Shown here: one piece after another, positions 1-48,168 of the stretch
Layout: the number at the start of each line of letters is the position of its first letter
Numbering within the stretch: position 1 is the stretch's first letter
From: Flavobacteriaceae bacterium
GTDB taxonomy: Bacteria > Bacteroidota > Bacteroidia > Flavobacteriales > Flavobacteriaceae
DNA: 48,168 nucleotides
Assembly (NCBI GenBank): GCA_030835845.1
Contig: JAUROD010000028.1
Span: forward strand, 1-48,168
Direction of reading: 5' to 3'
The notes under the pieces: generated by a model
What the model was told of the DNA's origin: nothing
The model's input: the letters and a program-made list of their open reading frames with translations, nothing else
The model's database searches: none
Made by a program: the position numbers and the translations under genes

Positions 1-594
1 AGGGAAAGTCAATGTTTCATTTGAAATCAATTGTCCATCAATGGTTGTAATGTCTTTTCCTTGTTTCAGATTTTCCATATCGCTTTTATCCACTCCGTAT
101 TCTTCAACTTTCTCAGAATTGATTTTTCGAGGTCCTTTCTTTTCTCTAAAAAGATAACCATTAGTGTATACTCGATGATCTAAAGGTAATGTTTCAACAG
201 TAAATTTTTCATGATCCAATATCATTGTAGAAGTTTTACTTTCCAATTCATGAAAATATAATGCATAATCCGTCCAAGAATTGGCAAGTTTGAGTTGAAG
301 TGTGATAATCTCTTTTATACCTTTTGGTCCGAAAATGTGTAAATCAGCAGTTCGTCCAAGTAAACGAAAAGTACTTATTAAACCTATTAATCCATAAAAA
401 TGGTCTCCATGTAAGTGAGAAATAAAAATGTGCTGTATCCGAGTAAATTTGATGCCAAATTTACGCAACTGCATTTGTGTACCTTCACCACAGTCAATAA
501 GAACAAGTTGACCTTTTATCTCAAGTAATTGAGCCGTGGTTTGGGAATTTTTTCTTGGAGTTGCTGCATTACATCCTATAATTGTAAGTTTCAT
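1..594 (-). CDS. rnz: Ribonuclease Z, 3' end cut by window edge
   Basis: This is a metallo-beta-lactamase-fold endoribonuclease of the RNase Z/ElaC family, which trims the 3' trailer of tRNA precursors in the cytoplasm. The N-terminal 198 codons are present. The protein starts MKLTIIGCNAATPRKNSQTT and carries the zinc-binding motif SHLHGDH near residue 60 followed by FYGLIGL, both typical of RNase Z. The C-terminal part, with the remaining zinc ligands, lies off the left edge. The ATG at 592-594 comes 9 nt after the stop of the 103-residue gene upstream, so it looks like the last gene of the pyrR-pyrB operon. The family call is firm; completeness cannot be judged. Confidence 0.9.
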   Translation of the reverse strand, partial: MKLTIIGCNAATPRKNSQTTAQLLEIKGQLVLIDCGEGTQMQLRKFGIKFTRIQHIFISHLHGDHFYGLIGLISTFRLLGRTADLHIFGPKGIKEIITLQLKLANSWTDYALYFHELESKTSTMILDHEKFTVETLPLDHRVYTNGYLFREKKGPRKINSEKVEEYGVDKSDMENLKQGKDITTIDGQLISNETLTFP

Positions 595-603
595 TGAGTC
601 AAT

Positions 604-915
604 CTAAAAGCCTAAATCACGTTCAATACGATCCATTTCAATCATATCTTCAGCTTCTGTTTGTGTAGGCACAACAATCCAATCACTTGGAATTGTTTCA
701 TACTGATTTGGAGCGGCAACAATTATCCTAGAATGCTTCTCAGCCGAAATTGTTTCCAAAAGAGAGGCCAACCAACCAATAAAAGAGGAATCAAACTCGC
801 AATTGGGAGCTATTAAAACAATATCATTGGTTTGATTCGCGATGATTTGATCTTCTTGAATCAAATAGTTCGAGTTCAACGAAACGATATAAATAGGTGC
901 ATTCAGGTCACTCAT
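604..915 (-). CDS. Small conserved protein of unknown function between pyrB and rnz
   Basis: This 103-residue soluble protein has no signal peptide or membrane segment. Its first part alternates hydrophobic strands (APIYIVSLNS, NDIVLIAPN, RIIVAAPNQ), which suggests a small alpha/beta fold. It ends in an acidic, Glu/Asp-rich helix closing with IERDLGF. From memory, proteins with this C-terminal ending occur next to rnz in other flavobacteria, but I cannot verify that here and do not know a function. It starts 1 nt after the pyrB stop and ends 9 nt before rnz, so it is almost certainly translated as part of this operon. It could be a degenerate STAS-like or regulatory domain; that is only a guess. 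Confidence 0.7.
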   Translation of the reverse strand: MSDLNAPIYIVSLNSNYLIQEDQIIANQTNDIVLIAPNCEFDSSFIGWLASLLETISAEKHSRIIVAAPNQYETIPSDWIVVPTQTEAEDMIEMDRIERDLGF

Positions 916-916
916 A

Positions 917-1852
917 TTATTGGGGTTTAATCAATTTTGCTGCAAGTAAATATATTACTGCCATTCTAATTGCCACCCCATTTTGAACCTGATCAAGGAT
1001 AATTGCATGATCTGAATCTGCAACTTCTGAACTAATCTCTACCCCACGATTCATAGGTCCTGGGTGAAGAATTACGATTTCTTTTCTAAGACTTTCTAAC
1101 AGTGGTAAAGTAAGTCCGTAAAGTTGTGTATACTCACGAACGGTAGGAAAATAACTCTGATCCATGCGTTCATTTTGAACACGTAACATATTGGCAGCAT
1201 CACACCAATTAAGTGCTTTTTTAAGGTCTGGTTCAACAGTAACTCCTAATGATTCAATATGCTTAGGCAGTAGGCTTTTAGGACCACATACTTTAACCTC
1301 AGCACCAAGCATGTTAAGCGCAAAAATATTTGATAAAGCCACTCTTGAGTGAAGAATATCACCAACTATAACTATTCGTTTTCCTTTTAATTCACCAAAT
1401 TTTTCACAGAGCGTAAAACAATCTAATAAAGCTTGAGTGGGATGTTCGTGGGTTCCGTCTCCAGCATTGATGATACAAGAATTGACATTTTTGGATAAAA
1501 ACTCAGCAGCACCAGGACTAGGGTGTCTCATGACTACCATATCCACTTTCATTGCGAGAATATTATTTACAGTATCAATTAGGGTTTCTCCTTTTTTTAC
1601 AGAGGATTGTGCAGCAGAAAAGTTTATTATATCAGCACTAAGACGTTTTTCAGCAAGTTCAAAAGAAAGTTTAGTTCGTGTTGAATTTTCAAAAAACAAG
1701 TTAGCAATAGTGACATCACGTAAACTAGGTACTTTTTTGATGGGTCTATTAATCACCTCTTTAAAGTGATCGGCAGTCTCAAAAATAAGATGTAGGTCCT
1801 CTTGTTGCAGGTATTTGATTCCTAAAAGATGATTTACACTTAATTCTTTCAT
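917..1852 (-). CDS. pyrB: Aspartate carbamoyltransferase catalytic subunit
   Basis: It catalyses carbamoyl phosphate plus L-aspartate to N-carbamoyl-L-aspartate, the committed step of pyrimidine synthesis, in the cytoplasm. The 311-residue length is normal for the family. The carbamoyl-phosphate loop STRT is at residues 57-60, HPTQ at 137-140 and HPGPMNRG at 263-270, all intact. Its ATG overlaps the pyrR stop as ATGA, so translation is probably coupled and PyrR should control both. No regulatory pyrI is seen in the window. The enzyme is therefore probably of the unregulated type or in a dihydroorotase complex, which is inference. Confidence 0.96.
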   Translation of the reverse strand: MKELSVNHLLGIKYLQQEDLHLIFETADHFKEVINRPIKKVPSLRDVTIANLFFENSTRTKLSFELAEKRLSADIINFSAAQSSVKKGETLIDTVNNILAMKVDMVVMRHPSPGAAEFLSKNVNSCIINAGDGTHEHPTQALLDCFTLCEKFGELKGKRIVIVGDILHSRVALSNIFALNMLGAEVKVCGPKSLLPKHIESLGVTVEPDLKKALNWCDAANMLRVQNERMDQSYFPTVREYTQLYGLTLPLLESLRKEIVILHPGPMNRGVEISSEVADSDHAIILDQVQNGVAIRMAVIYLLAAKLIKPQ

Positions 1853-2394
1853 AGTCTATCTTTAAGCAGGAAGACAGCATCTTCCTGTGTGTCATTTTTC
1901 CATTGAACAGAAACTTTATCGTGTTGAAGTGAATCGACTTGTCTTCCAACATAATCAGGCTGAATGGGAAGATCACGGCTAAATCGACGATCAATAAAGG
2001 TTAAAAGTTCAATACTTTTTGGACGTCCATAGGATTCAATAGCAGTTAGTGCTGCTCGAATACTTCGTCCAGTATAAAGAACATCGTCAATAAAAACGAT
2101 GCTTTTACCTTCTATGGAAACATTCATTTGAGTTGAACTAGCTGCATGTGGTTTTTCGGTACGTCTAAAATCATCCCTAAAGAAAGTGATATCCAAATAA
2201 CCGATTTGTACCTGCTTGATATTGTATTCATTTGTCAACAGTGCATTCAATCGATCCAAGACCATTACTCCACGAGGCTGAAGACCAATCAAGACACAAT
2301 TTGAAAAGTTGTTATGGTTTTCAATTAGTTGACAAGCCAATCGATGCAACAAGATGTTGATTTGGTGTGCATCGAGTAATAGTTTTGGCTGCAT
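1849..2394 (-). CDS. pyrR: PyrR, pyrimidine operon regulator / uracil phosphoribosyltransferase
   Basis: This is a type I phosphoribosyltransferase-fold protein of 181 residues. The PRPP-binding loop IVFIDDVLYTGRS is at about residues 99-111, and LIGLQPRG near residues 35-42 matches the family. In Bacillus, PyrR binds pyr mRNA in response to UMP and also makes UMP from uracil and PRPP; in Bacteroidota the regulatory role is less well established. It heads the operon pyrR-pyrB-103aa-rnz, with a 4-nt ATGA overlap to pyrB. The leader between the rpsA terminator and this start carries a hairpin or palindrome (2423-2445) that could be its own target. Confidence 0.93.
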   Translation of the reverse strand: MQPKLLLDAHQINILLHRLACQLIENHNNFSNCVLIGLQPRGVMVLDRLNALLTNEYNIKQVQIGYLDITFFRDDFRRTEKPHAASSTQMNVSIEGKSIVFIDDVLYTGRSIRAALTAIESYGRPKSIELLTFIDRRFSRDLPIQPDYVGRQVDSLQHDKVSVQWKNDTQEDAVFLLKDRL

Positions 2395-2408
2395 ATAAAA
2401 GCTTTAGA

Positions 2409-2416
2409 CAAAAATA
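2409..2416 (-). promoter_or_regulatory. Candidate -7 element for the pyrR operon
   Basis: The minus strand reads TATTTTTG, a match to the Bacteroidota -7 consensus TAnnTTTG, 14 nt before the pyrR ATG. No TTG or TTTG is seen at the usual upstream distance, where the palindrome at 2423-2445 lies instead. This is a weak call. Confidence 0.35.
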
Positions 2417-2422
2417 AAACTT

Positions 2423-2445
2423 TTTCCCCTAGTGGAGCTAGGAAA
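2423..2445 (-). promoter_or_regulatory. Hairpin or palindrome in the pyrR upstream region
   Basis: The minus strand reads TTTCCTAG, then a CTCCA loop, then CTAGGGGAAA. This gives a CCTAG/CTAGG stem extended by TTT/AAA across a 2-nt bulge. It lies about 30-50 nt before pyrR and after the rpsA terminator. It may be a PyrR-responsive RNA hairpin or a DNA operator over the -33 region. It does not resemble the Bacillus PyrR binding loop. Confidence 0.4.
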
Positions 2446-2480
2446 CATAAAAAAACCCCCTGCTTTGTGCAGAGGGTTCG
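2446..2480 (-). terminator. Rho-independent terminator after rpsA
   Basis: On the minus strand a stem AACCC-x-CTGC / GCAG-x-GGGTT (2454-2478, loop ACAAA, one internal mismatch) is followed by seven T residues. It lies 26 nt past the rpsA stop and separates rpsA from pyrR. Confidence 0.85.
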
Positions 2481-2505
2481 TATTTAAAAAAAAGCAATAG
2501 ACTTA

Positions 2506-4380
2506 TTATTTATCCATTTGCTCTCTTAAGTTAGCCAAAGCATCTAAATCACCAAGTGTGGTTTTTTCTGAATTTTCAGCCTGAACTTTCTTCGTTGCTT
2601 TACGTACATTCTTACGTTCTTCTTCTTTGAAGATTGATGTATGAGAGGCAACAACACGTTTAAAGTCTTTATTGAATTCAATGATTTTAAAATCAACTGC
2701 TTCTTTAAGACCAATACGTGAACCGTCTTCTTTTTCAAGGTGACGGGAAGGTACAAAAGCAACGATATCGTCATTGAATGTAATTGTAGCACCTTTGTCT
2801 ACGATTTCAGTCAATTCAGCGTTGTGAATTGTTCCTTCAGCAAATTCAGTTGCATATTTGTCCCATGGGTTATCCTGAGTTTGTTTGTGACCTAAACTTA
2901 GTTTACGTCCTTCAATATCCAATTCAAGAACAACAACATCAATTTTATCACCAACAGTTAAAACTTCCGATGGATGCTTAACCTTCTTGGTCCAAGACAA
3001 GTCTGAGATGTAAACAAGTCCGTCAATACCTTCTTCCAATTCGACAAAAACACCGAAGTTTGTGAAGTTACGAACGATACCATTGTGTTTAGAACCAACT
3101 GGGTATTTAGCAGTAATATCCGTCCAAGGGTCTTGAGAAAGCTGCTTAATACCAAGTGACATTTTACGACTTTCAGGATCAATTGTTAGGATTTGTGCTT
3201 CAACTTCATCACCAACACTTACAAAATCTTGAGCAGAGCGCAAATGCGTTGACCATGACATTTCAGAAACGTGAATTAAACCTTCAACACCATCTTCAAT
3301 CTCAACAAAAGCACCATAATCAGCGATTACAACAACTTTTCCTTTTACCTTTTCTCCTTCTTTGATTTTGTCACCAAGCTTTTCCCATGGGTGTTCGCTA
3401 AGTTGTTTCAATCCAAGTTGGATACGTGATTTGTTATCATCAAAGTCAAGAATTACTACGTTGAGTTTTTGGTCAAGTTCCAAAATTTCACTTGGGTGAT
3501 TAATACGGCTCCAAGAAAGGTCTGTGATATGAATCAGTCCATCTACACCTCCAAGGTCAATAAACACACCATAAGAAGTGATGTTTTTTACTGTTCCTTC
3601 AAGTACTTGTCCTTTTTCAAGTTGCCCAATGATTTCTTTTTTCTGTTCTTCAATATCAGCTTCAATAAGTGCTTTATGAGAAACTACAACGTTTTTGAAT
3701 TCATAGTTAATTTTAACTACTTTAAATTCCATTGTTTTATTTACATATTGGTCATAATCACGAATCGGCTTCACGTCAATTTGAGAACCGGGTAAAAACG
3801 CTTCGATACCAAATACATCGACAATCATTCCCCCTTTTGTTCTACATTTTACAAATCCGTTCACGATTTCTCCGCTATCGTGTGCATTATTAACACGTTC
3901 CCATGCTTTAATTACACGAGCTTTACGGTGTGATAAAACAAGTTGACCTGTTTTGTCTTCGCGAGTATCTACGATAACTTCAACCTTGTCCCCAACCTTT
4001 AGTGCTGGATTATATCGAAATTCATTTAGTGAGATAACACCCTCTGACTTTGCATTGATGTCGATGATTGCTTCACGGTCAGTCATAAAAATAACTTCCC
4101 CTTCAATTACGTCTTCATCAGCTGTGTCAACAAAATTTTCTTTAACAAGAGCTTCAAATTCTTCAAGTTGTTTGTCTTCAATTAAATCAATTCCTTCTTC
4201 GTAATTGTGCCAATTGAAGTTTTCCAAAAAGTCCTCAGCTGTGTTTGCTGTTGGAGCATCGGATACAACTGCTGCTTCTTGAGGAACCTCTGATGTTTCT
4301 GAAGTTTGTTCTTGTGGTGTTTCAGCAGAAATAGGAGCTTCTTGCTCTGGTGCTGATTCTGGTGTAGTTTTTTCAGCCAT
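2506..4380 (-). CDS. rpsA: 30S ribosomal protein S1
   Basis: S1 binds mRNA on the 30S subunit and helps start translation. The 624-residue protein has an acidic, low-complexity N-terminal extension (about residues 1-45, rich in Glu, Ala, Pro and Thr) and then a series of S1 OB-fold repeats. Repeats 3-5 are clearest, marked by YGVFIDLGG, YGAFVEIEDG and FGVFVELEEG, each followed by DGLIHITDLSW-like segments. It ends in a short charged tail. The length is somewhat above that of E. coli S1 and suits Bacteroidota. It is transcribed alone from a promoter about 115 nt upstream and closed by a strong terminator. Bacteroidota mRNAs mostly lack Shine-Dalgarno sites, so S1 may matter more for initiation here (inference). 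Confidence 0.97.
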   Translation of the reverse strand: MAEKTTPESAPEQEAPISAETPQEQTSETSEVPQEAAVVSDAPTANTAEDFLENFNWHNYEEGIDLIEDKQLEEFEALVKENFVDTADEDVIEGEVIFMTDREAIIDINAKSEGVISLNEFRYNPALKVGDKVEVIVDTREDKTGQLVLSHRKARVIKAWERVNNAHDSGEIVNGFVKCRTKGGMIVDVFGIEAFLPGSQIDVKPIRDYDQYVNKTMEFKVVKINYEFKNVVVSHKALIEADIEEQKKEIIGQLEKGQVLEGTVKNITSYGVFIDLGGVDGLIHITDLSWSRINHPSEILELDQKLNVVILDFDDNKSRIQLGLKQLSEHPWEKLGDKIKEGEKVKGKVVVIADYGAFVEIEDGVEGLIHVSEMSWSTHLRSAQDFVSVGDEVEAQILTIDPESRKMSLGIKQLSQDPWTDITAKYPVGSKHNGIVRNFTNFGVFVELEEGIDGLVYISDLSWTKKVKHPSEVLTVGDKIDVVVLELDIEGRKLSLGHKQTQDNPWDKYATEFAEGTIHNAELTEIVDKGATITFNDDIVAFVPSRHLEKEDGSRIGLKEAVDFKIIEFNKDFKRVVASHTSIFKEEERKNVRKATKKVQAENSEKTTLGDLDALANLREQMDK

Positions 4381-4494
4381 AGCTAAAAAATTGTTTTGTA
4401 TTCTATTGTTTTATAAGGCTTTAAATGAAAAACAACAGAAGTTGTTTGTATTTGTTTTTATTATGCTCTCGCCTTAACTCATCATAAGAGCGCG
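4381..4494 (-). promoter_or_regulatory. Long 5' leader of rpsA with two possible hairpins
   Basis: The predicted transcript starts near 4489, leaving about 110 nt before the rpsA ATG, which is long for this window. It can form GCTCT/AGAGC just after the start and a perfect AACAAC-TTCT-GTTGTT hairpin (4431-4446). S1 represses its own mRNA in other bacteria, so this is a candidate autoregulatory leader; that role is inferred. Confidence 0.4.
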
Positions 4495-4524
4495 CAAATA
4501 TACATGTAAATGAACGAAATACAA
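4495..4524 (-). promoter_or_regulatory. Promoter of rpsA
   Basis: On the minus strand TTG (4522-4524) is followed after 19 nt by TATATTTG (4495-4502). This is an exact fit to the Bacteroidota housekeeping promoter, and rpsA is the next gene. Confidence 0.75.
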
Positions 4525-4541
4525 TAAAATAGCTCGGTAAA

Positions 4542-4604
4542 TTATTCTCTTTTATGACATGCAAATAGAGAAACTAGCAAAATATAAGCTATGGGTTTTT
4601 TCAT
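4542..4604 (-). pseudogene. Orphan lipoprotein signal peptide, second copy
   Basis: Starting at the ATG at 4602-4604, the minus strand encodes MKKPIAYILLVSLFACHKRE and then TAA: a complete lipoprotein signal peptide with lipobox LFAC and no mature domain. It is nearly identical to the start of the broken lipoprotein gene at 5080 (42 of 44 nt match). A purine-rich TGAGGAT sits before its ATG. Sequence past its stop shows no likeness to the paralogue and runs into the rpsA promoter. It is most likely a truncated tandem duplicate; a tiny expressed lipopeptide cannot be excluded. Confidence 0.6.
4561..4604. repeat. 44-bp direct repeat, copy 1 (signal-peptide sequence)
   Basis: The first 30 nt are identical to 5037-5066, and the last 11 nt also match, giving 42 of 44 identical with the copy at 5037-5080. 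Both copies code for the same lipoprotein signal peptide on the minus strand. Confidence 0.85.
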
Positions 4605-4633
4605 ATCCTCAGATAGTTATAAACAACATGACA

Positions 4634-5080
4634 TCACCTATTTAGTGGAATTGCAGAGTCAAAATCTTCATCTACTATAGTATATGTAAAGGTGTTTTTA
4701 GGGTCTTCAACATAAGCTTTAGTGTCTTCAGGAATATGAATATCAAAATATATAATATTTCTTTCATCCCTCCAGCAATCAGGAAAAATTATATTGCAGA
4801 ACAGTTGATACTTTAGTGAATCAAACACTACTCTAACAGAATCATATCCGATAAATTGAATGTTACAATGAAGATCTCCATAATCAGAATAACAATTTTC
4901 AAAATCCTCTAAGAATTCACCTGTTTTTAAGGTTGAGATTACGACTCTACCTGAATTATATCCCTCCATATGAACTGTATGTGAAGAATCGTTTTTAATT
5001 ATTCGTGTTATAGGAATAAATTAAATTTTATTGCAAGCAAATAGAGAAACTAGCAAAATATAAGCTAACGGTTTTTTCAT
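4634..5080 (-). pseudogene. Putative lipoprotein gene interrupted by an in-frame TAA
   Basis: The ATG at 5078-5080 opens with MKKPLAYILLVSLFACNKI, a lipoprotein signal peptide with lipobox LFAC. It is followed at once by TAA (5021-5023). The same frame then stays open for 128 codons: FIPITRIIKNDSSHTVHMEG, then a 111-residue segment that could start at the internal ATG at 4967-4969, ending PLNR at 4634. The continuous frame and the lipoprotein-like reading on both sides indicate one gene of about 148 codons split by a single nonsense codon. Function is unknown; the segment holds four Cys and many aromatic residues. Alternatives are a sequence error at the TAA, or a separate cytosolic 111-residue protein, which is less likely. 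Confidence 0.65.
5037..5080. repeat. 44-bp direct repeat, copy 2 (signal-peptide sequence)
   Basis: This is the partner of 4561-4604, with only two mismatches, both in codons 4-5 of the signal peptide. The copies are 476 bp apart in the same orientation. Recombination between them would delete the lipoprotein body. Confidence 0.85.
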
Positions 5081-5092
5081 GGGTTAAATTAC

Positions 5093-5263
5093 TTAATGTT
5101 GTATAACTATTTTCTTGATTTTTTTGTCATTACCTTGCTGAATTTCAAGCATGTAAACTCCGTTTGAAAAATTAGAAACACTCACGTTCAATTCCTTTGT
5201 ATTACTCTCAATCTCTTTTATTAAAGTTCCTTGCAAATTGTAAATTTTAACAAAAGATTTTTT
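5093..5263 (-). pseudogene. Type IX secretion C-terminal sorting-domain remnant
   Basis: The minus-strand frame ending at TAA 5093-5095 reads SFVKIYNLQGTLIKEI, then NVSVSNFSNGVYMLEIQQ, then KKIKKIVIQH. This is the classic type A C-terminal sorting domain, which directs proteins through the T9SS to the cell surface. No start codon or cargo domain is attached. The frame is closed upstream by TAA (5264-5266) just before an eight-A run, and one A fewer would join it to a short LQLKK-like stretch. Beyond that lies the promoter of the SulP gene. I read it as the leftover 3' end of a deleted secreted-protein gene, which implies a T9SS elsewhere in this genome. Confidence 0.7.
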
Positions 5264-5322
5264 TTAATTGCAAACCTCTATACGTGTATTATATAAAACT
5301 ATTAAACCCCCTTGTTTTCAGC

Positions 5323-5353
5323 TTGTTTAAAAGGATTTACCTCCTTATATTTG
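5323..5353 (+). promoter_or_regulatory. Promoter of the SulP transporter gene
   Basis: TTG (5323-5325), a 20-nt spacer and TATATTTG (5346-5353) match the Bacteroidota promoter. The predicted start near 5359 gives a leader of about 48 nt before the ATG at 5407. Confidence 0.75.
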
Positions 5354-5406
5354 ATCGGATTTTGAGGTAGATTCCTCAATTGATAATTACAAATTAGAAG
5401 TATACT

Positions 5407-7254
5407 ATGAAAAAGTTTTTTACGTTTGATTTTACTCATTTTAGAGGAGATTTATTTGGTGGTTTAACCGCTGGTATTGTAGCGCTCCCTTTGGCACTTG
5501 CTTTTGGAGTAAGCTCTGGACTAGGTCCAAGTGCAGGTCTTTATGGTGCTATTTTTGTCAGTTTTTTTGCCGCTTTATTTGGAGGTACTCCAACGCAAAT
5601 TTCTGGTCCAACTGCTCCAATGACCGCTGTAAGTATGGTGTTTATTGCTGAAATTCTTGCCAATTTTGATGGTAATGTAGAAAAGGCTTTACCTACGATT
5701 CTTTCGGTATTCTTCTTAGCTGGTTTGCTACAAATTATTTTAGGATTTATAGGATTAGGGAAATATATCCGCTACATCCCCTACCCTGTGGTTTCTGGAT
5801 TTATGACTGCAATTGGTGTGATAATTCTGGTCACTCAAATAGCTCCAACTGTGGGATATTACCCAAAGGAAGACACAGCGTATGTAACCCAGTTCAAACC
5901 TCAAGCGGAAGAATTGATTTTAGAAAACATCTTACGCGAGGAAGTTGACGAAGGTATTTTAGTTTTGGAGGATTTCGAAACAACCGTCGAACGTGCTCAA
6001 ACCATCACAGAAGCAGAAATTCTAACTGAGGCACAAACCCTTGCCGGAAAAGAGGCGTCAGGAGTTATTGGGGCTTTTCGTGTAGTTGATCGAATTTTTT
6101 CGAATATCAATATCCTTGAGCTTGGTCTTGCTCTGCTTACCATTCTTATTATCTATGGATTCAAACGAATTACGACTGCGGTTCCAAGTACCCTAGTGGC
6201 ATTGTTTGTTGTTTCTGGTGGAGCGATTTTCCTAGGACTGGACTACCGTCCAATTGCTGCTATTCCCTCTGGTTTACCTATTCCAAAATGGGAGCTTTTT
6301 GGCACTTTTGGTGTTGGAATGTTTACCAAATATATATTTACGGCAATCACCCTTGCTCTTCTTGGAGCAATTGATTCCTTACTAACTTCTGTTGTTGCTG
6401 ATAACATGACCAAAACAGTTCACGAACCAAACAAAGAATTGGTTGGTCAGGGAATTGGAAATACATTTGGTGCGCTCTTTGGAGGTATTCCTGGTGCAGG
6501 AGCTACAATTCGAACTGTTGTTAATATTAACTCAGGAGGAAAGACACGTCTCTCTGGTATGATTGCAGGTCTATTGCTCCTATTCATCTTATTGGCAGTT
6601 GGTCCAATTGCATCTCAAATTCCAGCTGCTGTATTAGCAGGTATTTTAATTACTGTTGGTATTGGTGTAATGGATTACAAAGGGCTTCGTGCAATTCCAT
6701 TCATGCCCCGTCAAGAGGTGTTTATTCTCCTACTTGTGTTGATTTTATCTTCTGTATGGAATTTAGTTTATGCAGTTGGAATTGGACTTGTAATCGCTTC
6801 ATTGATGTTTATGAAGAAAATTGGTGATCTTACAAGCGAAAGTTTTAATGTAAAAACACTACGTCCTGAAAAATCATGGGACGATGAAATAATTTTTCCT
6901 GAAAGCTTAAAAGACGAAGTGTTTATCAAACACCTTGACGGACCTTTATTCTTCGGTTCTACATCAAAATTCACTGAGATTGCAAAACAACTTCCAGCAA
7001 GTTCCTCAGCTTTAGTAATTCGACTAGACAAAGTGCCTTATATCGATCAATCAGGCTTGTATGCTCTCGAATCCATCATAATTGACTTAGTAGCTCGAGG
7101 TAAAAAGGTGTTGCTAGTAGGTGTTAAAAATCAACCTCTTTACATGATGGAACGAATTGACATTATCCCTGACTTGATCCCTAAAGAACAATTGTTTGAG
7201 GATTTCAACTCGTGTTTAAAATGGGTGGTTGGAAATGTAAAAGCAATTAAATAG
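5407..7254 (+). CDS. SulP-family inorganic anion transporter with STAS domain
   Basis: This is a 615-residue inner-membrane transporter of the SulP/SLC26 family, which moves sulfate, bicarbonate or similar anions. The first half has the signature PLALAFGVSSGLGPSAGLYG (about residues 27-46) and SGPTAPMTAV. Multiple membrane segments follow to about residue 475, and a cytosolic STAS domain (GPLFFGSTSKF to DQSGLYALES) ends it. Between helices lies an acidic soluble segment of about 85 residues (roughly 151-237), longer than the loop in standard SulP proteins. The substrate cannot be told from sequence: no carbonic anhydrase or sulfate-assimilation gene is adjacent. It is monocistronic and converges on cmk with a 7-nt gap. 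Confidence 0.92.
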   Translation: MKKFFTFDFTHFRGDLFGGLTAGIVALPLALAFGVSSGLGPSAGLYGAIFVSFFAALFGGTPTQISGPTAPMTAVSMVFIAEILANFDGNVEKALPTILSVFFLAGLLQIILGFIGLGKYIRYIPYPVVSGFMTAIGVIILVTQIAPTVGYYPKEDTAYVTQFKPQAEELILENILREEVDEGILVLEDFETTVERAQTITEAEILTEAQTLAGKEASGVIGAFRVVDRIFSNINILELGLALLTILIIYGFKRITTAVPSTLVALFVVSGGAIFLGLDYRPIAAIPSGLPIPKWELFGTFGVGMFTKYIFTAITLALLGAIDSLLTSVVADNMTKTVHEPNKELVGQGIGNTFGALFGGIPGAGATIRTVVNINSGGKTRLSGMIAGLLLLFILLAVGPIASQIPAAVLAGILITVGIGVMDYKGLRAIPFMPRQEVFILLLVLILSSVWNLVYAVGIGLVIASLMFMKKIGDLTSESFNVKTLRPEKSWDDEIIFPESLKDEVFIKHLDGPLFFGSTSKFTEIAKQLPASSSALVIRLDKVPYIDQSGLYALESIIIDLVARGKKVLLVGVKNQPLYMMERIDIIPDLIPKEQLFEDFNSCLKWVVGNVKAIK

Positions 7255-7261
7255 AAAGGCT

Positions 7262-7936
7262 TTATTCCCGAACATAGCCACACAATATATCGAACACCTC
7301 ATCCACATTCAGGTTTGAGGTGTTTATTTCAATTGCGTCATCTGCTTTTTTAAGTGGAGCTATTTTTCGTTCACTATCCCTTTTATCTCGTTCAATTACA
7401 TTTTTAAGTACTTCTTCGAAGGAAGCGGGAATACCCTTAGCTTGCATTTCATCAAACCGACGTTGAGCTCGAATTTCAGCATCCGCATTTAGAAAAAATT
7501 TGTGGTTTGCATCAGGAAATACAACAGTACCAATATCCCGTCCATCCATAACAACAGACTGAACTTTCGCTAAATTGCGCTGTTGAGTCAATAAATGAGA
7601 TCGTACTTCTGGAATTGATGCTATTTCACTGACAAGATTAGACACATCATTTGTACGTAGTTCTTCTCCTTGAATAAGTCCATTAATTGCGATATGAAGA
7701 ACTCCTCTGCTATCTTCTTTCCATTCAAATTGTAGAGAAGTCATTTGAGAAATTAGCATTTGCTCATCAACTTTATTGTGCTTAACCAATCCGTTGGTCA
7801 TGGCATAATAACTAATTGCTCTATACATATATCCAGTATCAATATAACGATATCCCAGATAAGCTGCCAAACGCTTTGACAACGTACTCTTTCCTGTTGA
7901 GGCAAAGCCGTCGATTGCAATTATTTGATGTGCCAT
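7262..7936 (-). CDS. cmk: Cytidylate kinase
   Basis: It phosphorylates CMP and dCMP with ATP. The 224-residue protein has the P-loop GFASTGKS at residues 10-17, the CMP-binding DGRDIGTVVFPDA near residue 131, and the lid region RRFDEMQAKG, all typical of bacterial Cmk. A promoter lies inside the end of the upstream NRDE gene, and its -7 element ends only 4 nt before this ATG, so the mRNA is predicted to be leaderless. The 3' end faces the SulP gene with almost no space and no visible terminator. Confidence 0.96.
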   Translation of the reverse strand: MAHQIIAIDGFASTGKSTLSKRLAAYLGYRYIDTGYMYRAISYYAMTNGLVKHNKVDEQMLISQMTSLQFEWKEDSRGVLHIAINGLIQGEELRTNDVSNLVSEIASIPEVRSHLLTQQRNLAKVQSVVMDGRDIGTVVFPDANHKFFLNADAEIRAQRRFDEMQAKGIPASFEEVLKNVIERDKRDSERKIAPLKKADDAIEINTSNLNVDEVFDILCGYVRE

Positions 7937-7940
7937 AGTA

Positions 7941-7972
7941 CAAAGATAGGGCTAGTCAATGACTTTTGTCAA
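7941..7972 (-). promoter_or_regulatory. Promoter of cmk, predicted leaderless
   Basis: On the minus strand TTG (7970-7972), a 21-nt spacer and TATCTTTG (7941-7948) are followed by TACT and the cmk ATG. With the usual start a few nt after the -7 element, transcription would begin at or next to the A of ATG. Confidence 0.55.
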
Positions 7973-8668
7973 TTTTATAGAGTCATCCATTCGCTGAAAC
8001 TGAAAAGAAAATCCTTTTTTATACTGTGCTATTGAGGAAACTGAAGTGGTTTCAATAGACAAACCCTTTAATGGCTCAGATACCCCAATCCTATCTTGTA
8101 ATGCAAGTGGTTCAAAGGCTAACTTATTACGGTGGTATTTTATAATGTCCTGTTGTGTAGGTGATTTTTGAGCAACAAAATCAGCAAACTCGACACTTCT
8201 TTTTTCCCACCATTGAGTTGTGTAAAGAGTGCAGGAGGACCAAAGATGTACTTCGTCCAAGGCTAGTTTTTTGTGATGAAGCTCATTTTCATCCCATCTT
8301 AATTCACTGAACTCATTATTATCAAAAAGGATTAAAGTAAAAGGTTCCACTCCATTAAATTCAAAACTTTCTATAAATTTTGAAATAGACGGGTAATCGA
8401 AAAAAGAAAGCGCCATAATTCCCCTACTCATTGAATAGGTTTCTTTTCTTTGATGGGGTTTAAATGCTCCATTAAGAATACAAACAAATCGATTGGTATT
8501 AGAAAAAGCAATCCAGCTTCCCTTTGCAAGTTCATCTTGAGGATAATACAGGGTACAAGACTCATTCACTTGTTCAACTAAACGATTTGCTGCTCGCGAA
8601 ACGTCTTCATCTCTATTTGAGCTAAACACAAAACCTTCCTTGGTAGGAACAAAGCTGACAGTACACAT
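7952..8668 (-). CDS. NRDE (TANGO2-like) family protein
   Basis: The 238-residue protein opens with MCTVSF and carries SSNRDEDVSRAA, the motif that names the NRDE/TANGO2 family. The N-terminal Cys suggests an Ntn-hydrolase-like fold. The biochemical role is unsettled; the human homologue is linked to haem or lipid handling. There is no signal peptide. Its ATG directly follows the lon stop codon (TAG then ATG, no gap), so the two are probably co-transcribed. The end of the gene contains the cmk promoter. Confidence 0.85.
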   Translation of the reverse strand: MCTVSFVPTKEGFVFSSNRDEDVSRAANRLVEQVNESCTLYYPQDELAKGSWIAFSNTNRFVCILNGAFKPHQRKETYSMSRGIMALSFFDYPSISKFIESFEFNGVEPFTLILFDNNEFSELRWDENELHHKKLALDEVHLWSSCTLYTTQWWEKRSVEFADFVAQKSPTQQDIIKYHRNKLAFEPLALQDRIGVSEPLKGLSIETTSVSSIAQYKKGFSFQFQRMDDSIKLTKVID

Positions 8669-11119
8669 CTATAGTACTTTTGCGTTCTTTACTTTTTGGT
8701 CTGTAATCGCAATATCAAGAACCTCATGCATTTCTTTTACGAAATGAAAAGTTAGTCCCTTTAAATAAGGTGCATCAATCTCTTCTATGTCCTTACGGTT
8801 ACTTTCACTTAAAATAATCTCCTTAATCTTTGAACGTTTTGCTGCTAAAATTTTTTCTTTAATTCCACCAACTGGGAGAACTTTTCCACGGAGTGTAATT
8901 TCTCCTGTCATTGATACGTTTTTCTTAACCCTCTTTTGGGTAAAAAGTGATACGAGCGATGTTAACATAGTGATTCCGGCGCTTGGACCATCCTTTGGAG
9001 TTGCTCCCTCTGGCACGTGAATATGAATATTATATTTATCAAAAGGAAAGTCAACTAGTCCAAGTTTATCCGCATTTGCTTTGATATATTCCATTGCAAT
9101 TGTGGAAGACTCCTTCATGATTTTGCCAAGATTCCCTGTGATTGAAAGTGACCCTTTCCCTGGAGATAATGCAGACTCAATGAATAGTATATCTCCACCT
9201 ACTGAAGTCCATGCTAATCCAATGACAACTCCAGCAGTTTGATTGTTTTCATACAAGTCACGGGTTACCTTAACAGGTCCGAGAATTTCTTTTAAATCAC
9301 TAGTCTTCGGAGTGCTTACATAGTCTTCTTGTAGTGCTATTGACTTAGCGACATAACGCACTGATTTGGCAATTTGTTTTTCTAAACCACGAACTCCAGA
9401 TTCTCTGGTATATCCCTCCACAATTGCTTCCAATACTTTGCTCGAAAGATTGAGTTTATCCTTTGTCAGTCCATGTTCTTTTAGCTGCTTAGGTAACAAG
9501 TGACGTTTTGCAATCATCCCCTTTTCTTCAATGGTATAACCACTAACGTTTATGATTTCCATACGATCACGTAATGCAGGTTGTATAGGTGCTAGATTGT
9601 TTGCAGTAGCAACGAACATCACTTTGGATAAATCATATCCCATTTCTAAGAAATTATCGTAAAAGCTAGCATTTTGTTCTGGGTCTAGTACCTCTAATAA
9701 TGCAGAAGAGGGATCTCCTTGATGGCTGTTACTTAATTTATCTATCTCATCTAAAACAAATACTGGGTTTGATGTACCTGCTTTTTTAAGACTTTGGATG
9801 ATTCTTCCTGGCAATGCACCAATATAGGTTTTACGATGTCCCCTAATTTCTGCTTCATCACGCATACCTCCTAAAGAAATTCGTACATATTCACGTCCCA
9901 ATGCTTCTGCAATTGACTTTCCTAATGAGGTTTTTCCAACCCCTGGAGGACCATACAAACAAAGAATAGGTGATTTCATGTCATTTCTAAGCTTGAGAAC
10001 AGCTAAATATTCAATGATTCTCTTCTTCACTTCTTCTAATCCGTAATGATCTCGATTGAGGATTTTTTGAGCTCTTTTTAAATCAAATTTATCTTTTGAA
10101 AAATGATTCCATGGTAAGTCAAGAAATAAATCAAGGTAATTTCGTTGAATTGAATAATCGGCAACTTGAGGATTCATTCGCTGCATTTTCAATAACTCTT
10201 TTTCAAAATGATTTCCAACCTCACTTGACCAATTTTTATCTTTTGCACGTAAACGCATCTCTTCAATTTCTTCTTCATAAGAAACACCACCCAACTCCTC
10301 CTGAATGGTTTTCATTTGTTGATGCAAGTAATATTCACGTTGTTGCTGATCTAAATCGTGTCGTACTCGCGATTGAATGTCGTTTTTAAGCTCAAGTTTT
10401 TGATATTCTACATTCATATACTCCAAACACAATAATGCGCGCTCTTTGATATTCAATGTGGATAGAATCTCTTGTTTCTCTTTAACAGTCAAACTCATGT
10501 TTGAAGAAACGAAATTGATCAGAAACGAGTGACTTTGAATATTTTTTATAGCAAATGAAGCTTCTGTAGGAATGTTTTGGCTTTCTTCAATAATTCGAAG
10601 TGCCATTTCCTTGATTGAATCAACAATAGCATTGAATTCTGAATTCTCAATTAAATTTCGATCTTCGTCCACCTTTTTGATGTCTGCCTTGATGTAAGGC
10701 TCCTCAGATTGAATTTGATTAATTTCAAATCGCTTTTTTCCTTGTATAATGATTGTTGTGTTCCCATCGGGCATAGTCAATACACGTAGAATTTGAGCAA
10801 CAGTCCCTAGTCTATATATATCTTTAGAACTAGGATTTTCAATGGATTGATCTTTCTGAGCTACGACACCAATCACTTTGTCTCCTTTGTTTGCATCCTT
10901 GATGAGCTGAATTGATTTATCCCGACTGACAGTAATTGGAATTACTACTCCTGGAAAAAGGACTGTATTTTTTAAAGGAAGAATAGGTACTGTATCTGGA
11001 AGATCTTCTTTTTCCAAAGCTTCTTCATCCTCTGTTGTTAGTAGTGGAATCAACTCTCCATCTGATTCTATATCTTGAAGTGACAAGTTGTCTAGGGAGT
11101 TAAACATTAATTTCGACAT
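8669..11119 (-). CDS. lon: ATP-dependent protease La (Lon)
   Basis: This is a cytosolic AAA+ serine protease for misfolded and regulatory proteins. Starting at the ATG at 11117-11119 it has 816 residues: an N-terminal substrate domain, a coiled-coil (YYLHQQMKTIQEELGG), Walker A GPPGVGKT near 390, Walker B VFVLDEID near 453, and a protease domain with catalytic Ser in KDGPSAG (about 713) and Lys in GGIKEK (about 756). An in-frame TTG at 11155 would add 12 residues, but it lies inside a palindrome, and the ATG gives the normal N-terminus. The palindrome at 11138-11156 may regulate it. Confidence 0.96.
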   Translation of the reverse strand: MSKLMFNSLDNLSLQDIESDGELIPLLTTEDEEALEKEDLPDTVPILPLKNTVLFPGVVIPITVSRDKSIQLIKDANKGDKVIGVVAQKDQSIENPSSKDIYRLGTVAQILRVLTMPDGNTTIIIQGKKRFEINQIQSEEPYIKADIKKVDEDRNLIENSEFNAIVDSIKEMALRIIEESQNIPTEASFAIKNIQSHSFLINFVSSNMSLTVKEKQEILSTLNIKERALLCLEYMNVEYQKLELKNDIQSRVRHDLDQQQREYYLHQQMKTIQEELGGVSYEEEIEEMRLRAKDKNWSSEVGNHFEKELLKMQRMNPQVADYSIQRNYLDLFLDLPWNHFSKDKFDLKRAQKILNRDHYGLEEVKKRIIEYLAVLKLRNDMKSPILCLYGPPGVGKTSLGKSIAEALGREYVRISLGGMRDEAEIRGHRKTYIGALPGRIIQSLKKAGTSNPVFVLDEIDKLSNSHQGDPSSALLEVLDPEQNASFYDNFLEMGYDLSKVMFVATANNLAPIQPALRDRMEIINVSGYTIEEKGMIAKRHLLPKQLKEHGLTKDKLNLSSKVLEAIVEGYTRESGVRGLEKQIAKSVRYVAKSIALQEDYVSTPKTSDLKEILGPVKVTRDLYENNQTAGVVIGLAWTSVGGDILFIESALSPGKGSLSITGNLGKIMKESSTIAMEYIKANADKLGLVDFPFDKYNIHIHVPEGATPKDGPSAGITMLTSLVSLFTQKRVKKNVSMTGEITLRGKVLPVGGIKEKILAAKRSKIKEIILSESNRKDIEEIDAPYLKGLTFHFVKEMHEVLDIAITDQKVKNAKVL

Positions 11120-11137
11120 AAGGCATCTATCGGTCAA

Positions 11138-11156
11138 CTTGTCACAAACTGACAAG
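11138..11156. promoter_or_regulatory. 7-5-7 palindrome just before lon
   Basis: CTTGTCA-CAAAC-TGACAAG is a perfect 7-bp inverted repeat with a 5-nt spacer, centred 28 nt before the lon ATG. It is either an operator or a hairpin in the lon leader. It does not match the CIRCE element. No promoter with the TAnnTTTG signature is clear between it and the upstream MFS gene. Confidence 0.55.
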
Positions 11157-11197
11157 GAGATCCTAATTTTTATTATTTACGTAATAACGTTCAATAG

Positions 11198-12529
11198 TTA
11201 TGCCAAGCGTGGTTTTTTGTTTACCCGTGTCAAAAGAATTGCCCCAACTACAAAAAAGAGTACAAATACCACAATAGAATTTCGCATGCTCCCTGTAATT
11301 TGGTCAATTGCACCAAAAAGAAGCATCCCAATCACAATGCCAACCTTTTCGGTTACCGCATAAAAACTAAAATAAGATGTGGTGTCATCGGTCTTCGGAA
11401 TAAACTTAGAATAAGTGGCACGGGATGTTGCTTGTAATCCACCCATCACAAGACCAACAAATCCAGCCACGTAATAAAATTCCAAAGGTGTTCGAATAAA
11501 ATAGGCATACACACAAATCGAACCCCATATCAAATTTATAACAATCAAAGTGGGGACATTCCCAAAACGAATGGCTGAGCGAGCTGCAAGTAACGCACCA
11601 AAAATTGCGACCAATTGAATGAGTAATATGCTTACTATCAATCCAATTGTTTTTTCACTGTCAGTAGCCCATGCGATTTCCTCTTCTCCAAAGTATGCAG
11701 CAACTAACATAACCGTTTGAAGTGCCAAAGAATAAACGAAAAAGGCAATCAAATAACGTTTGATTTTATAATTACCAGACATTTGATGATACACGGTACG
11801 TAATTCACGAAAGCCCTTCAAAACAACATCTTTGGTCACCTTTTGTTTGTTTTGATTTCCTTTCGGTAAATAGTAAAATGAATATTGACTAAATAAAATC
11901 CACCAAATTCCTACCGATACAAAAGAGTATTTCATTGCAGTCATTGCCGCTTCTGATTCTGTCCCTGAAATACCGTAAGAATCTGGCATCATTACCATGG
12001 ATAAATTGAATAGTAACAAAAGAACACTTCCAACGTATCCCATTGCATATCCTTTAGCACTTGCTTTATCTTGTTGGTTCTCATGGGCAATGTCAGGGAG
12101 ATATGAATTATAGAATACCAAACTCGACCATAGACCAATCATAGCCAAAAAATAGAAAAATAAACCTAAGTAAATAGTATCAAGATCAAACCAATACAAA
12201 CCAACACAAGACAATGAGCCGAGGTAAACAAAAAATTGCATAAATAATTTCTTGTTTCCAATATAATCTGCAATTCCAGATAAAAGTGGTGTTATAAAAG
12301 TAACGACCACGAAAGAAAGTGCAGTAACAAAACTAATCATCGCAGTATTTTTTATTTCGTAAGAGAGAAATGGAATTATATTATCATCCACAAAAAGAGC
12401 TGCATAATAAATTGGAAAAATTGCTGAGGAAATTACTAATGAATAAACAGAATTTGCCCAATCATAAATAGCCCACGCATTGATTAATTTCTTACTTCCT
12501 TTGGGTAATGGTTTTTTAGTTTCTAACAT
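11198..12529 (-). CDS. MFS transporter, UMF1/Atg22-like
   Basis: Begun at the ATG at 12529, this is a 443-residue membrane protein with about twelve hydrophobic segments. The start NAWAIYDWANSVYSLVISS is the hallmark of the UMF1 (unknown major facilitator) family, related to fungal Atg22 vacuolar amino-acid effluxers. The substrate is unknown. Residues VGLVMGGLQATSRATYSKFI late in the protein are also typical. An in-frame ATG 15 nt upstream would add five residues (MFTIS). It lies 78 nt upstream of lon in the same direction; whether they share a transcript is unclear, because the gap holds the lon palindrome but no terminator. Confidence 0.85.
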   Translation of the reverse strand: MLETKKPLPKGSKKLINAWAIYDWANSVYSLVISSAIFPIYYAALFVDDNIIPFLSYEIKNTAMISFVTALSFVVVTFITPLLSGIADYIGNKKLFMQFFVYLGSLSCVGLYWFDLDTIYLGLFFYFLAMIGLWSSLVFYNSYLPDIAHENQQDKASAKGYAMGYVGSVLLLLFNLSMVMMPDSYGISGTESEAAMTAMKYSFVSVGIWWILFSQYSFYYLPKGNQNKQKVTKDVVLKGFRELRTVYHQMSGNYKIKRYLIAFFVYSLALQTVMLVAAYFGEEEIAWATDSEKTIGLIVSILLIQLVAIFGALLAARSAIRFGNVPTLIVINLIWGSICVYAYFIRTPLEFYYVAGFVGLVMGGLQATSRATYSKFIPKTDDTTSYFSFYAVTEKVGIVIGMLLFGAIDQITGSMRNSIVVFVLFFVVGAILLTRVNKKPRLA

Positions 12530-12544
12530 AGATATAGTAAACAA

Positions 12545-12861
12545 TAAATATACAACCTTTTGACTGGCTAGAAGCAGTAAGGTGAAATTTATAAATTGAA
12601 GAATAATGTAAATTTTTCTTGTAAAAGATAAAAATATTGATACTATAAAAAAAATTTATTTAATATTTTAAAATACTATTTATCAATATTTTAAATTATA
12701 TTAATTAAACTAATTATTCTAATTTAATTGAATACCTATAGATGTGTTATTAAAGTTATACTTTAAGATTTTTTAAGATGTTAAAACTTACTAAAAATGG
12801 AGATTTTGTTATTGGCACAGCCTTTGATTTCAATTTATTACAATATCTTTAAAAAAAAGTA
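12545..12861. other. Very AT-rich spacer between divergent MFS and msrB genes
   Basis: This 317-bp spacer is much more AT-rich than its surroundings. It holds a 12-bp inverted repeat, AAAATATTGATA (12631-12642) and TATCAATATTTT (12681-12692), plus two direct copies of AATATTTTAAA (12662-12672, 12685-12695). A weak minus-strand -7 (TATATTTA, 12545-12552) could serve the MFS gene, and the msrB promoter lies at its right end. A 24-codon frame at 12778-12852 overlaps that promoter and is probably not a gene. I see no RNA gene. Confidence 0.5.
12823..12851 (+). promoter_or_regulatory. Promoter of the msrB pair
   Basis: TTTG (12823-12826), a 17-nt spacer and TATCTTTA (12844-12851) match the Bacteroidota promoter with one mismatch in the last base. 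The first msrB ATG follows 10 nt later, so the leader is very short. Confidence 0.55.
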
Positions 12862-13365
12862 ATGAAATTAACACTCAAATTGTTCGCTTTTTTATTGTTG
12901 ATTAGTCCCACAATTGGGAGTTGTCAGCAAGAGAAAAAAACCAAAGAATCCAACGCTCCTAAATCGTATCAAGTTACAAAAACTGACGAAGAATGGAGAC
13001 AAATACTCCCGTCACTTACCTATCAAGTTTTGCGAAAAGCTGCCACAGAAAGAGCTTTTAGTGGTGAGTTGAATTACCAAAAAGGAAAAGGCATATATGC
13101 ATGCGCTGGATGCAATACGCCATTGTACTCATCGGCACATAAATACGATTCAGGCTCAGGTTGGCCATCTTTCGACCGTGGAAATGATGAAAATATCGAA
13201 TATGATGTTGATTATAAAATTGGGTATGCACGAACTGAACTAAAATGTGCTGTTTGTGGAGGGCATTTAGGACATATGTTTAGTGACGGTCCAAGAAATA
13301 CAACAGGTAAGCGTCATTGCATTAATTCTGCTGCACTTAACTTTATACCTAGTGAAAATGAGTAA
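12862..13365 (+). CDS. msrB: Peptide-methionine (R)-S-oxide reductase, lipoprotein form
   Basis: It reduces methionine-R-sulfoxide in proteins. The 167-residue protein starts with a lipoprotein signal peptide (MKLTLKLFAFLLLISPTIGS, then Cys at residue 21), so it should be anchored in an envelope membrane. An MsrB domain follows with both zinc CxxC pairs (CAGC, CAVC), the fold motif SGSGWPSF and the catalytic Cys in RHCINSAAL. The stop overlaps the next msrB start by 8 nt (ATGAGTAA). The signal peptide sends this copy to the envelope, where oxidants arrive first, while the second copy stays in the cytosol. How its catalytic Cys is re-reduced outside the cytoplasm is not shown by the neighbourhood. 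Confidence 0.93.
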   Translation: MKLTLKLFAFLLLISPTIGSCQQEKKTKESNAPKSYQVTKTDEEWRQILPSLTYQVLRKAATERAFSGELNYQKGKGIYACAGCNTPLYSSAHKYDSGSGWPSFDRGNDENIEYDVDYKIGYARTELKCAVCGGHLGHMFSDGPRNTTGKRHCINSAALNFIPSENE

Positions 13366-13768
13366 ATACAAAGTGAATAAACCTGAGGAAGAATGGAAAT
13401 CTCTTCTTTCCCCTGAAGAATATCGTATTCTTCGTGAAGCTGGTACAGAATATCCTTTTACTGGAAAATACAACAATCATAAGATTAAAGGAACGTACTC
13501 CTGCAAAGGGTGTGGGAGTGACTTATACGAATCTTCTGCAAAGTTTGATAGTGGATGTGGTTGGCCTTCATATGACAGAAGTATTGAAGGAGCAATTGAG
13601 TACCGAAAAGATACCTCACTAGGTATGCATCGTGTTGAAATACTTTGTTCCAATTGCGGTGGACATCAGGGTCATATTTTTGAAGATGGTCCAACAGAAA
13701 CAGGACAACGTTATTGCGTAAATTCTGCTAGTATTGATTTTCGTTCAGATGAGGACGAATCGCATTGA
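13358..13768 (+). CDS. msrB: Peptide-methionine (R)-S-oxide reductase, cytosolic form
   Basis: This second MsrB of 136 residues starts at the ATG inside the end of the preceding msrB (8-nt overlap), which gives the normal N-terminus MSKYKVNKPEEEWKSLLSPE. It has no signal peptide. Zinc pairs CKGC and CSNC, the motif SGCGWPSYD and the catalytic Cys in RYCVNSAS are all present. A longer frame back to 13283 exists but lies wholly inside the first gene. The pair probably arose by duplication and split between envelope and cytosol. Confidence 0.93.
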   Translation: MSKYKVNKPEEEWKSLLSPEEYRILREAGTEYPFTGKYNNHKIKGTYSCKGCGSDLYESSAKFDSGCGWPSYDRSIEGAIEYRKDTSLGMHRVEILCSNCGGHQGHIFEDGPTETGQRYCVNSASIDFRSDEDESH

Positions 13769-13773
13769 TTTTG

Positions 13774-13781
13774 TACATTTG
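13774..13781 (+). promoter_or_regulatory. Candidate -7 element for lpdA
   Basis: TACATTTG matches TAnnTTTG and lies 24 nt before the lpdA ATG. No TTG is found at the expected distance upstream, so confidence is limited. Confidence 0.4.
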
Positions 13782-13805
13782 TGCAGATTTTAATTTGGAA
13801 GAAAA

Positions 13806-15194
13806 ATGGCAAAATACGACATTATCGTTATTGGAAGTGGACCTGGAGGCTACGTAACAGCAATCCGTGCGTCACAATTAGGTTTTAAAACAGCTGTTGT
13901 TGAAAAGGAAAGCCTTGGAGGGGTTTGTCTTAACTGGGGATGTATTCCTACAAAAGCACTTATAAAATCTGCGCAAGTCTTTGATTACCTAAAACATGCT
14001 GGAGACTATGGTTTAGTCGTTAAAGAATACGATAAGGATTTTGACGCAGTTGTAAACAGAAGTCGAAATGTAGCAGAGGGAATGAGCAAGGGTGTTCAGT
14101 TTTTAATGAAAAAGAATAAAATAGATATACTTAATGGATTTGGGAAAGTTTTACCCAAAAAACAAGTAAGTGTCACCCTAGATAACAAAGAAGAAATTCA
14201 CGAAGCAGATCATATCATAATTGCCTCAGGTGCACGTTCTCGTGAACTACCTAATCTACCTCAAGATGGTAAAAAAGTGATTGGATATCGCGAGGCGATG
14301 ACGTTATCAAAACAACCCAAAAAACTAATTGTTGTTGGTTCTGGAGCTATCGGAATCGAATTTGCATATTTCTACAATGCAATGGGAACTGAAGTTACAG
14401 TAGTTGAATTCCAAAACAGAATTGTACCCGTTGAAGATGAAGAAGTATCTAAACAGTTAGAAAGATCGTTTAAAAAATCAGGAATAAATATCCTAACTTC
14501 AGCAGAAGTAACTCACGTTGACACCTCTGGAAAAGGAGTTACTGCAACAGTAAAAACCGATAAAGGAGAAGAAAAGTTAAAAGCTGATGTTGTTCTGTCT
14601 GCCGTTGGAATCAAAACCAATATTGAAAATATCGGCTTACAAGAAGTTGGTATTGCAGTGGATAGAGACAAGATTTTAGTAAACGACTTTTATCAAACTA
14701 ATTTACCTGGTTATTACGCAATTGGAGACGTAACACAAGGGCAGGCTTTAGCTCATGTTGCTTCTGCTGAGGGAATTTTATGTGTTGAGAAAATTGCAGG
14801 TCATAAGGTTGAGCCGCTGGATTATGGCAATATACCAGGCTGTACGTATTGTTATCCTGAAGTGGCATCTGTAGGTCTTACCGAAGCCCAAGCAAAAGAT
14901 AAAGGCTATGAAATTAAGGTTGGTAAATTTCCTTTTTCAGCATCAGGAAAAGCACAAGCCAGTGGATCTTCAGAAGGTTTTGTAAAAGTTATATTCGATG
15001 CTAAATATGGAGAATGGCTTGGCTGTCACATGATTGGCGCAGGAGTAACTGATATGATTGCAGAAGCAGTACTAGGACGTAAACTGGAAACTACCGGTCA
15101 TGAAGTTTTAAAAGCTGTACACCCTCACCCTACGATGAGTGAAGCGATGATGGAAGCTGTAGCCGATGCATACGATGAAGTGATTCATTTGTAA
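13806..15194 (+). CDS. lpdA: Dihydrolipoyl dehydrogenase (E3)
   Basis: This FAD enzyme re-oxidises dihydrolipoamide in the pyruvate, 2-oxoglutarate and branched-chain dehydrogenase complexes, passing electrons to NAD+. The 462-residue protein has the FAD fold GSGPGGYVTAIRA near the N-terminus, the redox pair in GGVCLNWGCIPTK, an NAD fold VVGSGAIGIEFAYFY, and the C-terminal catalytic pair in AVHPHPTMSEAM. It is a stand-alone E3, with no E1 or E2 gene adjacent. A terminator follows. Confidence 0.96.
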   Translation: MAKYDIIVIGSGPGGYVTAIRASQLGFKTAVVEKESLGGVCLNWGCIPTKALIKSAQVFDYLKHAGDYGLVVKEYDKDFDAVVNRSRNVAEGMSKGVQFLMKKNKIDILNGFGKVLPKKQVSVTLDNKEEIHEADHIIIASGARSRELPNLPQDGKKVIGYREAMTLSKQPKKLIVVGSGAIGIEFAYFYNAMGTEVTVVEFQNRIVPVEDEEVSKQLERSFKKSGINILTSAEVTHVDTSGKGVTATVKTDKGEEKLKADVVLSAVGIKTNIENIGLQEVGIAVDRDKILVNDFYQTNLPGYYAIGDVTQGQALAHVASAEGILCVEKIAGHKVEPLDYGNIPGCTYCYPEVASVGLTEAQAKDKGYEIKVGKFPFSASGKAQASGSSEGFVKVIFDAKYGEWLGCHMIGAGVTDMIAEAVLGRKLETTGHEVLKAVHPHPTMSEAMMEAVADAYDEVIHL

Positions 15195-15228
15195 CGCAAC
15201 CTACATCTTTAAAGAGTTTTAATATTAA

Positions 15229-15254
15229 AAGCCGGTAATTATACTGGCTTTTTT
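15229..15254 (+). terminator. Terminator after lpdA
   Basis: AAGCCGGT, loop AATTAT and ACTGGCTT form an 8-bp stem with one G-T pair, followed by a T run. It lies 34 nt after the lpdA stop. Confidence 0.8.
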
Positions 15255-15404
15255 GATATGATTAGATTTGTAAATATTTCCCTTGAAACCTAATGTTAGG
15301 GGTATATCCTAGGAGCTTTAATGAAAAAACACTAAATTGAAGCAAACATCTCATAGATCGGACAATCACCCACTCATAAAACTTCTTTTCTTCAGATTAT
15401 CTTA

Positions 15405-16622
15405 TTGATGGTTGCGGGGGAATCTGTTTTTATTTTGCCTTTTTTGTTAAGTAGAATTTTTCGTCCAACTTTTTTATCTGTTTTTCAGCTAACAAACTTT
15501 GAGTTGGGTTCACTCTATTCCATCTATGGAATTATAGCCATGCTCTCATATGTATTCGGAGGAGCAATTGCCGATCGTTTTGCTCCAAAAAAACTAATGG
15601 CTATATCTCTAATAATGACAGCAATGGGAGGGTATTTACTAGCTACTTTCCCCTCCTACTATATTCTTCAATTCATTTATGCCTATTGGGGTTTTTCTAC
15701 AATTTTTTTATTTTGGGCAGCAATGATAAAAGCAACCCGAAGTTGGGGTGGACTTAATCGTCAAGGAAAAGCATTTGGTTTACTCGAAGGTGGACGTGGA
15801 ATCGTTGCCGCATCTATTGGCGCCTTGGGAGTTGCTGTTTTTGCTCTATTTCTCCCCGAACATATTCAATCTACCTCTTTTGGTGATCGGCAAAACGCAT
15901 TTAGAGCAGTTATCTTGCTTGCTTCATCTATGATTATTGTTATTGGTTTTTTGGTGCTTCTCTTTTTAAAAGATAATATCATTCAAACCAAATCTACTGT
16001 TTCTAAAAAAGCTTCTTGGGAGAAAATACTGAAAGTAATTAAAATTCCTGCCGTTTGGCTCTTAGTACTAATTGTATTATCTGCTTATGTTGGATATAAA
16101 GTAACAGATATACTTTCGTTGTATGCAGCAGAAGTAATGCTTTTTGACGAGGTTAACGCAGCTCGTGTCGGCTCTTATCAAATGTATCTAAGACCTATCG
16201 TATGTATTTCAATTGGATTTTTTGCTGACCATACGAGTAATTCAATATGGTTAATTATCGGTTTTATCATTCTTTTAGTAGGTGCTTTGATGTTTGCATC
16301 CGGTAATGTACAATCCCCTTTAAATGCCTTGTTTTTTCTCTCTGTGATAATCACAGGTATAGGTACGTATGGATTAAGAACACTATACTTTGCATCAATT
16401 CAAGAAGGAAATATCCCTTACGCTATTACAGGCACTGCAGTAGGCGTAATCTCCATTATAGGATATACTCCAGATATTTTTATGGGACCTATAATGGGAC
16501 AATTATTAGATCAAAATCCAGGTGTAAAAGGACATCAATATGTTTTTGGTCTTCTTGCTGTATTTGCCTTTATTGGACTGATAACTTCGATTAAATTTCG
16601 AAGTATGGTGAAGAAAAAGTAA
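15405..16622 (+). CDS. MFS transporter with damaged 5' end
   Basis: The readable 405 residues (TTG at 15405, ATG at 15408) form a major-facilitator protein with about twelve membrane segments. GGAIADRFAPKKLMAIS is the typical loop between helices 2 and 3. The substrate is unknown. The start given cuts into helix 1: the same frame is open back to 15357 and reads SPTHKTSFLQIILL, which belongs to the protein, but it has no start codon. A TTG at 15337 opens MKQTSHRSDNHP one frame away, and one extra C in the CCC at 15369-15371 would join the two. I infer a single-base deletion or a sequence error, with the true start near 15337. The hydrolase gene follows after 8 nt. Confidence 0.75.
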   Translation: MMVAGESVFILPFLLSRIFRPTFLSVFQLTNFELGSLYSIYGIIAMLSYVFGGAIADRFAPKKLMAISLIMTAMGGYLLATFPSYYILQFIYAYWGFSTIFLFWAAMIKATRSWGGLNRQGKAFGLLEGGRGIVAASIGALGVAVFALFLPEHIQSTSFGDRQNAFRAVILLASSMIIVIGFLVLLFLKDNIIQTKSTVSKKASWEKILKVIKIPAVWLLVLIVLSAYVGYKVTDILSLYAAEVMLFDEVNAARVGSYQMYLRPIVCISIGFFADHTSNSIWLIIGFIILLVGALMFASGNVQSPLNALFFLSVIITGIGTYGLRTLYFASIQEGNIPYAITGTAVGVISIIGYTPDIFMGPIMGQLLDQNPGVKGHQYVFGLLAVFAFIGLITSIKFRSMVKKK

Positions 16623-16630
16623 GTTTACTT

Positions 16631-17488
16631 ATGGTAAAAAAAATAAACACAGAACGAGGTAATTTCTCCTATCGTATCTTCGGTAAAACAACATGTCCAG
16701 TTTTGATGCTTGTTCATGGTTGGCCACAAAGTAGTTACTGCTGGATTGAAGTTTCGAAATATTTAACTGATTATTTTGTAATTGCTCCTGACCTAAGAGG
16801 ACTAGGAGACAGTGAACGAAATGATGAGGTAGATAAATTCACCAAAGACCAGCTTGCTTTGGATCTTTTTGCAATAGCTGACACTCTTGGGTTGGAAGAG
16901 TTTTATCTCGGGGGACATGACTGGGGAGGTGCAGTTGTTCAAGAAATGGCACTTTTACAACCTCAACGCATAAAAAAATTAATCATTTTAAATATGATGT
17001 TAATTCACAATGCGGAAGGAAAGAAAAAAGCAGCTCAAACTTTAGGAAAACAGATGTTTCGATCTTCATGGTATCAATTTTTTCAAAGTATTCCAGGCTT
17101 TGCAGAAAAAATGATTGAAGGAAAAGAAGATATTTGGATACGCTTTTTTTGTCGCGGAATAAGCAGTCCTATCCCAGAAGAAGCTATTCAAGAATATATA
17201 AGATGTTATAAAATTGATGGTACAATCACAAGTGGAGCAAATTTATATCGCAGCCTACCCACTGATCGCCTAAGATGGAAGACCTATCATAAAAATACAC
17301 TTTTAATGCCTTCACTTATCATTCATGGAGAATTAGATCCAGTAATAATCAAAGATTTTTTGTTTAAGGCTGATTCTGTTTTTAGTAATTTAAAAATAAA
17401 ATACTTAAAAGCAGGGCATTTTATAGGCGACGAACAACCCAAAAAAGTAGGTAATGCAATAAATACTTTTCTAAAAGAAGAAAGATAG
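16631..17488 (+). CDS. Alpha/beta hydrolase, epoxide hydrolase-like
   Basis: This 285-residue cytosolic hydrolase has the oxyanion motif HGWPQ (residues 29-33), DLRGLGDSE, and the nucleophile elbow GGHDWGG with Asp at residue 97 instead of Ser. An Asp nucleophile points to epoxide hydrolases or haloalkane dehalogenases. Asp236 (GELDP) and His263 (AGHF) can complete the triad. YRSLP near 206 fits the lid tyrosine of epoxide hydrolases and favours that group. The natural substrate is unknown. It starts 8 nt after the MFS gene, so the two are likely co-transcribed, and it converges on aroQ with a 2-nt gap. Confidence 0.82.
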   Translation: MVKKINTERGNFSYRIFGKTTCPVLMLVHGWPQSSYCWIEVSKYLTDYFVIAPDLRGLGDSERNDEVDKFTKDQLALDLFAIADTLGLEEFYLGGHDWGGAVVQEMALLQPQRIKKLIILNMMLIHNAEGKKKAAQTLGKQMFRSSWYQFFQSIPGFAEKMIEGKEDIWIRFFCRGISSPIPEEAIQEYIRCYKIDGTITSGANLYRSLPTDRLRWKTYHKNTLLMPSLIIHGELDPVIIKDFLFKADSVFSNLKIKYLKAGHFIGDEQPKKVGNAINTFLKEER

Positions 17489-17490
17489 TT

Positions 17491-17907
17491 TTAGCTTAAG
17501 AAACTTTCAATTGCTAAACGATAAGAATCCAATCCAAAACCAAGAATAAGTCCTTTTGCATTTGGAGTTATATACGAAGTATGTCTAAAATCTTCACGTG
17601 CAAATGTATTTGAAATATGAACTTCAATGACATCTGTTTCAATCGCTTTTATAGCATCTCCTATACCCACAGAAGTGTGTGTGTATGCTGCTGCATTTAA
17701 AATAATTCCATCAGCACTAAAACCTACACGCTGAAGTTCGTCAATGATTTCTCCTTCAACATTAGATTGAAAATAATTAAAATCAATTTGCGGATATTTG
17801 CTTTTAACTTCTTCAAAAAACTGTTCGAAGGTTTGTGAACCATAAATTCCAGGTTCGCGAGTACCAAGCAAATTCAAATTTGGTCCGTTTATAATACTGA
17901 GTTTCAT
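17491..17907 (-). CDS. aroQ: 3-dehydroquinate dehydratase, type II
   Basis: It converts 3-dehydroquinate to 3-dehydroshikimate in aromatic amino-acid synthesis. The 138-residue length is that of the small dodecameric type II enzyme. The N-terminal signature IINGPNLNLLGTREPGIYGS contains the catalytic Tyr22 and the Arg of the lid, and the substrate-binding HISNTFAREDFRHTS holds the catalytic His. It is a single gene flanked by a convergent hydrolase and a divergent PqqB-like gene. Confidence 0.96.
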   Translation of the reverse strand: MKLSIINGPNLNLLGTREPGIYGSQTFEQFFEEVKSKYPQIDFNYFQSNVEGEIIDELQRVGFSADGIILNAAAYTHTSVGIGDAIKAIETDVIEVHISNTFAREDFRHTSYITPNAKGLILGFGLDSYRLAIESFLS

Positions 17908-18002
17908 AAGGTAAAAATACCCTAAAAAATTGATTTGCCCTAGCAGAAAAAAGAAACCGTAAATAATTGGTTATCTTAGTTTGGATTTCAACAGACACGA
18001 GG

Positions 18003-18950
18003 ATGAGTAGAAATAAACATTTTGTGAGTAGCCAAAAACAAATCACTTTGTTGTTTTTATTTTGGATTATCAATGCTTATACTAATGTTTTCGGACAAGT
18101 TAGCTTGCATATCCTTGGGACTGCTCAAGATGCTGGGGCTCCACAAATTGGATGTAAAAAAGAATGTTGCATATCACTTTGGGACAATGGTATTCAGGAA
18201 AATGTTGTTTCGCTTGGTGTTATTGATAATACTATAAAAACTCATTATCTATTCGAGGCAACTCCAGATATTGGTCAGCAATTGGCACTTTTAGAGGCTG
18301 AAACAAGAGGGTTGACTAATATGAGTGGAATTTTTATCACACATGGTCATATTGGACATTATTCAGGGTTATTATATTTAGGAAAAGAAGCAATGAATGG
18401 AAATAATATTCCACTTTTTGCGGCTAAAAGAATGGCTGACTTTTTAAGAAAAAATGGACCTTGGGAACAATTGGTTTTAAATCAAAATATTAATATCATG
18501 GAGCTTGTTCCAGAAAAAGAATTGAAATTGAGTTCTAATTTACATATAACTCCTATCCTAGTACCCCATCGAGATGAGTATTCTGAAACAGTTGGGTTTA
18601 TTATCAAGGGGAGTCAGAAAACGGCTTTATTCATACCCGATATAGATAAATGGGAACGTTGGGATACCGCAATAGAAAATCTAATTAATGAAGTTGATTT
18701 TGCTTTTTTAGATGCCACTTTTTTTGATGGAAAAGAATTGCCAAACCGAAATATGGATGCAATTCCACATCCTTTTGTAGTTGAAAGCATACAGCGTTTC
18801 GACTCACTATCCTCCTCAGAAAAAGCAAAAATTTATTTTATCCATTTTAACCATACCAATCCACTATTAAAACGCAACAGTAAGGCTTTCCAATTATTAA
18901 CTGAAAAGGGGTTTCAGATTGCGAAGACTGGAATGAAATTTGAACTATAA
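18003..18950 (+). CDS. PqqB-like metallo-beta-lactamase-fold hydrolase, exported
   Basis: Begun at the ATG at 18003, this is a 315-residue protein with an N-terminal hydrophobic segment (TLLFLFWIINAYTNVFGQ) that looks like a signal peptide, so it is probably periplasmic. The opening LGTAQDAGAPQIGCKKECC is the signature of PqqB-type proteins. The metal site reads HGHIGH rather than the standard HxHxDH, and HFNHTNPLL near the end supplies further ligands. No other pqq gene is nearby, so a role in PQQ synthesis is unlikely; phosphodiester or related hydrolysis is a guess. An ATG at 17967 would add 12 non-family residues. Its TAA is followed directly by the TTG of xerD. Confidence 0.8.
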   Translation: MSRNKHFVSSQKQITLLFLFWIINAYTNVFGQVSLHILGTAQDAGAPQIGCKKECCISLWDNGIQENVVSLGVIDNTIKTHYLFEATPDIGQQLALLEAETRGLTNMSGIFITHGHIGHYSGLLYLGKEAMNGNNIPLFAAKRMADFLRKNGPWEQLVLNQNINIMELVPEKELKLSSNLHITPILVPHRDEYSETVGFIIKGSQKTALFIPDIDKWERWDTAIENLINEVDFAFLDATFFDGKELPNRNMDAIPHPFVVESIQRFDSLSSSEKAKIYFIHFNHTNPLLKRNSKAFQLLTEKGFQIAKTGMKFEL

Positions 18951-19853
18951 TTGACACATTGGGAAAACGCTCTTAAGGATTACACTATATATCTTCGGCT
19001 TGAAAGGGGGTTGTCTGAAAACACCATTCAAAGCTACTACTATGACATACAGGCATTTATTGACTATATAAAGGCAAATAATTTGAATTTTACAATTCAA
19101 AGCTGTAGCAAAGATGACCTTAATGCCTATGTCTATTTTTTAGCAAAAGAAGTAAGTAGTAGATCTCAAGCTCGACAGATTTCAGGCTTAAAAAGTTTTT
19201 TTAACTATTTAATCTTTGAGGACTATCGCAGTGATTCACCAATGGATTTAATTGATTCTCCTAAAATTGGACAAAAACTACCTGAAGTTTTAAGCGTTTC
19301 TGAAATTGACTCAATACTAGCATCTATTGACCTAAGTAACAAACAAGGACATCGAAATATGGCAATTATTGAGTTATTGTACGGGAGTGGTCTTCGTGTA
19401 AGCGAACTGTTAAACTTAAGAATGTCAGATATCCATTTTGAAGAAAATTTGATCCTAATTACTGGAAAAGGAAACAAACAGAGATTAGTTCCATTGGGAG
19501 GCATTTGTAAAAAAAGGGTCTTGTGCTATATTGATGAATCTCGTGTGCATTATCCAATCAAAAAAGAAGCACAAGATATTGTGTTTCTAAATCAAAATGG
19601 GAGACAACTTACACGTGCAATGATTTTTACAATTGTTCGACAAGCCACCAAACTTGCTGGAGTTCAGAAAAAAGTGAGTCCTCATACTTTTCGGCATTCA
19701 TTTGCAACCCATTTACTTGAGAATGGAGCAGATTTAAGGTCAATACAACAGATGATGGGTCACGAAAGTATAACTACAACTGAAGTATATGTTCACCTTG
19801 ACTCAAAACATTTAGCAAGAACACTGAATGATTTTCACCCGAGAAACAACTAA
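18951..19853 (+). CDS. xerD: Site-specific tyrosine recombinase XerD
   Basis: It resolves chromosome dimers at dif with its XerC-type partner. The 300-residue protein has the N-terminal SAM-like core-binding domain and the catalytic set Arg149, Lys173, His245, Arg248, His271 and Tyr280 (in TTEVYVHLD). Length and sequence fit the housekeeping recombinase rather than a phage or island integrase, and no att-like repeats or cargo are seen. The start is TTG at 18951, immediately after the upstream stop, and gives the usual N-terminus MTHWENALKDY. The 3' end overlaps the response-regulator gene by 4 nt. Confidence 0.93.
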   Translation: MTHWENALKDYTIYLRLERGLSENTIQSYYYDIQAFIDYIKANNLNFTIQSCSKDDLNAYVYFLAKEVSSRSQARQISGLKSFFNYLIFEDYRSDSPMDLIDSPKIGQKLPEVLSVSEIDSILASIDLSNKQGHRNMAIIELLYGSGLRVSELLNLRMSDIHFEENLILITGKGNKQRLVPLGGICKKRVLCYIDESRVHYPIKKEAQDIVFLNQNGRQLTRAMIFTIVRQATKLAGVQKKVSPHTFRHSFATHLLENGADLRSIQQMMGHESITTTEVYVHLDSKHLARTLNDFHPRNN

Positions 19854-20553
19854 GGCTTAACCACTAAACGAAATCCCTCTCCGTGGATATTAAGTATTTC
19901 CACATTGCCATCTTGCTTGAGGTATTTTCTCAACTTTGCTATATAGACATCCATTGAACGAGAGGTGAAATAGTTGTCATCTCTCCAAATTTTATTTAAT
20001 GCTTTATCTCTTGGCATTAAGTCATTGATATGCAATGCTAAAAGTCGTAATAATTGGTTTTCTTTTGGGGATAATTTAATGGATTCTCATCTTTAAACGT
20101 TAACATTCTGAGCTTTGCATTGAGTTTAAATTCTCCAATAACAAAATCCATTTCATCAGATTCGGGTACGACTTGAGTCATACGACGACTAAGTATAGAT
20201 TTAATTTTTGCTAATAAAACTTCAGAATCAAATGGCTTTGATAAAAAATCATCTGCTCCAATTTTAAATCCTTTGAGCACATCTTCTTTCATTGTTTTTG
20301 CGGTCAAAAAAATTAGAGGAACACTCTCGTTTTTCTCACGAATCTCTTTTGCCAGTGTAAACCCATCTTTGTAGGGCATCATTACATCAAGTAAACAAAG
20401 GTCAAAAGTATCTTTTTTGAATTTTTCCATTCCCTCGATTCCATTTTTTGCGAGAGTAACTTCATATCCATTAATCATTAAATATTCTTTTAAAATACTT
20501 CCAAAATTTGGATCATCTTCAACTAAAAGTATATTTCTATGGTCTGCTTTCAT
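19850..20553 (-). pseudogene. rprY: OmpR-family response regulator split by a -1 frameshift
   Basis: The first part (20038-20553) is an intact receiver: acidic pocket near residues 12-14, phospho-acceptor Asp56 in LLDVMMP, Thr84 and Lys106. It then drifts out of frame after KDENP and stops. The second part (19850 up to about 20072) is an intact winged-helix DNA-binding domain, with RSMDVYIAKLRKYLK and IHGEGFRLV. One extra base near 20072-20082 would restore LSPKENQLLRLLALHIND and give 234 residues, the normal length. Both halves are well preserved, so this is a very recent mutation or a sequence error. It pairs with the kinase just upstream. The RprY name is by family likeness and is not certain. 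Confidence 0.85.
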
Positions 20554-20571
20554 AAAAGGTGATATTAAAGT

Positions 20572-22155
20572 TTAATCATTAATTAGGGGTAATTTTATGA
20601 CGAAAGTTGAACCCTCGCCTTTAACACTATTAACATTAATTGTGCCATTTAATAAAGTGATTATTTTCTTCACATAGGTTAGACCCAGTCCATGTCCCTT
20701 AATATTGTGAACATTCCCACTTTCTTTACGGTAAAATTTCTCAAAAATTAAATTTAAGGTTTCTTGATCCATCCCTATTCCGTAATCTTTTAACTCAATT
20801 ACAATATGACTTTTTTCTTCCCATGTAGACAATTCAATTATTGGAGAACCTTCTGAATATTTTATTGCATTGTCAAGTAAATTAATAAGCACATTTGTTA
20901 AATGATTTGGGTTAACCATCACCATAAATTGTTTTGCTTTTAGGTCTTTTTTAATTTTACCATCTCTGTTTTGGACTATTAATTCAACGTGAGATATAGC
21001 GTCTAAAATAAGATCGTGTATAGAAATTGGTGCTAATTCCATTGGTGTTGTACCGCGATCTAGTTGTGATATCATCAATATTGTTTCCACTTGGTCTTGC
21101 ATCCGTTTATTTTCCTCACGCATCATTTGAAGGTAGCGAGAAACCTTAGAAGTATCTTTTATATTGGCTGGATTTTCAATCGCATCAATTGCCAAATTGA
21201 TTGTTGCTATTGGTGTTTTAAATTCATGCGACATATTATTGATGAAGTCGGATTTGATCTCTGATATTTTCTTTTGTTGAAGAATCTGAAAAAGGGAAAT
21301 TCCACATACAATTACAATTAAAAGTGTAAGTATAAACGACAAACTTGCAACTCCTACAATAGAAGAAAGTACATAACTGTTTTTCTCAGGAAAGGATACA
21401 ATTAAATCATAGTTGCTTTCATTCAAATTATCGCTAAAAATGGGTATGCTGTATCTTGGGCCTTCTTGAGTTTCAACATAATTATTTGATGTGACACGAG
21501 TCGCTAAACCTTGACTAAATATACCAAACTCAAAAGGTGTTATAATATTTCGAGAGGATAATTCGCGCTTAAGTAAAAATTCCAATTCCTCTGCCTTGAC
21601 TCTTTTATGAATAGGGAATGAATTTGCCATTTTTGAAAAAATCGATGCATATGTCGCTTGATCAATGGTATTAATACGTTCTATTTTCTGATATGTTTCA
21701 GTGGAAAAAGTACGTTGATTTTCACGGTCAAAAGCTTGTTTAAAAATACGGGTTGTCTCTATCCCTTTAAAATCAGTGACACGTGACAGTTCTCCTTCCT
21801 GACCATCTTCACTGGAAAATGGAATGCTGTACTCTTCTTCTAATAAACCAAAAGTAAAAAGTGAAGAAAGGTTTGATTCATCCTCAGAGTCATAAAATAA
21901 AAAAACTTCGCGAAGTCTTGACCGGTCTGGCTTACCAATCGAATCTGTTAAACTTTCAAATGTGTTTATATAATGCTGTAATTCTATTTCTTGAATATCT
22001 TTTGCGACTGAACTCATCGATTGTTGAACAGCAAATGAAAATTCCTCTTCTCGATTATCAATCGCAGTATAGATCCAATAACCTTGGATTAGAATAATTC
22101 CAGCAACTGAAAAAATCATAAAAATGATTAACGATAAGAAATAGGTTTTTTTCAT
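20572..22155 (-). CDS. rprX: Sensor histidine kinase (RprX-like)
   Basis: This is a 527-residue membrane kinase. It has a transmembrane helix at about residues 7-30, a periplasmic sensor region of about 230 residues without a known domain, a second helix at about 262-290, and no HAMP that I can see. Then come the H box MSHEFKTP with His310, N box NVLINLLDNAIKY (421-433), G1 DYGIGMD, F box FEKFYRK and G2 GHGLGLTYV, all intact. It lies 18 nt before the response regulator on the same strand, so the pair forms one operon. The signal sensed is unknown. If the regulator's frameshift is real, this kinase has lost its cognate output. Confidence 0.92.
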   Translation of the reverse strand: MKKTYFLSLIIFMIFSVAGIILIQGYWIYTAIDNREEEFSFAVQQSMSSVAKDIQEIELQHYINTFESLTDSIGKPDRSRLREVFLFYDSEDESNLSSLFTFGLLEEEYSIPFSSEDGQEGELSRVTDFKGIETTRIFKQAFDRENQRTFSTETYQKIERINTIDQATYASIFSKMANSFPIHKRVKAEELEFLLKRELSSRNIITPFEFGIFSQGLATRVTSNNYVETQEGPRYSIPIFSDNLNESNYDLIVSFPEKNSYVLSSIVGVASLSFILTLLIVIVCGISLFQILQQKKISEIKSDFINNMSHEFKTPIATINLAIDAIENPANIKDTSKVSRYLQMMREENKRMQDQVETILMISQLDRGTTPMELAPISIHDLILDAISHVELIVQNRDGKIKKDLKAKQFMVMVNPNHLTNVLINLLDNAIKYSEGSPIIELSTWEEKSHIVIELKDYGIGMDQETLNLIFEKFYRKESGNVHNIKGHGLGLTYVKKIITLLNGTINVNSVKGEGSTFVIKLPLIND

Positions 22156-22218
22156 TTGTTAACTACACCGTTAATGCAAAGGTGATGAAAATACATGATT
22201 AGGAATGCTAATACTATG

Positions 22219-22815
22219 TTAATGCTCATGATTCATCGCTCTTATTTGTTTGTCAATATATTTAATCTGCTTTATTGTTTCCTCCCAATTGTTATTCTCA
22301 ATGACAAAATCTGCCAAGGGTATTTTTTTTTCATCATCCCATTGATTTTTCATTCTGGCTAAAACTTCTTCCCTCGAACATTTATCTCTATTAATTACAC
22401 GCACAATACGATCCTCCATTGGAGCTGTAGTCAATATTGTAGCATCCATCTTTTTTTCGCCTCCGTGCTCAAATAGAATAGCAACTTCTTTAATTACGTA
22501 TGCAGCGCTAGTTTGAGTTAACCAGTCTGTAAAATCTTTCTCAACTGCTGGATGAACTATATTTGTTAGCTGTTTTAGTGCATCAGGGTTATTGAATACA
22601 ATAGAGGCAATGAATTCTCGATTGAGTCTATTTTCTTTGTAGGAACTTAGTCCAAAAAGCTTAGTTATATGACCTATCAACTCTTCGGACTCCTCCATCA
22701 ATCTTTTTGCTTCCAAATCAGCTTGATAACAAGGGATTCCAAGAGTTTTAAATTCCTTTAAAATACTCGTTTTTCCACTTCCAATCCCTCCGGTAAGCCC
22801 AATTATCTTTGTCAT
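22219..22815 (-). CDS. coaE: Dephospho-CoA kinase
   Basis: It carries out the last step of coenzyme A synthesis, phosphorylating the 3'-hydroxyl of dephospho-CoA. The 198-residue protein has the P-loop GGIGSGKT at residues 9-16, the substrate-binding YQADLEAKRL, and the lid region VINRDKCSREEVLARMKNQW. It overlaps the YbbR-like gene by 4 nt (ATGA), so the two are translationally coupled. The coaBC gene lies 4.4 kb away in the same direction, in a separate transcription unit. Confidence 0.95.
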   Translation of the reverse strand: MTKIIGLTGGIGSGKTSILKEFKTLGIPCYQADLEAKRLMEESEELIGHITKLFGLSSYKENRLNREFIASIVFNNPDALKQLTNIVHPAVEKDFTDWLTQTSAAYVIKEVAILFEHGGEKKMDATILTTAPMEDRIVRVINRDKCSREEVLARMKNQWDDEKKIPLADFVIENNNWEETIKQIKYIDKQIRAMNHEH

Positions 22816-23774
22816 TGCTCACGAATTAAGTAGTCAATAGCAGTTGGTTCTAACCTAAGGTTTTTAATTCCATCTGGGCTTTTAAGAATTGAAACTGTGA
22901 GTTTATTAGCTCCTGCTAATACCTCATTGTAATCTACTTTCAATTCAAAATCAGTTGATTGAATTACACGTAATTGTTCTAAAGGAGCAGCAAATACAAC
23001 CATAATTTTATCTGGAAATAATTTAACAACTTCTCCCGGAGGTAAATTGTCCCAACTAATTGGTAATTTAAATGTTTTTTCTGAAAATCTTTTAACATCA
23101 ACCTCCATCCAAACATTTTGTTCACTAACCATTAACTGATTATCTAAGGTTTCTAAGGCTACCTCTACACTAATACTTTTATTGATTTTTGCTGTAAAAG
23201 TGAATATTGGTTCAATAGACTGATATTGATCAACTAAGTCTATTGGACCTGTAATTGTGATACTATCGGGTGAAAAACGAATTTCTGATTGTGAATATCC
23301 AATAGCTAAATCGAGTGGTTTTGAAACTATCGGGATACGTTTATTTGCTAATTCCTGATAATTAAAGAAAAATGTTTCTGGAAACAAATTAAGAATACTA
23401 TTGTCTCCAAATAATTGGTCTTGTAAATACTTTAGTTGTGCGTTGATAGGTACAGTTGCGGTACCTTTTTCAAATACAGCATTTTCAGATGATAATGTTA
23501 GATAGTGATCAATGTATTTGTAGTACAAAAACTGAAATCCGGTAGCATTTAATGTCACCTCAATTTCAAAAGACTGTCTATCCAATGGAATTATTGAAGC
23601 AGGTAAATCACTCCAGTCGAACTGAAAAACAACTACTTCTGTATACTCTTTTGAGAACTTGGTAAAAAACCAAAACACAAATGAAAGCAGAAGGAAAACC
23701 AAAAAAAAACGAATCTTCCCCTTATCCATTAAGGCTTTTTGCAACAAAGTAGCCCAGGTGGATTCGTTTTTCAT
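22812..23774 (-). CDS. YbbR-like domain membrane protein
   Basis: This 320-residue protein has a short cytosolic N-terminus, one membrane helix (RFFLVFLLLSFVFWFF, about residues 22-37) and a large extracytoplasmic part of beta-rich repeats resembling YbbR domains (for example GPIDLVDQYQSIEP). In Firmicutes, YbbR/CdaR controls the diadenylate cyclase CdaA. No cyclase gene is in this window, so such a role here is unproven. It sits between fabI and coaE, 11 nt after fabI and overlapping coaE. Confidence 0.8.
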   Translation of the reverse strand: MKNESTWATLLQKALMDKGKIRFFLVFLLLSFVFWFFTKFSKEYTEVVVFQFDWSDLPASIIPLDRQSFEIEVTLNATGFQFLYYKYIDHYLTLSSENAVFEKGTATVPINAQLKYLQDQLFGDNSILNLFPETFFFNYQELANKRIPIVSKPLDLAIGYSQSEIRFSPDSITITGPIDLVDQYQSIEPIFTFTAKINKSISVEVALETLDNQLMVSEQNVWMEVDVKRFSEKTFKLPISWDNLPPGEVVKLFPDKIMVVFAAPLEQLRVIQSTDFELKVDYNEVLAGANKLTVSILKSPDGIKNLRLEPTAIDYLIREQ

Positions 23775-23785
23775 CAGGAAATGTT

Positions 23786-24595
23786 TTAGCTTAACATGTC
23801 AATTACCTCTTGACTAACTCCAGTATTTGAAAATCCACCATCATGAAAGAGGTTTTGCATAGTCACTTTTCGAGTGAAATCTGAAAACATCATTACGGTA
23901 TAGTCTGCACATTCTTTTGCTGTTGCGTTTCCAAGTGGAGATGTTTTTTCAGCATATTTTAAAAAGCCATCTAATCCTTCTACTCCTTGCCCCGCTGTTG
24001 TAAGCGTAGGAGACTGAGAAATCGTATTTACACGGACTCCTTTGTCTTTTCCCATAAAATAGCCAAAACTACGTGCGATCGACTCTAAATAGGCTTTGTT
24101 ATCCGCCATATCATTATAATTTGGAAAAGTACGTTGCGCTGCGATATAACTCAAAGCAATAATACTACCTCCTTGATTCATTGCATCCTTTTTGTAAAGG
24201 GTTTGCATCAGTTTGTGAAAAGAAACTGCAGACACATCCCACCCTTTAGTCATCCAATCGTGGTTGAGATCTGTGTAATGTTTTCCTTTACGAACGTTTA
24301 CTGACATTCCAATTGAGTGAAGAACGAAGTCAAGCTTACCTCCGAGATGCTCCATTGCTTGGTCAATAAGTTGTTCTAAATCTTCCAATGAAGTCGCATC
24401 TGCTGGAATAATAGGTGCATTGATTTTTTCACCTAATTCGTTGATTGTTCCCATTCGTAAAGCAACAGGTGCGTTTGTAAGTACCACCTGACCGCCTTGT
24501 TCAAATACACTCTCTGCTGTTTTCCAAGCAATTGATTGGTGATCTAATGCACCAAAAATAATTCCTTTTTTCCCTTGTAATAGTTTGTGGGACAT
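23786..24595 (-). CDS. fabI: Enoyl-[acyl-carrier-protein] reductase [NADH]
   Basis: It performs the last reduction of each fatty-acid elongation cycle. The 269-residue protein is an atypical short-chain dehydrogenase. It has the FabI-type cofactor motif GIIFGALDHQSIAW, the segment LDFVLHSIGMS, and a Tyr-x-x-x-x-x-x-Lys active site in YNDMADNKAYLESIAR. SQSPTLTTAGQGV follows where triclosan-type inhibitors bind in homologues. A -7 element lies 27 nt upstream. YbbR-like and coaE follow closely and are probably on the same transcript. Confidence 0.95.
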   Translation of the reverse strand: MSHKLLQGKKGIIFGALDHQSIAWKTAESVFEQGGQVVLTNAPVALRMGTINELGEKINAPIIPADATSLEDLEQLIDQAMEHLGGKLDFVLHSIGMSVNVRKGKHYTDLNHDWMTKGWDVSAVSFHKLMQTLYKKDAMNQGGSIIALSYIAAQRTFPNYNDMADNKAYLESIARSFGYFMGKDKGVRVNTISQSPTLTTAGQGVEGLDGFLKYAEKTSPLGNATAKECADYTVMMFSDFTRKVTMQNLFHDGGFSNTGVSQEVIDMLS

Positions 24596-24622
24596 AATAT
24601 GTCAATTTATGATTTCTAGATG

Positions 24623-24630
24623 CAAATATA
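24623..24630 (-). promoter_or_regulatory. Candidate -7 element for the fabI-ybbR-coaE operon
   Basis: The minus strand reads TATATTTG, an exact -7 consensus, 27 nt before the fabI ATG and overlapping the region of the recN stop. No TTG is present at the normal upstream spacing. Confidence 0.45.
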
Positions 24631-24632
24631 CG

Positions 24633-26285
24633 TTAATTCAATAACTCTTTAGCGTGATTTAGCGCACTATCGGTGGGTACTTCCCCTGAAAGCATTTGGG
24701 CAATTTCAATTATCCTATCCTCAAAAGATAATTTACGTAAACGTGTAAAGGTACTTCCTTCTTTATTTTCTTTAAATACTTTAAAATGATGAATTCCTTT
24801 GGCAGCCACTTGAGGTAAATGAGTTATCGTGATGACTTGCATATAATCACTCATTTGAGCCATAATTTCAGCTGTTTTATGTGCAATTTCTCCAGATACA
24901 CCGGTGTCAATTTCATCAAAAATGATGGTTGGGAGTGTTTTAAATTGGGAGAGAATTGCTTTAATACTCAACATAATTCTTGACAATTCACCTCCTGACG
25001 CAACTTTTGCCAACGGACCAAAATCACTTCCTTCATTTGCAGAAAAAGTGAAATCTAAATTCACTTTCCCATGAGGCAAAAATGTATCAATTGCAATCAA
25101 ATTTAATTGAAATCGCGCCTTAGGCATTCCCAATAATGAAAGCAATTTGGTGATTTCAGACACAAAAGTCGGAATAGCACTTTGGCGATTTTCATTTAAT
25201 TCATCACTCAATTCATTCAATACTTTTCGTTCTTTATCCAATTCAGCCTTTTGTCGAGTTAATGTTTCATCCAGCTGAGCGGTTTGAATTACTTTTTCAG
25301 AGAGTTGTTTTCTTTTTTCAATCAATTCATCGACCGTTTGTACTTGGTGTTTTTGAATTAAGTCGAGAATCAATTGATATTGAGATTGTATTTCCTCTAA
25401 TCGAACTGGGTTTGCCTCAATTTCATCGGTATATCTTCCTAATTCGCTGTTTAGGTCGATAAGCTCAATCACCAGACTCTCCATACGTTGAGAAAGTTCT
25501 TCATATCGCGAGGATAGACGTGCCACTTTTTGAAGTGAATTTCGCACTTCGTTTAATTGAACTTGAACACCCTGCTGTTCTTCCTCTATTATCTGGACTG
25601 ATTTTCCTAAATTGAATTCAATTTCTTCAACATGGCTCAATTGTTCAATTTCTTCTTTGAGTGATTCTAAGATACCGTCAGTCAAAGGAGCATTTTCAAG
25701 CTCAGTTAACAAAAAGGTATTGTACTCTTTTTCTTGAACTAAAGCATTTTGCTGTTCTTTTAAATCCTCATGCCTTTTTAGATGTAATCGGTATGCACCT
25801 AGTCTATTTTGGTAGTTTTCAAGAAGAGAGTTGTTTTTAGCAAGTGCATCCAATACCTCCAACTGATAGTTACTTTGCGTTAACGAAAGTGTTTGATGTT
25901 GGGAATGTACATCAATCAAACGATCTCCAAGCTGTTGCATTATATCCAACGTAATTGGAGTATCATTTACAAAAGCTCTCGACTTTCCAGAGGAAATTAT
26001 TTCTCTTCTGATAATTGTTATTGGCTCATAGTCAAGACCAAGTACTTCGAAAAAAGATTCTAATTTATACGCACTAATAGAAAAAGTAGCATCGACATAA
26101 CACTTTTTGTTTTTGTCTTTCAACGTACTTAAATCTGCTCTTTTACCTAAAACCAAAGCAAGTCCACCCAATAAGATTGATTTTCCTGCACCTGTTTCAC
26201 CAGTGACACTGGTCAATCCTTTGGAAAAATTAACTTCCAAATCATCGATTAATGCATAATTGGATATTCTAAGTTCAGTTAACAA
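24633..26285 (-). CDS. recN: DNA repair protein RecN
   Basis: This SMC-like ATPase works in double-strand break repair. The 550-residue protein has Walker A GETGAGKS at residues 29-36, two long coiled-coil arms (about 155-375) and the C-terminal ABC motifs: signature LAKVASGGELSRIMLSIK, Walker B PTIIFDEIDTGVSGEIA and the switch VITITHLPQVAA. Length and order are normal. It has its own good promoter, separate from the DUF4835 gene upstream. Confidence 0.96.
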   Translation of the reverse strand: MLTELRISNYALIDDLEVNFSKGLTSVTGETGAGKSILLGGLALVLGKRADLSTLKDKNKKCYVDATFSISAYKLESFFEVLGLDYEPITIIRREIISSGKSRAFVNDTPITLDIMQQLGDRLIDVHSQHQTLSLTQSNYQLEVLDALAKNNSLLENYQNRLGAYRLHLKRHEDLKEQQNALVQEKEYNTFLLTELENAPLTDGILESLKEEIEQLSHVEEIEFNLGKSVQIIEEEQQGVQVQLNEVRNSLQKVARLSSRYEELSQRMESLVIELIDLNSELGRYTDEIEANPVRLEEIQSQYQLILDLIQKHQVQTVDELIEKRKQLSEKVIQTAQLDETLTRQKAELDKERKVLNELSDELNENRQSAIPTFVSEITKLLSLLGMPKARFQLNLIAIDTFLPHGKVNLDFTFSANEGSDFGPLAKVASGGELSRIMLSIKAILSQFKTLPTIIFDEIDTGVSGEIAHKTAEIMAQMSDYMQVITITHLPQVAAKGIHHFKVFKENKEGSTFTRLRKLSFEDRIIEIAQMLSGEVPTDSALNHAKELLN

Positions 26286-26318
26286 AAGGTGCCTCTAGTT
26301 TAGTTAATTAGCGTATTT

Positions 26319-26350
26319 CAAATATACTTGAGTTCAATCCGAATTTCAAA
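26319..26350 (-). promoter_or_regulatory. Promoter of recN
   Basis: On the minus strand TTTG (26347-26350), a 20-nt spacer and TATATTTG (26319-26326) match the Bacteroidota promoter exactly. The ATG lies 33 nt past the -7 element. Confidence 0.75.
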
Positions 26351-26358
26351 CAAAAATA

Positions 26359-27246
26359 CTAGTATTTAATTCTTTTCCACATCGGACTAAAAAAAGGAGC
26401 TACTCGATTTAAAATATCTAGGGTTGGTTTAAAATCAACTGTTGGACCACCTGAAAAAATATCAACTATTTCATCTGCTTTTGTGTCAAAAAACAATTGA
26501 ATGAGCATTGCATTGGGACGACGATTGTAGAGTGTTTGAAATTTGGATATAGCCTCGATTACACCTTGTTTCCCTTTTTCTGGATTTTCTACCATCCAGT
26601 CTAAGCCATCTCGATGATACCCATATTGAATTTTACGAAACTCATTAAAAGTACTTGATAACATTGTGTCAATTAACCAAAAACGATTATGTGAGCCATC
26701 TGCTTGATTCCAACCTTTTTTATTGCTCTGTTGAGCCAATGCCATAATTTGTTGTGCTTGTTTGAGGTAAGGAGTACCTCCCTCCAATGAAAAAGTATCT
26801 GCCTCTACACCAAGGGACATATACACATAAAAACTTATCAGAGAAACCAAATTAGACTCAAAGCTTGCGGCATTGAAAAACATAGGTTGATATTCCTCAT
26901 AACTAAATGAAATATCCTTATCCAAGTAATTAAAAATAGGTGTTGTAAAAGTAGATTGAAATACAGGACGTTCTATTTGTACTTGAAGGGTTCCTTGAAA
27001 TTCAGTTCCATTATACCCATTTAGGTTAAGAGCCATATTTAAGCGAACCTTTTGATTGTTATCCCGTGGTTCGTTAGTCCATGCAGTATTGTTTATAAAT
27101 GTATTTAGACTTTGCTCAAGGGTTTTGAAAATTTGTTGGTTTGTCTGATTAACCAATTCTGAATTTACAACCAAAAGTCCATCCACTTGTTGTGCTTGGA
27201 GTTGAAGGATAAAAAAAATTAAAATCAAATGAATTAAACTTTTCAT
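26359..27246 (-). CDS. DUF4835 family exported protein
   Basis: Begun at the ATG at 27246, which shares ATGA with the coaBC stop, this is a 295-residue protein with a signal peptide (MKSLIHLILIFFILQLQAQ). The sequence fits the Bacteroidota DUF4835 family, which I recognise from its place after coaBC and its sequence pattern. The function is unknown. It is probably periplasmic or surface-associated. It is the last gene of bamD-omega-coaBC-DUF4835, so its expression should follow that of outer-membrane assembly. Confidence 0.8.
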   Translation of the reverse strand: MKSLIHLILIFFILQLQAQQVDGLLVVNSELVNQTNQQIFKTLEQSLNTFINNTAWTNEPRDNNQKVRLNMALNLNGYNGTEFQGTLQVQIERPVFQSTFTTPIFNYLDKDISFSYEEYQPMFFNAASFESNLVSLISFYVYMSLGVEADTFSLEGGTPYLKQAQQIMALAQQSNKKGWNQADGSHNRFWLIDTMLSSTFNEFRKIQYGYHRDGLDWMVENPEKGKQGVIEAISKFQTLYNRRPNAMLIQLFFDTKADEIVDIFSGGPTVDFKPTLDILNRVAPFFSPMWKRIKY

Positions 27247-28451
27247 ATACAAGATAGGATTTCAGAAAAAATATCAGCAGCTACTTCAGTTTTTGGCTTT
27301 AATTCAAACGTTTTCTTTTCGTTATTTTTTGAAATAAAAGTAATTTTATTTTTATCTCCTCCGAAACCAGCATCCTTGTCATTAAGTGAATTAAGCACAA
27401 TTGCGTCTGCATTCTTTTTCTTCAGTTTAACGAGTGCATTCGCTTCTTCATTTTCTGTTTCAAGAGCAAACCCAACTAAGAATTGATCTTTTTTTGTTCT
27501 TCCCATTTCAGATAAAATATCCTGGGTTTCTATCAATTCTATGGATTCAGCTCCATCATGCTTTTTGATTTTTTGAGAAGCTACTTTAGCTGGTTTAAAA
27601 TCAGCAACTGCTGCAGAGGCAATAGCAATATCAACTTGGTGATAATGTGCAAAAACAGCTTCAAACATCTCTTTAGAGGAAGTAACTTTTATAAGATTAA
27701 TCATACTGTTTTCAATTGTCAATGATGTGGGACCACTCACTAAGACAACCTGTGCACCAAGACTTGCCGCATGATTTGCCAATGCATACCCCATTTTACC
27801 CGAGGAATGATTTCCAATAAATCGAACGGGATCAATTGGTTCATAGGTTGGTCCAGCGGTAATGAGAACTTTTTTGTTTACCAATGGAGCTTTCGACAGG
27901 AGTATATTTTCGAGTTGAAGGACCATATCTTCTGGCTCAATCATTCGACCTTTACCTTCAAGACCACTTGCTAAAAAACCTTCCTCAGCTGGAAAAACAT
28001 AACAACCATTTATTTTTAATTGTTCCAAATTTGATTGGTTGGCTGGATGAGCGTACATATCTAAATCCATTGCCGGAGCAACAAAAACTGGACGTTTTGA
28101 AGAAAGATAACATGCAAGTAAAAGGTTATTACAGCTCGCCTTCACCATAGCAGAAATTGTATTTGATGTGGCTGGCGCAATGAGCATCAAATCAGCCCAA
28201 AGAGCTAAATCAACGTGATTGTTCCATTCGGGATGATCGTCTTGACCTGCTTCTGTAAAGCTTGATAAAACAGGATTCCTTGATAAAGTAGATAATGTAA
28301 GAGGAGTGACAAAGTCGATTGCAGAAGGTGTCATGACAACCTTTACCTCAGCACCTTTTTTTATCAAAGCACGAACCAATAAAGGTGTTTTGTATGCCGC
28401 AATTCCACCCGATATACCGAGTAAAACTTTTTTTCTGCTAATTATAGACAT
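27243..28451 (-). CDS. coaBC: Bifunctional phosphopantothenoylcysteine decarboxylase / synthase
   Basis: It makes 4'-phosphopantothenoylcysteine and decarboxylates it, two central steps of CoA synthesis. The 402-residue protein has the FMN decarboxylase domain (CoaC, about residues 1-190; GISGGIAAYK, ATSNTISAMVKASCNNLL) and the CoaB domain (ITAGPTYEPIDPVRFIGNHS onward). The decarboxylase active-site Cys may lie in KINGCYV. It follows the omega gene with no gap (stop then ATG). Confidence 0.95.
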   Translation of the reverse strand: MSIISRKKVLLGISGGIAAYKTPLLVRALIKKGAEVKVVMTPSAIDFVTPLTLSTLSRNPVLSSFTEAGQDDHPEWNNHVDLALWADLMLIAPATSNTISAMVKASCNNLLLACYLSSKRPVFVAPAMDLDMYAHPANQSNLEQLKINGCYVFPAEEGFLASGLEGKGRMIEPEDMVLQLENILLSKAPLVNKKVLITAGPTYEPIDPVRFIGNHSSGKMGYALANHAASLGAQVVLVSGPTSLTIENSMINLIKVTSSKEMFEAVFAHYHQVDIAIASAAVADFKPAKVASQKIKKHDGAESIELIETQDILSEMGRTKKDQFLVGFALETENEEANALVKLKKKNADAIVLNSLNDKDAGFGGDKNKITFISKNNEKKTFELKPKTEVAADIFSEILSCI

Positions 28452-28772
28452 TTATTCATCAGTATTTCGATGGTAAACACGGTTGTTTAACCATTCTTCT
28501 ACTGCTAATGCGTGTGGCTTTGGAAGACTTTCGTAAAATTTAGATACTTCAATTTGTTCTTTATTTTCAAAAATTTCCTCTAAGCTATCATTATGGGTTG
28601 CAAACTCGTCTAGTTTTTCATGCAATTCCTTTTTGATATCAAGATTAATTTGTGTGGCACGTTTCGAAATTATCGAGATTGCCTCGTAAATGTTTTGAGT
28701 TTCAGCTTCAATTGTTTCTTTGTTGTAGGTAGATGTTGAAGCTGGAGCTTTTGATTCTCTGTACTTAGTCAT
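28452..28772 (-). CDS. rpoZ: RNA polymerase omega subunit, Rpb6-type
   Basis: This 106-residue protein contains NIYEAISIISKRATQIN (about residues 27-43), the Rpb6/omega core helix motif that binds the beta' subunit, followed by an acidic C-terminal part. Bacteroidota omega proteins are divergent and are often annotated only as RNA polymerase Rpb6. The position between bamD and coaBC agrees with that. The assignment is good, but the symbol is by analogy. Confidence 0.82.
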   Translation of the reverse strand: MTKYRESKAPASTSTYNKETIEAETQNIYEAISIISKRATQINLDIKKELHEKLDEFATHNDSLEEIFENKEQIEVSKFYESLPKPHALAVEEWLNNRVYHRNTDE

Positions 28773-28778
28773 ATAGGT

Positions 28779-29609
28779 CTATTTAGTTATTGTCGTTGTA
28801 TTTAATGTCTCAAGTTGTTTAATTTCACGTTGAACTTGATCCATTTTGTCATTTAAATCATTTAGGAATAATGTTTCTGGATAATAACGTAAAAGCGTAT
28901 TATATACATCACTTAAATCCTTCAATCGTGTGAGCTTTTTTGTAAAAACACTATTCATGGCAATTTCGTAAGAAGAGGAAAACTTAAAATAAAGTGCATC
29001 TTCGCGGAAAGGAGTCCCAGGGTAAGTTGCAATAAAATTATCTAGTGCACTTATCGCAGCTGAGTAATCACGTATGGTGTAATATTGTTTTGCTATTTCA
29101 AAGTCCTTTTTTTCTAACTTCGTTTGAAGTTCTTGAATGTATGAATTTGCTTCACTGGTATATTCTGAATCTGGATAATTATCAATGAATATTTGTAATT
29201 TGTCAATGGCAGTAACGGTATTGTTCTGATCCAAACTAAAACGAGGAGATAACATGTAGTACGATTTCGCTGCCATAAAATTAGCTTCGATTACTCGATC
29301 ACTCTTTGGGTAGGATTTGATAAAGCTTTCATATTGATATGCAGCAAGGTAGTAGTCTCTTGTCTTGAAATAAGTGTCTGCAAAAAAGAAAATAACACGT
29401 TGAGCTTGAGGTTTACCTCGATAAGCGGGAAGAACTTGTTCGAATAAACGATTTGCTCTTCTATACTCACCCCCGTTATAATAATTTTCAGCAGCTAAAT
29501 ATTTAGCTTGGATATCTGGATTATTAAGCATTTTTTGGTAGGGATTACAAGAAACAGTAATTCCAGCAAAAATAATTGATAAAACAATAAAATGGGAGGT
29601 CTTTAACAT
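28779..29609 (-). CDS. bamD: Outer membrane assembly lipoprotein BamD
   Basis: This lipoprotein of the BAM complex helps fold beta-barrel proteins into the outer membrane. The 276-residue protein has a lipoprotein signal with lipobox TVSC (Cys21), then tetratricopeptide-like repeats (AAENYYNGGEYRRANRLFEQ, AAYQYESFIKSYPKSDRVIE, and a third near FIDNYPDSEYTSEA). It heads the operon with omega, coaBC and DUF4835. The -7 element ends 4 nt before its ATG, predicting a leaderless message. Confidence 0.93.
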   Translation of the reverse strand: MLKTSHFIVLSIIFAGITVSCNPYQKMLNNPDIQAKYLAAENYYNGGEYRRANRLFEQVLPAYRGKPQAQRVIFFFADTYFKTRDYYLAAYQYESFIKSYPKSDRVIEANFMAAKSYYMLSPRFSLDQNNTVTAIDKLQIFIDNYPDSEYTSEANSYIQELQTKLEKKDFEIAKQYYTIRDYSAAISALDNFIATYPGTPFREDALYFKFSSSYEIAMNSVFTKKLTRLKDLSDVYNTLLRYYPETLFLNDLNDKMDQVQREIKQLETLNTTTITK

Positions 29610-29613
29610 GCGG

Positions 29614-29621
29614 CAAATTTA
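29614..29621 (-). promoter_or_regulatory. -7 element of bamD, predicted leaderless
   Basis: The minus strand reads TAAATTTG, then CCGC, then the bamD ATG. The -33 side is weak (TTTT rather than TTTG about 19 nt upstream). Confidence 0.5.
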
Positions 29622-29706
29622 ATCAAATTAAATGAATGTGAAAAGTAGTTGTTTTATCACAAAAAAGGAGTGTGCATTAATGGGTTTAACTAAACTTTAA
29701 TTGCGT

Positions 29707-30585
29707 TTAAATCTTACTAAACGCTGAGGCAATTTCAATATTTAATGCTTCACTAGCTCTAACTAGAGGAAGTCGTAATTCATTTCCACATTTGTTTTGG
29801 TGCTTAAGCAATGATTTAACACCAGTAGGGTTTCCTTCTTTAAAAATTAAACCAATCATCAAACGAATTTGGTTAAGCAAACTTTGAGCTTCCTCTGTTT
29901 TTCGTTCTCTTCCCAATTGAATCATTTTTGAAACTAGTCTAGGAAGTCCACCTCCAATCACTGAAATTATGCCTACCCCTCCACATAGAACAAGATCTAG
30001 TGCCGATTCATCATCTCCTGAAATTACAAGAAAATCGGGGGAGGTAGATTGGATTAATTCTTTTCCAGATGCGATGTCTCCAGTAGCGTCTTTTATCCCA
30101 ATAATTAAAGGATAGGTGTTTGCAAGCCTTACAACAGTTTCATTAGCAATACTAACTCCAGTTCTTGAGGGAACATTATAGAGGAGTATTGGCAAAGGAG
30201 ACGCTTCTGCAACAGCAGCAAAATGCTGGAATAACCCTTCTTGATTGGGACGATTATAAAACGGACAAACGGACAAAATTGCATCAAATCCATCAAACGA
30301 AGATGTTTTAATTTCCTCCACTAAAGCAGCTGTATTGTTTCCTCCTTTCCCAATCACCAATGGCAGTCTCCCTGCATTGATTTGAACAACAGTCTCTGCA
30401 ACCTTTTGTTTTTCTTCCTTGGTTAAAGTAGCTGTTTCTCCAGTAGTTCCAAGAACAACCAAATAATCAATTCCTTCTGCAATATAAAATTCAATTAAAG
30501 TTGAATAAGCATTGTAATCAACCTCTCCATCAGTTGTAAAAGGAGTAATAATAGCTACTCCTGTCCCTTTCAATTGCTCCATCAT
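29707..30585 (-). CDS. dapA: 4-hydroxy-tetrahydrodipicolinate synthase
   Basis: It condenses pyruvate with aspartate semialdehyde, the first committed step to diaminopimelate and lysine. The 292-residue TIM-barrel protein has TT in GTTGETATL (about 47-48), the catalytic Tyr136 in LLYNVPSRTG and the Schiff-base Lys165 in GIKDATGD. Two adjacent ATG codons (30585, 30582) are possible starts; the first shares one base with the stop of the upstream gene (TAATG). The pathway partner dapF is also in the window, in another operon. Confidence 0.96.
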   Translation of the reverse strand: MMEQLKGTGVAIITPFTTDGEVDYNAYSTLIEFYIAEGIDYLVVLGTTGETATLTKEEKQKVAETVVQINAGRLPLVIGKGGNNTAALVEEIKTSSFDGFDAILSVCPFYNRPNQEGLFQHFAAVAEASPLPILLYNVPSRTGVSIANETVVRLANTYPLIIGIKDATGDIASGKELIQSTSPDFLVISGDDESALDLVLCGGVGIISVIGGGLPRLVSKMIQLGRERKTEEAQSLLNQIRLMIGLIFKEGNPTGVKSLLKHQNKCGNELRLPLVRASEALNIEIASAFSKI

Positions 30586-31094
30586 TAAATATGGTTTAAA
30601 ATCTTTAAATACTTTATAAGTTCGGTTTTTACCTCATCCTTGCTTGTTGGAGGAAAGTCAAATATAAGATCATTAATACTATTATCTGCCCCAGTAAATC
30701 CAATGCTTAATTTTTTCTTTGAAACACATGCCACCCAATGGGGGTATAAATTCTGTTCATTAAAGAAATTTAATTGTAAATCAACCTCTTTCTCACAAAA
30801 AACAAGTAACCCTGAACTAAATTTTCCAAAAAAACTAACCTCATTTCTATTAAAAACAGAGGATGAGTCTTGTATTTTTTTATTTTTTATGGGGAAAGTC
30901 ATAAATGATACATTCTTTTCCTTGACGTTTAATGCGTTACTTAATTCGGAAAAAAAAGAAGGGGGAATATCGAGCTTTTCATCAATTAGAATACGTATTT
31001 TTTTTATCCTAAATGGTTTGTTAATAGGTCTTTGATTGATATAATCAACCAAAGCTTTCCTGTACGCACGTCGATGCCAATATCCTCTGAACAC
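30585..31094 (-). CDS. DUF6913-like protein of unknown function
   Basis: This 169-residue basic protein has no signal peptide or membrane helix. It starts with GTG (MFRGYWHRRAYRKALVDYIN). The middle contains strands and the phrase GKFSSGLLVFCEKEVDLQLN; the C-terminal part has FTGADNSINDLIFDFPP. I associate it with the family DUF6913, seen beside dapA in flavobacteria; this is from memory and not certain. No function is known. Its stop overlaps the dapA start by 1 nt, so translation is coupled. A -7 element TAAATTTG is at 31108-31115. Confidence 0.7.
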   Translation of the reverse strand: MFRGYWHRRAYRKALVDYINQRPINKPFRIKKIRILIDEKLDIPPSFFSELSNALNVKEKNVSFMTFPIKNKKIQDSSSVFNRNEVSFFGKFSSGLLVFCEKEVDLQLNFFNEQNLYPHWVACVSKKKLSIGFTGADNSINDLIFDFPPTSKDEVKTELIKYLKILNHI

Positions 31095-31107
31095 GTCTAA
31101 ATTTTGG

Positions 31108-31115
31108 CAAATTTA
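31108..31115 (-). promoter_or_regulatory. Candidate -7 element for the DUF6913-dapA operon
   Basis: The minus strand reads TAAATTTG 13 nt before the GTG start. A TTG lies 22 nt upstream, slightly beyond the normal spacing. The 85-bp gap to ligA holds nothing else. Confidence 0.45.
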
Positions 31116-31179
31116 ACAATTGAGTAGAGACTGTAAACAAAAAAAGAATTTTGTTTCAAAAAAATACGGGATGTTGAAT

Positions 31180-34009
<2,830 letters not shown>

Positions 34010-34010
<1 letters not shown>

Positions 34011-34489
34011 CAGAGTGTTTTTGTGAGCCATACATTACAGGAGGTATGTCCTGTATTTCCCATCGGACCATCAATGTAATCAAAACCAGACCTTAGATAT
34101 AGTTTTTGTGCTGCTTTCATGTAGGGCAATGTTTCTAGATAACACAATGTATATCCATTTTCTTTTGCAAAAGTCAAGCATTTATCTATCATCTGTTTGC
34201 CCAATCCTTTTCCTCTAACCTCGGGTAAAAAATACATTTTTTGAAGTTCACAAATATGATCTGCTTCACCTAATAGCGGAAAAATACCTCCACCTCCCAT
34301 TACTTCATTATCTTTTAAAATTACAAAATAGGAAGCGCATTTTTTTTGATAGGTTTCGAACATTCTATCCAATTCTGGATCTTCATATGCTGTACCTACT
34401 TTGGGAACTCCGTGTTCGATAAGCACAGAACGTATAGCAGCAGCTAATGATGAATTATCTTCTTTTTGGACTTTGCGTATTTGGAACAT
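34010..34489 (-). CDS. GNAT-family N-acetyltransferase
   Basis: This acetyl-CoA-dependent transferase has 159 residues from the ATG at 34489 (an ATG 12 nt upstream would add four). The acetyl-CoA loop reads EVRGKGLGKQMIDKCL, followed by LETLPYMKAAQKLYLRSGF, typical of GNAT motifs A and B. The substrate is unknown. It sits before prmC and ligA in one likely operon, diverging from ribD with only about 60 nt between. Confidence 0.85.
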
Positions 34490-34548
34490 AGGTTCTTCCA
34501 TTTGGAATGTCTAATTTTACGCATAAATGTAATTCTTTTTACTAAGTT

Positions 34549-35586
34549 TTGAAAACAGAAGAAACATCCGATTTTCGTTTTATTCAAAGGTGTATTCAGC
34601 TTGCTAAAAATGCGCTTGGAAATACTTACCCCAATCCTTTGGTAGGAAGTGTCATTGTCCATGACGGAAAAATTATTGGTGAAGGGTGGCATCATAAAGC
34701 GGGGGAAGCTCATGCAGAGGTCAACGCTATTCGTTCGGTTAAAAACAAAACACTTCTCAAGGAAAGTACACTCTATGTAAATTTAGAGCCATGCAGTCAC
34801 TTTGGAAAAACACCTCCTTGTTCGGATTTAATCATTGCAAATAAAATTCCACGTGTAGTAATTGGCTGTCAGGACCCCTTTGAGAAGGTAAACGGCAGTG
34901 GAATACAAAAATTAAAAGAGGCTGGTATTGAGGTACTCGTTAATGTAGGTGAAGTCGAAAGTCAAGAGCTTAATTCGCGGTTTTTCACCTATCATCAAAA
35001 AAAACGCCCCTATATACTCTTAAAATGGGCACAAAGTCAAGATGGATATATAGCTCCAGAAAAAGAAATTAGAACAGAAAAAAAAGCCGTTTTTCTAAGC
35101 TCAAAAGAGGATCAAATACGAGTTCATCAGTGGAGAAAAGAGGAGGAAGCTATTTTAATTGGCGTGCAAACATTAATTGATGATAATCCGAGTCTTACCA
35201 CTCGATGGGTAGACGGAAAGAATCCAATTCGTATTGTTCTGGATCCGAATAATCGTGCTAAAAAGAATGCAAATGTATTTACAGACAATAATGCTTCAAC
35301 ACTTCATTTCACCCGTAAAAGTTTAGGCTTAAAAAAGGAATGTAGTGCCTCTGATTTTCTTAATGCTTCGTTGAATGTACTCTTCGAGCAAAAAATATCG
35401 TCTGTTCTAGTAGAAGGAGGATCAGCAACACTGCAACACTTTATTGATCAAAACATTTGGGATGAAGCTCGAATTTTTGTCGCTGAGAAAAAATTGGTTC
35501 GTGGTGTAAAAGCACCTGAAATTTCAAAGCAAATCGTTCAATATTCTATTGGATACACTCATTTGAAAAACAAGGCAAGTAAATAA
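34549..35586 (+). CDS. ribD: Bifunctional riboflavin deaminase / reductase RibD
   Basis: It carries out two early steps of riboflavin synthesis. The N-terminal deaminase has the zinc motif HAEVNAI and PCSHFGKTPPC; the C-terminal reductase begins near residue 145 (RPYILLKWAQSQDGYIAP) and includes VEGGSATLQHFI. The 345-residue length is normal. The start appears to be TTG at 34549, giving MKTEETSDFRFIQRCIQLAK; no in-frame ATG gives a complete N-terminus. It converges with the thioesterase gene, 2 nt apart. No other rib gene is adjacent. Confidence 0.92.
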   Translation: MKTEETSDFRFIQRCIQLAKNALGNTYPNPLVGSVIVHDGKIIGEGWHHKAGEAHAEVNAIRSVKNKTLLKESTLYVNLEPCSHFGKTPPCSDLIIANKIPRVVIGCQDPFEKVNGSGIQKLKEAGIEVLVNVGEVESQELNSRFFTYHQKKRPYILLKWAQSQDGYIAPEKEIRTEKKAVFLSSKEDQIRVHQWRKEEEAILIGVQTLIDDNPSLTTRWVDGKNPIRIVLDPNNRAKKNANVFTDNNASTLHFTRKSLGLKKECSASDFLNASLNVLFEQKISSVLVEGGSATLQHFIDQNIWDEARIFVAEKKLVRGVKAPEISKQIVQYSIGYTHLKNKASK

Positions 35587-35588
35587 GA

Positions 35589-36005
35589 TTACTCAGCGAT
35601 TACTTTTTCAAAAATAGATTTAAATGATTGGGGGCAGCGCATTGGTCTTCGTGATTCGCTATTCAAAAAAGCAAGAGCTGTTTTTCCAGTACATACAATT
35701 TGATCATTTTGATTTGTGACTTGATAAGAAAATTCCATTTTCACTTCAGGAATTTTATCCAAAGTAATGTGTATTGTTAATAAATCTTCAAATTGAGCTG
35801 GTGTCTTATACAAAATTGAAGCGTTTATGACTGGCATCAAAACCTCTTCTTTTTCCATTTTGCTGTACGAAACTCCAAGTTGAGAGAGCCATTCTAATCT
35901 AGCCACTTCAAAATAACGAAGGTAATTACTGTGATGAACTATACCCATTTGGTCAGTTTCTCCATATCGAACAAGAAGCGGATTGGATCTAAAATGTATT
36001 TTCAA
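35589..36005 (-). CDS. Acyl-CoA thioesterase, hot-dog fold (YbgC-like)
   Basis: This small 4-hydroxybenzoyl-CoA-type thioesterase has the motif RYGETDQMGIVHHSNYLRYFE, containing the active-site Asp and the GxVHHSNY helix. I choose the TTG at 36005 (MKIHFRSNP, 138 residues) because the longer frame starts at a TTG at 36029 that lies inside the -7 promoter element. YbgC-type proteins act on short acyl-CoAs; the substrate here is unknown. It diverges from dnaA. Confidence 0.82.
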   Translation of the reverse strand: MKIHFRSNPLLVRYGETDQMGIVHHSNYLRYFEVARLEWLSQLGVSYSKMEKEEVLMPVINASILYKTPAQFEDLLTIHITLDKIPEVKMEFSYQVTNQNDQIVCTGKTALAFLNSESRRPMRCPQSFKSIFEKVIAE

Positions 36006-36026
36006 TGTTTTTTGGAATAAGTTGAA

Positions 36027-36055
36027 CAAAATTAGCGTGCTATAATTTCTGCAAA
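36027..36055 (-). promoter_or_regulatory. Promoter of the thioesterase gene
   Basis: On the minus strand TTTG (36052-36055), a 17-nt spacer and TAATTTTG (36027-36034) match the consensus. Because the -7 covers the first possible start codon, it decides the choice of 36005 as start. Confidence 0.6.
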
Positions 36056-36172
36056 AAATAATTTAAAATCAATACCTTTTTGTGTTTTTTTTTTAATTTT
36101 TTTAACCAATATTTGTGACAATAAACATAGACCAAAATAAACTACCTATAAATCAATTTTTTAGAAAATTAA

Positions 36173-37600
36173 ATGCCAAAAACTGCGGAAACATCTTGGA
36201 GTAATTGTTTAGCTTTTGTTAAAGATAATATTCAACCACAGGCATACAAAACATGGTTTGAACCAATCGTACCTCTTAAACTCTCTGAAAATGCTTTGAG
36301 TATTCAAGTACCTAGCAAATTTTTCTACGAATGGTTGGAAGAGCACTATGTAAAGCTTCTCAAGATTGCACTAACTAAAGAACTTGGAGAGTCTGCTCGC
36401 TTAGTGTATGTCATCAAAATGGAAAACACCTATGGCAATAAGCAACCTTTCACAGAGAGTATTCCAAGTAGTCAACAAGCGAACGTAAGGTCTCAACAAG
36501 TTGATGCTCCTTTGAGTGGCATGAATTCACAACTTAAAAATCCATTTGTCATTCCGGGGATTCGTAATTTACAAATTGAATCACAACTAAATCCCAACTA
36601 TAATTTCAAAAACTTCTTAGAAGGAGATTCAAACCGACTTGCTCGATCTGCAGGTATTGCTGTAGCAAACAAACCAGGAGGAACATCATTTAATCCTCTT
36701 TTGATTTTTGGAAATGTTGGGTTAGGTAAAACACACCTTGCGCATGCGATTGGTGTTCAAATAAAAGATAAGTTTCCAGACAAAACAGTATTGTATATTT
36801 CAGCTGAAAAATTTACACAACAATATATTGAGTCTGTAAAAAAGAATACGAGAAACGACTTTATTCATTTTTATCAAATCATTGATGTTTTAATTATTGA
36901 TGATGTACAATTTTTGTCAGGTAAATCAGGGACACAAGACGTTTTCTTCCACATATTCAACCATTTACATCAAAACGGGAAGCAAGTTATTTTGACTTCC
37001 GATAAGGCTCCTGTAGACATGCAGGATATAGAACAACGACTTCTTTCACGATTCAAATGGGGATTATCCGCTGAGTTGCAACAACCTAACTATGAAACAC
37101 GTTTTTCAATCTTAAAAAACAAATTGTATCGTGACGGTGTTGTTATTCAAGATGATATCATTGATTATGTGGCAAAAAATATTAAAAGTAATATTCGAGA
37201 ACTAGAAGGAGCTATTATTTCTCTTATCGCTCAATCTTCATTCAACAAAGTTGATGTAACTATCGACCTTGCAAAAGAGATTGTCGATAAATTTGTTAAA
37301 AACACCAAAAGAGAAGTTAGCATTGATTACATTCAAAAGGTAGTTTCCGAATATTTTCAAATGGATGTGGAAACACTACAATCCAAAACACGAAAGCGTC
37401 ATATTGTACAAGCTCGTCAACTCGCTATGTATTTTGCCAAAAAATTCACTAAGGCTTCATTGGCAAGCATTGGAAGTCAAATTGGAAAAAGAGATCATGC
37501 CACTGTATTACATGCTTGTAAAACAGTTGACAACCTATCCTTTACTGACAAGCAATTCAGAAAGTATGTTGAAGATCTCAACAAGAAACTAACGTTATAG
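36173..37600 (+). CDS. dnaA: Chromosomal replication initiator DnaA
   Basis: It binds DnaA boxes and opens the origin. The 475-residue protein has domain I (about 1-85), a variable linker, the AAA+ domain with Walker A GNVGLGKT (180-187) and Walker B IIDDVQ (241-246), and the DNA-binding domain IV with GKRDHATVLHACKTV near the end. I saw no cluster of DnaA boxes in the 140-nt upstream gap, so the origin is probably elsewhere, as in many Bacteroidota. The phosphatase and RsmI-like genes follow. Confidence 0.97.
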   Translation: MPKTAETSWSNCLAFVKDNIQPQAYKTWFEPIVPLKLSENALSIQVPSKFFYEWLEEHYVKLLKIALTKELGESARLVYVIKMENTYGNKQPFTESIPSSQQANVRSQQVDAPLSGMNSQLKNPFVIPGIRNLQIESQLNPNYNFKNFLEGDSNRLARSAGIAVANKPGGTSFNPLLIFGNVGLGKTHLAHAIGVQIKDKFPDKTVLYISAEKFTQQYIESVKKNTRNDFIHFYQIIDVLIIDDVQFLSGKSGTQDVFFHIFNHLHQNGKQVILTSDKAPVDMQDIEQRLLSRFKWGLSAELQQPNYETRFSILKNKLYRDGVVIQDDIIDYVAKNIKSNIRELEGAIISLIAQSSFNKVDVTIDLAKEIVDKFVKNTKREVSIDYIQKVVSEYFQMDVETLQSKTRKRHIVQARQLAMYFAKKFTKASLASIGSQIGKRDHATVLHACKTVDNLSFTDKQFRKYVEDLNKKLTL

Positions 37601-37607
37601 TCTATTT

Positions 37608-38051
37608 ATGACACCGGGAAACGTTTTGATGGTTTGCCTAGGTAACATTTGTCGTTCTCCGTTAGCGCATGGTATTTTAGAACATCATCTAAACAATACC
37701 GCATATCTTGTTGATTCAGCAGGCACCTCAAGCTATCATATTGGAGGTCCTCCTGATCCGAGAAGTATTCATACTGCTCAAGCTCACCAAATAGATATCA
37801 GCCAACAAAAAGCAAGGCAATTCACAGTCAAAGATTTTGATCGTTTTGATTATATTTATGTGATGGATTGTCAAAATTTAGCAAATGTATTGGCTCTAGC
37901 AACTACTCAATCACATCAAGAGAATGTTCAATTGCTTCTGGATACTGAAGAGGTTGAAGATCCTTACTACGGTGGAACAGATGGATTTGAGATTGTTTTT
38001 CAAAAAATCGAGAAAGCCTGCAAACAAATTCTTTCAAAATGGAAGCATTGA
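37608..38051 (+). CDS. Low-molecular-weight protein tyrosine phosphatase
   Basis: This 147-residue phosphatase has the P-loop CLGNICRS (Cys10, Arg16) and the general acid Asp in VEDPYYGG. It would dephosphorylate tyrosine-phosphorylated proteins such as polysaccharide co-polymerases, but no capsule gene is nearby, so the target is unknown. It starts 7 nt after dnaA and overlaps the next gene by 13 nt, forming a dnaA-phosphatase-methyltransferase unit. Confidence 0.92.
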   Translation: MTPGNVLMVCLGNICRSPLAHGILEHHLNNTAYLVDSAGTSSYHIGGPPDPRSIHTAQAHQIDISQQKARQFTVKDFDRFDYIYVMDCQNLANVLALATTQSHQENVQLLLDTEEVEDPYYGGTDGFEIVFQKIEKACKQILSKWKH

Positions 38052-38782
38052 GTCATATTAAGCTAATTAAACCAACACTTTACTTAATTCCTACGACTCT
38101 TGGGGACAATGCTCCTATGGAAGTACTTCCACTAACAGTCAAAAAGACAATTGAATCATTAACCCATTTTATTGTCGAAAATGAAAAAGAAGCACGACGG
38201 TTTATTAAACGAATCACACCCAAAAAGAACCAACGTAATTTGGTACTTTATCCGTTGAATAAATTCTCTGATCCTATGGAAACCCTTACCTATTTGGATG
38301 CAATTGGTCAGGGTGAGTCTATTGGCTTGTTGTCTGATGCAGGCTGTCCTGCAGTAGCTGATCCTGGTGCATTAATTGTTCGAATGGCTCATCAAAAGAA
38401 TATTAGTGTTCGTCCACTGGTTGGACCCTCCTCTATTTTGCTTGCTCTTATGGCATCTGGAATGAATGGACAGTCTTTCGCATTTAATGGCTACTTACCC
38501 ATTGATAAGAAGGAACGTACTCGCTTTATTCAAAAACTCGAAAAACGATCTGGTGAATTTGATCAAACTCAAATGTTTATTGAAACACCTTATCGCAATG
38601 CTCAATTATTAGACGATTTTAAACGTATTCTTTCACCAAATACACGTCTTGCAGTAGCTTGTGACCTTACTTTGGTAAAAGAAACAATCATTGAAAATGC
38701 TGTGAAAAACTGGAGTAACATACAAGTTGATCTTCAAAAGAGACCTGCCATTTTTCTATTTCACAGAGAATTAGCGATATAA
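38039..38782 (+). CDS. SAM-dependent methyltransferase, RsmI-like
   Basis: This 247-residue tetrapyrrole-methylase-fold protein resembles RsmI, which 2'-O-methylates C1402 of 16S rRNA. It has IGLLSDAGCPAVADPGALIV (residues 93-112) and the SAM-binding GPSSILLALMASG, both characteristic. The N-terminus is shorter than E. coli RsmI at YLIPTTLGDNAP, as in the Bacteroidota branch, so it may act on a different target. The 3' end overlaps mltG by 12 nt in convergent orientation. Confidence 0.88.
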   Translation: MEALSHIKLIKPTLYLIPTTLGDNAPMEVLPLTVKKTIESLTHFIVENEKEARRFIKRITPKKNQRNLVLYPLNKFSDPMETLTYLDAIGQGESIGLLSDAGCPAVADPGALIVRMAHQKNISVRPLVGPSSILLALMASGMNGQSFAFNGYLPIDKKERTRFIQKLEKRSGEFDQTQMFIETPYRNAQLLDDFKRILSPNTRLAVACDLTLVKETIIENAVKNWSNIQVDLQKRPAIFLFHRELAI

Positions 38783-39814
38783 CTTTTGCTTATTTAACCA
38801 ACGTACATAAGAGATTCGGTTTTGGTTATGCTCCTTTAGAGTTCGTGCAAATTTATGGTATCCCATACGATTAATGTCAGCGACAAAATAGAGATAGGGA
38901 TGTGCTTCTGGGAAAAGTACAGCATCGATTGAAGACACATCAGGCATTGTAATTGGTCCTGGAGGTAAACCTCGGTATTTATACGTATTGTAAGGGGAAT
39001 CAAGCAATAAATCTTTGTACAAGACCCGTTTAATCACCAAATCAAAATTCTGTGTATTTTTCTTCATTGCATAGATCACTGTTGGATCTGCTTGCAAACG
39101 AATATTACGTTTTAATCTATTGAGGTAAACTCCAGCAATTCGGGCTCGTTCATCACTTTTAACAGATTCTTTTTGAACAACTGAAGCGAGAGCAATTACT
39201 TCCGTCTGAGCTAGACCTACTTTTTCAGCAGCCTCAAGTCGCTCATTTGTCCAAAAGCGATTGTATTCTTTGAGCATACGTATTTGAAATTCTTCAGCAG
39301 AAGTATTCCAAAAAAACGAATATGTATTGGGGAGGTACATTGCTAAAGCATTTTCAGGAGTAAATCCCTGAGCAGTCAAAAAAGCTTTGTTGTAAAATTG
39401 ATTGATTAAACTCAAACTGTCTGCTTCAATTTGGTTTGCGATTTTTCCTGCCAAATCCTCCAACCTTTCTTGGTTGTTAAACGTCACACGAATAGGAAGT
39501 GGATTGGAACGTAATCGATTGATAATATCATTGTTACTCATTCCGTTATCGAGTGCAAACTTTCCTGCTTTAATCCGCGAGGAATAACCCTTTTTGTCAG
39601 CAGCCAAACGAAAGTCTTCAGTAGATTTGAGTAAAGGGGAAAGATCAGTGATTAAATCTGACATCGTTGTTCCTGTAGCAATAAAAACATATGATTTATC
39701 ATTTGCAAAGGCTGTGTTTGACAGAAAGAAAACACGGTAGAATACATAGGTAAAATAGAGACCAAGAGCAGCAATGATCAAAACAACACCAACAAGAATT
39801 TTTCTTTTATACAT
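38771..39814 (-). CDS. mltG: Endolytic transglycosylase MltG
   Basis: It cleaves nascent peptidoglycan strands and is thought to end their elongation. From the ATG at 39814 (8-nt ATGTATAA overlap with the GNAT stop) the protein has 347 residues: one membrane helix (ILVGVVLIIAALGLYFTYVF) and the YceG catalytic domain with the conserved Glu in ASVVQKES and RLQADPTVIYAM. In-frame ATGs at 39841-39859 would add up to 15 residues; the shorter form matches the family's usual short N-terminus. Confidence 0.92.
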   Translation of the reverse strand: MYKRKILVGVVLIIAALGLYFTYVFYRVFFLSNTAFANDKSYVFIATGTTMSDLITDLSPLLKSTEDFRLAADKKGYSSRIKAGKFALDNGMSNNDIINRLRSNPLPIRVTFNNQERLEDLAGKIANQIEADSLSLINQFYNKAFLTAQGFTPENALAMYLPNTYSFFWNTSAEEFQIRMLKEYNRFWTNERLEAAEKVGLAQTEVIALASVVQKESVKSDERARIAGVYLNRLKRNIRLQADPTVIYAMKKNTQNFDLVIKRVLYKDLLLDSPYNTYKYRGLPPGPITMPDVSSIDAVLFPEAHPYLYFVADINRMGYHKFARTLKEHNQNRISYVRWLNKQKLYR

Positions 39815-40322
39815 GGTTAATTTTTTGAAAAAGTATTTCATCATGGAACTTATGATCATAAAAATTCCATTCTTTTTTAACGCCTGTCATGACATATCCT
39901 AACTTTTCAAATAGCTGGAGGCTTGAGGAGTTGTCACTTCCAACACAAGCGAAAAGTTGATGTAATTGAAGGTTATTGAAAGCGATTTTTTCAAGTAACT
40001 CCAGTCCTTTTTTTGCCAATCCATTTCCACGAAAATCGGAATGAATCACAATACCAACTCCAGCACGATGATGCACTGGATCGAAATCATATAAGTCTAT
40101 CAGTCCCAATGGGTTTTGTTGACTATCACTTAACACAAAACGTTGTTGTTTGATAGAAAAAATATCTTCATGAGCATTATTAATATAGCTGGAAAGTGTT
40201 TTTCTCGAAAAGGGAAGCAATGTATTGGATACTTTCCAGAGACGAACATCATTTTCTAGATTAAATAAAAAATCTAAATCAGATTGTTCAAGCGCGCGAA
40301 GATGGAATTCTTCTTTTTTCAT
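39807..40322 (-). CDS. GNAT-family N-acetyltransferase, RimJ/RimL-like
   Basis: This 171-residue acetyltransferase has the acetyl-CoA loop DFRGNGLAKKGLELLEKIAF and the family ending ASNxxSLQLFEKLGY (here GSDNSSSLQLFEKLGY). The substrate is unknown, possibly a protein N-terminus or a small amine. It overlaps dapF by 4 nt on one side and mltG on the other, so it is the middle gene of dapF-GNAT-mltG. Confidence 0.87.
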   Translation of the reverse strand: MKKEEFHLRALEQSDLDFLFNLENDVRLWKVSNTLLPFSRKTLSSYINNAHEDIFSIKQQRFVLSDSQQNPLGLIDLYDFDPVHHRAGVGIVIHSDFRGNGLAKKGLELLEKIAFNNLQLHQLFACVGSDNSSSLQLFEKLGYVMTGVKKEWNFYDHKFHDEILFQKINHV

Positions 40323-41098
40323 TCAAATTCTCCACTAAAAACAAATTGTGCTGGACCACGTAAATTGATTGCTGTGTAACGATTATTTTCAACTTCAAAG
40401 GAAACATTTAGTTCTCCCCCAACAACCTGAATTATTAAATCTTTAGACGAAGTATGCCCTTGTTTGTGCATAGCAATTGCCACAGCTGTGGCTCCTGTTC
40501 CACAGGAAAGTGTTTCATCTTCTACCCCACGTTCGTAAGTTCGAATTGAAAAGGAATTCTCTGAGAGTTGATGCACAAAATTTACATTTGCTCCTTCTTC
40601 AAAATAAGGTGCACCATATCGAATTTTTGCTCCTTGTCCAGTCACATCATAATGAGGTAAATCCTCCACCATAGTCACGTGGTGTGGAGAACCAGTATCT
40701 AAAAAGGCATGTGTATGGGTACATTCAATCGAATGGATATCATGCATTCTGAGTGAAATTGTATGGTCAGCTTCAATACACGCAAAATGACTTCCATCTA
40801 CAGCATCAAAGGTTGTTTTGTGTTTAATAATACCTAGCGAAGCGGCAAAAGCAACGGTACATCGAGCACCATTCCCACAAAGTGTGCTTTCACGTCCATC
40901 TGAATTGAAATAAACCATTTTAAAATCTGTGGTCGTACTTTCTTGGACAAGAATAAGTCCATCTGCGCCAATTCCAAACCGACGATCACAACAACGCGCT
41001 ATAAAGTCAGTGTCGTGTATAGGAAATTGCTGATTTCTATCATCAATCATGATAAAATCATTTCCTGTTCCCTGATATTTGTGAAAGCTAAATTTCAT
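40319..41098 (-). CDS. dapF: Diaminopimelate epimerase
   Basis: It converts LL- to meso-diaminopimelate for peptidoglycan and lysine. The 259-residue protein has the two catalytic Cys, Cys74 in LCGNGARC and Cys199 in LSCGTGATA, and the N-terminal QGTGNDFIMID. All key residues are present. It opens the operon dapF-GNAT-mltG. A -7 element ends 5 nt before the ATG, so the mRNA is predicted to be leaderless. Confidence 0.96.
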   Translation of the reverse strand: MKFSFHKYQGTGNDFIMIDDRNQQFPIHDTDFIARCCDRRFGIGADGLILVQESTTTDFKMVYFNSDGRESTLCGNGARCTVAFAASLGIIKHKTTFDAVDGSHFACIEADHTISLRMHDIHSIECTHTHAFLDTGSPHHVTMVEDLPHYDVTGQGAKIRYGAPYFEEGANVNFVHQLSENSFSIRTYERGVEDETLSCGTGATAVAIAMHKQGHTSSKDLIIQVVGGELNVSFEVENNRYTAINLRGPAQFVFSGEFE

Positions 41099-41103
41099 TC
41101 GAG

Positions 41104-41111
41104 CAAAGTTA
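41104..41111 (-). promoter_or_regulatory. -7 element of dapF, predicted leaderless
   Basis: The minus strand reads TAACTTTG, then CTCGA, then the dapF ATG. The -33 side has no clear TTG. Confidence 0.45.
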
Positions 41112-41161
41112 AGGATAATTTTAAGGTTTTATTGGTTGTTAAAATCACGTTAAAGCATTTT

Positions 41162-41190
41162 TTTGAGTGGAAAACATTTCTTTAAATTTG
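41162..41190 (+). promoter_or_regulatory. Promoter of the htrA-like gene
   Basis: TTTG (41162-41165), a 17-nt spacer and TAAATTTG (41183-41190) match the Bacteroidota promoter, 22 nt before the ATG at 41213. Confidence 0.7.
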
Positions 41191-41212
41191 AGTGAAAATA
41201 AAAATTCAAACT

Positions 41213-42583
41213 ATGAAGAACATAATTAAATTTACTACAGTTGCGTTATTAAGCTCATTAACAACACTTTATCTATTTGTGTTTTTTTTCTCGACCCCTC
41301 AAACTGAAGAGCTAGTCACCTATCCAGCGCCAAAACCAATTCCAGTTACCTACAACCTCAATGGTCTAGACAGTTCGCCTTCTAATTTTGTAGAAGCAGC
41401 CGAAAAGAGTATCAATGCTGTTGTTCATGTAAAAAACATTTCAGTAGCAGACGACAACATGTCCTATTTGGACTTCTTTTACGGAAGACGTTCGTCAGCT
41501 AATCGTGTGGGTACGGGTTCTGGAGTAATTATTTCTCCTGATGGATATATCATTACAAATAACCACGTGATTGAAAATGCAACAAAAATAGAAGTAACTA
41601 CAAACGATAATGTGCGCTACAAAGCACGTTTGATTGGAACAGATGCCTACACAGATATTGCTGTTTTGAAAATTGAAAGTGAAGATAAACTTCCCTATTT
41701 ATTTTTTGGAAATTCGGACAATACCCGAGTGGGTGAATGGGTCTTAGCTGTTGGAAACCCATTTAACTTAAACTCCACAGTTACTGCAGGAATCATTAGT
41801 GCAAAATCACGTGATTTAAATTTACGTGATCGAAAAAATCAATCGTTTATTCAGACTGATGCAGCAGTAAATATGGGAAATAGCGGAGGAGCATTGGTCA
41901 ATACCCAAGGAGAATTGGTGGGAATAAACACAGCAATTAGCACCTTTTCAGGTGGGTTTGAGGGCTATTCTTTTGCGGTACCTAGTAATATTGCCAGAAA
42001 GGTATTGGAGGATTTGATTGAATTTGGAACTACGCAAAAAGGAATTTTAGGAGTCCAAGGTGTCGCAATATCTCCAGAAGTAAATCAAGAAATGAAATTA
42101 AAGCAAAACGAAGGCTTTTATGTCAGTGAGGTTGTAGAAGGAATGGGAGCTGCAGAAGCAGGAATACAAAACGGTGACATTATTCTTGAAGTGGATCAGG
42201 TGAAAATTAAAGCCTTTTCTGATTTAACGGGCTATCTTGAAAGTAAACGACCTGGAGATATAGTTAAACTTTCCTATGTCAGAGAAGATAAAACATACAC
42301 TGTAGATGTGGAACTTAAAAAATCTAATTTCACTGAGCTTTTACGTATGACTTTACGTGCAATGACCTCAAAAGAAAAAACAGATTTCGGAATAAAAGAA
42401 GGAATTGTTATTGAAAACACAGGTCCTTATTTCCAAAATCAAATTGAGGCAGGTTCATTATTGATAGAAATTAATGGAAATCGGATAAAAACAATAGATG
42501 ACTTGAATCAGATTGACCCAAGTAATATTGATTGGATTACCTATATTAACCCCAATGGGGAAAAAATTAGGCTTCGGTTTTAA
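41213..42583 (+). CDS. HtrA/DegP-type periplasmic serine protease
   Basis: It degrades or refolds damaged envelope proteins. From the ATG at 41213 the protein has 456 residues: an N-terminal signal or anchor (VALLSSLTTLYLFVFFF), a trypsin-like domain with catalytic His about 118 (TNNHVI), Asp about 148 (YTDIAVLK) and Ser about 224 (GNSGGALVN), then a PDZ domain (ILGVQGVAIS onward) and a shorter, more diverged second PDZ-like region. A GTG 21 nt upstream could be used but lies next to the promoter. A terminator follows. The exact DegP/DegQ/DegS type cannot be fixed. Confidence 0.93.
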   Translation: MKNIIKFTTVALLSSLTTLYLFVFFFSTPQTEELVTYPAPKPIPVTYNLNGLDSSPSNFVEAAEKSINAVVHVKNISVADDNMSYLDFFYGRRSSANRVGTGSGVIISPDGYIITNNHVIENATKIEVTTNDNVRYKARLIGTDAYTDIAVLKIESEDKLPYLFFGNSDNTRVGEWVLAVGNPFNLNSTVTAGIISAKSRDLNLRDRKNQSFIQTDAAVNMGNSGGALVNTQGELVGINTAISTFSGGFEGYSFAVPSNIARKVLEDLIEFGTTQKGILGVQGVAISPEVNQEMKLKQNEGFYVSEVVEGMGAAEAGIQNGDIILEVDQVKIKAFSDLTGYLESKRPGDIVKLSYVREDKTYTVDVELKKSNFTELLRMTLRAMTSKEKTDFGIKEGIVIENTGPYFQNQIEAGSLLIEINGNRIKTIDDLNQIDPSNIDWITYINPNGEKIRLRF

Positions 42584-42592
42584 CAAACAAAG

Positions 42593-42621
42593 AAAGCTTT
42601 CTCACAGAAAGCTTTTTTTTT
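42593..42621 (+). terminator. Terminator after the htrA-like gene
   Basis: AAAGCTTTC, loop TCACA and GAAAGCTTT form a perfect 9-bp stem ending in a long T run, 10 nt past the stop. Confidence 0.85.
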
Positions 42622-42658
42622 GTCTTAGGTTTTCGGAATTTCGCAAAAAGCAACTCAA

Positions 42659-43336
42659 ATGCGCATTGATATAATCACATTATTTCCTGAACTTCTTCAA
42701 AGTCCTTTTGAAGCTTCAATTGTCAAACGGGCAATTGACAGTGGTATAGCAGAAATTCATTTTCATAATTTACGTGATTACAGCAAATCTAAATACAAGC
42801 AAGTAGATGATTATCCCTTTGGGGGAGGTGCAGGAATGGTAATGATGATCGAACCTATTGACAAATGTATCTCTGCACTAAAAGCAGCTCGTTCATATGA
42901 CGAAGTAATTTATATGACCCCCGATGGAGAAACTTTAAATCAAGGAATTGCCAATCAATGTTCGTTGTACGAAAATATCATTTTATTGTGTGGTCATTAC
43001 AAAGGAGTAGATCAACGAGTACGCGATCATTTTATTACCCGTGAAATATCGATAGGTGATTTTGTCCTCTCAGGAGGTGAACTTGCAGCTGCTGTTTTTT
43101 GTGACAGTATTATCCGTCTTATTCCTGGTGTTCTGGGAGATGAATCCTCTGCCTTGAGTGACAGTTATCAAGACAATTTACTCGCACCCCCTATTTATAC
43201 ACGTCCTGCAGACTATAAAGGGTGGAAAGTGCCTGATATTTTAACCTCCGGAAATACACCAGCGGTAGAACAATGGAGAGAGGATAAAGCATTTGAGCGA
43301 ACTCAAAAACTTCGTCCCGATCTATTGGGTGAATAA
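42659..43336 (+). CDS. trmD: tRNA (guanine-N1)-methyltransferase
   Basis: It makes m1G37 next to the anticodon, which prevents frameshifting. The 225-residue SPOUT protein has DIITLFPEL at the start, FGGGAGMVM, the knot motif [13 protein letters not shown] and [13 protein letters not shown]. It is followed by rplS as in many bacteria, but a separate rplS promoter lies between, and rimM and rpsP are not next to it here. Confidence 0.96.
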
Positions 43337-43397
43337 AAGACAGAGGAAAACCACATAGCCTAGTCTTTTAATAAAAAATATTTTCAATAGACACCTC

Positions 43398-43427
43398 TTG
43401 TTAAAACTAAAATTAATTGTAGTTTTG
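43398..43427 (+). promoter_or_regulatory. Promoter of rplS
   Basis: TTG (43398-43400), a 19-nt spacer and TAGTTTTG (43420-43427) match the consensus. The leader to the ATG at 43493 is about 60 nt, long enough for control by a ribosomal protein, though I see no clear structure. Confidence 0.7.
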
Positions 43428-43492
43428 CAACCGCATTTAACCTCTGACGAAAATCGTGAATGTTGTATGCCATCAAACATTAAATGATTAAA

Positions 43493-43843
43493 ATGGAATC
43501 GTTAATTAATTTTGTTCAGGATCAATTCATTGAAAAAAAGGATTTTCCTGATTTTTTAGCTGGAGACACCATCACTGTGTACTACGAAATCCGAGAAGGA
43601 GAAAAAGTAAGAACTCAGTTTTTTAAAGGGGTTGTTATCCAAATTAAAGGACAAGGTTTAGCTAAAACCTTTACTATCCGTAAAATGTCTGGAACTGTAG
43701 GAGTTGAGCGTATCTTCCCAATCAATCTTCCAGCATTGCAAAAAATAGAAGTAAACAAACGCGGAAAAGTTCGTCGTGCACGTATCTACTACTTTAGAGA
43801 ATTACGTGGTAAGAAAGCGCGAATCAAGGAGCGTCAACACTAA
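43493..43843 (+). CDS. rplS: 50S ribosomal protein L19
   Basis: This large-subunit protein lies at the 30S/50S interface. From the ATG at 43493 it has 116 residues and starts MESLINFVQDQF as is usual; an ATG at 43484 would add three. The core GDTITVYYEIREGEKVRTQF, MSGTVGVERIFP and KVRRARIYYFRELRGKKARI are conserved. A strong terminator follows. Confidence 0.97.
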   Translation: MESLINFVQDQFIEKKDFPDFLAGDTITVYYEIREGEKVRTQFFKGVVIQIKGQGLAKTFTIRKMSGTVGVERIFPINLPALQKIEVNKRGKVRRARIYYFRELRGKKARIKERQH

Positions 43844-43853
43844 CATAGTATTT

Positions 43854-43879
43854 AAGGTCGCTTTTAAGCGACCTTTTTT
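43854..43879 (+). terminator. Terminator after rplS
   Basis: AAGGTCGCTT and AAGCGACCTT form a perfect 10-bp stem with a 2-nt loop, then a T run. It begins 10 nt past the rplS stop. Confidence 0.9.
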
Positions 43880-43909
43880 ATTCGCATAAACCAAAAATTA
43901 AACTTAGTT

Positions 43910-45136
43910 ATGGCAAAAATAAAAGTACAGAATCCAGTTGTAGAAATGGACGGGGATGAAATGACTCGAATCATTTGGAAGTTTATCAAAGAACAATTGA
44001 TTTTACCTTACCTAGAACTTGATATTGAATATTATGATCTTTCGGTTACTTCTCGTGATGCGACCAATGATGAGATCACTGTTCGTGCTGCCAATGCAAT
44101 TAAAAGACACAACGTAGGAATCAAGTGTGCAACAATTACACCCGACGAAGGACGTGTAAAAGAATTTAATCTTTCCCACATGTGGCGTTCTCCCAATGGA
44201 ACTATACGTAACATTGTTGGTGGAACTGTTTTTCGTGAGCCAATTATCATGAAAAATGTACCGCGATATGTACAAGGATGGACAAAACCAATTTGTATTG
44301 GACGTCATGCATTTGGTGATCAATACAAAGCAGCTGATACCGTTACACATGGAAAAGGAAAACTAACCATGACATTTACACCTGATGATGGAGGAACTCC
44401 TCAAAGTTGGGAAGTCTATCATTTCCAGGAAAATGGAGTAGCCATGTGTATGTACAACATTGATTCTTCTATCTATGGATTTGCTCGTTCTTGTATGAAC
44501 CAAGCATTAAAAAAAGGGTGGCCGCTTTACCTTTCTACAAAAAATACAATCATGAAAGCCTATGACGGTCGATTTAAGGATGTATTCCAGGAAGTATTTG
44601 ACAATGAGTTTAAAGACAAATTTGAAACAGCTGGAATTACTTATGAGCACCGTTTGATTGATGACATGGTAGCCGCAGCAATGAAATGGAGCGGTGGATT
44701 TGTTTGGGCATGTAAAAACTATGACGGGGATGTGCAATCTGATACCGTAGCACAAGGATTTGGTTCTCTTGGACTAATGACTTCTACCCTTGTTACTCCT
44801 GATGGGGTAACTATGGAAGCAGAAGCTGCTCACGGAACAGTTACACGTCACTATCGTCAACACCAACAAGGAAAAGAAACCTCAACCAACCCAATCGCAT
44901 CTATCTTTGCATGGACAAGAGGTTTACAACACCGTGGTAAACTTGATCACAATCAAGAATTGATTGATTTTTGCCAAACATTAGAACAGGTATGTATTGA
45001 AACTGTTGAAAGTGGTAAAATGACAAAAGATTTAGCTCTGCTAATTCACAAAGAGAATTTAACTTCAGAACATTATTTGACTACCCAGAAATTTTTGGAT
45101 GCGCTCAAAGAAAATCTTGAAGCTAAAATCGCTTAA
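43910..45136 (+). CDS. icd: Isocitrate dehydrogenase, NADP-dependent, eukaryotic-like type
   Basis: It oxidises isocitrate to 2-oxoglutarate in the TCA cycle. The 408-residue protein begins [19 protein letters not shown] and carries SPNGTIRN (substrate Ser loop), [11 protein letters not shown] and [20 protein letters not shown]. This pattern belongs to the homodimeric type II enzymes close to eukaryotic IDH1/2, not to the E. coli Icd type. The [12 protein letters not shown] segment supports NADP use. It is a single gene with its own terminator. Confidence 0.95.
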
Positions 45137-45143
45137 TATACAC

Positions 45144-45169
45144 AACGCTACTTCGGTAGCGTTTTTTTT
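45144..45169 (+). terminator. Terminator after icd
   Basis: AACGCTAC-TTCG-GTAGCGTT is a perfect 8-bp stem with a stable TTCG tetraloop and eight T residues. Confidence 0.93.
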
Positions 45170-45205
45170 GTATCATCTTTTTTGGGCAAAAAACCAAACT
45201 TAAAT

Positions 45206-45484
45206 TTAAAAACAGGATTTTAATCCTGTTTTTTTGTGGCTTTCAATATTCTCTTTTTTGATTCCTAAAAACCCAAATCCAATACTAGTGAGAAGAAAAG
45301 CCAAAAGTAAAGAAGCGGATATTTTCCACCATTTTGTAATTGTATGTGATTTCCACAAGGCATAGAGACCAATGGGAAAAAAGAAAATTAAAAACAGATG
45401 GGTAACTAACTTGTCGTCGTACCAGTTTTTAGTATGAAAAAAAATGCGTAATCGACAGGTTATATTCCTCCATTGGTTAGCCAT
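45206..45484 (-). CDS. Small membrane protein, superinfection-style PVGLYALW motif family
   Basis: From the ATG at 45484 this is a 92-residue protein with two hydrophobic helices (LVTHLFLIFFFPIGLYALWK and ISASLLLAFLLTSIGFGFLG). The first ends in FFFPIGLYALWKS, a motif seen in many short bacterial membrane proteins of unknown function. The C-terminus SHKKTGLKSCF is encoded by the terminator hairpin at 45211-45236, so the tail may be a later addition. The phrase SIGFGFLGIK closely resembles that in the DUF6095-like protein downstream of murQ, down to the DNA (27 of 28 nt). The same frame is open further upstream to 45700, but that part looks non-coding. No function can be given; the word family in the call refers only to the motif. 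Confidence 0.55.
   Translation of the reverse strand: MANQWRNITCRLRIFFHTKNWYDDKLVTHLFLIFFFPIGLYALWKSHTITKWWKISASLLLAFLLTSIGFGFLGIKKENIESHKKTGLKSCF
45211..45236. terminator. Bidirectional terminator between icd and the small membrane gene
   Basis: AACAGGATT-TT-AATCCTGTT is a perfect 9-bp stem with A residues on one side and seven T residues on the other, so it can work on both strands. It serves as a second stop after icd and ends the minus-strand gene, whose last codons it encodes. Confidence 0.8.
45256..45283. repeat. 28-bp inverted near-repeat, left copy
   Basis: The reverse complement of this segment matches 46673-46700 at 27 of 28 positions (ATTGGATTTGGGTTTT, T or C, AGGAATCAAAA). It lies in the small membrane-protein gene, on the other side of murQ from its partner. 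Confidence 0.8.
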
Positions 45485-45681
45485 TTTATAAAAAGGTTTG
45501 CCAAGGGAACGAACTATTTTTGCAAGAGAGAATATGCAATAAAAATTATTTGATTGGTGTAGGTTTTTCATTGGTAAATGGCTTTTGGGGTATTCGCTTG
45601 CAACAAATATAGTAATTTTTTTTAATGGCAGACACTGTATTGTTTTATTCAAAAACACCTTAAAAAAAATATTCGATTTGG

Positions 45682-45689
45682 TATCTTTG
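45682..45689 (+). promoter_or_regulatory. Candidate -7 element for murQ
   Basis: TATCTTTG is an exact -7 consensus 13 nt before the murQ ATG. No TTG lies at the usual spacing upstream. The rest of the 218-bp gap (45485-45702) shows no gene or RNA that I can recognise. Confidence 0.5.
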
Positions 45690-45702
45690 AAAAAACCCAT
45701 CG

Positions 45703-46521
45703 ATGGACTTTATAAAAATCACCGAACAAGATTCTCTCTATGACAAGCTCGAGACAAAAGGAGTAGGTGAATTGATATCAGCTATTCATACAGAAGATCA
45801 AAAGGTAACCAAAGCCATTAAAAAAGTTTTGCCAGCAATTGAAACCTTAATCGAAAAAGTAGTGAATCAACTCAGTCATGAAGGTCGATTGTTTTATATC
45901 GGTGCAGGAACAAGTGGACGATTGGGTATTTTAGACGCTTCTGAATGTCCTCCTACCTTTGGGACAGATCCAGAAAAGGTAATCGGTTTGATTGCTGGAG
46001 GTGAAAAAGCGGTCTATAAAGCAGTTGAAAATGCAGAAGATTCTACCACGCAAGGCTGGAAAGATTTGGAAGCATATGCAGTATCCTCGCAAGATATGGT
46101 AATAGGAATTGCTGCTTCAGGAACTACCCCCTATGTCGTTCATGCACTTGAAGCATGTCAAAAAAATAACATTCCTACCGGATGTATTTGTTGCAACGAA
46201 GGAAGTCCTATGGCAAAGGTGTCCAACTATCCGATTGAGGTCATTGTGGGACCTGAATTTGTTACAGGAAGTTCTCGAATGAAGGCTGGTTCTGCCCAAA
46301 AAATGATTTTAAATATGATTACTACCGCTTCCATGATTCGTTTGGGACATGTCAAAGGAAATAAAATGGTAGATATGCAACTCAATAATGCTAAATTGAA
46401 AAAACGTGCCGTGCATATTGTAGCAGAAAAACTTACTGTCTCTCTTGAAATGGCAGAACAACTTTTACAGACCCACAAAAGCATTCGCCAGGCGATAAAA
46501 AACCATCAACCCAATGGATAA
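45703..46521 (+). CDS. murQ: N-acetylmuramic acid 6-phosphate etherase
   Basis: It removes lactate from MurNAc-6-phosphate to give GlcNAc-6-phosphate, part of cell-wall recycling. The 272-residue SIS-fold protein has FYIGAGTSGRLGILDASECP and the active-site segment VTGSSRMKAGSAQKMILN. Length is normal for the Bacteroidota form. No murP, anmK or nagA is adjacent, so the supply of MurNAc-6-P is encoded elsewhere. Its last 8 nt overlap the next gene (ATGGATAA). Confidence 0.95.
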   Translation: MDFIKITEQDSLYDKLETKGVGELISAIHTEDQKVTKAIKKVLPAIETLIEKVVNQLSHEGRLFYIGAGTSGRLGILDASECPPTFGTDPEKVIGLIAGGEKAVYKAVENAEDSTTQGWKDLEAYAVSSQDMVIGIAASGTTPYVVHALEACQKNNIPTGCICCNEGSPMAKVSNYPIEVIVGPEFVTGSSRMKAGSAQKMILNMITTASMIRLGHVKGNKMVDMQLNNAKLKKRAVHIVAEKLTVSLEMAEQLLQTHKSIRQAIKNHQPNG

Positions 46522-46744
46522 AGTAGAACTTCAGAAAGGATTAAAACGTATTTCATACGCTATTATTTGTGCATTTATAGGACCTGTGGTGATTATGCAA
46601 GCCTTCCAAAACGAAGCACATCCTTTTTATTATCCAGTGTTGATTGTAGGCTTGGTGTTTTTTGTTTCTTCAATTGGATTTGGGTTTTCAGGAATCAAAA
46701 GTGTCGCAAATGCGTTTTTAGGAAAAAAAGGAGCGGATAAATAA
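46514..46744 (+). CDS. DUF6095-like small membrane protein
   Basis: This 76-residue protein has two hydrophobic helices (about residues 14-31 and 40-58) and a basic C-terminus (FLGKKGADK). It overlaps murQ by 8 nt and is surely co-transcribed. I link it to the flavobacterial family DUF6095 by size, helices and the place after murQ; this is from memory. The function is unknown; a link to the membrane side of wall recycling is only a context guess. The segment SIGFGFSGIK is the right arm of the 28-bp inverted repeat. Confidence 0.75.
   Translation: MDKVELQKGLKRISYAIICAFIGPVVIMQAFQNEAHPFYYPVLIVGLVFFVSSIGFGFSGIKSVANAFLGKKGADK
46673..46700. repeat. 28-bp inverted near-repeat, right copy
   Basis: This is the partner of 45256-45283 in opposite orientation with one mismatch. 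The two copies lie about 1.4 kb apart and flank murQ. Confidence 0.8.
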
Positions 46745-46752
46745 GCTCGCTC

Positions 46753-46784
46753 TTTGCTTCCCTAGCGGAATCCGATTATCTTTG
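46753..46784 (+). promoter_or_regulatory. Promoter of thrS
   Basis: TTTG (46753-46756), a 20-nt spacer and TATCTTTG (46777-46784) match the Bacteroidota promoter. The ATG is 20 nt later, so there is no room for a T-box leader. Confidence 0.75.
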
Positions 46785-46804
46785 CGCTTTATTTAAATCA
46801 ATTT

Positions 46805-48168
46805 ATGATTTCAATTACACTTCCAGACGGTTCAATTCGTCAATATGAAAATGCATTAACTGTGTTGGATATCGCCAAAGATATCAGCGAGGGACTTGCC
46901 CGCAATGTCCTTTCTGCAAAGTTTAACAATCAAACAGTAGAAGCAAGTACTTCAATTGAAACAGATGGAAACCTCACCCTTTACACTTGGAATGACGACG
47001 AGGGAAAAGCTGCCTTTTGGCACTCCTCTGCCCATATATTAGCCCAAAGTATTTTGGCGCTTTACCCATCTGCTAAACTTACCATAGGACCATCAATTGA
47101 AAATGGATTTTACTATGATGTAGATTTCGGAAACGAAAGTTTTTCAGAAAAAGAATTAGCGGCAGTTGAAAAGCAATTTTTAACGTTTGCTCGTGAAAAA
47201 TTCACCTTTAAAATGCGGAATTGCAGTAAAGCTGAAGCACTTGCCTTTTACAAGAAAGAAGAAAATCCATTTAAGGTTGAGCTCATCGAAAACCTTGAAG
47301 ACGGAACAATCACTTTTTGTGATCATGCTGACTTTACAGATTTATGTCGTGGTGGACATATTCCCCATACCGGTTTTGTAAAAGCTGTAAAACTACTAAG
47401 TGTTGCTGGTGCATACTGGCGTGGAGATGAAACCAAGCCCCAATTGACACGTATTTACGGAATCTCTTTTCCAAAACAAAAAGAGTTGACCGAATACCTC
47501 GAATTACTCGAAGAAGCTAAAAAACGTGATCACCGAAAGCTAGGAAAAGAACTTGATTTATTTACTTTTTCTCAAAAAGTAGGACAGGGATTACCTCTTT
47601 GGTTACCCAAAGGAACTGCCTTAAGAGAACGCTTGGAAAACTTTTTAAAAGAAGCACAAAAAAAAGCAGGCTACGAACAAGTGATTTCTCCCCATATAGG
47701 GAACAAAGAATTATATATCACTTCGGGACATTACGATAAATACGGAGCAGATAGCTTTCAACCTATTGAAACTCCCGCTGAAGGAGAAACTTTTCTTCTT
47801 AAACCGATGAACTGCCCACACCACTGTGAAATATACAACGCACGTCAGTGGAGCTATAAAGATTTACCCAAACGTTATGCAGAATTTGGAACTGTTTATC
47901 GCTACGAACAAAGTGGAGAATTACATGGATTGACTCGTGTTCGTGGATTTACTCAAGATGATGCGCATATTTTCTGTATGCCCAACCAGCTTGATGAAGA
48001 GTTTAAAAAGGTAATTGATTTGGTACTTTATGTTTTTGGATCATTAGGGTTTGAAGACTTTACCGCACAAGTTTCACTTCGCGACCCTGACAATCCGGAA
48101 AAATACATTGGTTCTACCGAAAATTGGGAATTGGCAGAACAGGCAATAATTAATGCAGCAAAAGAAAA
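46805..48168 (+). CDS. thrS: Threonyl-tRNA synthetase, 3' end cut by window edge
   Basis: It charges tRNA-Thr. The 454 codons present cover the TGS domain (residues 1-60), the editing domain with its metal-binding pattern (HSSAHILAQS ... CDHADFTDLCRGGH), and most of the catalytic domain, including the zinc Cys in LKPMNCPHHCEIY and class II motif 2 (YRYEQSGELHGLTRVRGFTQ). Motif 3 and the anticodon-binding domain lie past the right edge. The ATG at 46805 gives the family N-terminus MISITLPDGS. Confidence 0.96.
   Translation, partial: MISITLPDGSIRQYENALTVLDIAKDISEGLARNVLSAKFNNQTVEASTSIETDGNLTLYTWNDDEGKAAFWHSSAHILAQSILALYPSAKLTIGPSIENGFYYDVDFGNESFSEKELAAVEKQFLTFAREKFTFKMRNCSKAEALAFYKKEENPFKVELIENLEDGTITFCDHADFTDLCRGGHIPHTGFVKAVKLLSVAGAYWRGDETKPQLTRIYGISFPKQKELTEYLELLEEAKKRDHRKLGKELDLFTFSQKVGQGLPLWLPKGTALRERLENFLKEAQKKAGYEQVISPHIGNKELYITSGHYDKYGADSFQPIETPAEGETFLLKPMNCPHHCEIYNARQWSYKDLPKRYAEFGTVYRYEQSGELHGLTRVRGFTQDDAHIFCMPNQLDEEFKKVIDLVLYVFGSLGFEDFTAQVSLRDPDNPEKYIGSTENWELAEQAIINAAKE

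Follow-up and report, generated by a model that had tools for sequence, protein, structure and literature searches.

In the Flavobacteriaceae genome analysed here, murQ lies between two small membrane-protein genes that carry nearly the same 28 nucleotides on opposite strands. The arrangement raises the question of whether the repeat is the trace of a copying event between the two genes, a pair of sites at which the murQ segment can be inverted, or a coincidence. The features concerned lie near one end of the window, by which we mean the whole stretch of DNA that was analysed (48,168 nt).

The inverted repeat and its two genes

The features are as follows.

45206..45484, minus strand: prot1, a two-helix membrane protein of 92 aa between icd and murQ, with a match to profile A3 and two hydrophobic stretches
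45208..45233, minus strand: terminator-like hairpin in the prot1 frame (fold −11.9 kcal/mol, z −4.90)
45256..45283, minus strand: copy 1 of the 28-mer, with TTA (Leu), where the second hydrophobic stretch of prot1 ends; the proposed recipient
45703..46521, plus strand: murQ, N-acetylmuramic acid 6-phosphate etherase, between the copies (TIGR00274 of NCBIfam, 310.6 bits against a cut-off of 302)
46514..46744, plus strand: DUF6095 membrane protein (PF19589, E 1.5e-23), 76 aa, overlapping the end of murQ, with thrS next
46673..46700, plus strand: copy 2 of the 28-mer, with TCA (Ser), in the second hydrophobic stretch of the DUF6095 protein; the proposed donor

The 28-mer, ATTGGATTTGGGTTTT(T/C)AGGAATCAAAA, is present in two copies that are identical at 27 of 28 positions, with a start-to-start distance of 1417 nt. 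Coordinates, strands and identity are exactly those given in the preliminary description. The repeat encodes the closing part of the second hydrophobic stretch in each of the two proteins. It begins 201 nt from the ATG of prot1 (at 45484) and 159 nt from that of the DUF6095 gene (at 46514); since both offsets are multiples of three, the arms are in the same codon phase, and the peptide I-G-F-G-F-(L/S)-G-I-K is common to both proteins. The shared peptide had earlier been given as SIGFGF(L/S)GIK. Its part from the first Ile onwards is indeed encoded by the 28-mer, but the leading Ser lies outside it and is common as a residue only (AGT versus TCA).

Identity drops on either side of the 28-mer. 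A longer repeat arm of 49 nt at 80% identity amounts, by hand count, to 27/28 plus the 12/21 likeness retained by the 21 nt ahead of the repeat, which is perhaps due to the T-rich composition of helix-coding DNA. The inverted tracts exceed background likeness and have sharp edges, with 27/28 falling to 12/21 on one side. A scan of positions 43000-48168 detected no RNA family at the repeats. An L19-Flavobacteria ribosomal leader lies ahead of rplS at 43438-43465 (RF03130, 47.6 bits against 31.5).

Rarity of the repeat

The draft genome, 83.8% complete, comprises 61 contigs totalling 1,558,773 bases. A pattern search allowing up to 3 mismatches located the 28-mer at these two places only. At the same tolerance no match was detected in 396 other genomes of the family, a sample of 397 with our own in which the genus is represented only by G012, G013 and our genome (2 of its 18 other members). 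The closest matches in DUF6095 loci of the genus are at least 6 mismatches off, and the exact 25-nt core of the 28-mer is absent from viral contigs. A common way of encoding a membrane helix, found in many unrelated proteins, was rejected as a source, the 28-mer being confined to one of the 397 genomes.

An all-against-all comparison of 28-mers within the window gave this pair as the best inverted one, followed by a self-hairpin at 24/28 and then by 23/28. None of 100 shuffled windows contained a match at up to 3 mismatches. For a wider background, 21 stretches of this genome were set against each other in 210 pairs, which gave 7.25e10 position pairs for each orientation; low-complexity matches were removed. 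In inverted orientation 24/28 was reached 22 times, 25 to 27 never and 28/28 twice, both times in 141-nt overlaps of contig ends; there were nine direct matches of at least 25/28. By hand extrapolation from the inverted counts, an inverted 27/28 match within 5 kb is expected in well under 1 in 10,000 windows. Each of the eight shared residues has the same codon in both genes, among them GGG, used for 12.5% of Gly, and ATC, used for 19.1% of Ile; with the residues given and codons chosen at random according to the codon use of 31 window ORFs, eight identical codons have P ~0.0036. The earlier view that chance is an unlikely source of the repeat is therefore upheld by the shuffled windows and by the empty background classes at 25 to 27.

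The same window comparison revealed a single direct pair at 28/28 (positions 4561 and 5037). It belongs to a direct repeat, 4561-4604 and 5037-5080, with 31 nt exact and 44 nt with 2 mismatches, the copies being 476 bp apart; its 28-nt core is found only twice in the genome. On the minus strand it codes twice for a lipoprotein-like start, MKKP(I/L)AYILLVSLFAC. For the copy at 5080, a TAA in frame comes ahead of ORF 4637-5020, and the copy at 4604 has a 20-codon frame only.

The assembly itself could be at fault, given 61 contigs, 83.8% completeness and a probable metagenomic origin that we infer for this genome. The 141-nt overlaps at two contig-end pairs suggest an assembly word of about that size, and a 28-nt repeat is far shorter. 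Moreover, the flanking gene order agrees with that of relatives, and the frame of prot1 is open and its product homologous to a protein family. We consider an artefact very improbable. The overlapping ends, an apparent trace of the word size, join window positions 1-141 with L099 and L104 with L106.

Ancestry of the two arms

We compared each arm with relatives of its own gene. The product of 46514-46744 matches PF19589 at 83.2 bits, against a gathering score of 23.8; the gene was matched in 55 of 100 genomes searched (ours included), and it adjoins thrS in loci of the genus. No mention of DUF6095 was found in the literature searched. Among 12 relatives, with the window's own protein left out, I54, G57 and F58 are nearly invariant, and variants of the block occur in the genus, AIGFGFWGI in G017 and SIGLGFLGI in G005 and G011. 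From these alignments the repeat block is native to DUF6095. The Lys after GI is common to the window's protein and that of G003 and to no other of 16 genus sequences, and for that codon an exchange toward DUF6095 is possible. At the L/S position, 4 of 16 other genus sequences have TTA (Leu) and none has TCA, so the Ser of the DUF6095 protein may be a later change, although the polarity of this difference is uncertain. G011 has two DUF6095-thrS loci, L044 (G011:C1) and L038 (G011:C46), whose DUF6095 copies are 46% and 67% identical to the window's; one perhaps lies on a foreign contig in that draft.

The prot1 gene is best read as 45206-45484, as the mechanical ORF extending to 45700 (164 aa) takes in upstream sequence. 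Its family consists of small proteins with the motifs KWYN...FPPxGLYxxYKS...WKK and differs from the DUF6095 family. A profile built from seven relatives with prot1 left out (profile A3) matched prot1 at E 3.1e-10 over residues 18-68. The alignment goes no further than the first repeat codon, which is four positions short of the end of the 60-position profile; this edge is soft, with the alignment reaching residue 68 and the envelope residue 74. The FGFxGIK block is absent from all 10 of the 10 other family members read, which end, for example, in AMIGLIIMYSI or AVVGGVVIHSF, and the family consensus has IG where the repeat starts. Most of the aligned relatives (n=8, distant) stop opposite the end of the repeat. 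The prot1 frame continues for 16 codons past it and through the hairpin at 45208..45233, on whose last paired base the prot1 stop codon starts. The stops of icd and rplS precede their hairpins. Two observations count against a copied end: the relative L034 has a strong hairpin directly after its stop, and the prot1 hairpin was not among the output of the consensus terminator scan, which we would ascribe to the T run being part of its stem.

The family is sparse: at E 0.001 profile A3 found it in 17 of the 397 family genomes, our own included. In the 18 other genomes of the genus prot1 had no match at E 0.001, although these are 65-95% complete and may have a copy in the portion that they lack. 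A mobile source was considered and set aside. With E allowed up to 1, nothing in phage or plasmid records matched prot1; a pattern fitted 52 stretches of viral contigs, of which 0 were confirmed, and 313 stretches of genome contigs, of which one was confirmed, in a longer protein of a Merdimonas MAG (L054) matching residues 18-64.

Could the block be a remnant of shared ancestry of the two proteins? Both are two-helix proteins of similar layout. Comparison of their profiles without the window's members gave a probability of 41% over 38 columns, but this fell to 29.5% once those members were included. A relaxed search of the genus with prot1 (E up to 1) returned weak matches, the best at 0.0128, four of which are DUF6095 genes of other genomes. 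While prot1 scores 12.6 bits with the DUF6095 profile, the Pfam scan that recognized DUF6095 did not call prot1 a member (no match to PF19589 at E up to 1), and pairwise BLASTP aligned a 16-residue block only. Old ancestry would not, in any case, leave 27/28 identity over 28 nt beside diverged flanks. Distant paralogy is thus very unlikely.

A stronger alternative is convergence, in which the second helices of both proteins natively end in an xIGxGFxGI(K)-like sequence and the codon match reflects luck and the T-rich composition of helices. The IG already present in the prot1-family consensus is in its favour. So is a control provided by the same genome. Among 343,901 sampled bases, with pairs less than 100 nt apart and low-complexity pairs dropped, just one further inverted pair reaches 25/28 or more within 5 kb, and it joins ndk and recF, convergent neighbours (L098:759-786 and 1836-1863; 25/28, 1.1 kb apart, in phase). 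Here near-identical DNA (24/27) codes for ALKxTQLS, and the loci of the genus that were read contain close counterparts of the two peptides, ALKKTQLS and ALKTTQLS. Peptide coincidences between unrelated neighbours therefore do occur, which counts against copying and leaves convergence some weight. DNA identity of the ndk/recF pair is 24/27 here versus 15-20/27 in 15 relatives (2 of 18 loci lacking a motif were left out). This higher match could be due to homogenisation or to chance and gives a weak hint of the former. As its peptides occur genus-wide, the pair was rejected as a second case of copying and is given no weight in its favour. Two inverted pairs of at least 25/28 within 5 kb were detected in 400,000 bases of G010. 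One lies in L114, which has six direct pairs as well and resembles a set of repeated genes; the other (L115) is A+T-rich.

Convergence is opposed by the lack of FGFxGIK in every prot1-family member read and by codon identity, which alone costs the factor of ~0.0036 given above. The ndk/recF pair, moreover, reaches only 25/28, compared to 27/28 here with no match in 396 other genomes. We regard convergence as unlikely but not negligible.

Gene order and the suggested inversion of murQ

The preliminary description had also proposed that the repeats allow inversion of the murQ segment. Since the arms are inverted, share their codon phase and are 27/28 identical, a crossover between them would turn murQ round and exchange the tails of the two membrane proteins, with both frames open in either state. 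Eighteen loci were compared (L035-L052), three of which (L035, L043 and L044) carry part of the gene set only. In 14 of 14 informative loci of the genus, as well as in one locus of another genus, icd, murQ, DUF6095 and thrS have the same order and orientation, and no prot1 was found in those 14. Compared with relatives, murQ has thus kept its orientation. No serine resolvase/invertase domain (PF00239) was found in the 83.8%-complete genome, in a search whose positive control matched in 10 of 14 known genomes. Ten neighbouring proteins were scanned (48 window ORFs are listed) and contained no recombinase or transposase family, the lone IstB_IS21 match among them being DnaA. Finally, one arm is ordinary conserved DUF6095 coding sequence. 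That the repeats are recombination sites is the least probable of the explanations considered. Scarcely more probable is a switch that arose from a single short copying accident and would flip murQ and swap the C-terminal tails.

The icd-murQ gap measures 566 nt in the window, compared to about 70 to 330 nt in the 14 genus loci. Because the 18 other genomes of the genus lack a prot1 match at E 0.001, prot1 looks inserted, and it is most simply an insertion into this gap in the window's lineage. Two other observations concern the surroundings of murQ. Gap sequences were read for 10 of the 14 genus loci and for one locus outside the genus; in L041 (G014) the gap of ~330 nt contains a hydrophobic open stretch of 72 codons, unmatched and on the strand opposite to murQ. 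In G003 a 1.2-kb insert between murQ and DUF6095 (L042:2627-3830) carries an ORF of lipoprotein type and a fragment that resembles the end of Phage_integrase (E 6.2e-6; its 26.5 bits fall slightly short of the Pfam cut-off of 27.1); the surroundings of murQ thus took up DNA in another species too.

Proposed origin and known mechanisms

The most probable explanation, in our view, is that the end of prot1 received, over a distance of ~1.4 kb, an inverted in-frame copy of part of the DUF6095 gene. Prot1 would first have entered the icd-murQ gap. A tract of ~28 nt of the DUF6095 gene would then have been copied into it in inverted orientation and the same codon phase, overwriting the last prot1 residues and probably the prot1 stop codon. 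Without the old stop, the frame would run on for 16 codons through the hairpin. The profile match ending at the repeat, the relatives devoid of the block and the run of the frame through the hairpin fit a tract that overwrote the end and stop of prot1. The direction of copying, the loss of the stop codon and the mechanism are inferred parts of this explanation. The copy could have been made by template switching to the opposite strand during replication or by a single-stranded fragment joined at microhomologies, for which ATTGG on one side and AAAA on the other are candidates; ATTGG is also present in the relatives L065 and L066. At 1.4 kb both are likely routes, and the data separate neither from the other. 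The explanation does not require the repeat, as such, to have a function. The earlier suggestion of a recently copied C-terminal helix fits ~28 nt that are native to DUF6095, not seen in prot1 relatives and alike at the codon level; a whole helix or gene is not shared.

If this explanation is right, a natural 28-nt inverted copy between unrelated neighbours in a bacterium gave a gene, all at once, a new and longer end. Such copies are easily missed, as source and target must be near and the event recent. A short inverted repeat in coding DNA can then arise without a recombinase, which calls for caution in scans for invertible switches.

Three known systems may be compared with this locus. DNA-invertase switches of the shufflon-like type use inverted repeats that lie in frame in two genes. 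The repeats described here resemble them in length, orientation and frame; they differ in that no serine recombinase was found in the genome and no inverted state was seen. In Acinetobacter baylyi, short-patch double illegitimate recombination reportedly replaces a patch of the genome at microhomologies with a short stretch from elsewhere in the genome in either orientation. The likeness lies in the short inverted patch, while the edge microhomologies here are candidates only. In template switching between short inverted repeats, one arm templates the other and clustered changes result in coding DNA (PMC8604942). Abraham and Hazkani-Covo (2021) described in yeast arms that were homogenised, with up to five neighbouring residues replaced in one gene; their search design took arms of 7 bp or more and spacers of at most 70 bp (PMC8604942). 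In our case the tract is 28 nt long, the arms stand 1417 nt apart rather than at most 70 bp, the host is a bacterium, and the ancestral sequence is not observed. Common to both would be the inverted copying of one arm, giving neighbouring amino-acid replacements in coding DNA (PMC8604942). Most likely, then, the repeat is a further example of a type of mutation already described, a copying accident and not a switch that flips murQ.
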